Below are positions 1-42,869 of a DNA stretch of 42,869 nucleotides, one piece after another. Each line of letters starts with the position of its first letter. Positions within the stretch are counted from its first letter, which is position 1. Under the pieces are notes generated by a model that was not told where the DNA came from, did not search any database, and saw nothing but the letters and a program-made list of their open reading frames with translations. Source of the stretch: Muribaculaceae bacterium (GTDB lineage Bacteria; Bacteroidota; Bacteroidia; Bacteroidales; Muribaculaceae); the NCBI GenBank assembly GCA_017621055.1, contig JAGATX010000003.1, positions 1 to 42,869 on the forward strand, written 5' to 3'. The translations under genes were made by a program, and so were the position numbers.

Positions 1-28
1 TAATATACGTCATGCGGTTTTTCTAAGG

Positions 29-112
29 TGTCCGAGATGAGATTCGAACTCACACAGCCCAACGGCCACTACCCCCTCAAAGTAGCGTGTCTACCAATTT
101 CACCACCCGGAC
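29..112 (-). tRNA. tRNA-Leu (GAG)
   Basis: On the minus strand this folds as an 84-nt class II tRNA. The acceptor arm GTCCGGG pairs with CTCGGAC. The anticodon stem-loop is CTACT-TTGAGGG-GGTAG, giving anticodon GAG. A variable arm and a normal T-loop (TTCGAAT) are present. CCA is not encoded. It is the last of three tRNAs reading leftwards. Confidence 0.95.
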
Positions 113-147
113 AACTGATGTGGAGCATCGCCGTTTAGGCGAAAGAG

Positions 148-220
<73 letters not shown>

Positions 221-275
221 GAATAAGGCGTCGACGCCGATGCTTCACATTTTATTTTAAAGAACTCTTTATCAG

Positions 276-348
<73 letters not shown>

Positions 349-373
349 GTTGGTGCTTTTTGCTTTTGCGATG

Positions 374-404
374 CAAAGTTAGACATTATCTTTGAACTGA
401 CCAA
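374..404 (-). promoter_or_regulatory. Bacteroidota-type promoter of the tRNA cluster
   Basis: On the minus strand there is a -7 box TAACTTTG (374-381) and a -33 TTG (402-404) separated by 20 nt. This is the standard housekeeping promoter form of the phylum. It points into tRNA-Gly. A weaker plus-strand TATCTTTG (387-394) lies back to back with it. Confidence 0.75.
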
Positions 405-571
405 ATTTTGCAGCCATTTTTTTGCAAAAAAATCGCGGTGTCGATTGTTCATGCTGCGTTTTGCGTTGTATTAAAAGCTGTTAGAGCGTTGCTTTTTTTT
501 CGTGGAGTTTTAGGCTCAAGAATTGCCGGCGGGGGAGCGGTGTTGATTTTTTGGAGAAGAGGCAATTTTTC

Positions 572-602
572 TTGGTGAAAAAAGATATAATGACTAACTT
601 TG
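572..602 (+). promoter_or_regulatory. Promoter of the glnN operon
   Basis: A -33 TTG (572-574) is followed after 20 nt by -7 TAACTTTG (595-602). The start site would be near 608, leaving an untranslated leader of about 210 nt before the glnN ATG at 818. Confidence 0.7.
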
Positions 603-607
603 CAACA

Positions 608-817
608 CAAATGAGAACGACCGTCCCCAGCGCCCTGTCAGCCAGGCGATGCAGCCGCCGGAAAATGTGCCGGCACCGCAGCGCCGGGGTAAAGCGCCCC
701 CGTGCGCGAGTGAGTTTGCGAGGATGTCCGCCTCTTTGCTGTGTGTACCCGACAATGGCGCCGTGCGCGTCCCTGCCGGGTTCTTTTTTTCATGTCTTTT
801 CCTTACATTAGATATAT
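608..817 (+). promoter_or_regulatory. Long structured 5' leader of glnN, possible attenuator
   Basis: This stretch between the promoter and the glnN start holds no convincing ORF. It is GC-rich and contains several small hairpins, for example GGGG(TAAAGCG)CCCC near 690. Near its end, 747-754 pairs with 774-781 (ACCCG-CA against TG-CGGGT with one mismatch), enclosing a small GCGC-CGT-GCGC hairpin, and a run of seven T follows (784-790), 27 nt before the start codon. That is the layout of a transcription attenuator. I recognise no known riboswitch class. Confidence 0.45.
747..790 (+). terminator. Terminator-like hairpin inside the glnN leader
   Basis: A stem of seven pairs with one A/C mismatch (747-754 with 774-781) is followed by TTC and T7. 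It lies upstream of glnN, so it would act as a conditional stop and not as the end of a gene. Strength is moderate because of the long inner loop. Confidence 0.4.
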
Positions 818-3001
818 ATGTCAGCATCATTACGATTCCAAATGGTCCGCGAGGCCTCAGACCGCAAGGCCGTGCCGGTAGAAGTTCCTGCCGAGAGCCC
901 CGAGAAGTTGTTCGGCGAGCTCGTGTTCAATCGTGCCCGCATGTTCGAGTATCTTCCCAAGGGAGTATACGACGAACTTGTAGGAGCCATGGAGAACAAG
1001 CGTCCCATCAGCCGGCGTCTTGCCGACGCTGTTGCCGACGGCATGCGCCGGTGGGCTACCGAGCATGGAGTAACCCACTACACCCACTGGTTCCATCCAC
1101 TGACGGGAGGCACAGCCGAGAAGCACGATTCCTTTATCGAGCACGACGGAAAGGGCGGCGTTATCGAGGAGTTCTCGGGCAAACTGCTTGTACAGCAGGA
1201 ACCCGACGCATCGTCGTTCCCCAACGGCGGCATCCGCAATACCTTCGAGGCGCGGGGCTATTCGGCATGGGATATATCGTCGCCGGCGTTCATCCTGGGC
1301 CACACGCTGTGCATACCTACTATATTCATATCATACACCGGCGAGAGTCTGGACTACAAGACTCCGCTACTACGGGCACTTAACGCCGTGGACAAGGCCG
1401 CTACGGGCGTTGCCCGCTACTTCGACCCGGAGGTACGGCATGTTCGCTCCTATCTGGGATGGGAACAGGAGTATTTCCTCGTTGACGAGAGCCTTTTCAG
1501 CGCTCGTCCCGACCTTGCGATGACAGGCCGCACGCTCATGGGCCACGAAAGCCCGAAGAATCAACAGCTGGAGGACCATTATTTCGGCGCAATACCATCG
1601 CGCGTGGAGGCCTTCATGCTGGACCTCGAGATAGAGTGCCACCGTCTGGGAATACCGGTTAAAACGCGCCATAACGAGGTGGCGCCCAATCAGTTCGAGT
1701 GTGCGCCTATATTCGAGGAAACAAACCTTGCCAATGATCACAATCTCCTACTGATGTCGGTGATGACCGAGGTTGCGCGGCGCCACAATTTCACGGTGCT
1801 TCTCCACGAAAAGCCTTTTGCGGGCGTCAACGGCTCGGGCAAGCACAATAACTGGAGTCTGGGCACCGACCGGGGCACCATGCTATTCTCGCCGGGCCGC
1901 ACCGGCGACGACAACCTGCAGTTCGTCACTTTCGTGGTGAACGTCATGGCTGCCGTACACCGGCATAACGCCTTGCTCAAGGCCTCGATAATGAGTGCCA
2001 CCAATGCTCACCGTCTGGGCGCAAACGAGGCTCCTCCGGCAATAATATCGATCTTCACCGGCAAACAGCTCGCCGAGGTGCTCGATGTGCTGGAGAAGAG
2101 CAGCGATGCCGATCTGGGAAGTCTGGCCGGCAAAGCCGGATATTCGCTGGGTCTGTCGCAGATCCCGGAACTGATGCTCGACAACACCGACCGCAACCGC
2201 ACGTCGCCGTTCGCCTTTACGGGCAACCGCTTCGAATTCCGTGCCGTAGGCTCCAGTGCCAACTGCGCGGCCGCCATGATAGTGCTCAACGCTGCTGTTG
2301 CCGAGGCTCTCGAGGAATTCAAGGAGAAGGTCGACGGCCGCGTTGACGGCGGCATGCCCTTGCGCGAGGCTATCCTCAACGAGGTACGCGCGCTGATTGT
2401 CCGCAGCAAGGCAATACACTTCGACGGCAACGGCTACAGCGACGAATGGAAAGCGGAGGCTGCTCGTCGAGGTCTCGACTGCGAGACCTCGGTACCTTTG
2501 ATCTTCGATGCCTATCTTGCTCCGGCATCCGTGGCCATGTTCGAACGCACGCGCGTGCTCTCGGGGGTGGAACTGGTGGCACGCAACGAGGTGAAGTGGG
2601 AGATGTATACAAAAAAAGTTCAGATAGAGGCGCGAGTGCTCGGCGACCTTGCTCTCAACCATATAGTGCCGGTGGCCACGCGCTACCAGAGCCTGCTGCT
2701 CGACAATATCCTCAAACTGCGCGCCGCCGGCCTCGCCGAGGTCACCGCCGAGGGCAATGTGGAGGCTGTCGAGAAGATATCGCGCCATATCGCCGCAATA
2801 ACAGCGGGTGTGCGCAGCATGGTGGATGCCCGCAAGGCTGCAAATGCCATTGCCGGCGAACGCCTGAAGGCTGTGGCTTACCACGACAATGTTGTGCCGC
2901 TGATGGAAAACATACGATATCATATCGACAAGCTTGAGCTGCTGGTCGACAACGAACTGTGGCCCCTCCCCAAATACCGCGAACTCCTCTTTATCCGTTA
3001 A
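818..3001 (+). CDS. glnN: Glutamine synthetase type III (GSIII)
   Basis: A cytoplasmic enzyme joining ammonia to glutamate with ATP, the main ammonia-assimilation step in Bacteroidales. The 727-residue length fits the long GSIII family (about 700-730) and not GSI (about 470). GSIII features are visible: an N-terminal block THYTHWFHPLTGGTAEKHDSF (about residues 85-105), the central NEVAPNQFECAPIFE segment (about 286-300), then the KHNNWS and glutamate-binding regions, and a long helical C-terminus. The ATG at 818 is chosen because the family begins close to this point; a second Met nine codons on is possible. A purF-like gene follows after 17 nt, so the two are probably co-transcribed from the promoter at 572-602 through a leader that looks attenuating. 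No lesions are seen. Confidence 0.95.
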   Translation: MSASLRFQMVREASDRKAVPVEVPAESPEKLFGELVFNRARMFEYLPKGVYDELVGAMENKRPISRRLADAVADGMRRWATEHGVTHYTHWFHPLTGGTAEKHDSFIEHDGKGGVIEEFSGKLLVQQEPDASSFPNGGIRNTFEARGYSAWDISSPAFILGHTLCIPTIFISYTGESLDYKTPLLRALNAVDKAATGVARYFDPEVRHVRSYLGWEQEYFLVDESLFSARPDLAMTGRTLMGHESPKNQQLEDHYFGAIPSRVEAFMLDLEIECHRLGIPVKTRHNEVAPNQFECAPIFEETNLANDHNLLLMSVMTEVARRHNFTVLLHEKPFAGVNGSGKHNNWSLGTDRGTMLFSPGRTGDDNLQFVTFVVNVMAAVHRHNALLKASIMSATNAHRLGANEAPPAIISIFTGKQLAEVLDVLEKSSDADLGSLAGKAGYSLGLSQIPELMLDNTDRNRTSPFAFTGNRFEFRAVGSSANCAAAMIVLNAAVAEALEEFKEKVDGRVDGGMPLREAILNEVRALIVRSKAIHFDGNGYSDEWKAEAARRGLDCETSVPLIFDAYLAPASVAMFERTRVLSGVELVARNEVKWEMYTKKVQIEARVLGDLALNHIVPVATRYQSLLLDNILKLRAAGLAEVTAEGNVEAVEKISRHIAAITAGVRSMVDARKAANAIAGERLKAVAYHDNVVPLMENIRYHIDKLELLVDNELWPLPKYRELLFIR

Positions 3002-3018
3002 CATGATTATCCGTTGAT

Positions 3019-4902
3019 ATGGAACCCCTGCGACATGAATGCGGTATCGCCCTGATACGACTCCGCAAACCGCTCGAATATTATCGCCGCAAGTACGGCA
3101 CATATACCTATCCGCTGGACCGCCTTTATCTGCTTATGGAAAAGCAACATAACCGCGGACAGGAGGGCGCCGGCATCGGCGTTGTAAAACTCAACGCGCC
3201 TGCCGGCCACGAATATGCATTCCGCGAGCGCGCTCTCGGCACGGGGGCCATCGACGAGATTTTCGGGCGCGTGAGTTCGGCGCTCCCCGGCGACCTCAAC
3301 AAGATGTCAGCCGAGGAGGTCGATGCCTATACCCCCTTTGTCGGCGAGATCTATATGGGCCACCTGCGCTACAGCACCACCGGGCGCAGCGGTCTGGAAT
3401 ATACCCATCCGTTCCTGCGACGCAACAACTGGCCGTCGCGAGCACTGATGCTGTGCGGCAACTTCAACATGACCAATGTCGACCGGATTTTCGAGTCGAT
3501 AGTCAACACGGGTCAGCATCCGCGGCTGATGAGCGATACCATTCTGCTTCTCGAACAGATAGGCAACGCCCTCGATAAGGAAAACCACCGTCTTTACCGC
3601 CATTACCGCGATGAGCTGCAGGATCCCGTCCTTGCCGAGCGTATCGCCGGGGAAATAGACCTTGGCGCCGTGCTGGCGGCATCGTCGCCGCTGTGGGACG
3701 GCGGATATGCCATCGTCGGAGCTACCGGCTCCGGCAGTTCGTTTGTCATGCGCGATCCCGGTGGCATCCGCCCGGCGTTCTATCACATCGATGACGAAAT
3801 CATTGTTGTGGCCTCCGAACGTCCTGTGATACAGACAGTGTTCAACCTCGACAAAGACGAGGTATGCGAGCTGGAGCCCGGCAGCGCTCTGCTCATCGAC
3901 GCCCGCGCCGAGGTGAAAGTGAGCCGGATACTCGAACCGACCGGCAACCACCGCTGCTCGTTCGAGCGTATCTACTTTTCGCGCGGGTCCGACGAGGATA
4001 TTTATCGCGAGCGGAAGGCCCTCGGCGCCAATATTGTGGACAAAGTCCTCGCGGCGATAGACCACGACTACGACAACGCCGTATTCTCGTTCATCCCCAA
4101 CACTGCCGAGGTGGCATACAACGGTATGATCGAAGAACTGACGCGCCGGCTCGACGCAAATCGCCTCGAAGAGATCAAAAACATATGCCACAGCGGCGGG
4201 GTGCCCGATGACGATACCCTCAAGAGTATCCTCGACAGGAAGATACGCACCGAAAAAGTGGCTATCAAGGATATAAAACTGCGTACTTTCATCGCTGCCG
4301 GGAGTAGCCGCAACGACCTTGCCACTCACGTCTACGACATCACCTACGGCACAATCCGCGCGGGAATCGACAGCCTTGTGGTAATCGACGACTCTATCGT
4401 TCGCGGCACCACGCTCACGCGGTCTATTCTGCGCATCCTCGACCGCCTAAATCCCCGAAAGATAGTGGTGGTGTCGTCGTCGCCGCAGGTACGATACCCC
4501 GACTGCTACGGCATAGACCTTCCCAACCTCGAGGAACTTGCGGCGTTCCGCGCTCTTATGGCGCTCCTCACTGCCGACGGGCGCCAGCACCTCATCGACG
4601 CGGCCTACGATGAATGCCGCCGTCAGCTGGAGCTGCCGGAGTGCAGCGCAAATGTGGTGCAACCACTCTATGCACTCTATACCGACGACGATATCTCCGC
4701 CATGATGGTGCAGATGCTTCGTCCTCAGGAGATTAATGCCGAGGTAAAGATAATTTTCCAGAGCCTGCAGGGGCTACATAATGCAGTGCCCTCATCACCG
4801 GGCGACTGGTATTTCTCCGGCAATTACCCCACCCCTGGCGGCACGAGAACGGTGAACCGCTCGTTCGCCGACTATTACGAAAAAACATATCTGCAGATAT
4901 GA
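3019..4902 (+). CDS. Amidophosphoribosyltransferase family protein (long PurF-like form)
   Basis: A class II glutamine amidotransferase fused to a phosphoribosyltransferase domain. Canonical PurF makes 5-phosphoribosylamine from PRPP and glutamine, the first step of purine synthesis. The presumed nucleophile Cys8 follows the short leader MEPLRHE, which would have to be removed to expose it. An HNRGQEGAGIGV glutaminase motif is at about residues 45-56. The PRPP loop VVIDDSIVRGTTL is at about 453-466. At 627 residues it is much longer than typical PurF (about 470-500), with inserts between the domains. From memory, Bacteroidales often carry such a long paralogue besides ordinary purF; whether this one makes phosphoribosylamine is unproven. 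It sits 17 nt after glnN and overlaps the next gene by 4 bp (ATGA), linking it to glutamine supply. Confidence 0.8.
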   Translation: MEPLRHECGIALIRLRKPLEYYRRKYGTYTYPLDRLYLLMEKQHNRGQEGAGIGVVKLNAPAGHEYAFRERALGTGAIDEIFGRVSSALPGDLNKMSAEEVDAYTPFVGEIYMGHLRYSTTGRSGLEYTHPFLRRNNWPSRALMLCGNFNMTNVDRIFESIVNTGQHPRLMSDTILLLEQIGNALDKENHRLYRHYRDELQDPVLAERIAGEIDLGAVLAASSPLWDGGYAIVGATGSGSSFVMRDPGGIRPAFYHIDDEIIVVASERPVIQTVFNLDKDEVCELEPGSALLIDARAEVKVSRILEPTGNHRCSFERIYFSRGSDEDIYRERKALGANIVDKVLAAIDHDYDNAVFSFIPNTAEVAYNGMIEELTRRLDANRLEEIKNICHSGGVPDDDTLKSILDRKIRTEKVAIKDIKLRTFIAAGSSRNDLATHVYDITYGTIRAGIDSLVVIDDSIVRGTTLTRSILRILDRLNPRKIVVVSSSPQVRYPDCYGIDLPNLEELAAFRALMALLTADGRQHLIDAAYDECRRQLELPECSANVVQPLYALYTDDDISAMMVQMLRPQEINAEVKIIFQSLQGLHNAVPSSPGDWYFSGNYPTPGGTRTVNRSFADYYEKTYLQI

Positions 4903-5453
4903 GTGAAATATGGACCCGGATGATGTCCGGAGAACCCTACGACGCCGGGCATCCTGAGTTGCTCGACAAGCTCCAGACCACACGAAAGCTGATTTATGAA
5001 TTCAACAATCTTTCGCCTGAGCGCAACGACGAGAGGATGGCAATCATCCGGCGGCTGCTTGGAGGATGCGGGCGGAATATTCATATAAACAGCCCGTTTC
5101 GCTGCGACTATGGTTGCAATATAGTAGTTGGTGAGAATTTCTTCGCCAATTTCAATCTCACTATCCTCGACGAAAACCGCGTAACTATCGGCGACAACGC
5201 CTTTATCGGCCCCAATGTGAGCATTTATACTGCGTGTCATCCTCTCGACGCCACCACGCGCAACAAACTGGTTGAGTGGGCACTCCCCGTCACTGTCGGC
5301 CACAATGTTTGGATCGGCGGCAACGCCGTGATACTCCCCGGCGTGACGATAGGCGACAATGTTGTTGTCGGTGCCGGAGCCGTGGTGACCAGATCGGTAC
5401 CGGCCGACAGCGTAGTGGCCGGCAATCCCGCACGTGTGCTCCGCAAAATCTAA
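4899..5453 (+). CDS. Sugar O-acetyltransferase, maltose/galactoside acetyltransferase family
   Basis: A 184-residue left-handed beta-helix (hexapeptide repeat) enzyme that transfers acetyl from acetyl-CoA to a sugar hydroxyl. The Maa/LacA N-terminal cap is visible (GEPYD at about 11-15). The segment YTACHPLD at about 109-116 carries the catalytic histidine. Hexapeptide turns follow (VWIGGNAVILPGVTIGDN) and the usual VVAGNPARV close. The length is normal for the family. Its start overlaps the stop of the PurF-like gene (ATGA), which implies translational coupling. Its stop overlaps by 4 bp the stop of the convergent MFS gene. The acceptor sugar cannot be told from sequence. Confidence 0.88.
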   Translation: MSEIWTRMMSGEPYDAGHPELLDKLQTTRKLIYEFNNLSPERNDERMAIIRRLLGGCGRNIHINSPFRCDYGCNIVVGENFFANFNLTILDENRVTIGDNAFIGPNVSIYTACHPLDATTRNKLVEWALPVTVGHNVWIGGNAVILPGVTIGDNVVVGAGAVVTRSVPADSVVAGNPARVLRKI

Positions 5454-6595
5454 AGTCCCTTGCGCGTTCTGCCGTACAGGAGCCAGAAGCAGATACATCC
5501 GATTATTGCGAACGGGATGCCGACGAGAGCGGGCGATGCCAGCCCCAATCCGTGTGATATTGCCTGGCCGCCCACGAAAGCTGCCACGGCGTTCGACACG
5601 TTGAAGGCAATCTGAATGCCGGCACCGCCGAGCATCTCACCGCCACGCGCATAGCGAACTATCAGGAACTGAGGAGGGCAGCCCACGCCGAAGAGGCAGC
5701 CCGTCGCCAGCGGTATTAGCGCGAGGGTGGGCAGTATGTAGGGTGACGCGAAGTAGACGGCACCCATAAGAACAATGATGGTCGCCGCTATGGTTCCCGA
5801 CACGGCGGCCGGCGCGAAGCGGTCGGCCATGCGTCCGGCCATAAGGTTGCCGACAACCATGCCGAAGCCGGCGAGCACCATTATCCAGGGCATGACGTCG
5901 ATGTCGAAATGAGTTACATGAGTCATTATCGGCTCGAAATAACTGAACCAGCAGTAGACTGACGCCTGGGCGAAGAACACACCACCATAGATCAGCCACG
6001 GTTCGGGATGCCGGAGAAAGTGAAACTGCCCGCGTAGGCCGGTGTCGGGCAGTGCTTCGAGCCGAGGCACCCAGCACCGTATTGCAATCGTTGCGAGCAT
6101 AGCTATGGCAGCAACCGCCGCAAAAGCGCCCCTCCAGCCCACAATTCCGACAAGCCATGTGCTTGCGGGCACGCCGAAGAGGTTTGCCACCGTCATTCCG
6201 CCGATCATTATGGCAACCGCCGAGGCACCGCGTGCCGGGCTGATGCGCGTGCAGGCAATAGCGCCGGCGCCGAAGAAGGCGCCATGTGGCAGCCCGGCGA
6301 TAAACCGTGAGCACAGCATGGTTATAAAGCCGGGCGAAACGGCCACCAGTGTATTACCTATGCAAATCACGGCGGCAAGGAGGAGCAGAAGTCTGTTCAG
6401 GCACATACGGCGCAGGAAGACTAAACCGGGCGCGCCGATGGCCACCCCGAGGGCGTATGCCGAGATCAGGTGGCCGGCCATGTCGACGCTGATGCCGAAG
6501 TCGGAGGCCACGGTACCGAGTATGCCCATCATTGTGAATTCAGCCACACCGAGGGCGAATGTTCCGAGGGCAAGGGCTAAGAGAGCTTTCTTCAT
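5450..6595 (-). CDS. MFS transporter, AraJ-like drug/sugar efflux family
   Basis: A 381-residue inner-membrane protein with about 12 hydrophobic segments, beginning MKKALLALALGTFALGVAEF, typical of the DHA1 (AraJ/CmlA-like) branch of the major facilitator superfamily. A GAPGLVFL segment at about 53-60 lies in the usual loop 2-3 region. The substrate is not predictable; family members export sugars or drugs by proton exchange. It converges on the acetyltransferase with a 4-bp tail-to-tail overlap. It lies downstream of gldN but is separated from it by a hairpin, so it is probably expressed on its own. Confidence 0.85.
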   Translation of the reverse strand: MKKALLALALGTFALGVAEFTMMGILGTVASDFGISVDMAGHLISAYALGVAIGAPGLVFLRRMCLNRLLLLLAAVICIGNTLVAVSPGFITMLCSRFIAGLPHGAFFGAGAIACTRISPARGASAVAIMIGGMTVANLFGVPASTWLVGIVGWRGAFAAVAAIAMLATIAIRCWVPRLEALPDTGLRGQFHFLRHPEPWLIYGGVFFAQASVYCWFSYFEPIMTHVTHFDIDVMPWIMVLAGFGMVVGNLMAGRMADRFAPAAVSGTIAATIIVLMGAVYFASPYILPTLALIPLATGCLFGVGCPPQFLIVRYARGGEMLGGAGIQIAFNVSNAVAAFVGGQAISHGLGLASPALVGIPFAIIGCICFWLLYGRTRKGL

Positions 6596-6609
6596 GAGGT
6601 GAATGCAAT

Positions 6610-6642
6610 GAAAACGCGTCGCCGGTGGAGCAACGCGTTCTC
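6610..6642 (-). terminator. Terminator hairpin after gldN
   Basis: Arms GAGAACGCGT and ACGCGTTTTC (minus-strand reading, one mismatch) enclose a 13-nt loop 34 nt past the gldN stop, and the 3' arm ends in a short T-rich run. It probably closes the por/gld operon before the MFS gene. Confidence 0.5.
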
Positions 6643-6675
6643 AAAACACTTTATTTCAATGTCTTGTTCGAAATT

Positions 6676-7785
6676 TCAACGTCTTGTGCGGCGCACGGAG
6701 CGAACGGCACCGCCGCCGGAGTTGTTTGTTGTTGTCCGACGAGGCTCGCGCACCTTTTTGCCGCGTTTGTTAGGTCTGCGCGGCGACCGTTCGGGTTCGG
6801 GAGCCGCCGTTCCGGGATCTACCGCCGACGAATCGGGGGTGGCTGCGGCAGCCTCGCGTGCAGCGAGCATCTCTTCGCGGGAGGGCACCCACAGTTTGTT
6901 CTCGAAGTTGTCGAGACTGGCCTGAATGCTGTCCTGAGCGTGTTTAAGAGCGTCAGGGTCGGGATACAACTGAGCCATGGACCTGTTTTTGAGGTTACGG
7001 GTTTTGTAGATATCGCCGTCGTACATGGTGAGGGTGAAGAAATCGTCGTAGGTGCAGGTGGGCAGGTTGTTGTCGTCATCGACAAAGATTGTCTGAGTTG
7101 CCAGGAAGGGACGCAGGTCGTTGAACTTGATCCAGAACATAGGATAGCGCAGGGGCTCGCCGCCAAAATCGCCGGTGCGGTGCATCACGGGGCATATGGC
7201 CTCGACGACGGGGCGCAGACGGTTATGGCGATTGTCGAATTCCCAGCGTTCGATGACGTAGTACGACAGCACTTCGTTGGTTGGCACATCGTTCTCGTCG
7301 ATGTCAAAGCGTGGATTGCGCTCGGTGGACCCGCGGCCTTCGGTATAGGGGATATGGAATCGGTCGAGCACGTCGCGCGTGCGCACCTTGTACTGGTCTG
7401 TGAAAATCTCACGTCCGTCGAGATACTCATATGCGGGAAGCTGGCCGGCGGCGAAGAGACGCATTATGATGCGGAACAGGTTCTCCTGGCCGTCGACGGG
7501 TTCTTCGGGAAAGTAAAGGGCGGCGTTCTCGTCCTTGTCCAGGTCGATGGAACGGTATATGATGCGCATCCATTGGCGGTCGCCGTCGGAGAGAGAGCTG
7601 TTGTCGCTGCCGAAGAAATTCTGCATACGTTCGGTCACGGCGGGTGTCTCGGCGCCTGGACGTCCGGGGCGGTCGCCGGTGCGGCGGCGTACCACGCCGG
7701 TATTTTCATCCTGAGCAATGCCCTCGAAAGCGGTGACGGCTATGAGAGCCGCGGCGGCAAGGCCGGTTAATCTGTGCAGTTTCAT
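6676..7785 (-). CDS. gldN: Type IX secretion / gliding protein GldN (PorN)
   Basis: A periplasmic protein that forms the ring with the lipoprotein GldK on the inner face of the outer membrane in the type IX secretion system. The N-terminus is a signal peptide (MKLHRLTGLAAAALIAVTAFEGIAQ, cut after AQ). The conserved GldN core follows, with WMRIIYRSIDLDKDENAALYFPEEP at about 70-95, FWIKFNDLRPFLA and DDFFTLTMYDGDIYKTRNLKNRSMAQ. The last 60 residues are basic and low-complexity (Pro/Arg/Ser). Gene order gldK-gldL-gldM-gldN matches porK-L-M-N of Porphyromonas. 369 residues is near the usual size. Confidence 0.93.
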   Translation of the reverse strand: MKLHRLTGLAAAALIAVTAFEGIAQDENTGVVRRRTGDRPGRPGAETPAVTERMQNFFGSDNSSLSDGDRQWMRIIYRSIDLDKDENAALYFPEEPVDGQENLFRIIMRLFAAGQLPAYEYLDGREIFTDQYKVRTRDVLDRFHIPYTEGRGSTERNPRFDIDENDVPTNEVLSYYVIERWEFDNRHNRLRPVVEAICPVMHRTGDFGGEPLRYPMFWIKFNDLRPFLATQTIFVDDDNNLPTCTYDDFFTLTMYDGDIYKTRNLKNRSMAQLYPDPDALKHAQDSIQASLDNFENKLWVPSREEMLAAREAAAATPDSSAVDPGTAAPEPERSPRRPNKRGKKVREPRRTTTNNSGGGAVRSVRRTRR

Positions 7786-7817
7786 TCTTATAATGTGTTA
7801 GAGCCTGGTTCAAAAAA

Positions 7818-9377
7818 TTATTGGACGATCACCTCCATTGGAGAGAGGTCACGGGTGGTGCCGTCGGGACCTTGGGCGCGTATTCGCGATATGAAGAAAC
7901 GCTTGCCGCGCTGCAGACGCCGTATTTTTTCTTTCTGACCGCTGGAGAACTGGTTGCCGTTGCTGACGTCGGCAATGGCATTGCCCATGGAGTCGAACAT
8001 CACGGTTTCGAAGCTAAGCACCTGGAAGGGGGTGTCGAGCAGGCCGTCGTCGATAGCGGCCTGAAGACCGGGAGCGTTCTGAAGGATGGCTTTGGCGATA
8101 GGCCGGCCTCCGCGGTAATGTTCTTCGTTGCCCTGAGCGTCGCGGTACGCGATGTATGGCGTGGGGTCGGGCAGACGGCGCACCCGGAATGTGGAGTTTG
8201 CCACATTTACCTGACGTCCGTCCATGGTGGCGGTGACGGTGACAACCGCTTCGGTGCCTACCTGCTGGGGGCGTGCCACCCATGCGTCGCCGTTGCGCAC
8301 CAGCGAGCCATTGCTCATTGTGGCGGTGATGTCGCTCATCGCCACGCCGGGCACGGAGATGCTCACGGGGTTGTCGATGCCGGCGTACAGCACGTTCATC
8401 ATCGTTGCCGATACTGTGGCCATCGGTTCTATGACGATATATTCCGAGGTAAATGGGTGGCGTGAGGTGCTGCCGTCGCGATTGGTGACCTGGAGGTATC
8501 CTTCGTAGGAGTAAGTGCCGGTGGAGGACGTGTTCACCTCGTAGAGGCCGCGGTCGTTGGTCAGACGGTTTCCGTTGATGAATACTTCGGGGCGCTGCGT
8601 GGTATCTACTGCTGCGAGAACTATATTGGCCGAATACGTGCCGCCACGCATCACCATGCGCGATGCTGGCATGACGTAGGCGTTGAGTTCGTTCACGCGT
8701 AGATCGCCGGCATCCACCTGGGCGAGGAGGGAGCTGAGGACTTCGCCCTCGGCATAGAGAATGTCGTTCTGCAGCTTGGAGAGGATTGTCACGGCGGCGA
8801 CAACGGGCTGCTGGTCGAAGCGGCTCTCTTCCCAGAGCTGGGGGGCGAGGGTGCCGCGGCGGCTTACCTGGGAGGTGTTGAGGGCTTCGTTGATGATGGT
8901 TTGCTGCGCGGTGTCGGGGATAAGGCTCACCACATAGTCGCGGTAGCGGTCGATGCGCTCGCGCAGACGGCGCCCGTTGTTGTTGCCGAGCATCACCACG
9001 GCTGCGCTTTCGAGGTCATCGCGGTTTCGGATGTTGTCGGGGTTTCCGTCGTCGCCGTCGGCCTGCTGCACTATCATGTACTTGAGCGAGTCGACGTATC
9101 CGTACAGGCCGGCGGTGACGCGGCGCACTTCGGTGGCCTTGTCGAGCCACTGTGTGCCTTTGCCGGGATTCTGGCGGGCGAAACTTTCGAGTTGCCCGTA
9201 GATGCCGCTGTTGCGGCTGCCGACGTTGGCGTTTGAGCGGTTCAGGCCTTCGTGCACCTGGGTGAAGCCATCCAGAACGTCGCTCGATACGTTAAGGGCG
9301 AGCATGGCCGTGAGGACGATATACATAAGGTTTATCATCTTCTGTCGGGGTGACATGCGCGTGTTGTTAGCTCCCAT
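7818..9377 (-). CDS. gldM: Type IX secretion motor protein GldM (PorM)
   Basis: An inner-membrane protein with one N-terminal transmembrane helix and a long periplasmic arm. With GldL it forms the proton-driven motor that energises type IX secretion and gliding. The conserved N-terminus MSPRQKMINLMYIVLTAMLALNVSSDVLDGF (residues 8-38) contains the membrane helix. The periplasmic part has the family's helical domain followed by beta-rich domains (SISVPGVAMSDITATMSNGS). 519 residues is normal. The gldL stop is 45 nt upstream and gldN begins 32 nt downstream, all on the same strand. Confidence 0.95.
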   Translation of the reverse strand: MGANNTRMSPRQKMINLMYIVLTAMLALNVSSDVLDGFTQVHEGLNRSNANVGSRNSGIYGQLESFARQNPGKGTQWLDKATEVRRVTAGLYGYVDSLKYMIVQQADGDDGNPDNIRNRDDLESAAVVMLGNNNGRRLRERIDRYRDYVVSLIPDTAQQTIINEALNTSQVSRRGTLAPQLWEESRFDQQPVVAAVTILSKLQNDILYAEGEVLSSLLAQVDAGDLRVNELNAYVMPASRMVMRGGTYSANIVLAAVDTTQRPEVFINGNRLTNDRGLYEVNTSSTGTYSYEGYLQVTNRDGSTSRHPFTSEYIVIEPMATVSATMMNVLYAGIDNPVSISVPGVAMSDITATMSNGSLVRNGDAWVARPQQVGTEAVVTVTATMDGRQVNVANSTFRVRRLPDPTPYIAYRDAQGNEEHYRGGRPIAKAILQNAPGLQAAIDDGLLDTPFQVLSFETVMFDSMGNAIADVSNGNQFSSGQKEKIRRLQRGKRFFISRIRAQGPDGTTRDLSPMEVIVQ

Positions 9378-9422
9378 AGTTATCTGTGTTCCGGATTGTT
9401 TGGATATTGATTTTCAGAAGTT

Positions 9423-10409
9423 TCAGGCATTAGCGTGCTCCACTTTTGCCTCGTTAGCCATGCCGTTGCCGTTGGTGTGGTTCTTGCGGGCGTCGATGTC
9501 GATGCCTGGAGGCGTCATGCCGGGACGGTACATGTTCACTGTCATGGCGGTGAGCATCTTTTCGTACACGCTGTTGAGCTGCTGCATGTACCGGGCCATA
9601 CGCTCGGTTTCCTCGCAGTATCGTGCGCTCTGCATGGCGCTCTTCTCGTACATGTCGCGTATGTCCTTGATTCCGCGGTTCACGCGCTCTATGGAGTCGA
9701 TCTGCGACGAGACGCCGCGCAACTGGAGCTCGTAGATGGTGTTTAGGCCAGAGATATTGCGGTGAAGTTCGGTCATCTGTGTGACGTAGCCTTCGGAGCT
9801 GCTCGATATTGCCGCGGAGTTCTCGGTGATGGCGCGGTAGCTGTCGAGGAGCACGGTCGAGACCTCGTTGAGAGCGGCGGTGGTGGTGTGGAGTTGCTTC
9901 ATATCCTCGGCAATGGCACCGATACCGTCGAGGTACTTCTGCGTGGCGGATGTCAGCTCTGCCATGCGCGAGAGCTGGTCGGCGGCTCCGGCAAGCTTGG
10001 CGATGGATTCGCTGAGCGAGCGCGAGTCGTCGTCGCTGAGGTTGATGTTTTCGGGTATGCCGGCGGCCTTGCGTGCCTGGCTGTCGCTCACCTTGTAGTG
10101 GACGCGGGCGGGTACGGCTGTCTCGGCAGCCTCGCCGTCGGCTTCTTCGTCGCCGAGCTGGGGATAGACTTTCTCCCAGTCGTATTCGCGGGGCGGACGG
10201 TCGAAGGCGGTGAGGAGGAACATCAGCACCTCGGTGCCCATACCCAGCGACAGCAGGGTGTTGCCGCCGGGCAGGTGCAGGATTTTGAAGAGCGCGCCCC
10301 AGATAACCACTGCGGCGCCTATGCTGTAGGCAAAGTTGAAGAAACGCTGTCCTTTTTCGCTGGCGATAAAGGTGCTCACAACGTTACGGTATGCTTTTAT
10401 TTTTCCCAT
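9423..10409 (-). CDS. gldL: Type IX secretion motor protein GldL (PorL)
   Basis: The inner-membrane partner of GldM. Two transmembrane helices lie near the N-terminus (about residues 24-42, FAYSIGAAVVIWGALFKIL, and 51-70, TLLSLGMGTEVLMFLLTAF), and the first carries the HLPGG loop after it. The rest is a cytoplasmic helical domain with coiled-coil stretches (for example SRSLSESIAKLAGAADQLSRM). 328 residues. It lies between gldK and gldM on one strand, consistent with a single transcript. Confidence 0.94.
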   Translation of the reverse strand: MGKIKAYRNVVSTFIASEKGQRFFNFAYSIGAAVVIWGALFKILHLPGGNTLLSLGMGTEVLMFLLTAFDRPPREYDWEKVYPQLGDEEADGEAAETAVPARVHYKVSDSQARKAAGIPENINLSDDDSRSLSESIAKLAGAADQLSRMAELTSATQKYLDGIGAIAEDMKQLHTTTAALNEVSTVLLDSYRAITENSAAISSSSEGYVTQMTELHRNISGLNTIYELQLRGVSSQIDSIERVNRGIKDIRDMYEKSAMQSARYCEETERMARYMQQLNSVYEKMLTAMTVNMYRPGMTPPGIDIDARKNHTNGNGMANEAKVEHANA

Positions 10410-10458
10410 TGCTGTATGAGTGTGTTCTTAAAGGAGGAGGGGTTAAGGAGAGAAAATG

Positions 10459-11904
10459 CTATTTTCTGCCATTCTGCTTCTGGCCGCGTGCAAATCCGAT
10501 CTGAGTACGTACGCAGCGGAAGCCTATGTATGAGCGCTGTTCGTTCTGATACTCCCACATGCGGACGTCGGAGCGGACGTTGTGAGCCACGTCTTTCCAT
10601 GAACCACCGCGCACAATCTTGCGTTTCATGCGGTATGGGTCTTCTATGGCGGCATCGTAGCGATATTCGGGGTTGAGGTCGTTGACGAGCCGGCCGACGC
10701 TCTCTGTGAATGCCGTTGATGTCCATTCGCTGACGTTGCCGGCCATGTCGTACAGCCCGAAATCATTGGGAGCGTAGGTACCTACCCGCGAGGTTATGAC
10801 GTGGCCGTCGCGGACGTAGTTGCCTTCGGCGGGCTTGAAGTTGGCGTAGAAGCAGCCTTTGTCCTCACTCATGGTGGCGTCGCCGTCCCAGGGGTACATG
10901 TTCTCGTCGATGCCGGCACGCGCTGCATATTCCCATTCGGCTTCGGTGGGGAGGCGGTAAGGCTCTACATACACGCCCTCACGACCGAGAGAGCGCCGCA
11001 GGTAGTCGGTGCGCCAGTTGGCGAAGGCGTTCGCCTGTTCCCAGCTGACACCTACCACGGGGTAGTCGCTGTATCCGCCGTGGGCGAAGTACATGCGGAC
11101 ATATGGTTCGTTATAGCTGTTTTCGAAGTCGTTGATCCAGGCCGTGGTGTCGGGATAGACGTTGACAATATAAGTATTAAGGAAGTCATAGTCGCCGGTG
11201 AGCGCGCGGGTGATGGTCTGGCGCACTATTTCGCCCTCGTCGTTGATGAATGCGGTGTCCTTGCTGATTACCGGGAGGTCGGTAGGCACGGGCCGGTCGG
11301 TGTTGTACTCTCGACGCCGGGGGTTGGTGCGGTTGCGGCGGCGTGCGGCTTCGGTGTGGTTATACACTTCATAGCGGTAGTTGAGCTGTTCGCCGTCGAG
11401 TTCGCGCACGCCCGTGATGGGGTTTGTGCGGTATACGCTCTCGATTGCGCGCTGTTCGTCCTCGTTGGGATTGCGCCATGGAATTGCCTTAGCCCAGTTG
11501 AGATGCGGGGTCACGGGGTTGCCTTCGCGGTCCTCTTCGATTTTGAACTCTTCGTTGCCGCCGTAGGCGGGGTCGGCAAGGCGTTCGCGGATAATGGAGT
11601 CGCGCACCCAGAATACAAACTGCTTGTATTTGCTGTTTGTAATCTCGGTCTCGTCCATCCAGAAACCGTCGACGGAGATGCCGCGGGCATCGGCTCGCAG
11701 GTTCCAGAGGGAGTCGGCGGCGGCAGGTCCCACTTTCATGGAGCCGCGGTCAATGAGAACCATTCCGTAAGGAGTGGGTTCCACCCAGGAAGTGCCGCCT
11801 ACGCCGGTAACTTCGCCACCTGCCGACGAGCGGGAGCCCGAGGCGCACGAAGCGAGCATGCCGGCGGCAAGGATTGTTATTGCTAAGCTGTTGACTTTGT
11901 TCAT
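10459..11904 (-). CDS. gldK: Type IX secretion lipoprotein GldK (PorK)
   Basis: An outer-membrane lipoprotein of the GldK/GldN ring. The signal sequence ends in lipobox LASC (Cys20). The body is a formylglycine-generating-enzyme/sulfatase-modifying fold that is structural in this family: VDGFWMDETEITNSKYKQFVFW at about 78-99, RLPTEAEWEYAARAG at about 316-330, YPWDG, AGNVSEWT, and the closing RKIVRGGSW and YIGFRCVR. 481 residues. It follows the porP gene and precedes gldL with 49 nt between. Confidence 0.94.
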   Translation of the reverse strand: MNKVNSLAITILAAGMLASCASGSRSSAGGEVTGVGGTSWVEPTPYGMVLIDRGSMKVGPAAADSLWNLRADARGISVDGFWMDETEITNSKYKQFVFWVRDSIIRERLADPAYGGNEEFKIEEDREGNPVTPHLNWAKAIPWRNPNEDEQRAIESVYRTNPITGVRELDGEQLNYRYEVYNHTEAARRRNRTNPRRREYNTDRPVPTDLPVISKDTAFINDEGEIVRQTITRALTGDYDFLNTYIVNVYPDTTAWINDFENSYNEPYVRMYFAHGGYSDYPVVGVSWEQANAFANWRTDYLRRSLGREGVYVEPYRLPTEAEWEYAARAGIDENMYPWDGDATMSEDKGCFYANFKPAEGNYVRDGHVITSRVGTYAPNDFGLYDMAGNVSEWTSTAFTESVGRLVNDLNPEYRYDAAIEDPYRMKRKIVRGGSWKDVAHNVRSDVRMWEYQNEQRSYIGFRCVRTQIGFARGQKQNGRK

Positions 11905-11959
11905 ATATCTAAGGAAGAGTCTTTTATACGGAAGGAAGAGGAGAAATGAGAGAATGATG

Positions 11960-12952
11960 TCACATTATGCGCACGCTCTTGTGGCGGTGACGGTTTTTTT
12001 CGCCGAGGTCGAGTTTGAGCGAGTAGCCCGCCACTATTTCGTGGCTTCCCGACGAGGCCTTGTTGATTGCTGTGGTGGCGTAGTCATAGCTGTAGCCGAT
12101 AAAGAAATTCTTTATTTCCACGGCGACGGTGGCCACAATGGCGTCGTTCCATCGGTATCCCACGCCGAAACTTATCATTTTGCGATATCTTGCCCGTGCG
12201 GTAATTTCGGCGGTGGTAAAGGTGAAATCGCTCTTCACCATCAACGACGGTACTAATTCAAATAACGTGTTTTTTATCGGAATATTGCATCCGCCCATAA
12301 AATAAAGGGTTCGGCGGGCGGTGAAAGTGTATTTGTGTTCGGTTTCGCCGGCAGTGCCTCCGGTGCCTTCGGTAACCATGCTGACCGTGGGCGAATTGAG
12401 GTGTGTGCAGCTGAGGCCGGCATAGAACAGGCGATGGCGGTACCACAGGCCGAGGGCAAGGTCGAGACCGGTGCCGTGGATGTCGGAGTTGGGTATTGCC
12501 TCGTCGCCGGGCTGGTGGTAGTCGTCGCCGTCGGGAATAAAGACTTCGGAGCCTTTGAACGCCTGGTCGTAGAGGCCTATGCCGAGGGCGGCTGTCCATT
12601 CGCCGCCGAATTTGCGGAATTTGTAACCTACCTGAGCGTTTAAATTGAGGCTGTGGTAGAGGCCCTGACTCTCCTGAGCGAATATGAGACCCACGCCTAT
12701 GCGTTTGCGGCCGATTTTCACGGGCATGTCGGCCACGCCCATAAAGCTCTGTGGGGCATTGTCGATGCCCACCCACTGCAGACGGGCGGCGCCGCGTATG
12801 CGCAGAAAGTCGGTGGTGCCTATTGCCGCCGGATTATAGAACGAGGGCACTTCATAGTACTGCGACAGTTGCGCGTCGGTCTGAGCGTCAACCTTGTGGG
12901 CGCCGGCAAAAAGAAGTAATGCCGCCGCAATAACCCGGAGTGCTGTTTTCAT
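11960..12952 (-). CDS. porP: PorP/SprF-family outer-membrane protein
   Basis: A beta-barrel of the type IX secretion membrane protein PorP/SprF family, thought to tether surface substrates or the motor ring at the outer membrane. The start is taken at ATG 12952 because the reading frame's further extension to 12967 relies on TTG; the product is then 330 residues and begins with a clean signal peptide (MKTALRVIAAALLLFAGAHKVDAQ). The family block DAQLSQYYEVPSFYNPAAIG follows directly after the cleavage site, then paired beta strands to a C-terminal barrel. The order porP-porK-porL-porM-porN is the same as in Porphyromonas gingivalis. The upstream porT-like gene ends 7 nt before this start. Confidence 0.9.
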   Translation of the reverse strand: MKTALRVIAAALLLFAGAHKVDAQTDAQLSQYYEVPSFYNPAAIGTTDFLRIRGAARLQWVGIDNAPQSFMGVADMPVKIGRKRIGVGLIFAQESQGLYHSLNLNAQVGYKFRKFGGEWTAALGIGLYDQAFKGSEVFIPDGDDYHQPGDEAIPNSDIHGTGLDLALGLWYRHRLFYAGLSCTHLNSPTVSMVTEGTGGTAGETEHKYTFTARRTLYFMGGCNIPIKNTLFELVPSLMVKSDFTFTTAEITARARYRKMISFGVGYRWNDAIVATVAVEIKNFFIGYSYDYATTAINKASSGSHEIVAGYSLKLDLGEKNRHRHKSVRIM

Positions 12953-12959
12953 TGCTTTT

Positions 12960-13682
12960 TTATTCAAAATAGAATGTGAGTATCACCATCTTGGTGCTTG
13001 CGCGGCTGATGCTCTGCGTGAATTTGAATTTATCGGGGTTGTCGGCAAGGTCGGGACGATCATGCTGAAGGATGTCGCTGAGTCCAAAGGCAAATTTCGC
13101 TTCGGCAATGAGTTTGAAATACGGCAGATAGAAGTCAAAGCCGAAGCCGCAGGTGAGAAATATGTTTGTGCTTTTGAGTTGCAGGAAGTCGGAGCGCTTC
13201 TTGCCGACGTCGAAAGCGGGCATGAAGCCGCCGGTGAGGTAGGGGCGGGCATTGCGCCAGCGCATGGCGGCATATTTGACTTCTATCGGCAGAACTACGT
13301 ACACGCTCTTGATATTCTGGCGTTCGGTAGCACCGGTGCCGAGTTCGCGCATGTGGATGTCGAAGCTGCCGAAATACATGCCCGGCGAAGTGCGTACGCT
13401 GAAATAGTTGTTGAGCCGCAGGTCGAAGAGACCGTTGACGCAGAAGCCAGGCTGGTAGCCGGGCTGTTCGATGCGCCATTGTTCGCCACTTTCGGTGACG
13501 AAGCCGTTGTGCGTCAGGGCGAGGTCGCCCACATAGGCGCCTACAGAAAAACCAAGGTGCCAGCGCCGCATGTCGGCATAGGGGCGGTTGAGCACCTTGT
13601 CGTTGAAGGTGCGGGCGACGGCGCCGGGGGTCCCGGCCAGCAGGGCACAGAGCAGGGCGGTTATGTAGACGAGTTTTCTCAT
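12960..13682 (-). CDS. PorT/SprT-like outer-membrane beta-barrel protein
   Basis: 240 residues with a signal peptide (MRKLVYITALLCALLAGTPGAVA) and an eight-strand-type barrel: alternating hydrophobic strands such as HLGFSVGAYVGDLAL, YFSVRTSPGMYFGSF, NIFLTCGFGFDFYLP, ending in aromatic MVILTFYFE. Size, signal and strand pattern fit the PorT/SprT proteins of the type IX system, which are required for secretion but of unknown mechanism. The position directly before porP-gldKLMN supports that, though in Porphyromonas porT is elsewhere. It could also be another small barrel of the broad outer-membrane beta-barrel family. Confidence 0.7.
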   Translation of the reverse strand: MRKLVYITALLCALLAGTPGAVARTFNDKVLNRPYADMRRWHLGFSVGAYVGDLALTHNGFVTESGEQWRIEQPGYQPGFCVNGLFDLRLNNYFSVRTSPGMYFGSFDIHMRELGTGATERQNIKSVYVVLPIEVKYAAMRWRNARPYLTGGFMPAFDVGKKRSDFLQLKSTNIFLTCGFGFDFYLPYFKLIAEAKFAFGLSDILQHDRPDLADNPDKFKFTQSISRASTKMVILTFYFE

Positions 13683-13744
13683 TACCTTATTAACGGAAAA
13701 CCCGCGTGATTATTGCGCAGTGTCAAGAAAGGGGAGTATGCATC

Positions 13745-14518
13745 TTATGAAAGGGCATGGCGTTCGGCATCGGCAAGTTTTTGGGGAGTGCCTACGTCGT
13801 GCCATACATAAGGTTCGGCGGGAATGTAAGCGCGGATATCGCGGCGCCTGCAGTTGTCGATGTAGAAATCGGTGATACTCAGCGGCACGGGGGAAACGGG
13901 AATCTGTGAGTCGATGTCGGCGAGCAGACGGCGGCTGACGGCATGTATGCCGCCGAAAGCCGCCGGCAGCAAGCCGTGGGCTGCGAGGTCTTGCGGCCGG
14001 CGTTGACCGGTAGCGGTATTTATCCATCCTTCAAGGCGGCCGTCGGCATTCCACATCAGGCGTCGCGACGACGTTCGCGCCGGGTCGACGAGCAGGAGGG
14101 CATCGGCATCGGAAAGGCGTGCCGTATCCATCAATTTCGCCAGATCGAGGTCGGTGTAGATATCTGCGTTGTGCACCAGTACATAATCGGTAGGCGCCAT
14201 ATCGGCGATAACGGGCTGCTCACGCACAATTTTCGCCAGGCCGCCGGCGGTATCGAGCAGCAGGGCGCTCTCGTCGCTGACGGTGACAGGCACGCCCCAG
14301 AGGCGGCTGGCGATAAAGTCCATAATCTGATCGGCGAAGTGGTGGACGTTGACCACCACGGCGTCGGCACCGGCGTCGACAATACGTCGCAACACTCGCT
14401 CCAGCAGGGGCACTCCCGCCACGGGCACGAGGGCTTTGGGGTGGCTGTCGGTGAATGGTTTGAGGCGCGAGCCCACTCCGGCGGCAAATACTACGGCCTT
14501 GAAGGGCATGGCGTTCAT
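13745..14518 (-). CDS. Nucleotidyltransferase, MurNAc-1-phosphate uridylyltransferase (MurU)-like
   Basis: A 257-residue sugar-1-phosphate nucleotidyltransferase. The N-terminus has the signature FAAGVGSRLKPFT...PKALVPVAG, followed by VHNADIYTDLD (metal-binding Asp) and a C-terminal VWHDVGTPQ. MurU couples UTP to MurNAc-1-phosphate, the second step of the AmgK/MurU cell-wall recycling route. The start at 14518 was chosen over a 45-codon upstream extension because it restores the family N-terminus and gives a 4-bp ATGA overlap with the preceding kinase gene. The kinase next to it is AmgK-like, which strongly favours MurU over a mannose-1-phosphate guanylyltransferase. Confidence 0.72.
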   Translation of the reverse strand: MNAMPFKAVVFAAGVGSRLKPFTDSHPKALVPVAGVPLLERVLRRIVDAGADAVVVNVHHFADQIMDFIASRLWGVPVTVSDESALLLDTAGGLAKIVREQPVIADMAPTDYVLVHNADIYTDLDLAKLMDTARLSDADALLLVDPARTSSRRLMWNADGRLEGWINTATGQRRPQDLAAHGLLPAAFGGIHAVSRRLLADIDSQIPVSPVPLSITDFYIDNCRRRDIRAYIPAEPYVWHDVGTPQKLADAERHALS

Positions 14519-15954
14519 CCTTTGATATTGAACACCTGCTCGAGGTCCTGCTCCCTGTGCACCAGTTCGACTTTCACATTGCTGAATTTTGAGGCAATGT
14601 GCTCGGCGGTGTGCTGGGCGCAGTAGACGGATCGGTGCTGGCCTCCGGTGCATCCGTAGGCAACCATCAGGTTGGTGAAGCCCCGCTCGATGTATCGTGC
14701 CACCGAGGCATCGACAAGGTCATAGCACGACTTGAGGAACCACAGCACTTCGCCGTCCTCTTCAAGAAACTCTATCACGTTGGTGTCGAGACCCGTAAAG
14801 GGTTTGAAGCGCTCGTATTTGCCGGGGTTGTTTATGGCGCGGCAATCGAACACGAAGCCGCCGCCGTTGCCGCTGGTATCGTTGGGAATTCCTTTTTTAT
14901 AAGCGAAGCTGAGCACCTTGACGGTGAGGCGGCGCTTGCCGAGTTCATCGGTGAACTGCTTGAGGTTGACAAGACGGTTTAGAAGGTCGTTGAGATAGGG
15001 ATATTCGGTGTACGGTTTCTCCAGAAGTTGGCGCAGGTTGGCCAGAGCGAAGGGCACGCTCTGCATGAAATGGGGTTTTTTTTCGAAATAGCCACGGAAG
15101 CCGTAGGCGCCCAGCACCTGAAGAGTGCGGAACAGCACGAAATGGCGTAAGGTGGCCAGGAACTGGGAGCGGTCTATGTTGTGGTATTTGTGCAGAGAGT
15201 CGAGATATTCGTCGAGAAGCTCCTTGCGGAGGCTGTCGGGCAAATTGGCCTTTGCCTGCCACAGGAAGGAGGCAACATCGTAGTAGAACGGGCCGCGTCG
15301 GCCGCCCTGAAAGTCGATCAGCCATGGCTGGCCGTCGCGTATCATCACGTTGCGGCTCTGAAAGTCGCGATACATGAATGTATCTGTATCGGTGTGCATC
15401 AGTGTTGCCGCCAGCGCGTGGAAATCGTCCTCCAGCAGGTCTTCCTTGAAATCGAGGCCCGTGGCCTTGAGAAAACAATACTTGAAGTAATTGAGATCCC
15501 ACATGATAGAGCGTTCGTCGAACTTCACGGCCGGATAGCATTTCGAGAAGTCCATGCCCTGCGCGCCACGGAACTGCACGTCCGGGAGCAACCGCATGGT
15601 TTTCACCAGCAGGTCGCGCTCGTGTGCCGAGAACGAACGTGTGGCGCGCCCCTTTTCAATTTCGTTGAACAGGAGGGTGTCGCCGAGGTCGGTCTGCAGA
15701 TAGCACATCTCGTCGGCGCTGACAGCAACGACGGTGGGTACAGGAAGTTGCCGCTCTGCAAAATGACGTGCCATATATATGAAGGCGCGGTTTTCTTCAA
15801 GACTTGTGCCGATCACGCCAATGTAGCTTGGAGTGCCGTCGGCGCTGAGGCGGAAATAGCGGCGGTTGGAGCCGGAGGAGGGCAGTTCGTTTATCACTTG
15901 GGGCTCTTTGCCGGTGAGGGCGGCATACATTTTGCCGAGTTTGGTAGCGTCCAT
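14515..15954 (-). CDS. AmgK-like sugar kinase fused to a RapZ C-terminal domain
   Basis: A 479-residue two-domain protein. Residues 1 to about 335 form an aminoglycoside-phosphotransferase-fold kinase with catalytic YRDFQSRN (195-202, Asp197) and LIDFQ (Asp214) followed by GPFYYDVASFL, the pattern of anomeric MurNAc/GlcNAc kinase AmgK. Residues about 342-472 are a RapZ C-terminal domain: LTVKVLSFAYKKGIP, FVFDCRAINNP, FTGLD and GCTGGQHRSV (434-443). In E. coli that domain binds glucosamine-6-phosphate and controls GlmS expression. The P-loop half of RapZ is absent. It overlaps the MurU-like gene by 4 bp and follows recQ by 12 nt. Inference: sugar recycling with a built-in amino-sugar sensor. 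Confidence 0.8.
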   Translation of the reverse strand: MDATKLGKMYAALTGKEPQVINELPSSGSNRRYFRLSADGTPSYIGVIGTSLEENRAFIYMARHFAERQLPVPTVVAVSADEMCYLQTDLGDTLLFNEIEKGRATRSFSAHERDLLVKTMRLLPDVQFRGAQGMDFSKCYPAVKFDERSIMWDLNYFKYCFLKATGLDFKEDLLEDDFHALAATLMHTDTDTFMYRDFQSRNVMIRDGQPWLIDFQGGRRGPFYYDVASFLWQAKANLPDSLRKELLDEYLDSLHKYHNIDRSQFLATLRHFVLFRTLQVLGAYGFRGYFEKKPHFMQSVPFALANLRQLLEKPYTEYPYLNDLLNRLVNLKQFTDELGKRRLTVKVLSFAYKKGIPNDTSGNGGGFVFDCRAINNPGKYERFKPFTGLDTNVIEFLEEDGEVLWFLKSCYDLVDASVARYIERGFTNLMVAYGCTGGQHRSVYCAQHTAEHIASKFSNVKVELVHREQDLEQVFNIKG

Positions 15955-15966
15955 GAAAAAAAGTGG

Positions 15967-18162
15967 TCAATTGCCGAGTTCCGAAAAGAATTTGATGCGC
16001 ACAAGCCTGATTTCCTCTTCCGAGAAGTCGGGGCATAGTTCTTTGTAGGCCTCGTCGAGGCTGTCGCTCTCGCTGGTGCGGAAATATTCGAAAATCTCGT
16101 CCTGATCCTCGGGGTCGATGAGCTCGTCGAGGAAGTATTTTATGTTTATTTTGGTGCCGGAGTTGACGATAGCTTCGATTTCCTCGAGCAGCTGGTCGTA
16201 ATCTATGCCGTTGGAGAATGCTATCTCGTGGAGGTCGATTTTTCGATCTATGCCCTGGATGATGGCAATCTTTATCTTGCTTTTGTTGGCTACGGTGCGC
16301 ACCCTCATATCTTCGGGACGCTCTATCTCGTTCTCCTCCACATAGTCGCGGATTACTTTGAGAAATTCCTCTCCGTAACGGCGCGCTTTTCCGGCGCCCA
16401 CGCCGGTGATTCCGGCAAGTTCGTCCATGGTGATGGGGTAAGTGGTGGCCATGGCTTCGAGCGACGGGTCCTGAAAGATGATGTAAGGAGGCAGTTTGAG
16501 GTGGCTTGCCACGCGTTTGCGCAGGCTGCTGAGGATGGCGAAGAGTTCGGGATCGGCAGCGCAGACGGCTCCCGATTTCATGATGGTCTCGTCGTCCGGG
16601 GCGTCGTCGCCGAATTCCGTATCTTCCACGATTTTGAACGATACCGGCTTGGCCATGAACGCCTTGCCTTTTTTCGTGATTTTGAGCACGCCGTAGTTTT
16701 CCACACCTTTTTCAATATAACCGTCGAGAATGGCCTGGCGGATAACGGCACCGAGATGGCGCATATCGACGCCACCCATGCACCCGAAGACCTCGAGGTC
16801 CTCGTGGCGGTAGGAGCGGACATCGTTCGACGAGCGGCCGAGCATGACGTCCACTATATGTTCTGTTTTGAATTTTTCTTTGAGAGCGGCAATCGTTTCG
16901 AGTGCCGCTGACAATTCATCTTTAGCTTCCACTTTTGTTTTTGCGTTTAGACAGTTGTCGCAGTTACAGCAATTTTCCTCTGAATAATATTCGCCAAAAT
17001 AGTGGAGGAGGGAGCGGCGCCGGCACACCGCCGACTCGGCATATGCGGCGGTCTCGGCAAGCAGCTGACGTCCTATTTCCTGCTCGGTGACGGGCTTGCC
17101 CTGCATGAATTTCTCCATTTTCTGGAGGTCCTTGCGGGAGTAGAAGGCCAGGCAGAAGCCCTCGCCGCCGTCGCGACCGGCACGGCCGGTTTCCTGATAG
17201 TATCCTTCGAGGCTCTTCGGGATGTCATAGTGGATGACGAACCGCACGTCGGGTTTGTCGATACCCATGCCGAAAGCTATGGTAGCCACTATGATATCCA
17301 CTTTCTCAAGGAGGAAGGCATCCTGATTCTCGCTGCGGGCGGCGGCATCCATACCGGCATGATAGGGTAGTGACCGTATGTTGTTCACCCTCAGCAACTC
17401 GGCAAGTTCTTCGACCTTGCGCCGGCTCAGACAGTAGATAATGCCGCTTTTGCCGGGCCGCTGGCGCACGAATCTTATGATGTCGCGGTCTACATTGGCG
17501 GTCTTGGGCCTTATCTCATAGTAGAGATTCGGCCGGTTGAAACTGCTTTTGAACAGAGCGGCATCGGTCATGCCCAGATTTTTCTGAATGTCGTGCTGAA
17601 CCTTTGGTGTGGCTGTGGCCGTCAACGCTATCACCGGCCGCGGACCTATCTCGTTGATGATGGGGCGTATACGCCGATATTCGGGTCGGAAATCATGGCC
17701 CCACTCGGATATGCAGTGGGCCTCGTCGACGGCGTAGAATGATATTTTCACCGTTTTCAGAAACTCGATGTTCTCCTCCTTAGTCAGCGACTCGGGGGCA
17801 ACATAGAGTAATTTGGTCTTTCCGGCGGCGATATCGTTCTTAACGTTGTCGATCGCGCTCTTGGTGAGCGACGAGTTGAGAAAGTGTGCCGTGGCATCGT
17901 CGTCGCTGAAATTGCGCATGGCGTCCACCTGATTTTTCATCAGGGCTATCAGGGGCGATATCACTATTGCCGTACCTTCGCTCATGAGGGCAGGCAGCTG
18001 GTAGCACAGGCTCTTGCCACCGCCGGTGGGCATTATGACAAAGACATCGTTGCCGTCGAGGAGGCTCAGGATTATTTCTTCCTGGTTTCCTTTGAAACGG
18101 TCGAAGCCGAAGTGCTGTCGGAGAGCTGCATGTAGCTCGGCGCGAGTGTATGGCATTGGCAT
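15967..18162 (-). CDS. recQ: ATP-dependent DNA helicase RecQ
   Basis: A 3'-5' superfamily 2 DNA helicase for recombination and fork repair. Visible: Walker A MPTGGGKS (residues 44-51), DEAH in FYAVDEAHCISEWGHDFRPEY, motif VI QETGRAGRDG, the RecQ zinc cluster with CRRRSLLHYFGE and CCNCDNC, a winged-helix region, and an HRDC domain (LRKRVASHLKLPPYIIFQD...). 731 residues is longer than E. coli RecQ (about 610) because of an acidic C-terminal tail, which I recall as usual in Bacteroidales. It lies 8 nt after clpX on the same strand. Confidence 0.95.
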   Translation of the reverse strand: MPMPYTRAELHAALRQHFGFDRFKGNQEEIILSLLDGNDVFVIMPTGGGKSLCYQLPALMSEGTAIVISPLIALMKNQVDAMRNFSDDDATAHFLNSSLTKSAIDNVKNDIAAGKTKLLYVAPESLTKEENIEFLKTVKISFYAVDEAHCISEWGHDFRPEYRRIRPIINEIGPRPVIALTATATPKVQHDIQKNLGMTDAALFKSSFNRPNLYYEIRPKTANVDRDIIRFVRQRPGKSGIIYCLSRRKVEELAELLRVNNIRSLPYHAGMDAAARSENQDAFLLEKVDIIVATIAFGMGIDKPDVRFVIHYDIPKSLEGYYQETGRAGRDGGEGFCLAFYSRKDLQKMEKFMQGKPVTEQEIGRQLLAETAAYAESAVCRRRSLLHYFGEYYSEENCCNCDNCLNAKTKVEAKDELSAALETIAALKEKFKTEHIVDVMLGRSSNDVRSYRHEDLEVFGCMGGVDMRHLGAVIRQAILDGYIEKGVENYGVLKITKKGKAFMAKPVSFKIVEDTEFGDDAPDDETIMKSGAVCAADPELFAILSSLRKRVASHLKLPPYIIFQDPSLEAMATTYPITMDELAGITGVGAGKARRYGEEFLKVIRDYVEENEIERPEDMRVRTVANKSKIKIAIIQGIDRKIDLHEIAFSNGIDYDQLLEEIEAIVNSGTKINIKYFLDELIDPEDQDEIFEYFRTSESDSLDEAYKELCPDFSEEEIRLVRIKFFSELGN

Positions 18163-18170
18163 TAAGGTGG

Positions 18171-19466
18171 CTATATTGCTTTGGCGTCGAAATGCGCCGC
18201 CTCGAGTTGCTCCCGGCAGAAATCGGCGGTGACGCGGAATTCCTTTGTGGAGGTGGCGGGCAGTTCGTACATCGGGTTCATCATTATTGTTTCGACTATG
18301 GAGCGCAGACCGCGGGCGCCGAGCTTGAACTCTATGGCCTTGACGACGATAAAGTCCAGCGCCTCCTCGTCGAACGAGAGGGCTACTCCGTCCATGGCGA
18401 AGAGCTTTATGTACTGGCGCACGATGGCGTTCTTGGGTTCTGTCAGAATCCGGCGCAGTGCTTCGGCGTCGAGGGGCTGTAGATGCGCCAGGATGGGCAG
18501 TCGGCCTATGATTTCGGGAATGAGTCCGAAGGTCTTGAGGTCCTGGGGCGCCACAAAGCTCATATAGCTGTCACGCTCGATGCGCCGTGCCGCCGGGTCG
18601 GTCGAGAAGCCCACAAAGTTTTTGTTGAGTCGGTGGGCGATGGCCTGCTCGATGCCGTCGAAGGCTCCACCGCAGATAAACAGGATGTTGCGGGTATCGA
18701 CGGCTATCATGGCTTGTTCGGGATGCTTGCGACCTCCTTGCGGCGGAACGTTGACAATCGACCCTTCAAGAAGTTTGAGCAGGCCCTGCTGCACGCCTTC
18801 GCCGCCGACATCGCGGGTGATCGACGGATTGTCGCCCTTGCGGGCTATCTTGTCGATTTCGTCGATGAATACTATGCCGCGCTCGGCACGCGCAACATCG
18901 TAATCGGCAACCTGAAGAAGACGAGTGAGCAGACTCTCGATGTCCTCGCCGACATAACCTGCCTGAGTGAGCACCGTGGCGTCGACGATGGTGAAGGGAA
19001 CATCGAGCATTCGCGCTATTGTCCGAGCTATCAATGTCTTGCCAGTGCCCGTGGGCCCTACCATTATTATGTTGCTCTTTTCAATCTCCACGCCGTCGGC
19101 GTCATCCGGCTGGTCCAGACGTTTGTAGTGGTTGTAAACGGCCACCGACAGATACTTCTTGGCCATGTCCTGACCGACGATATACTGATCCAGAAATGCC
19201 TTGATTTCCGATGGCTTGGGAGCTTCTTTCGCGGCTGGAACCTTCTTTGTCTGACGGGTACCTGCGGTGCCGGAGGCCTGACGTGCACGCCGGCAGGTGG
19301 CTTCCTGCTCGCTCTCGTGCGAGAGGTCGGTGAAGCCCAGCATCTCCGACGCACTGGCTATGCAGTCCACGCATATGTGGGAGTCATCGATAGGTGAGGG
19401 GATGAGGCGTGCACCGTCGCGAGCCGTGCGACCGCAAAAACTGCAATATGCTGTTTTCTTTGCCAT
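18171..19466 (-). CDS. clpX: ATP-dependent Clp protease ATP-binding subunit ClpX
   Basis: An AAA+ unfoldase that feeds substrates to ClpP. The N-terminal zinc-binding domain has Cys8, Cys11, Cys32 and Cys35. Then comes a charged, poorly conserved linker (about 50-85), Walker A GPTGTGKT (137-144), Walker [13 protein letters not shown], and the C-terminal sensor-2 region (ELPATS). 431 residues is slightly long because of the linker. It starts 7 nt after the clpP stop, so the two are co-transcribed. Confidence 0.97.
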
Positions 19467-19473
19467 AGCCGGC

Positions 19474-20178
19474 TTATGCTTTTTTAGTCTTTGTCAGCAC
19501 CTTGTCGATCATGCCGTATTCCAGGGCTTCTTCAGCGGTCATCCAGTAGTCACGGTCGGAATCACGCTCCACTTTTTCGAGCGGCTGGCCCGAGTGTGTG
19601 GCTATGATGTTGTACAGCTCGGCTTTAAGTTTCTTGATTTCGCGAACGGTGATTTCCATGTCGGAGGCCTGGCCCTGGGCGCCACCCATGGGCTGGTGGA
19701 TCATCACGCGCGAATGCTTCAGCGCAAAGCGCTTGCCCTTCTCGCCGGCGACAAGGAGCACGGCGGCCATCGAGGCGGCGATGCCGGTGCATATGGTGGT
19801 GACATCAGAGCTTATATACTCCATGGTGTCGTAGATACCCAGGCCCGCATAGACAGAGCCGCCGGGCGAGTTGATATATATGCTCACATCCTTGCCCGGT
19901 TCCGCCGAATCGAGGTAGAGAAGCTGGGCCTGGATGACATTGGCGGTATAGTCGTTCACTTCCGTGCCCAAAAAGATAATGCGGTCCATCATCAGGCGTG
20001 AGAATACATCCATCTGCGCAACGTTGAGCTGACGCTCCTCTATGATGGTGGGGCTTATATAGGACGCTACCGGCGTGGCCATGCTGCTTATCTGCCGGCT
20101 GTACTGGTCGAGGGCCAGCCCGTTCATGCCAAGATGGCCTGTGGCGAATTTTCTGAAATCTGTGTTGTTCATTATCAT
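19474..20178 (-). CDS. clpP: ATP-dependent Clp protease proteolytic subunit ClpP
   Basis: A serine protease that forms the tetradecameric ClpP barrel. Catalytic Ser136 is in GIAASMAA, His161 in VMIHQPMGG, and the Asp is in DSDRDYWM near 208-210. 234 residues, with an N-terminal extension of about 30 relative to E. coli mature ClpP. ATG at 20178 is followed by a second ATG two codons on (20172), and either may be used. A consensus promoter lies 53 nt upstream, and the genes downstream (clpX, recQ, kinase-RapZ, MurU) are spaced by 12 nt or less or overlap. Confidence 0.97.
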   Translation of the reverse strand: MIMNNTDFRKFATGHLGMNGLALDQYSRQISSMATPVASYISPTIIEERQLNVAQMDVFSRLMMDRIIFLGTEVNDYTANVIQAQLLYLDSAEPGKDVSIYINSPGGSVYAGLGIYDTMEYISSDVTTICTGIAASMAAVLLVAGEKGKRFALKHSRVMIHQPMGGAQGQASDMEITVREIKKLKAELYNIIATHSGQPLEKVERDSDRDYWMTAEEALEYGMIDKVLTKTKKA

Positions 20179-20230
20179 CTTTACGTTGGTAATGCGCGCC
20201 TTTGACGGCGCCTGTCATTGTTTTTATGTT

Positions 20231-20261
20231 CAAAGTTAGTGAAAATTTACCGGACGACAAA
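20231..20261 (-). promoter_or_regulatory. Promoter of the clpP-clpX operon
   Basis: On the minus strand there is a -33 TTTG (20258-20261), 19 nt, then -7 TAACTTTG (20231-20238). The start site would lie near 20225, giving a leader of about 45 nt before clpP. Confidence 0.75.
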
Positions 20262-20349
20262 ATTTTTTGCAGGCCTATTATAAATTTTTTTGCCGAAATG
20301 GCCTAACTTTGCACTCCGTAAGCACATATTTAGATATAAAACCTATAAT

Positions 20350-20928
20350 ATGGAACGAGAAACAGAACAGGAAATAGCCCGCGGGACAAGCCGCAGCAGC
20401 GACGCCATGCGCGCCGTCAAGGCCGAGTTCCTGGCCATGAAGAATGGCATTGTCGCCGATGCCCTGCGCAAGGCCGGCTCGCCGTTCCGGCTTATTTTCG
20501 GCCTAAATCTCCCGCAGATCGCCGAAATCGCCGCAGCACACGGCACCGACAACGCCCTCGCCGAAGAGCTGTGGGCCAACGTCACTGTCAGAGAAAGCAT
20601 GCTGTTGGCTCCAATGCTCGTCGATACTGCCTCGTTTACCCCTGCCGACGCCCGGCGCTGGTGTGACGCCGTAAACTGTACAGAAGTGGCCGACGTGCTG
20701 TGCCACAGGTTGCTGCGCCATCTGCCCTTCGCTGCCGTTTTAGCACGCCAACTTCTCGAAACAGGCAATGTCACCGATGAATACACCGGCCTGCGCCTCT
20801 TCCTCAATATTTCCCGCACCTGCCCCCAGGCCGCCGAGGCTGCCGCACGGACCCACATCGGCAGCAGCGACCGACGAAACGCACTCCTTGCAGCCGACAT
20901 TATCGACCGCGTTTGCCCGAATGCCTGA
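20350..20928 (+). CDS. Small AlkD-like (DNA alkylation repair family) helical-repeat protein
   Basis: A 192-residue all-helical protein. The middle (ALAEELWANVTVRESMLLAPMLVD, then ADARRWCDAVNCTEVADVLCHRLLRHLPFA) follows the ALK/HEAT repeat pattern of AlkD-type DNA glycosylases: LW...RE..LLA..L, then W....D.WD..D..C and a following FA helix. AlkD itself is about 230 residues, so this is a shortened version. I cannot place the catalytic Asp and aromatic residues with certainty, so activity is doubtful. The start is ATG 20350, preceded by a -7 box TAACTTTG at 20304-20311. It lies head-to-head with clpP and just upstream of valS. Confidence 0.5.
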   Translation: MERETEQEIARGTSRSSDAMRAVKAEFLAMKNGIVADALRKAGSPFRLIFGLNLPQIAEIAAAHGTDNALAEELWANVTVRESMLLAPMLVDTASFTPADARRWCDAVNCTEVADVLCHRLLRHLPFAAVLARQLLETGNVTDEYTGLRLFLNISRTCPQAAEAAARTHIGSSDRRNALLAADIIDRVCPNA

Positions 20929-20943
20929 AATTTGCTAACTTTG
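20912..20943 (+). promoter_or_regulatory. Promoter of valS, overlapping the end of the upstream gene
   Basis: A -33 TTTG (20912-20915), 20 nt, then -7 TAACTTTG (20936-20943). The predicted start is near 20950, leaving about 18 nt before the valS ATG at 20968. The -33 element is inside the last codons of the AlkD-like gene. Confidence 0.75.
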
Positions 20944-20967
20944 CGCAAAAATAAACCATCACTCACA

Positions 20968-23664
20968 ATGAACGAACTGCCCCAGAAATACGATCCCTCC
21001 GTCGTGGAGGACAAATGGTATGAATATTGGGAGAAGCATCGCCTTTTCCACTCCGAACCCGACGCCCGCAAACCTTACACCGTAGTTATACCGCCGCCAA
21101 ACGTTACCGGCGTCCTCCACATGGGCCACATGCTCAACAATACCATTCAGGACATTCTGGTACGCCGAGCACGCATGCAGGGATACAACGCACTATGGGT
21201 GCCAGGCACAGACCATGCATCTATTTCCACCGAAACCAAGGTCATAGCAAAACTCGCAGCCGAAGGCATACGCAAAACCGACCTCACGCGCGAGCAGTTC
21301 CTCGGACATGCATGGGAGTGGACACGCAAGCACGGCGGCATAATCCTCGAACAGCTGCGCAAACTCGGCGCCTCGTGCGACTGGGAGCGCACAGCATTCA
21401 CCATGGACCCGGCACGCAGTGAAAGCGTGGTGAAAGTCTTCGTCGACCTTTACCGCAAAGGCTTGATATACCGCGGACTCCGTATGGTAAACTGGGATCC
21501 GCAGAACCGCACCGCCATCAGCGACGACGAAGTATTCTTCGAACAGGAGCAGAGCAAACTGTACTACCTCAGATACTATCTTACCCCGGACACCGAATTG
21601 GCCGCCGGTTATCAGGCTCCGGAGGGTAGTGTGGTGCATACCGACGCCGACGGCCGGCACTATGCCCTCGTGGCCACCACCCGCCCCGAAACAATAATGG
21701 GCGACACTGCAATGTGCATCAACCCCCGCGATCCCAAGAACGCATGGCTCCGCGGACGCCGCGTGACAGTGCCTCTTGTAGGCCGTCAGGTGCCCGTGAT
21801 AGAAGACCGTTATGTCGACATCGAATTCGGCACCGGTTGCCTCAAAGTGACACCTGCCCACGACAAAAACGACTATATGCTCGGCCAGACACACAACCTC
21901 GAGACCATCGACATCTTCAATGAAGATGCAACCGTGGCTCCCTGCGCCGGAATGTATGTCGGAATGGACCGCTTCGACGTCCGCAAGCAAATCGCCGTGG
22001 ACCTCACCGACGCCGGCCTGATGGAAAAAGTAGAGGACTACGTCAACAACGTCGGCCTGAGCGAACGCACAAAAGTGCCCATCGAGCCACGCCTTTCCCT
22101 GCAATGGTTCGTGAAGATGGACCACTTCGCCGCCCAAAGCCTCGCACCCGTGATGGACGATATCATCCGTTTTGTGCCCGAAAAATACAAGAACACATAT
22201 AAAATATGGCTCGACAACATCAAAGACTGGTGCATCAGCCGCCAGCTCTGGTGGGGGCACCGAATTCCCGCCTGGTTCTATAACGCGCCCGGCGAAGACG
22301 AACGCTTCGTAGTGGCTCACAACGAGGCCGAGGCCCTCGACCTCGCACGCGAGCAATCCGGCAACCCCAACCTCAACGCCGCAGACCTGCGGCGCGACGA
22401 GGGAGCCCTCGACACCTGGTTCTCGTCATGGCTCTGGCCGATAACCCTCTTCGACGGCATAAACAATCCCGGAAACCCCGAGATCAACTACTATTACCCG
22501 ACCGCAACTCTCGTCACTGGTCCCGACATCATATTCTTCTGGGTTGCCCGAATGATAATGGCCGGATACGAATATGTCGGGAAGCAGCCTTTCGACAACG
22601 TATACTTCACCGGCATAGTCCGCGACAGCCTCGGCCGAAAAATGAGCAAAAGCCTCGGCAACTCACCCGATCCTCTCGACCTCATAGCCAAATATGGCGC
22701 CGACGGCGTACGTCTCGGCCTCATGATGTCGGCGCAAGCCGGCAACGACATCATCTACGATGACAAACTCGTGGAGAACGGTCGTAACTTCTGCAACAAA
22801 ATATGGAACTCCTTCCGACTCCTCAAAGGGTGGAATGTCGACGACAACGCCCCACAGCCGCAGATCGCCGCCATCGCAGAGCGTTGGTTCGCTTCCGCCA
22901 TGGACAAAGCCATAGCTGAAATCGACGACTCCTTCACCAAATTCCGCATCAACGATGCCGTGATGACCGTATACCGCCTCTTCCGCGATGATTTCTCGGC
23001 ATGGTACCTCGAAATGATAAAACCCGCCTATGGTGAGCCTATCGACGGCCTCAGCTACCGTCAGGCCGTTAATTTCCTCGACAGCTTGCTGCGCCTGCTC
23101 CATCCGTTCATGCCATTCATCACCGAAGAACTGTGGCAGCATCTGGCTGAGCGAACTGACGGCGAAAGCATAATGTATGCGCCCATGCCCCAGACCGGTA
23201 TGCCCGACAAACAGCTCCTCGACGTTGTCGGCCGCGCCCAGGAAATCGTGAACGGCGTCCGCGGCGTACGTGCCCGCCGAAACATACCCCAGCGCGAAGC
23301 CATCCACCTCCTTGCTTCCGGAACCCTCGAGCCCGAGGCCATCGAAATAATCACCAAACTCGCCGGAGTCGATACAATCGACCAGAATGCCGCACACGAT
23401 GCCGCCGCAACATATTTCATGGTCGGCACAGCCGAATTCGGCATACCGCGCTCCGCCGCCGAGGATACCGGTGCCGAGCGTATCGCCATAGAAAAGGAGA
23501 TTGAATACCTCCGGGGCTTCCTGGCATCCGTCGAGAAAAAACTCTCTAACGAAAGATTCGTTGCTAAAGCTCCGCAAGCCGTAGTCGACGCCGAGCGGCA
23601 GAAACAGGCCGACGCGACAGCCAAAATAGCAACACTGCAGACCCGTCTGCAGGCTCTCAGATGA
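20968..23664 (+). CDS. valS: Valyl-tRNA synthetase
   Basis: Charges tRNA-Val. A class I synthetase with the HIGH motif in [17 protein letters not shown] (about 39-55) and KMSKS in [14 protein letters not shown]. An editing (CP1) domain lies between them, and a C-terminal coiled coil ([24 protein letters not shown]) binds tRNA. 898 residues is typical. The start is ATG 20968 ([11 protein letters not shown]); the frame extends upstream only to a TTG that lies within the promoter. Confidence 0.97.
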
Positions 23665-23674
23665 CAATCAAGCC

Positions 23675-23710
23675 CTCCAGAATATGTTATAGAGCATATT
23701 TGGCGTTTTT
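23675..23710 (+). terminator. Possible terminator after valS
   Basis: AATATG (23681-23686) pairs with CATATT across an 8-nt loop, and the stem is followed within a few bases by T5. It is AT-rich and weak, about 15 nt after the valS stop. Confidence 0.35.
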
Positions 23711-23722
23711 CATCCCCCAAAA

Positions 23723-23754
23723 CTTGCAAGATAGAACACTTTGACCTATCTTTG
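23723..23754 (+). promoter_or_regulatory. Promoter of the small RNA at 23.76 kb
   Basis: A -33 CTTG (TTG at 23724-23726), 20 nt, then -7 TATCTTTG (23747-23754). No ORF follows; the transcript would start near 23761 and run to the strong terminator at 24000-24050. Confidence 0.7.
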
Positions 23755-23760
23755 CGTTAT

Positions 23761-24045
23761 AAAATCAAAGGCAAGAGAGCCTGATAACAATTTTTTTTGA
23801 CATCGATACACCACATCAAAGCGGATTGGGAAACTCGTCAATTATATGTGAAATACCGAGACAAGCTTAGCCGACCAATGGCGGGCCTCAGCCGGCACCT
23901 GCGTGCCGGTAGCCTTTGAGCCGGAGGATTACAAAGGACGGCGAGCACTCAAATCCTGTCTTTTCGGAGTTTCATCGCATCCTTTGATGTGGCTCTTATA
24001 AAAGCCGCGCACCTTGTGTCACCACACCGTGCGCGGCTTTTCTTT
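23761..24045 (+). ncRNA. Free-standing structured small RNA, possibly 6S-like
   Basis: About 285 nt with its own promoter and an intrinsic terminator but no ORF. The centre folds as one long irregular rod. 23811-23821 pairs perfectly with 23982-23992 (11 bp). GCG-AT/GAAACTC (23821-23836) pairs with GAGTTTC-ATCGC (23967-23978). CCGA/GACA pairs further in. The tip is CCGGCAC-CTGC-GTGCCGG (23892-23909). An 18-nt one-sided bulge (about 23838-23855) interrupts the rod. A rod of about 180 nt with a central opening resembles 6S RNA, but I cannot confirm the family. It is not tmRNA, RNase P RNA or SRP RNA by any motif I can see. Confidence 0.6.
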
Positions 24046-24050
24046 GTTTT
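24000..24050 (+). terminator. Strong intrinsic terminator of the small RNA
   Basis: A perfect 13-bp stem (24000-24012, AAAAGCCGCGCAC, with 24029-24041) with a 16-nt loop, followed by CTTTGTTTT. Confidence 0.9.
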
Positions 24051-24171
24051 CTGAAAGAGCCGTTCATCTTAACATTTATTGTTGAACGTGTACTTAAACC
24101 ATTTGTGTTCGAGAGCGTCTTAATGATGTGAACAGCAAAAATATTGTCAAAACATATAATATAACATCATT

Positions 24172-24663
24172 ATGAAAAAAGTACTGTTGGCACTCGCCAT
24201 AGTAGTAGCAACCTTCTCGCTCAACGCTCAGACCCCCACGCCCGCAACCCCGGCATCCACAACACCCGGAGCATGCACCGAACAGCCCGCATGCGCCGCA
24301 AATCCCCGTGCCGAATGCGCCAATCCCTTCGCAGGCCTCGACCTCACCGCCGAACAGCAGACAGCACTCGACGCACTCCGCGCCAATTGCCGAGCAGACC
24401 GCGACAGCAGCCGACAGCAGCGCACAGAAGCTAAACGCGAACGCCTCGCACAGATCAAAGAAATACTTACCCCCGAACAATACGTCAAATTCCTCGAGAA
24501 CGCATTCGTCAACGCCAACCATCGGCCACAAGCCCGTCCCGCCCGCGACCGTCACCGCCACGGGAACGGCGCATGTCGCGAACGCCGCGCTAACCGCGCT
24601 GCCCGCCACAACCAGGCCGTAGCAACGCCCGCAGTAGCACCCGCTGCAGCACCCGCACAATAA
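24172..24663 (+). CDS. Secreted Spy/CpxP-like (LTxxQ) small protein
   Basis: 163 residues. A signal peptide (MKKVLLALAIVVATFSLNAQ) is followed by a Thr/Pro/Ala-rich, Cys-containing stretch. A helical core follows with two LTxxQ-type motifs, LTAEQQ (about 57-62) and LTPEQY (about 100-105), spaced as in periplasmic Spy/CpxP stress proteins. The tail is basic then Ala/Pro-rich (APAAAPAQ). LTxxQ proteins bind unfolded proteins or metals in the periplasm; the role here is inferred from these motifs only. No TAnnTTTG box is evident upstream, where an AT-rich stretch (CATATAATATAAC) precedes the ATG. Confidence 0.6.
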   Translation: MKKVLLALAIVVATFSLNAQTPTPATPASTTPGACTEQPACAANPRAECANPFAGLDLTAEQQTALDALRANCRADRDSSRQQRTEAKRERLAQIKEILTPEQYVKFLENAFVNANHRPQARPARDRHRHGNGACRERRANRAARHNQAVATPAVAPAAAPAQ

Positions 24664-24683
24664 TCTAAAATAGACCCACACCT

Positions 24684-24729
24684 AAAACGCAGATTTCCGT
24701 ACCCAAAAGCACGGAAATCTGCGTTTTTT
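24684..24729 (+). terminator. Intrinsic terminator after the Spy-like gene
   Basis: A stem of about 17 bp (AAAACGCAGATTTCCGT at 24684-24700 with 24711-24727), a 10-nt loop and a T run at the 3' end. Confidence 0.9.
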
Positions 24730-24789
24730 GCCCGATAACACCGAAAATACCGCGAAAAGCCGAATTTTCACATGAAAAACACAAAAAAA

Positions 24790-24821
24790 TTTCGATTATC
24801 AAAAATAAAACATTAACTTTG
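24790..24821 (+). promoter_or_regulatory. Promoter of tRNA-Ser
   Basis: The -7 box TAACTTTG (24814-24821) lies 15 nt before the tRNA. The -33 match is imperfect (TTTCG, 24790-24794) at 19-nt spacing. Confidence 0.6.
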
Positions 24822-24836
24822 CACTCGCAAACACAA

Positions 24837-24924
24837 GGAGCGATGCTCGAGTGGCTGAAGAGGCACGCCTGGAAAGCGTGTATACGCCAAAAGCGTATCG
24901 GGGGTTCGAATCCCCCTCGCTCCG
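24837..24924 (+). tRNA. tRNA-Ser (GGA), probable phage attachment site
   Basis: An 88-nt class II tRNA. The acceptor GGAGCGA pairs with TCGCTCC. The anticodon arm CACGC-CTGGAAA-GCGTG gives GGA. A long variable arm (TATACGCC...GCGTAT) and T-loop TTCGAAT are present. A tyrosine recombinase starts 190 nt downstream on the same strand, so the 3' half of this gene is the likely attB/attL core. Confidence 0.96.
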
Positions 24925-24930
24925 CAAGAT

Positions 24931-24966
24931 AAGGCACTGATTATCAGACGTATAGTCAGTGCCTTT
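24931..24966 (+). terminator. Terminator of tRNA-Ser
   Basis: AAGGCACTGA (24931-24940) pairs with TCAGTGCCTT (24956-24965) around a 15-nt loop, just after the tRNA and ending in a short T run. Confidence 0.8.
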
Positions 24967-25011
24967 ATTCTAAAAATTAGAGCTAAACGCTCAAAAAAAA
25001 ACGGTCAGATT

Positions 25012-25081
25012 GCCGAAAGTTACGGAAAAGCGCCGAAGTTTGCGGAAATAAAACTGCTCCAAAAACTGCTCCACTGCTCCA
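25012..25081. repeat. Clustered short direct repeats between tRNA-Ser and the integrase
   Basis: Two 18-nt near-copies, GCCGAAAGTTACGGAAAA (25012-25029) and GCCGAAGTTTGCGGAAAT (25032-25049), are followed by three exact ACTGCTCCA copies (25053, 25065, 25073). Such arrays beside an attachment site are typical of arm-type integrase or excisionase sites. That role is inferred from position. Confidence 0.5.
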
Positions 25082-25113
25082 CAACATAGGCAAGACCACA
25101 ATTTTTTGAGCCT

Positions 25114-26403
25114 ATGGCAACAGCAAAATTCTACCTCGACACAAGAAAGTCGGGAGGCGACAAGAAAAAATTGGTGTCGCTGAAAATCGCTATCAACCAT
25201 CGTAGCGGAACGAGTTTCATAGTCCTTGACATCCAACTGCTCCCCTCGCAATGGGACAAGGCTACCTCACGAGTTATAGCGCATCCTCAAAAAGATTTAT
25301 TGAACCGAGTGGCACAGAGCAAAATGGGAGCAGTCAATTCCATTTTGTTGGAGATGTCTTCGCTCGGTCAGATAAACAAGCTGACCGCGACTGAGCTGTG
25401 CAAGGCTATCAAGGCTCAACTTCAACCCGAAGACGAGTCGGAGGAGAAGAAGCCTAAAGAAGACCCGAATACGTTCTTGAAGTGGTTCGACCGCTTCACT
25501 GAGCGCAAGAAAGGCCGTACCAACGGCATATATGACGCCACACGCAAACGCCTGGTGTCATGGCTCGGTGAGGAAGCTCTCGGCAAGGTAAAATTCGAGG
25601 ACATCAAAATCTCATGGCTTGAAGATTTTCAGGACTTCCTCGCTGAGACGAATACGGCAAATTCCATAGCCATACACCTGCGCAATATCCGCGCCGTGGT
25701 AAATTACGCCATCGACAACGAAGTTACCACCTACTATGCTTTCCGTCGCTTCAAGATTAAGACGGAAGCCACACGCAAGCGCAACTTCGACATCAACACC
25801 CTGCGTCGCATCTTCAACCACAAGTGCGCAGAGGAATGGCAGCAGAAGTACCTCGATTTCTTCAAGCTGTCGTTCATGCTCGTAGGTATCAACGTAGTAG
25901 ACCTTTGCGGCCTCACGAAAATCTCGCAGGGGCGCATTGAGTACATTCGTGCCAAAACTCATCGGCCTTACTCAATAAAGGTTGAAAAAGAGGCGCGAGA
26001 GATAATCAAGCGCTATGCAGGAAATGAGTTGCTTGTCAACTTCTGCGAGAGTTATGCCAACTACCGCCACTTCTACAACAACCTCTGCAAAGGGTTGAAC
26101 GAGATAAAGGAACAGTTGGGACTCGACGAACTGACAACCTATTGGGCGCGTCACTCATGGGCCACAATAGCCCGTAAGCTGAAAATCAGCAAGGACACAA
26201 TAGCCCTCGCTCTCGGACACGGAAGCCATACCGTGACCGACATCTACATTGAAGAAGATATGGCCGAGGTGGACGAAGCCAACCGCAAAGTCCTCGACTA
26301 TGTGCTGTACGGTGGCACGGCATCGGAAGAACCTGCAAAGAAGAAACGCGGCAGACCGAGGAAGTCAGCCGCGCCGGAGGGAGCAAGGTCAGAAGTGGCC
26401 TAA
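25114..26403 (+). CDS. Phage tyrosine recombinase (integrase)
   Basis: 429 residues. The arm-binding N-terminus (about 1-105) is followed by a SAM-like core-binding domain (FLKWFDRFTERKK... about 120-215) and a catalytic domain. The nucleophile is Tyr378 (TVTDIY) after the LGHGSHT box. The second conserved Arg is in YWARHSWAT, with Tyr in place of the usual His of HxxR. The first Arg box reads GINVVDLCGL, so the usual catalytic Arg is an Asn, a variation I recall from several Bacteroidota integrases. A basic Ala/Pro/Arg tail follows (KKKRGRPRK). It reads away from tRNA-Ser into the phage. Its stop overlaps the convergent tail gene's stop by 4 bp. Confidence 0.93.
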   Translation: MATAKFYLDTRKSGGDKKKLVSLKIAINHRSGTSFIVLDIQLLPSQWDKATSRVIAHPQKDLLNRVAQSKMGAVNSILLEMSSLGQINKLTATELCKAIKAQLQPEDESEEKKPKEDPNTFLKWFDRFTERKKGRTNGIYDATRKRLVSWLGEEALGKVKFEDIKISWLEDFQDFLAETNTANSIAIHLRNIRAVVNYAIDNEVTTYYAFRRFKIKTEATRKRNFDINTLRRIFNHKCAEEWQQKYLDFFKLSFMLVGINVVDLCGLTKISQGRIEYIRAKTHRPYSIKVEKEAREIIKRYAGNELLVNFCESYANYRHFYNNLCKGLNEIKEQLGLDELTTYWARHSWATIARKLKISKDTIALALGHGSHTVTDIYIEEDMAEVDEANRKVLDYVLYGGTASEEPAKKKRGRPRKSAAPEGARSEVA

Positions 26404-28223
26404 GTTTCCTGCATCGGGTAAAATACCCCTTTGAGTAACTGCGACATACCGTTTTTTTCGGTGAAGGTCGCAGTTATTTTTTCGCAGATATAGCGCTTGC
26501 CTCGGATGTGGAAAACGGAGCGGACATCGGGGATGGTATCGGAGAGGAATTTGAAGGTGGTTTTCATTTTCGGGTCGATGTTGTGGATGATTTTGCCTCG
26601 CCGTTCCTGTCGGTCGTTGATGCGCAGGGAAAAATGGGCGTAGTTGAAATTACTCCAATCATCGGCGATAACGATATTCTCTACATTCGGATAAGGCAGA
26701 TGGGTGCCCTGATAGTAGTTGGAGCCGTCGTACCAACCTATATAAATGCAATCGTAATATTCCGATTTCTTTTCTTTCTCCCCTGCGGCGAGCGATGATG
26801 CCGAGTGCGTCTGCATGAAGGGATGATCGCTATCGTCCTCGCTCGTCGTATTGTTGTCTTCATCGTAGCCGGAGAAAGAGAGGAACAGCACACGACCGTA
26901 TTTCTCCTCGGTATCGTCTATCCATGCCGGAACAAACTCAATCTCTACCTGCTCGGCGTCCTCGCTATCGTCCACGATACGACCGCCAAAGAGATTGACG
27001 GGTTGCAGACGGCAGGTATATTGATAGTAAACGCGGATACGGCTTGCGTGCCACTCTATAACCTGCTTACGGCTGACGGCACGGATTACGAAGTAAGCGT
27101 CGCAGTCGGCGGCATAGAGCAGCTTGTCGATGCGGTTGTCGCGGTGGTGTTGACCGTCCCAAGTGCTATATGGTTTGTTGGCGTTAAGAAGCTCCGTCAT
27201 TGAGTTATATCGTATCACTCTATTCTGCCAGCCCTTAACAAACCAATCGCAGGAGTAGAATTTCCACATTTCGTGGTCGCAATCTTTGTAGACAAGGTTC
27301 TTCGCCTCCATATACTCGCAGCGGTCATCGTCCACCTTAACCTCGGTGGAGTGTTCCTCGACCACACGTTCAAGGCAGACAGGTCTTTTAGCGGCCAAAG
27401 TCGCCTGAGTGAAGGCAAACGTAATACGCTTGCCCCGATGGTCGAAGTCGAACTCTCCGCCGAGGAACAGTTCAAGTTTCTCAAAATATTCTTCGACCGT
27501 CCAATGCGGCAAGGCGTTGGCGAAGCCCGGCATGTACCAAGCATAAGGGAGAGTATTGCAGATTAGCAAATACTTGTATTCCTCCACTTCCTCCCATTTG
27601 GAGAAGTCGGCAGAGTAGCCGACAGCCTCGCATATCTTCTTTGTGATGTAAAGGAGATATGGTTGCCAAGAAAGGCCGGTGGTGTCCTCGCTCCACTCGA
27701 AATGAGATTTATTCTGCACTGCATCGTCGACGATATTCTCCGCCTTATTCTGAATGTTGCCCGAATAATCGTTGACCCACGGGAGCGCCACGCATTGGCA
27801 CCCGGTATTGTCGGGGAACCAGGCGTTTGAGGGCGTAATTGCAGATTTGGCCGTTGTCGGTGGCGCTCCGAGGTCAAGCTCGTTGATGTAGACTTTATCG
27901 AAAGTCTTGTCGAAGTTCTGCTCGCTTCGACCCTCCAAAAATTGAGTCTTGACCTCCACCTCGCTAATCTCGGTTATGGTTATAGAGCCGAACTTGTAGA
28001 AGCTGCCGTCGCGGATTTCGCAGTCGAAGATAACTTTCTGCGCCGCGACATCGGCTCGGTTGATATGGCCGAAGATAGCGAGATTTTCGGGGCAACCTCG
28101 CAGAGGGAAAGTGATGGTTAAGGTATAGCCATCACTACCCGAAAACATTCTATTTTCGGAAACGTACTCAAAACATGTACCCTTTTTGAGTGCGGCCAGT
28201 TGATTATTGACGTAGATTTGCAT
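26400..28223 (-). CDS. Large phage tail protein after the tape measure gene
   Basis: 607 residues with no signal peptide or membrane segment. It starts MQIYVNNQLAALKKGTCFEYVSENRMF and continues with beta-rich text (TLTITFPLRGCPENLAIFG) and many Trp and Tyr. The gene begins in a TAATG overlap with the tape measure stop, so it is translationally coupled. In tailed phages the gene after the tape measure usually encodes a distal tail or baseplate hub protein, and I assign it that role by position. No enzymatic motif is visible. Confidence 0.6.
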   Translation of the reverse strand: MQIYVNNQLAALKKGTCFEYVSENRMFSGSDGYTLTITFPLRGCPENLAIFGHINRADVAAQKVIFDCEIRDGSFYKFGSITITEISEVEVKTQFLEGRSEQNFDKTFDKVYINELDLGAPPTTAKSAITPSNAWFPDNTGCQCVALPWVNDYSGNIQNKAENIVDDAVQNKSHFEWSEDTTGLSWQPYLLYITKKICEAVGYSADFSKWEEVEEYKYLLICNTLPYAWYMPGFANALPHWTVEEYFEKLELFLGGEFDFDHRGKRITFAFTQATLAAKRPVCLERVVEEHSTEVKVDDDRCEYMEAKNLVYKDCDHEMWKFYSCDWFVKGWQNRVIRYNSMTELLNANKPYSTWDGQHHRDNRIDKLLYAADCDAYFVIRAVSRKQVIEWHASRIRVYYQYTCRLQPVNLFGGRIVDDSEDAEQVEIEFVPAWIDDTEEKYGRVLFLSFSGYDEDNNTTSEDDSDHPFMQTHSASSLAAGEKEKKSEYYDCIYIGWYDGSNYYQGTHLPYPNVENIVIADDWSNFNYAHFSLRINDRQERRGKIIHNIDPKMKTTFKFLSDTIPDVRSVFHIRGKRYICEKITATFTEKNGMSQLLKGVFYPMQET

Positions 28224-31200
28224 TATTTACGGGATTTGGGTGATTTGTTTTTCATTAAGCGGTCGTAATCATCCTGAGCCTTTTGGATGCCGTAATCGCC
28301 GGCCACGGTATTTACGGTCACAAAAGGTTCATTAAGCCGAGTATTTAGAGCGGAGATAGTCGAGCGCAGCTCGGCGATAACTGCGGCGGAGCCGTTCTCC
28401 TCTACTCCTGAATAATCCGGGAACGTAACTGCGGGTCCCGATGAAGATTGAACACGGGCAATCTTTATGGGGGCAGTTATTTTTTCAGAAACATCAGCCA
28501 TACTGATAGAACCGATGGTATTATTTTTCTGCGCATAGTCGAGGGCTTCGAGCAAGGGGCGCGTCCGGGGATTGTTGACGAGCTTTTGCGAGGCGACCCA
28601 TTCCCCTTTGTGAACGACACCGGCCACTTCATCGGATTTGCCCTCCGGGGTAAAGCCGCCGGACTCGTAGCCTTGTGCCTCGGAAGCCTGTTGCTGCTTC
28701 TTGATGGTCGCGATTTGCAGCGCACCTGCGGCCACGGCCATAGTCGCCGCGATAGGTGCGAGGATATAACCGACCACGGGGATAGCTGCGGCGGAGCCGT
28801 AGGCATTAAGGGCGTTGGTAGCGGTCTGCGCCACTGCCTGTATCACCTGCATCGCAAACATCTTCTTGTTGGCGTCGTTCTTGATTTTGGCCTTGGCGGC
28901 CTCTTTCTCCTTTTCGGCTTTCTTGATCTTGTAAGAGTTGCCCTCGGCAAGCTCGATTTCACGGTCATACTTTTTCTCGACCTTTGCAGTTTCGAGTTCG
29001 GCGCAAGCGCCGACATACTCGGAATACTGCTGCATACCGGCGTTCATTACAGAGAACACCGACGAAGCGAGAGCTGCAAGGCGTGTGGCCCAGTTGCCGC
29101 CGTCTTCCTCCGTGGAGTCAAAGAAATTTTTCCACGCCTCGTATATGTCGAGCAACTGGTTGGTCTCCTGAGAGCCAAAGCGCCGCACGGCGTCGAGGCG
29201 CTTCTTCTCGTAATTACGGGAGATGCGCTCCTTGGCTTTCTCCGCCTGTTCATGGGAGATTACACCCTGGGCTTCGAGCGAGGCCACGCGGTCGAGGTCT
29301 CGCCGCTTCTGCTCGTCCATAGCCTTGGGCGAATTGCCGTCGGGTCTGGCCGACTGCGGCAGATATTCCGTGGCGTACTTCTTGCGGAGGTCTGCCTGTG
29401 CTTGCAGGAACTCCTCGTAAGAAATAAGGTTCTTGTTGTATGCCTCAAGCAACAATTCTTCTTCGAGGTCATAGCGCTTCTTGGCTTCGAGATATTCATA
29501 CTGCTTCTTCCACTCGGCCACACGCTGTGCGAGAAGTTTCTGACGGCGCAGCTGCTCCGTGGCCTCGGCCTGTTCAATCTGCACCTGATAGTTGTGCCAT
29601 TCCTCGGAGGCATTATTATAGGCGGCTTGCATCTGTTTGAGATACTTAATGCGTATCTCAAAGAGTCTCTGTTGCAAGGCTTCCTCCTTGCCGTAGAGTT
29701 CGTTGCCGGGCGTATAAAAGTCCATCTGCGCCTGAGTTTCCTCGGCCTGTTGCTGACGCTTTGCGTCCTCGACTTTGAGAGCGGCATTCTTTTTGAGCCA
29801 TGCCGCCTGTAATTCGGCCTTTTTCTTCAAAAGTTCCTGATAATCCTCGTCTTCCTGAAGATTATTGTCCTCAAAAATCTTCAGCCGGTCATCGTAATAT
29901 TTGACTTCAAGCTCGTACTTTTTGAGCAGGAAGTCAGACCACGATTTCATACCTGCCGAGTAATCGGCCAGATTCTGTGTATCTCCGGCCTCCCATACGC
30001 CTTTAGCATCGTTGAGCTGCTGCTTGAACTCCTGCCGGGCCTTGATTTCGGCACGACGAGCGGCGGCTTCGGCAGCCTTGCGCTCCTGCTCGGCCTTGCG
30101 GCGGTCGGCAACGGTTTCGTAAGGAGTATAATCATCAAGGGTAAAATCGGGATTACCTGCGACCGGTGCATTGTTGGGAGTTTCGGCGACAGAGAGGCGC
30201 GCACGGGCTTCTTCGAGGAAGTCATGGACTTCCTGTGCTGTAAGAGTGCGCGTAGTCGGGTTAGGCTGATTAAGACCTAACACGATAGTTCCACCCTCGT
30301 TGGCCGCCGCTTTTTCCTCCAGATAAGGAATGATGCGGCGCAGTTCCGATTCGGGATAGGTAGCGAGCGGATTCTGTTCGCGCTCGATAGTGTCGATGGC
30401 TCCCAACGTCTCGCGGTACTCCGTCTGTTGTCCTATCATCTCGTTAACGATGTTGACGGGGTGCTCTGCCCAGCCTTTGGCTTGCCAGGCGTTACCCTTG
30501 ATGGCTTGCAGCTCGCTGACGATGTCTTCGGTGAGAGTGCCGGTGGTTTCCAACTGGTACACGACCGTATTTGTGATACGGACGGCATCGCGCAGGGCCA
30601 CGCCCTCGTCGATGAGCGACTGCTGCAGCTTCTTGGCCTGATCTTTCAGGGCATCACGGTGAGTTTCCTCGGCTGTTTCGCGGGCAGTCTCAATGGCTCG
30701 TTCCTTTGCGGCGAGCCTTGCCGCGGCGGCAAGCCGGTTGTATGCGGCTGTAAGATTGATGATTTCGCCGCGCTCGTTTATCAACCCTTTCAGATATTTG
30801 CCGTACTGCTTGATGATTTCGTCCTTGACCTCCTTGTATTCCTTCGTACCTTTTTTGGCGGCTTCAAGACGGCCCATGAGCGTGTCGATGTTGTGCATCT
30901 CCTTGTTCAGCTCCTCGCTGAACTTGGCGGCTGTGTTCCTGGCTTCACGCATCTTCTTTGTATATTCGGAAGTGCGGTCACAGAGAGATTTTATAGCGAT
31001 GACAACAGCAGCTATTACGGAAAGGATTAATCCGAAGGGATTAGCCTTGACGACGGTATTGAGAAGACGCATGGCATGAGTGGCTGCGCCCAAACCTTTT
31101 GTAAAGGCTAACATGGCGATACGACCGAGAATGATTGCAGTGCGGTAAGCTGTCATAACAGCTTTGCCGACACCGAGGACGGCGTGCCATGCGAGAGATG

Positions 31201-32767
31201 CTGTCTTTACCAAAAGCACCCAGCCGTAATACACCCCTATGACGGTAACGACATTGGCGATGGCTTTGCGGTGCTTTACTATAAACTCGACAAGGACATT
31301 CAGCACACGGAGAAAAGCCGATGATGAAGTATAGATGTGCTTCATCAGCGGGTAAAGCTTTTCGCCGAGTTCGATGGCAAGTTCGCTGACGCGCTTCCGC
31401 GCCTTGTCGATGCTTGCCTGAACGGTGTTGTTGAAAATGGCATACTCGTTGGAGGCAGATGTACCCTCGTTAAATGCCTGGTTCGCTTCGCCGAGCTGCC
31501 ATTTGAGGAAGTCGAGATGCGAAGAAAGGTTCGAGAGCACCGAGGACACACGGGCACCGTCGAGTCCGAGGTCCTGGAACAGCGGCGAGAGGACGGCGAG
31601 AGCCTGATCCTCGCCGAGCCGATGCAGGGCTTCGAGGAACATCATCACGCCCTGTGTGGTGCTTTTATTGAGCGTTTCAATAAAAGAGTTCGTTTCCAGC
31701 CCCACCTTTCGGGCCATCTCAGCCGGTTTCTTGAACAGCTCCATAATGGTACGCTGTAAAGCCGTGGCCGACATCTCCACCTTTTGGCCGTGAGCGTCAA
31801 GAGTGGCGGCAAAGGCCATAATCTCAGGGATAGTCATTTTGGCTGTGGAGCCGATACCGGCCATTCGCTGTGCGAACTCCACGATAAAAGGCTTGGCAGC
31901 GGTACAGTTCTGCGAAAGGTGATTGACCGTGGAGCCGATTTTGAGCATGGCGTCTTTAACACCATACATCTGCTCCATGCCGAAGATATTACTCAACTTG
32001 GCGATGGTCTGCGTTGCACCTTCTCCGAGGTCGACCAGAGCCACGTTGATGATCGAAGCGGCCTCGACATACTCCTTGACGGAAGCCACGGTGTTGTAAC
32101 CGAGGCGCCCGCCCTCCTGGGCGAGAAGATTAAGCTGCTCGCGGGCGAGACGGGTATCCATACCCTTGAAGATCTCGTTGAGTTCTTCAACCTCTGCGGC
32201 GGTCATACGGGTATACTTGATGGTGTTTGCCATCTGTTCTTCCATATCTGCGTATGACTGGACCGCCTTACGTCCGGCCATCACCAGACCGGTAACAGCG
32301 GCGGCAAAAGCCATGATGGCAGTCTGGGCGTTGTTGAGCCACGTGTTCATTCTCGACCACAGAGACTTCTGTGTGGCGAGCGTGGCGTTGACCTTTTGGA
32401 GTTCAGCCTTGACAGCCTTAATCTTGGCGATTTGGGCATCCCACGTGGCGGTGCCGCGCTGAATGCCGTTGAGTTGCTGCTGAAGCAGCTTCAACGCCTT
32501 GTTAAGCTCTTTGGGAGTAGCTTTATCAAGACGGCGCAGAGTGGCATCGACAGAGGACGATGACCCTTTCAGTTGCTCCATCATGCGCTGAGTTGATTTC
32601 AACTCGCGCTGAAGTTTCTTCATCGAAGCTTTGTCACCGGCAGTAGATGCTTTCGCCAGTTCACGCTCCAGACGTTTGGCGTCCTTTTCGAGCGTTGCGA
32701 GCATCTTCTGCGCCTGTTTGCCGTTGACGGAGAGCACGACGTTAGCGGTAGTAGTATAATTTGCCAT
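28223..32767 (-). CDS. Phage tail tape measure protein
   Basis: 1,514 residues from ATG 32767 (MANYTTTANVVLSVNGKQ), chosen over a 67-codon upstream extension because AAGGA sits 5 nt before it. It sets tail length and is ejected during infection. The layout is: coiled coil (about 20-110), a TP901-type tape-measure core (MANTIKYTRMTAAEVEELNEIF... KMTIPEIMAFAATLDAHGQ), hydrophobic helices at about 540-650 (VVTVIGVYYGWVLLVKTASLAW; FGLILSVIAAVVIAIKSL), long charged coiled coils with Lys/Glu/Gln runs, a second hydrophobic patch (VVGYILAPIAATMAVAAGALQIA), and a short tail. At about 0.15 nm per residue, the relation known for tape measures, it would span a tail over 200 nm. Confidence 0.92.
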   Translation of the reverse strand: MANYTTTANVVLSVNGKQAQKMLATLEKDAKRLERELAKASTAGDKASMKKLQRELKSTQRMMEQLKGSSSSVDATLRRLDKATPKELNKALKLLQQQLNGIQRGTATWDAQIAKIKAVKAELQKVNATLATQKSLWSRMNTWLNNAQTAIMAFAAAVTGLVMAGRKAVQSYADMEEQMANTIKYTRMTAAEVEELNEIFKGMDTRLAREQLNLLAQEGGRLGYNTVASVKEYVEAASIINVALVDLGEGATQTIAKLSNIFGMEQMYGVKDAMLKIGSTVNHLSQNCTAAKPFIVEFAQRMAGIGSTAKMTIPEIMAFAATLDAHGQKVEMSATALQRTIMELFKKPAEMARKVGLETNSFIETLNKSTTQGVMMFLEALHRLGEDQALAVLSPLFQDLGLDGARVSSVLSNLSSHLDFLKWQLGEANQAFNEGTSASNEYAIFNNTVQASIDKARKRVSELAIELGEKLYPLMKHIYTSSSAFLRVLNVLVEFIVKHRKAIANVVTVIGVYYGWVLLVKTASLAWHAVLGVGKAVMTAYRTAIILGRIAMLAFTKGLGAATHAMRLLNTVVKANPFGLILSVIAAVVIAIKSLCDRTSEYTKKMREARNTAAKFSEELNKEMHNIDTLMGRLEAAKKGTKEYKEVKDEIIKQYGKYLKGLINERGEIINLTAAYNRLAAAARLAAKERAIETARETAEETHRDALKDQAKKLQQSLIDEGVALRDAVRITNTVVYQLETTGTLTEDIVSELQAIKGNAWQAKGWAEHPVNIVNEMIGQQTEYRETLGAIDTIEREQNPLATYPESELRRIIPYLEEKAAANEGGTIVLGLNQPNPTTRTLTAQEVHDFLEEARARLSVAETPNNAPVAGNPDFTLDDYTPYETVADRRKAEQERKAAEAAARRAEIKARQEFKQQLNDAKGVWEAGDTQNLADYSAGMKSWSDFLLKKYELEVKYYDDRLKIFEDNNLQEDEDYQELLKKKAELQAAWLKKNAALKVEDAKRQQQAEETQAQMDFYTPGNELYGKEEALQQRLFEIRIKYLKQMQAAYNNASEEWHNYQVQIEQAEATEQLRRQKLLAQRVAEWKKQYEYLEAKKRYDLEEELLLEAYNKNLISYEEFLQAQADLRKKYATEYLPQSARPDGNSPKAMDEQKRRDLDRVASLEAQGVISHEQAEKAKERISRNYEKKRLDAVRRFGSQETNQLLDIYEAWKNFFDSTEEDGGNWATRLAALASSVFSVMNAGMQQYSEYVGACAELETAKVEKKYDREIELAEGNSYKIKKAEKEKEAAKAKIKNDANKKMFAMQVIQAVAQTATNALNAYGSAAAIPVVGYILAPIAATMAVAAGALQIATIKKQQQASEAQGYESGGFTPEGKSDEVAGVVHKGEWVASQKLVNNPRTRPLLEALDYAQKNNTIGSISMADVSEKITAPIKIARVQSSSGPAVTFPDYSGVEENGSAAVIAELRSTISALNTRLNEPFVTVNTVAGDYGIQKAQDDYDRLMKNKSPKSRK

Positions 32768-33299
32768 AATTCCTTGTTGAATACGATGTTTGTAGGTGTT
32801 CCCTGCAAATATCGCCACGTCTTTTTGAAGGAGAAAAGACGTTAAAACACTGCTATTCCGCTTTTCAGGGTTGGTGTCGGGCAGGATACAGGACCGACGG
32901 GAGGGTGCAGGGAAGGAAAGAACCGGCCTTGATTTTCGTGGGCTCAGGGGAATTGGGGGGTCCTGCAAAAATCAAGCCTTAAGGATTTGACTCTCAGGCA
33001 AATTGGTAGCATTTGCGCGGGTCCTGTCTAAAAAATCCCCGATTTTGTAGCGGGTTGCAAATGCGAAACGGCTGTTAAACAGATGTTTAGGGGGTTCGGG
33101 GGCGCAGCCCCCGAGTGGCATCATGCACCCCCCACCGCGCTGACGCTCGTTTTTCCTCTTGCCCTCCTTGCCCTCACGCTATATGCAGAGAGCCAACCCA
33201 TTGCGCGGTAAAATCGCTGCCGTGTGCGTGGAAATTCCGCTTGCGGATTTCCTCGCTCACGACAGCCACCGCTTTTCCTCGGCGCAGATGCAATCAAGA
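32768..33299. other. Non-coding stretch before the tape measure gene
   Basis: No credible ORF. It contains a hairpin GCAAAT-TGGTAGC-ATTTGC (32998-33016), two related segments GGTCCTG followed by an A-rich run and ATC (32959 and 33020), a strong hairpin CGGGGGC-GCA-GCCCCCG (33097-33113) and CCGCTTGCGG with flanking pairing (33231-33251). No TAnnTTTG box facing the tape measure gene was found, so its promoter is unknown. Confidence 0.4.
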
Positions 33300-34340
33300 C
33301 GAGGTGCTTGACGTGGCGATGTGCGGTGATGACGATGCGGCGCGTAGCGGAAGGCTTGTCAGCCAAAGGAACGCAGGGAACTCGGAGTGCCTACATCAGG
33401 ATTAGAGCAAACGGCAGGTGTCGTGTAACGCAGTGAAGCGACAGGCTGTCTCTAAAATCCGCTTGCGGTTTGAGAGTTAGCCGACCTGCCCTTGCCCTAA
33501 GCCGTAGGCTAACTCGGAGTGAGTGAAGTGGTTGGCCGACAGCCGTAGCGGAGTCTGTGCATCGGCGCACCACACAGAGGGGCCTGGGGTTGGGCGTATA
33601 ATCAATGTGCGAAGGGCGTTGAGTCGGCATTGCCGGAGCTGACGATGTGAAAAGGTGGAGAAGGCTGTGCCGGAACAAAGAGCAAACCGGGGTGGCGCGG
33701 AGAGCAACTGAGCAGCCAGGGAGTCAGTGAAGATTTGTCGAGCTGTCTCCCGACCCCCACTTGCCCTGCGCCGGAGGCTGTTCGGGTATAGACTTCGGAG
33801 CCTCACATCGTGGCGTAGGCGGAGAGTATGCCGATGCGCCCTGAGCGAATAATCCGCTTTGCCCGAATGGGCGGTAAATGACTGTGCCACTGGCTAAACA
33901 TCGTGCGTTCATCAGTCCTCTTATGGGCGGGAGGATGGTGTCGGACGGCGGCAGTGCGCCGACCGGAGGACGGAGTGAAGATGCCTGTCCTTACGAGCCG
34001 GAATAGCAAGCGGAGGTTTCGGGGCAAAGGATATAGAGACGCGCCTGACACCGCGACGTAGGAACGGTGTCGGGATAAAGCGTTGGAGTAGCCTTTGAAG
34101 AGAGTTTGCTGTCGTAGGCGCAATGATAGCGACCCGACACCGTGACGCAGGAGCGGTGTCGGGAGGAAGCGATAATGGAGACGGAGGCGGCAATCTCTCG
34201 ACCCGAAGGCCGCAGCGGTCGTTAGTCGAAGTGGAGCGAAGCAGAGCCTCGACCAACGATGCTCGGGCTTGGAAGGATGTAGGCAGCAAGCGGAGAACGG
34301 AGGAAGGTTTGTATGGCTGACGGCCGACACCAGCCGGGTG
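33300..34340 (+). ncRNA. Candidate large structured RNA in the phage late region
   Basis: About 1 kb without a plausible protein. The plus strand is purine-rich (60-70% A+G in the five 60-base lines I counted), while neighbouring genes are purine-rich on the minus strand. Stems seen: 33474-33482/33507-33515 (9 bp perfect), 33719-33727/33743-33751 (T/T mismatch), 33774-33779/33799-33804, 33943-33950/33957-33964, 33967-33973/33985-33991, 34044-34053/34065-34074, 34108-34113/34125-34130, 34133-34142/34154-34163, 34219-34229/34249-34259, closed by 34202-34206/34263-34267. Two hairpins 89 nt apart share arms and loops (consensus YGACGYAGGAR). CGYAG occurs 12 times from 33060 to 34340. Strand and ends are uncertain; no promoter was found. 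Confidence 0.4.
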
Positions 34341-34360
34341 GGTCAGAAAAGATGAACGCG

Positions 34361-34394
34361 ACAAACAAAACGAGCTACCCTCTCGGGCAACTCG
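34361..34394 (-). terminator. Terminator of the lysis cassette
   Basis: On the minus strand a 10-bp stem with two G-U pairs and a GAGA tetraloop (34371-34394) is followed by TTTTGTTTG (34361-34370). It lies 45 nt after the spanin stop, so it separates lysis transcription from the island to its left. Confidence 0.65.
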
Positions 34395-34439
34395 CTTTGC
34401 CAATTATGAAAAAAACTTTACTCTCGAAGTGAATGATAA

Positions 34440-34916
34440 TCAGCGTTTGCGGTAGCAAACGTAGAACAGGACACCTGCGATGACAAGCGCGATTACCAGA
34501 ACCGTTGTGCCGTCAGGCGGATTATACAGGCGCGTTGTGGCGGTGTGTTCCGTCGAAGCCTCGGCGGCTGATTGATGATAGGCCACCGTATCAAGCCGAT
34601 TGAAGGCTTCGACACTATCCCTATGAACACGCCGCCGGTCGATGACGCGCCCACGGGTTGCCGTCAGGCGAATAATCTCCGGCGCCTCGGCGTATTCAAC
34701 GGGGCGCTCGATATTGATTTTCAGGGTATCGAAGCTAAAATCAATATTACGGATGGCCGAGTCAATCACCGCGATTGTGCGGTGATGTTCAGACCGGGCG
34801 ACGCTGTCGCGGTCAAGCGACTTGTTACTGACGGTTTCTTTGTGGGAGCGGCAACCACCCATCAAGGTGGTTGCGGCGAGAACAAAGAGAAATATGGAAG
34901 TGCGGAAGCGTATCAT
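34440..34916 (-). CDS. Probable one-piece spanin (outer-membrane lipoprotein with C-terminal membrane helix)
   Basis: 158 residues. The N-terminal lipoprotein signal MIRFRTSIFLFVLAATTLMGGC has Cys22 as the presumed lipidated residue (the -3 Met is a slight departure from the lipobox). A polar, charged middle of about 110 residues follows. A C-terminal membrane helix GTTVLVIALVIAGVLFYVC ends in RKR. A protein lipidated in the outer membrane and anchored in the inner membrane at its other end is the layout of unimolecular spanins such as T1 gp11, which fuse the two membranes at lysis. It overlaps the amidase gene by ATGA and is last of a holin-endolysin-spanin series. No sequence family recognised. 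Confidence 0.6.
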   Translation of the reverse strand: MIRFRTSIFLFVLAATTLMGGCRSHKETVSNKSLDRDSVARSEHHRTIAVIDSAIRNIDFSFDTLKINIERPVEYAEAPEIIRLTATRGRVIDRRRVHRDSVEAFNRLDTVAYHQSAAEASTEHTATTRLYNPPDGTTVLVIALVIAGVLFYVCYRKR

Positions 34917-35323
34917 AAGGCGGCGTATTCTTTAGTGGCGTCGAAAGACGGACAGGCTTTGTTGGCAAAATCGCGGTGGCCGTGAATAGCGGCTACCGTG
35001 TATTTTGCTTTCAACTGACGAAGCAGCTCAACGAGTGCAACTCGTTGAGCGTCTGTTCGTGTATCTTTCGGCGTCTTGCCGTCAGATGCGCAGCCGCCGA
35101 TGTAGCACACACCTATGGAGTGCGCGTTGTGACCGGTGCAGTGTGCGCCGACCCGGTCTTCAGGACGGCCACGATGAACTGAACCGTCACGATAAATCAC
35201 ATAATGATAGCCGATGCAGCGGAAGCCACGCTGACGATGCCAGGCGTCAATCTGTTGGACGGTGAAGTCCTTGCCCTCCGGCGTAGCAGAGCAATGGACG
35301 ATGATTTGGTTAATCTTTCTCAT
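34913..35323 (-). CDS. N-acetylmuramoyl-L-alanine amidase (phage endolysin)
   Basis: 136 residues of the Amidase_2/PGRP fold (T7-lysozyme type), a zinc enzyme that cuts the bond between MurNAc and the stem peptide. Zinc ligands are His10 in IIVHCSAT, the His in VGAHCTGHNAHSIGVCYIGG, and the Cys in the C-terminal HRDFANKACPSFD. The catalytic Tyr region is GYHYVIYRDGS. The protein is a bare catalytic domain with no signal peptide, so it needs a holin. It overlaps the holin-like gene by 14 bp and the spanin gene by 4 bp. Confidence 0.93.
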   Translation of the reverse strand: MRKINQIIVHCSATPEGKDFTVQQIDAWHRQRGFRCIGYHYVIYRDGSVHRGRPEDRVGAHCTGHNAHSIGVCYIGGCASDGKTPKDTRTDAQRVALVELLRQLKAKYTVAAIHGHRDFANKACPSFDATKEYAAL

Positions 35324-35525
35324 GGTCTTTGTATTTATAGTGATAGTCGATGCCGAACAATGCTCCGGCGAAAGTCAGAATTTCGCCGAAGGCAACGAGG
35401 ACGGAGTTGTGGATTTCGCCCGACGGGGGCAGAATGAACCCGGCAATCAGCAGGCCGCAGCCCACCGTAATGAGAAAAATTGCCGAGCAAAGCTGTATAG
35501 CTGATTTGTGGTTCTTAAAGTTCAT
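35310..35525 (-). CDS. Small two-helix membrane protein, holin-like
   Basis: 71 residues from ATG 35525 (the longer frame needs a TTG). There are two hydrophobic helices, IQLCSAIFLITVGCGLLIAGFIL and NSVLVAFGEILTFAGALFGI, joined by PPSGEIH, and a charged tail YHYKYKDHEKD. Size, helices and position directly before an endolysin fit a holin, which opens the inner membrane so the amidase can leave. Very similar proteins next to amidases are, from memory, common in Bacteroides prophages. Confidence 0.65.
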   Translation of the reverse strand: MNFKNHKSAIQLCSAIFLITVGCGLLIAGFILPPSGEIHNSVLVAFGEILTFAGALFGIDYHYKYKDHEKD

Positions 35526-35555
35526 ACTTTGCTGCAATTTTATATTGTTAAACTA

Positions 35556-35586
35556 TTGTATATGTGAAGAAAAAGTGCTAACTTTG
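35556..35586 (+). promoter_or_regulatory. Plus-strand promoter divergent from the lysis cassette
   Basis: A -33 TTG (35556-35558), 20 nt, then -7 TAACTTTG (35579-35586). It is opposite to all neighbouring phage genes. The predicted start is near 35593. Confidence 0.7.
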
Positions 35587-35592
35587 TGTATT

Positions 35593-35787
35593 GACAAGTG
35601 AAACCATACTAACAGAACCGGATACCTCTCAACGATGTGAAACCAAGCTATTGAACCTGTGATACCTCTGTCGTATGCCGGATAGCCCTCGGTGCGATCC
35701 CTGTGCGTGGCTTGTTAGATAGCCCTCGGTGCGATCATGGCCGTTTACCAGATAGCCTCCCACCCCTCGGGGTGGGCGATCTGTTTT
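35593..35787 (+). ncRNA. Candidate repeat-built small RNA on the strand opposite the late genes
   Basis: About 195 nt with no ORF. Five copies of a GATA-C/G-CCTC-type unit start at 35621, 35661, 35681, 35718 and 35751. Copies 3 and 4 share the exact 19-mer GATAGCCCTCGGTGCGATC, which can pair GAT-GC with GC-ATC around CCTCGGT. Copy 2 forms ATAC/GTAT around a similar C-rich loop. Copy 5 is expanded by a strong hairpin CCCACCC-CTCG-GGGTGGG (35759-35776), followed by TTTTATA, which could end the transcript. It lies between the holin-like gene and the 336-residue gene. Confidence 0.5.
35681..35781. repeat. Imperfect direct repeats GATAGCC...GCGATC (3 copies)
   Basis: The 19-mer at 35681-35699 recurs exactly at 35718-35736. 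A third copy (35751-35781) keeps both ends but carries an internal hairpin. Shorter relatives GATACCTCT lie at 35621 and 35661. Confidence 0.8.
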
Positions 35788-35796
35788 ATAGGGGTA

Positions 35797-36807
35797 TTAC
35801 TTTCCGAAAACCCATGTTTCGGAAGCAGGGTCATAGATAAGGGCAAACTCGGCCAGTGTGCTGACGAGGTTAGCCGTCGTTATACGGCCTTTGCCCGGAG
35901 TTAACAGCTTGCCGAAGCCAATGGCGAAGCGCAGCCTTATCATTCTACGCTTGGTTTTATCGTTGTGGCAGACGAGCGAAACGCAACTGCGCCCCCATGC
36001 GACAGTCGGAGTGCCGTCTTGTTTGACGTGCTCAACGACCAGCGTTTCGGGACTGTCTGAATAATTGTCCGAAGGCATAGTAAACGTAGATTTGGCTGAG
36101 GTATTGAACAATAATTTGTTGCCTTCAACCTTGACTGTATAGCAGGAACCGTACAGGTTCCAGCCCTTGCGTCGGCGACAATATTTCTTTGTGCCGAGAA
36201 GCGAGGACTCTTTCGCGGCGAAGCGATTTCGTTTCTGAGTGAGACGGAACAGGTATGGAACGTAGCCGTCCTGAAGGAGCTTTCGTGCTCCGATGACAAA
36301 CAGACGGTCGCCCTCGGTCTGAACCGATATGGGCGTCAGACCGCCTGAAACAGTGCCGTCACCTGCCGAGCCTTTGAGGGCTGCAATCTCCGATTGAACT
36401 GCGGAAAGCAATTTCTCCAGTTCGGAGATTGATTTCTTGGCGCTGTTAAGGTCGATGACCTGCTGCGCCCGCATGGCACCGGCCCTTTCGGTCGTGGCCT
36501 GTTGGATGAAAAGTTCGGAGGACGCGGAAACGGCGCCGGTGGCGAGGTTTACCGTCGATTTGTTGGCATAGATGTGATTGCGGTCGGCCTGACCCTGCGA
36601 AAGTGCGGTGATGGCCTGACCTGCGGCCTTAAATCCGTCGAGCAACTTTGTGATGTTGCTGACGGTCTCTGACGTTCCGGCAGTGGCGAGCAAATCCACT
36701 ATGCGCTGTAAGATGTAGCCGAGAGATTCGGGAGAAACTGCGTCCTTGGACTGCAGGGCGCGAAACTCGGTGATAATGTCGGTGAGTGATTTTGTATCAA
36801 TAGCCAT
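35797..36807 (-). CDS. Phage structural protein, possibly tail fibre or appendage
   Basis: 336 residues. The N-terminal half is helical (SLTDIITEFRALQSKDAVSPESLGYILQRIVDLL), with a coiled coil at about 118-145 (SAKKSISELEKLLSAVQSEIAALKG), then a Gly/Ser hinge (GSAGDGTVSGGLTPISV) and a basic, beta-rich C-terminal half ending in ALIYDPASETWVFGK. A trimeric-looking stalk followed by a globular end is typical of tail fibres or receptor-binding appendages, but no family is recognised. On the minus strand a TAACTTTG box lies 20 nt before the ATG, so it may have its own promoter. Confidence 0.5.
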   Translation of the reverse strand: MAIDTKSLTDIITEFRALQSKDAVSPESLGYILQRIVDLLATAGTSETVSNITKLLDGFKAAGQAITALSQGQADRNHIYANKSTVNLATGAVSASSELFIQQATTERAGAMRAQQVIDLNSAKKSISELEKLLSAVQSEIAALKGSAGDGTVSGGLTPISVQTEGDRLFVIGARKLLQDGYVPYLFRLTQKRNRFAAKESSLLGTKKYCRRRKGWNLYGSCYTVKVEGNKLLFNTSAKSTFTMPSDNYSDSPETLVVEHVKQDGTPTVAWGRSCVSLVCHNDKTKRRMIRLRFAIGFGKLLTPGKGRITTANLVSTLAEFALIYDPASETWVFGK

Positions 36808-36875
36808 AACGATGCTGTTTTATACGGCAAAGTTATGGCTATGAATTTGCGTCCGAAAAGACACGAGAAGTACAC

Positions 36876-37313
36876 TTAGAGAGTGACTGCGCGGCGCATG
36901 ATGTCGGGATTGAGCGCGTTGGAGACTGCCCGGCAGAACTCCTGGCCGAGCGAGTCAGCATAGAATTCCTGAATGTTCATCACCGAGGCGAAGTATTTGC
37001 GAGAGAACCAGCGCTTGCGCTTGCGGCCATTGCTTTTTCCGATGTCGCCGGGATTCCCTCGCGGAGTATTGCGTCCTGTGCCGTAATCGACAAACAAACC
37101 GTAGGTGTTGAACGCCTGTTCGAGATTAATGTCGATGAACTTGCCGTCGGCAGTCATCGAGATGCCGACCGTCGAGCGGTAGAGCGCCCCCGTGTCGACC
37201 GCGCCGAGGAGCGCGATTTGCTCGCGCCATATCTTAACCATCGTTGCATTGAAGGCAGTCACATACTTGCGTCTGGCTTCAAGCTGTTCGTTATCATTTC
37301 CACTCATCGGCAT
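36876..37313 (-). CDS. Tail-completion / HK97 gp10-like protein
   Basis: 145 residues. DTGALYRSTVGISMTADGKFIDIN followed by FVDYGTGRNTPRGNPGDIG resembles the Dxg-L..S and DYGTG text of HK97 gp10-type head-tail or tail-completion proteins. The rest is helical and basic (GRKRKRWFSRKYF). It overlaps the upstream gene by 20 bp. A second Met two codons in is an alternative start. The function is assigned from motif resemblance and position. Confidence 0.55.
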   Translation of the reverse strand: MPMSGNDNEQLEARRKYVTAFNATMVKIWREQIALLGAVDTGALYRSTVGISMTADGKFIDINLEQAFNTYGLFVDYGTGRNTPRGNPGDIGKSNGRKRKRWFSRKYFASVMNIQEFYADSLGQEFCRAVSNALNPDIMRRAVTL

Positions 37314-37785
37314 TGTATCTTAAATCGGTGTAGCAATCGACTGCGATTTGAAAATAAGCGCAGGCGCAGCCGGAGAAAAAGTAACGGTCAATCTCGTTGA
37401 ACGTGATACGGGGGTCGATGTAAATGCAATTTTCTTCGAGCCTCGTTTTCTCCAGAATAAGCTGCGAGGCGAACTGTCGGAACAGTTCGCGCATGGTTTC
37501 CATGCACTCGGAGCGAGCTTCCATATCTTCGGCAGCGTGGCGCATGGCGAGGAAAACAGTTTTGACTCGCCGTGTCCTCGGCGTGTTATTGAGTTCCGTG
37601 TAGCCGTCGGCGATGTCGCTGACGCACACGAAAGCGGATGCCGTCTGCATCTGCGCCAGGGCTTCCTCGAAGCCCTCCAAGCCGCTGACACGGCAGAAGA
37701 TGAAGTGCTCTTTTTGAGCAAGAATATTCGTGGCGGCGAGTCTTTCAAAGAAAGCAGCCGCATCCCATTGTCCGTAGTGTTTCAT
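37294..37785 (-). CDS. Phage protein of unknown function
   Basis: 163 residues, mixed alpha/beta, with no signal or membrane segment. MKHYGQWDAAAFFERLA starts it, and there are several Cys in the C-terminal part (FFSGCACAYFQIAVDCYTDLRY). It overlaps by ATGA the gene upstream and by 20 bp the gp10-like gene downstream, so it is made together with tail-assembly proteins. A neck or tail-terminator role would fit its position but is not shown by sequence. Confidence 0.6.
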   Translation of the reverse strand: MKHYGQWDAAAFFERLAATNILAQKEHFIFCRVSGLEGFEEALAQMQTASAFVCVSDIADGYTELNNTPRTRRVKTVFLAMRHAAEDMEARSECMETMRELFRQFASQLILEKTRLEENCIYIDPRITFNEIDRYFFSGCACAYFQIAVDCYTDLRYNADEWK

Positions 37786-38540
37786 TTTGATTGGAGTTTG
37801 GCGTTGAGTTCCTTATACTCCCGTGCCTGGGCGTTAAGTTCAGTGAGGGCGCGGTGAGTATCGAGCGCGAGGACCTCGGCCTCTTTCGTGACATCGCCTT
37901 TGGTGAGGGCGCGGATTTGGGCGTTCATAGCGTCCTCTACCGAGGTCGCGGACGAGCCGAGCAGGTTGCCGCCGGAGGCGGCCTCGGCTATGGGTTGGAA
38001 GAAGTCGGAGAATTTCTGCGCGAAAGAGTCTTTGAGCGCGGCGAACCAGTAGAAGATGCTGATGCGCTCGTGGGGCTTGAAGGCAATAGCCTTGCCATAG
38101 AGCGTGGCTCCGAGTTGGTCGAGCAGTTCATCGTTCTGCGTCGAGAGATAACCTTGATAGAGGTTATCGCAGATGATGAACGTTTCAAACGGCACTTCGG
38201 AGAAGTCAGCCGGAAGCGCGGCCTGTCGGTTAATCTTCGAGAGGCGGACCGGCACGGTCGGCAGATTGGCGAGCCAGTCGAGAGCCGGAAGGAGTTCGGC
38301 GAGCGTCAGCGGTGTAACTTCAAAAAGGACTTTTCCTTTTTTCAGAAGGTACGAGCCGTTGTCCTGACGGCCTATAACCTTTGTGTCGCTCCATCGGAGC
38401 AAGCAAAGGGTCTTAATTTCGTCGGTTGAATGTTCAGCCGCGATTAACTCGTAGACATAGCGAAGCTGTTTGTCGCCGAGTTCGTGCCAGCCATGCGGCA
38501 CATGAAAGTCAATGGTTATTGTCTGCATAGGTATGAGCAT
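37782..38540 (-). CDS. Phage protein of unknown function, possible tail assembly factor
   Basis: 252 residues. The start is ATG 38540, with another ATG four codons on (38528, MQTITIDFHVPHGWHELGD) that may be the true one. The N-terminal half is globular (LRYVYELIAAEHSTDEIKTLCLLRWSD). The C-terminal part has a Gly/Ser linker (EAASGGNLLGSSATSVED) then a helix rich in Ala/Glu (ALTELNAQAREYKELNAKLQSK). Nothing identifies an enzyme. It lies upstream of tail-completion genes with a 4-bp overlap. Confidence 0.6.
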   Translation of the reverse strand: MLIPMQTITIDFHVPHGWHELGDKQLRYVYELIAAEHSTDEIKTLCLLRWSDTKVIGRQDNGSYLLKKGKVLFEVTPLTLAELLPALDWLANLPTVPVRLSKINRQAALPADFSEVPFETFIICDNLYQGYLSTQNDELLDQLGATLYGKAIAFKPHERISIFYWFAALKDSFAQKFSDFFQPIAEAASGGNLLGSSATSVEDAMNAQIRALTKGDVTKEAEVLALDTHRALTELNAQAREYKELNAKLQSK

Positions 38541-38637
38541 TATTGTACTGCGAAAGTACGGTAATGCGCATACCGGGCAAAAGACAGAAGAAAAGCCCCG
38601 ATTTCTCGGAGCTTTGCGGAGAGGAAGCGAGGGTCGT

Positions 38638-38880
38638 TCAATACTCCTGCTCGTGGATATTGATGCTGCTGACGTATTCGAGGCAGTCGCCGAATTTTTC
38701 GATGGCGAGCATCAGCGCGTATGTGCGGTTGAACGTGAAGATGTTAGACCACAGACACGTGGAGTCATCCGTAAAATGGATGAAAGCGAAGAACTTTCTT
38801 GCGCCCTTGGGGCATTCGAGCGAGTAGTCTGTGAGGTTTGCGAAGTCGCTCTGAACGGGTCGTTTGTCGGGGAGTATCAT
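38638..38880 (-). CDS. Small phage protein of unknown function
   Basis: 80 residues: MILPDKRPVQSDFANLTDYSLECPKGARKFFAFIHFTDDS... A soluble protein with aromatic beta-like stretches. It is kept as real because it is in line with its neighbours and fills an otherwise empty gap; support is modest. It is 97 nt upstream of the 252-residue gene. Confidence 0.45.
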   Translation of the reverse strand: MILPDKRPVQSDFANLTDYSLECPKGARKFFAFIHFTDDSTCLWSNIFTFNRTYALMLAIEKFGDCLEYVSSINIHEQEY

Positions 38881-39187
38881 ATCTGATTGATTTAAGAGTT
38901 ATGTGCCGAAGCACTTTTGATTTTACAGTGCAATGATTGGGAGAACTGAGAAAGCGAGCGAAGCAAAAATTTCAAGCAAAATTTTAAGCCGGTGGCGTTA
39001 AATACTACCTGCAAGGTGGAGATTTATAAAAATTTGCGAAGAAATCCGGAGGCTTCTTTTGCGTTGAGCGGTCAGTCCTACCTTTGCTAATGGAAAATCA
39101 GTGCCTCGTGCCGTAACTCCAATCAGATATGACCGACAGACGGCCCATGCGACTACGCTTCACAGACTGCCGAACTGCACCGGGGTG
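38881..39187. other. Intergenic stretch without a supported gene
   Basis: About 300 bp between two minus-strand phage genes. It holds a GTGC-TTCG-GCAC hairpin (minus reading, near 38905-38918) and a plus-strand -7-like TACCTTTG near 39079 with no credible ORF behind it. Nothing else is recognised. Confidence 0.4.
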
Positions 39188-40024
39188 CTAAAACCAATAT
39201 CCTTTCGCTTTCTTTTCATTGCGGAATACAGGGGGCGCAAACAGCTTCGCGGTTTCCGACCGATGCCACTCCGGAAAATCGTCCTTGTTTTCACGAATAC
39301 GATTCACAATATCCGCGAGTCTACGGGAACTGAACGACCCCGATTTGAGGTAGCCGAGAATCTGGGCTTTGACCTGTCGGACAATAACACTCCGCTTTTC
39401 TGTCAGATCTCCGCGCAGGTTCTCCGAGCGGAGCGCTGACAGCAGTTCCGGCGAGAGCCATTCTTCGGCTAACGACGCCTCAAGGTCTATGACCTGCGGG
39501 CGGAGTTCGAGATACTTTTCCCACTTGGAGCCAGTGGCTCCGCCGACAGCATCCACGATGCCGAGGTCAGGGAAAAGTGTTGAGCCAAAGAAGTCGGCCT
39601 GTGGCGATGTGAGCCACTTGCTTGCTCCGACAAGTTCGGGGAGCAGCGCGGCGATGCAGTCGTCGCGGTGAGCGAGCATCGAGCCGACGAGCCGGTCCAC
39701 TCGCGGCTTGGATGCCGGAGCGAGATTCTGAGTGCTGACAACGCCGAAGCCATTGGGCGTAAGCACGATGTCGAGCGAGGGAATTGCCCGGCGCAGAGCG
39801 TCGGCAACGACGAGCCGCGAGCAGATGATCTTGATTTCGTTGCTGTCTGTGTAGCCGCAGATAGTGTTGAACGTACTTTCAGAAGTGAAAGTAGTTCTGA
39901 CCCAGTCTTCGGCGAGGTCGAGAAAGTGCGCGACCCTTTCGATAAAGGGCGTTTCGCCCTTGACCGAGGCGATGATATTGGGGATATGTGCGCGAAGCTG
40001 CGCATCAGTCGTTATCAGTTTCAT
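39188..40024 (-). CDS. Phage protein, probable head-tail connector region (DUF6712-like)
   Basis: 278 residues beginning MKLITTDAQLRAHIPNIIASVKGETPFIERVAHFLDLAEDWV. From memory this resembles the uncharacterised DUF6712 proteins found in Bacteroidales phages next to structural genes. I could not check that. It overlaps the portal-like gene by 20 bp. It is helical with no membrane segment; the C-terminus has GSFSSRRLADIVNRIRENKDDFPEW. Confidence 0.5.
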   Translation of the reverse strand: MKLITTDAQLRAHIPNIIASVKGETPFIERVAHFLDLAEDWVRTTFTSESTFNTICGYTDSNEIKIICSRLVVADALRRAIPSLDIVLTPNGFGVVSTQNLAPASKPRVDRLVGSMLAHRDDCIAALLPELVGASKWLTSPQADFFGSTLFPDLGIVDAVGGATGSKWEKYLELRPQVIDLEASLAEEWLSPELLSALRSENLRGDLTEKRSVIVRQVKAQILGYLKSGSFSSRRLADIVNRIRENKDDFPEWHRSETAKLFAPPVFRNEKKAKGYWF

Positions 40025-41333
40025 CTTTATTGGGAGTTACTTGTTTGGCGTCTTTGTGTTCATCTAAGGTTGTAAGTTGCATGAACGGCACATCCACTTT
40101 CACGCCCTGCCAGCCGTTGAAGCGGATTATAATACGATGAACGGTGAAAAGCAGGTCGTGATATGGCTTTTGGAGGGCTTGGGCAATGGTGTAAAGCTCG
40201 CGCTTGTCAGAGCCGCTGTTATTAGACTGCGCCTTGCCCGGCACTGAACCGACAAGGTTACTATGCACACGCATAGTAAAGCATATCATATTGATTGCCT
40301 CCTGTATGTCGGTTTCCCAGTCGCCGCCCTCCTTGCTGTCGTCAATCTTGTTGATTACAACGTCGTGCTGCTCCTTGCCGTCGGGGGTGACATAGAACGT
40401 CGAGAACCAGGCTTTGCCGCTGTTCTCGGCGCCGGTGAGAAAGTCGAGTATCGACTGTTTCTCACGGACGATACGCTCCTGTTGTTTGCGGCGGTCGGTG
40501 ATGCCCTCGGCACGGAATATTGATTCCCAATATTTCGCACCGACCTCGATGTGGTACTTTATCGGCGCTGAATTTTTCAGCTTCGCCTCTTTGGCGATGC
40601 CGATAAGTTGCTTTATGTTATACCATTTCCCTTTGAAAAGCGCAGCATAATAAGGGATGGGATAATAGGTAGAGTCAACCGTAGGAATACGGCTGACGAT
40701 GGCGAACTTTCTGCACTTCGACTTTTTGGCAAGTTTGCTTTGCAGATCTTGCCAAGGAGAAGCGGGGTCGAGAAGGTCGATAACCTCGATGTCGGAGCGG
40801 GCGGATATACTTTTGCGCCAGTTGGCGTAAAGGATAGAGGGTATTCGCCCTGACTTGTCGGCGGGTGCGAAGCGGCAGTAACACGCCTCCTTGCGGAGCA
40901 GCCGCACAACCTTAGTGCCGTCGGCATTAAGGATGATGACGCTGACGGCGAAGCCGAAGTGTTTGAAGTCCTGGCAGACACCGAGGAAGTATGCGGCGAG
41001 GTCGTTGTCGAGCGTGAAGTCCTCGACTTCATCGCGGACGGCTGAGGCGGCGGTGTCGCAATTATATTGCAGACCCGACCCGAAGCAGACCTCGGCGTTG
41101 AACAGTTGGCAGGTTGCCAACGTCTCGTCCTTCTCGACAAGACCGATGATGTCGAAAGGCATCTGATTGTCGCCGCCCCACGGCACATAGCTTAGGCTAT
41201 CGTCAACGATAGTCGGGACGATGTCGACGTCTTCTTTAAATACGGAGGACGAGTTGACGGTGAAAGCGGCGCGGGCTTCATAGCCCGGCAGCGTTTCAAC
41301 GGAATTGAAATTGAGGGAGTCTATATCTGACAT
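40005..41333 (-). CDS. Phage portal-like protein
   Basis: 442 residues. After an N-terminal arm (SYVPWGGDNQMPFDIIGLVEKDETLATCQLFNAEVCFGSGLQY) come a core with PIPYYAALFKGKWYNIKQLIGIAKEAK and a C-terminal part INMICFTMRVHSNLVGSVPGKAQ, then NNSGSDKRELYTIAQALQKPYHDLL, which matches the way portal proteins read (acidic loop, long helix, clip). Portals are the 12-subunit DNA gate at one capsid vertex. Family assignment is by pattern, not by search. It overlaps the next gene by 20 bp. Confidence 0.6.
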   Translation of the reverse strand: MSDIDSLNFNSVETLPGYEARAAFTVNSSSVFKEDVDIVPTIVDDSLSYVPWGGDNQMPFDIIGLVEKDETLATCQLFNAEVCFGSGLQYNCDTAASAVRDEVEDFTLDNDLAAYFLGVCQDFKHFGFAVSVIILNADGTKVVRLLRKEACYCRFAPADKSGRIPSILYANWRKSISARSDIEVIDLLDPASPWQDLQSKLAKKSKCRKFAIVSRIPTVDSTYYPIPYYAALFKGKWYNIKQLIGIAKEAKLKNSAPIKYHIEVGAKYWESIFRAEGITDRRKQQERIVREKQSILDFLTGAENSGKAWFSTFYVTPDGKEQHDVVINKIDDSKEGGDWETDIQEAINMICFTMRVHSNLVGSVPGKAQSNNSGSDKRELYTIAQALQKPYHDLLFTVHRIIIRFNGWQGVKVDVPFMQLTTLDEHKDAKQVTPNKDETDND

Positions 41334-41351
41334 AGCGAAAGAATTTGAGCG

Positions 41352-41585
41352 TTAAAGGAATACTTCGAGGCTGTTGACGCGGAAGATACAGCAGTCGCGG
41401 ACGCGGCGGCATTCGCCGGAGGCGAGCAGCTTCACGTTGCGCCAGCCGCCGTAGAACGAGTAACGGAGTGAAATGACGTTACGCAGTTCCAGGATAGAGC
41501 CGTCGGATTTCCATACGGAAATATCGAAAGGGTCGCCGGAGTTGAGCATCGTGCGAGCGGTAGATATATGTATCGAGCGAGCCAT
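41352..41585 (-). CDS. Small phage protein of unknown function
   Basis: 77 residues (MARSIHISTARTMLNSGDPFDISVWKSDGS...). The start is the ATG at 41585, which overlaps the preceding stop as TAATG, so it is translationally coupled to the 396-residue gene. It has beta-strand character and Cys/Arg near the end (GECRRVRDCCIFRVNSLEVFL). The frame's upstream extension is not used. Confidence 0.6.
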   Translation of the reverse strand: MARSIHISTARTMLNSGDPFDISVWKSDGSILELRNVISLRYSFYGGWRNVKLLASGECRRVRDCCIFRVNSLEVFL

Positions 41586-42685
41586 TACGAGAAAGTCGGG
41601 TTGAAATTCTGGTTGAAGATGCCGGGAGTGGTCGGCATATCGACCGACGGAGTATTGTCGGCGAAGCGCCATGTAAACTTGACCTTGTTAAGTTTTTCGT
41701 CCGTGTCGGAAAACTCGCAGGTGTAGTCTGTAATGAGGATTGGACGCAGAGCGTCAAAGTCCGTATCATACTTGCTGCAGTCCTGGCCGAAAGGTATGCG
41801 TACCGACGGCGAGGTGAGCATCTGTTCTATCTGAATACATTCGTCGGAGGTCAGGGGGCCGCTCTCGACTTCATACTCTTTTGAAGTCGAGATGTCGTAG
41901 AACTGCGAGGTCTTGCCGACGGAGGCAAGCGAGCGGTCGGTCTTGACCTTGACCGTAGTTGTGCGAGGCAAAGCGATATGCTCGGTTATGCCGAAGCAGT
42001 TCAGATAGAAGATGGGCGTATTGGTCTCCAGAGCCGGGTCGATGAAGAACGTGGCCGAGCGGTTGCCGCAACGGACGGTAACCGACTGGAGTATCAGCGA
42101 CTCAATTTTCTTGCGCTCGATGATAAGGTCGCGCAGAGCGTCGAGCATGATATATTCGGTCAGCACCCCGTTGCTGTGAGCGATCTGGCCGTTGCCTGAG
42201 TGAGCGTACTGGTATGTGTCGCGTAGCCCCTTGTCGTTGATGAAGGTGGCGTAGGCGCGGAACATAACGCCCTCCCGATTAGCGGCGTACCACGACACGT
42301 TGATGTACCCGTCGGGTGAAAGACGGCGTGTGTGCGACAGGGTCAGAAAGTTTTCTCTTAGCCAGTCGCTCGGGTCGTATAATCGGGTGAGCTTGTCGCA
42401 GTACAACACCGGGAAGTCGAGTTCGGCAGTTTCATCGCCGGAAGATGCTTCGAGGTGAACATCAACGAAGTTCATCTCGGTGTTGCCCGACATATAGTGT
42501 TCGAGAAGCGGAATGACGTCGGAAACGACGATATTGCCGTCGAAGGCGTAATATAAGCCTTCGAGCAGTGTATTTCCGTAGATTGATATGCGGAAATTCA
42601 CGGCCTCGTGGTCTGTGGCAATGGTGATGTCGGGCAAGTCACTCGACAGGAACAGGCTCGGTATATAAACTGTAAACTTAATCAT
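41585..42685 (-). CDS. Phage structural-type protein of unknown function
   Basis: 366 residues from ATG 42685 (MIKFTVYIPSLFLSSDLPDITI). The longer frame to 42775 is rejected because a -7 box TATCTTTG lies immediately before this ATG. The protein is beta-rich with many Tyr, Asp and Thr and has no signal. It ends in GIFNQNFNPTFS. The composition is like the 607-residue tail protein, so a tail or baseplate component is likely, but nothing proves it. Coupled (TAATG) to the 77-residue gene. Confidence 0.6.
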   Translation of the reverse strand: MIKFTVYIPSLFLSSDLPDITIATDHEAVNFRISIYGNTLLEGLYYAFDGNIVVSDVIPLLEHYMSGNTEMNFVDVHLEASSGDETAELDFPVLYCDKLTRLYDPSDWLRENFLTLSHTRRLSPDGYINVSWYAANREGVMFRAYATFINDKGLRDTYQYAHSGNGQIAHSNGVLTEYIMLDALRDLIIERKKIESLILQSVTVRCGNRSATFFIDPALETNTPIFYLNCFGITEHIALPRTTTVKVKTDRSLASVGKTSQFYDISTSKEYEVESGPLTSDECIQIEQMLTSPSVRIPFGQDCSKYDTDFDALRPILITDYTCEFSDTDEKLNKVKFTWRFADNTPSVDMPTTPGIFNQNFNPTFS

Positions 42686-42737
42686 ACGGCAAAGATACCG
42701 GGCTGACAGCGGAGGATAAAAGACATATTCAGGGCAA

Positions 42738-42853
42738 CTCGGATGTCGCGGGAGCGAACCTGCCCGGCAGCCCACACGGCTAAAGGGCTTGCCCTGCTAC
42801 GGCTATGTGTCGCTCGGCATTTTCTCGGATGTCGCAGGAGCGAACCGCCCGGA
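42738..42853. repeat. Two imperfect 30-nt direct repeats near the window edge
   Basis: CTCGGATGTCGC-G/A-GGAGCGAACC followed by GCCCGG occurs at 42738-42767 and again at 42824-42853, 86 nt apart. Between them lies an AGGGC-TT-GCCCT hairpin. No ORF is supported here. The motif GTCGCAGGAGCG resembles the hairpin loop text GACGCAGGAGCG at 34144-34155. Confidence 0.7.
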
Positions 42854-42869
42854 GGTCGTTGTAACCGCA

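Follow-up and report, generated by a model that had tools for sequence, protein, structure and literature searches.

What is encoded by an island without open reading frames (ORFs) in the otherwise protein-coding late region of a gut prophage? The question is raised by a contig of a Muribaculaceae bacterium (JAGATX010000003.1), which we analysed over its whole stretch of 42,869 nucleotides, here called the window. The late genes of the prophage on this contig are on the minus strand, and no ATG-initiated ORF of at least 80 aa was found in the 1,675-bp gap that separates a small ORF of the lysis region from the gene for the tail tape measure protein (TMP). A first-pass annotation, made from the letters alone, had described the island as ORF-less and about 1 kb long, and had proposed a large structured phage RNA, read from the plus strand and perhaps distantly related to GOLLD or ROOL. 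The island is indeed ORF-less, and at about 1.35-1.6 kb it is longer than had been thought. A large structured RNA is also the best reading of it, given its homologues, the lack of a coding signal and covarying helices, while the proposed kinship and the plus strand fared less well. We suggest, with a probability of roughly 0.6, that the island is the gene of a large structured non-coding RNA, read on the minus strand like the late genes; the RNA would measure about 1.35 kb here and more where its 5′ module, module A, is repeated.

The genes on either side are all on the minus strand. TMP (28223-32767) is recognised by Pfam PF10145 and by PHROG tape measure families, and its named relatives are mostly from Muribaculaceae or uncultured Bacteroidales. 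The lysis genes comprise an amidase (34913-35323; Pfam Amidase_2, PHROG 822) and the small ORF 3′ of it (34440-34916), which matches no Pfam or PHROG family and for which ‘spanin’ is a working label only. This small ORF is recognised in 26 of 74 loci (duplicates counted), where the match ends 1,676-2,899 bp ahead of TMP. The lysis unit is closed by the minus-strand, terminator-like hairpin with a U-rich tract that had been noted before (34361-34394); hairpin and U-run are kept in 8 of 10 aligned rows, the window included, and the exceptions are L055, where it is not kept, and L060, where it is disrupted. The island extends from this terminator (34394-34361) to the TMP promoter (32841-32806). 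Elsewhere in the window, a 6S-type RNA (Bacteroidales-1; 23809-24000) and a tRNA-Ser gene (24837-24925), which may be the prophage attachment site, lie near the tail end of the prophage, and two tRNA-Gly (gcc) genes (147-220 and 275-348), 54 bp apart, have equal length and equal Rfam scores.

Relatives of the island were sought at several levels, with near-duplicates and duplicate loci removed ahead of alignments and counts. A DNA search of 99 genomes gave matches in 8, the window's own included and some of them short, and the order of lysis genes, island and TMP is preserved in the three best-matching genomes. Of the 64 loci that remained once 9 duplicates had been removed, 62 match, in sense orientation and within the 4.5 kb ahead of TMP, profiles of the 3′ domain and the leader that had been trained on these same loci. 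The other two, L114 and L132, have no match to either profile upstream of TMP, so some related phages manage without the island RNA. A covariance model of the most conserved core, named R1, found the island in only 3 of 295 Bacteroidales genomes, again counting the window's own (E ≤ 1e-6, strict filters). Among catalogued phages, blastn with the island found no relative, and tblastn with the first 500 aa of TMP found six records that are 25-34% identical. Contigs L097, L105, L110, L113, L118, L119, L128 and L131 break off in the island or close to it, 0.3-2.6 kb ahead of TMP, which is what tandem modules that hinder assembly would lead to. Two related loci have features of their own: an IMG/VR contig, L041, has a match to the SAM-I/IV riboswitch about 1.2 kb upstream of TMP (4741-4851), and a prophage scrap with a fragment of the RNA nearby (L030, 8310-8642) joins the beginning of a 336-aa late protein to a piece of a second one.

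Read 5′ to 3′ on the minus strand, the proposed RNA unit (about 1.35 kb; 33009-34354) would consist of module A, a linker, a 3′ domain and a terminal stem, as delimited by nhmmer matches, by alignments of relatives and by two copies outside phages described below (the promoter-driven L153 and the remnant L185). Module A (33902-34354; matches 34354-34088 and 34092-33902) is about 400 nt long and contains an internal repeat of a CCGACACC hairpin. The window has one copy, and several relatives have two to four at a period of about 555 nt; in many of the 62 loci that match the 3′ domain or leader, module A was not found. Its main covarying stem, of 13 bp, falls in the region 34134-34276, as defined by an alignment of 26 copies, named A2. 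The linker (33603-33901) is defined by alignments, and an extra copy of the module occupies this space in several relatives. The 3′ domain (33116-33602; about 490 nt), delimited by folds and profile matches, is the most widespread part, with nested long-range helices inside an outer helix that spans about 460 nt. The most conserved core (33064-33209), the region of model R1, reads GCATATTCCGC ... GGGCGGTGGGGGGT ... GC-rich hairpin in most relatives; the two motifs are near-invariant among relatives, and the window reads GCATATAGCG. The terminal stem (33009-33064; arms 33057-33064 and 33009-33016) encloses a CTACAAA element, and its arms are kept despite differing letters. Perfect arms of 7-9 bp are present in 10 of 11 sequences, and nine of these share the same stem, perfect over 8-9 bp with differing letters (GCATTTGC, GCATCGGC and ATATTCGCA among them; L034 and L060 have identical arms). 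The tenth, L187, has a different 7-bp stem, and L185 has none. A hammerhead-like CTGATGA motif was rejected on inspection of the alignment only, being broken by variants such as CTGACGG.

The island folds better than chance, as its many stem-loops had suggested. The minimum free energy of 33040-34035 has z-scores of −3.1 on the plus strand and −5.1 on the minus strand against 20 dinucleotide shuffles each, and with column shuffles as the reference, consensus folds of three regions reach −7.4 to −11.2 on either strand. For single modules the minus strand has the lower z-score in 9 of 16 (means −3.3 and −2.9). In the 26 copies of the A2 alignment, 98.1% of the cells of the main stem of module A are paired, as compared with 21-57% in slid controls, a comparison that favours the stem in that its structure was derived from the same alignment. 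Nine of its 16 pairs have changed on both sides, and double changes occupy 74 cells versus 26.7 in shuffles; two of the five measures are barely above shuffles (pairs with double changes, 9 versus 6.9; pair types, 17 versus 16.7).

We also compared the alignments with a null that preserves phylogeny, in which the observed substitutions are redistributed along the tree. When only pairs of the structure are tested, 10 of 93 are significant in module A (12 sequences), 6 of 36 in its A2 part and 4 of 123 in the 3′ domain (13 sequences); slid structures give 0-2, and an RNase P control gives 33 of 115. A stricter test of all pairs leaves two structure pairs in module A, two in A2, none in the 3′ domain and three in RNase P. 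Covarying helices, whose lack the first-pass annotation had named as decisive against an RNA, are therefore present in module A and, in the structure-restricted test only, in the 3′ domain. A deep alignment of the core (42 sequences) has no covarying pair under the phylogenetic null, and its consensus fold is weak on both strands (8 and 4 pairs), so that model R1 has only 8 pairs. With covariation that is significant but below that of RNase P, and with none in the deep core, the structure of the island is supported, though less strongly than that of a classical RNA.

The late genes share a spaced promoter motif, GTCTTTT-N20-(T)AnnTTTG, which precedes TMP (32806-32841, minus strand) in 28 of 29 loci, L129 being the miss, and begins 54-78 nt ahead of the start codon (about 140 in L103). 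Further matches on the minus strand lie upstream of the gene that precedes the lysis genes (36828-36862), in the late region with a TTCG variant (38551-38585), and upstream of a late gene whose start codon is at 42685 (42690-42724). All four sites in the prophage are on the late strand, versus 0.065 expected from shuffles, and the host part of the contig has none; the pattern was defined once examples had been seen. Its right half resembles the Bacteroides −7 box, and the late regulon of these phages may be marked by this motif. Since TMP has a promoter motif of its own, the island sits between two late units and is unlikely to be the 5′ leader of TMP.

Phages are not the only carriers of the RNA. 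An integrative element in genome G328 has a complete copy, with two modules, the 3′ domain and the terminal stem. The same element encodes an integrase, a BT4734-like/PriCT_2 primase, DUF3987 and HTH_17 proteins, a nuclease (DUF1016/YhcG) and a Schlafen-AlbA protein; a Pfam search with 14 ORFs of contig G328:C76, which did not take in every short ORF, gave no match to a relaxase or to a structural family of phages. This RNA copy (L153) has a phage-type promoter with a single mismatch about 110 nt upstream, in sense orientation. The short ORF that comes after the promoter matches the starts of open frames in G137 and G165 (79-83% over 24 aa). The two such frames that are on prophage contigs share the strand of TMP and lie about 24 kb upstream of it, and the one in G165 is a Clp protease according to Pfam. 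The L153 RNA is thus preceded by a promoter and the start of a ClpP gene, and its promoter region can be aligned with that of the phage. In G027, a remnant of the RNA (L185) is accompanied by a promoter variant alone, with no ORF; the two copies are related, and hence are not independent evidence. In our judgement the promoter-preceded element copy is the strongest clue that the RNA may be transcribed late and in sense, and it also hints that the element may be a phage satellite.

Elements of the same type (primase, DUF3987, HTH) adjoin the 3′ end of the RNA in G187 and G304. By locus, the RNA is carried or adjoined by elements with the BT4734-like primase, DUF3987 and HTH genes in L153 (5443-8542, with L184 984-5835), L155/L158 and L189 (370-3250), and contigs that extend far enough also show an integrase and genes that resemble defence genes (DUF1016, Schlafen-AlbA, AbiEii). 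These DUF3987-primase integrative elements may be Bacteroidales phage satellites. In L158 a phage-type late promoter motif (5038-5072, plus strand) lies just upstream of the element's HTH-DUF3987-primase genes. In L155 the 3′ end part of the RNA (profile B 376-488 and the start of the leader) occurs twice at the phage-element junction (2062-1660), as if the element had brought its own copy or had inserted by recombination there.

Of the readings that compete with a minus-strand RNA, the one that survives best takes the island for a cis-acting DNA element common to phage and integrative element, i.e. a packaging, replication or recombination site whose hairpins would form in single-stranded or supercoiled DNA and be selected as DNA. 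A small but real chance must be given to this idea, which accords with the roughly equal folding of the two strands, with the presence of an island copy beside the primase gene of a primase-bearing element and with the wobble counts. In pairs found in the folds of both strands, G-U is hardly preferred over A-C, the minus-strand GU:AC ratios being 47:53 in module A (15 sequences), 38:69 in the 3′ domain (13 hand-chosen sequences) and 13:14 in the leader (13 sequences), whereas one and the same procedure gave 156:31 for the true strand of RNase P (56 genomes matched, loci given for 30 and 27 used, with L203 omitted and two failing the length limit). These counts are RNA-like on neither strand. 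However, the helices of the island are nested, with partners roughly 120-250 nt apart and internal loops between, and helices nested at such distances are unusual for DNA sites. Packaging sites usually lie elsewhere than the island does, and the terminase is not in the contig. The element copy behind a phage-type late promoter likewise argues for an RNA.

If the island is transcribed, the strand has to be decided. The plus strand had been preferred on the basis of G-U pairs, a preference that does not stand out clearly in the pairs common to the folds of both strands. An early strand-neutral scan gave GU:AC ratios of 13:2 in module A, 1:0 in the 3′ domain and 0:4 in the leader, and a later, larger one gave 37:15 and 14:8; we relied instead on the fold-based counts with their RNase P control, and rejected a strand call by wobble, there being no RNA-like answer for either strand. 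The best-covarying stem, that of module A, favours the minus strand: read from that strand, one of its positions is GU 21, GC 4 and AU 1, and only so does it pair in every one of the 26 copies. When the region is folded as plus strand, a G-U column of that fold is nearly constant too (25 of 26). In the 3′ domain the folding energy is lower on the plus strand and mismatches fit it by 69:38. The promoter context of the two non-phage copies nevertheless favours the minus strand, as both L153 and L185 follow a phage-type late promoter in minus-sense orientation, and from this context the RNA is probably on the minus strand.

That the same RNA is made from the plus strand, against the direction of the late genes, is less probable than even a DNA site. 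Besides the 3′ domain, it could draw on the purine richness of that strand, which had been put at 60-70% and is slightly weaker, at 59.1% over 33300-34340 (47-72% in 60-nt lines), as compared with 47.1% in TMP and 52.5% in the lysis genes on the same strand. Against it, none of the 29 loci scanned has a late promoter of this class that reads across the island in antisense, the sole antisense hit (L036) being 2.75 kb upstream of TMP and beyond the amidase; the inverted repeat is not followed by a T-run on the plus strand; the promoter of the integrative element points the opposite way; and the wobble of the module A stem fits the minus strand.

It is highly improbable that the island is a cluster of repeats, non-functional or mobile in the manner of MITE or REP sequences, that is rich in palindromes and gathers hairpins. 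The tandem modules, with their apparent exchange of segments, and the fragments found in host DNA would suit such a cluster, but in 62 of 64 relatives the island keeps its place and its strand, and it has near-invariant unpaired motifs; the window's own genome has no further copy above noise (other matches have E 0.39 or worse), on which ground a host repeat was rejected. That the island hides a protein-coding region is contradicted already, for although ORFs reach 253 aa in some relatives, and 175 aa on the minus strand of the window's island once GTG and TTG starts are allowed, the ORFs listed for relatives share no common frame, only 25 of 160 alignment gaps are multiples of 3, and in six sequence pairs of relatives the island has no codon phase (mean χ2 1.2-3.0 with 2 df; expectation 2) where TMP has a strong one (6.6-31), so that the homologues show the island to be non-coding rather than conserved as protein.

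We therefore return to a structured RNA on the late-gene strand as the preferred reading. Such an RNA would be made late in the lytic cycle: in the prophage, transcription would continue past the hairpin of the lysis unit into the RNA, and in the integrative element the RNA would be transcribed from the captured late promoter. The terminator-like hairpin that separates the island from the lysis promoter counts against this reading, as do the wobble counts, the two relatives that lack the island and the few genomes in which model R1 found it. The folded RNA, whose 3′ domain is conserved and whose 5′ modules vary in number, might serve in trans as a scaffold and might accumulate around assembly and lysis, as reported for GOLLD; an element would probably carry it in order to aid particle production or to divert a helper factor during growth of the helper. 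More speculatively, the island could represent a new class of giant modular phage RNA, which grows in length as tandem 5′ modules are added to a widespread 3′ domain; satellites of Bacteroidales would have taken it over along with a phage late promoter and the beginning of the ClpP gene, so that it would be made exactly at the time of helper particle assembly. If this tentative extension is true, one RNA is used or fought over by both parties of a helper-satellite pair.

Large ornate phage RNAs are few and their function is an open question. The island agrees with the general kind in being non-coding, longer than 600 nt and conserved in phages, and in having helices that covary beyond phylogeny (in the structure-restricted test; the all-pairs test gives 0, 2 and 2, and the deep core 0). 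Distant membership of GOLLD or ROOL, as had been suggested, found no support: on the island, whether of the window or of 13 relative loci, no Rfam family scores as high as its gathering threshold, and at E ≤ 10 the region 32700-34500 has only three chance-level matches, none to GOLLD or ROOL. We found no description of the island RNA in the literature; thousands of candidate RNAs have been reported from human microbiomes (PMC8040213), and parts of it may be among them, for instance in the supplements of that paper.

GOLLD is described as a large RNA of phages and prophages, often more than 800 nt long, that rises during lysis (PMC12286853), and in one prophage it was dispensable for phage production (PMC7567579). 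Like GOLLD, the island has a conserved 3′ part and a less conserved 5′ part, provided that the minus strand is the RNA. GOLLD, however, is often near tRNA genes, and the nearest tRNA in the window (24837-24925) is about 8 kb away from the island (the contig ends at 42869, with the other side of the prophage unseen); moreover, the 5′ part of the island is a tandem module, and Rfam gives no match. An oligomeric cage is a further mark of GOLLD. ROOL is likewise described as a large structured RNA of phages and prophages, of unknown function, with a 659-nt example (PMC12286853), and the island is a candidate for such an RNA too. It differs from ROOL in exceeding that example in length, in being modular, in lacking an Rfam match and in not being near a tRNA island in the window. 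A structure with multiple pseudoknots is a further mark of ROOL; the predictions for the island covered nested pairs only.

In position the island recalls the most abundant transcript of phage ICP1, a non-coding RNA of about 800 nt in an ORF-less space of about 1 kb at the lysis cluster (PMC7567579). ICP1, too, is a phage with satellites, but its host and the phage itself are different, and the two RNAs are likened here by position and description. PICMIs and other phage satellites are small integrative elements with integrase, replication and defence-like genes (PMC10803314), as is the Bacteroidales element, a candidate satellite; the latter differs in carrying a phage-like RNA behind a phage-type late promoter. 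That element, together with the two related phage loci that lack the RNA, constitutes a natural experiment, in which a comparison of phages and elements with and without the RNA makes its function testable. The island probably adds to the large structured RNAs of phages a new family, one that would be expressed late, is widespread in related prophages of gut Bacteroidales and is comparable in kind to GOLLD, to ROOL and to the lysis-adjacent RNA of ICP1; this family has a variable number of modules and a copy in a non-phage element.
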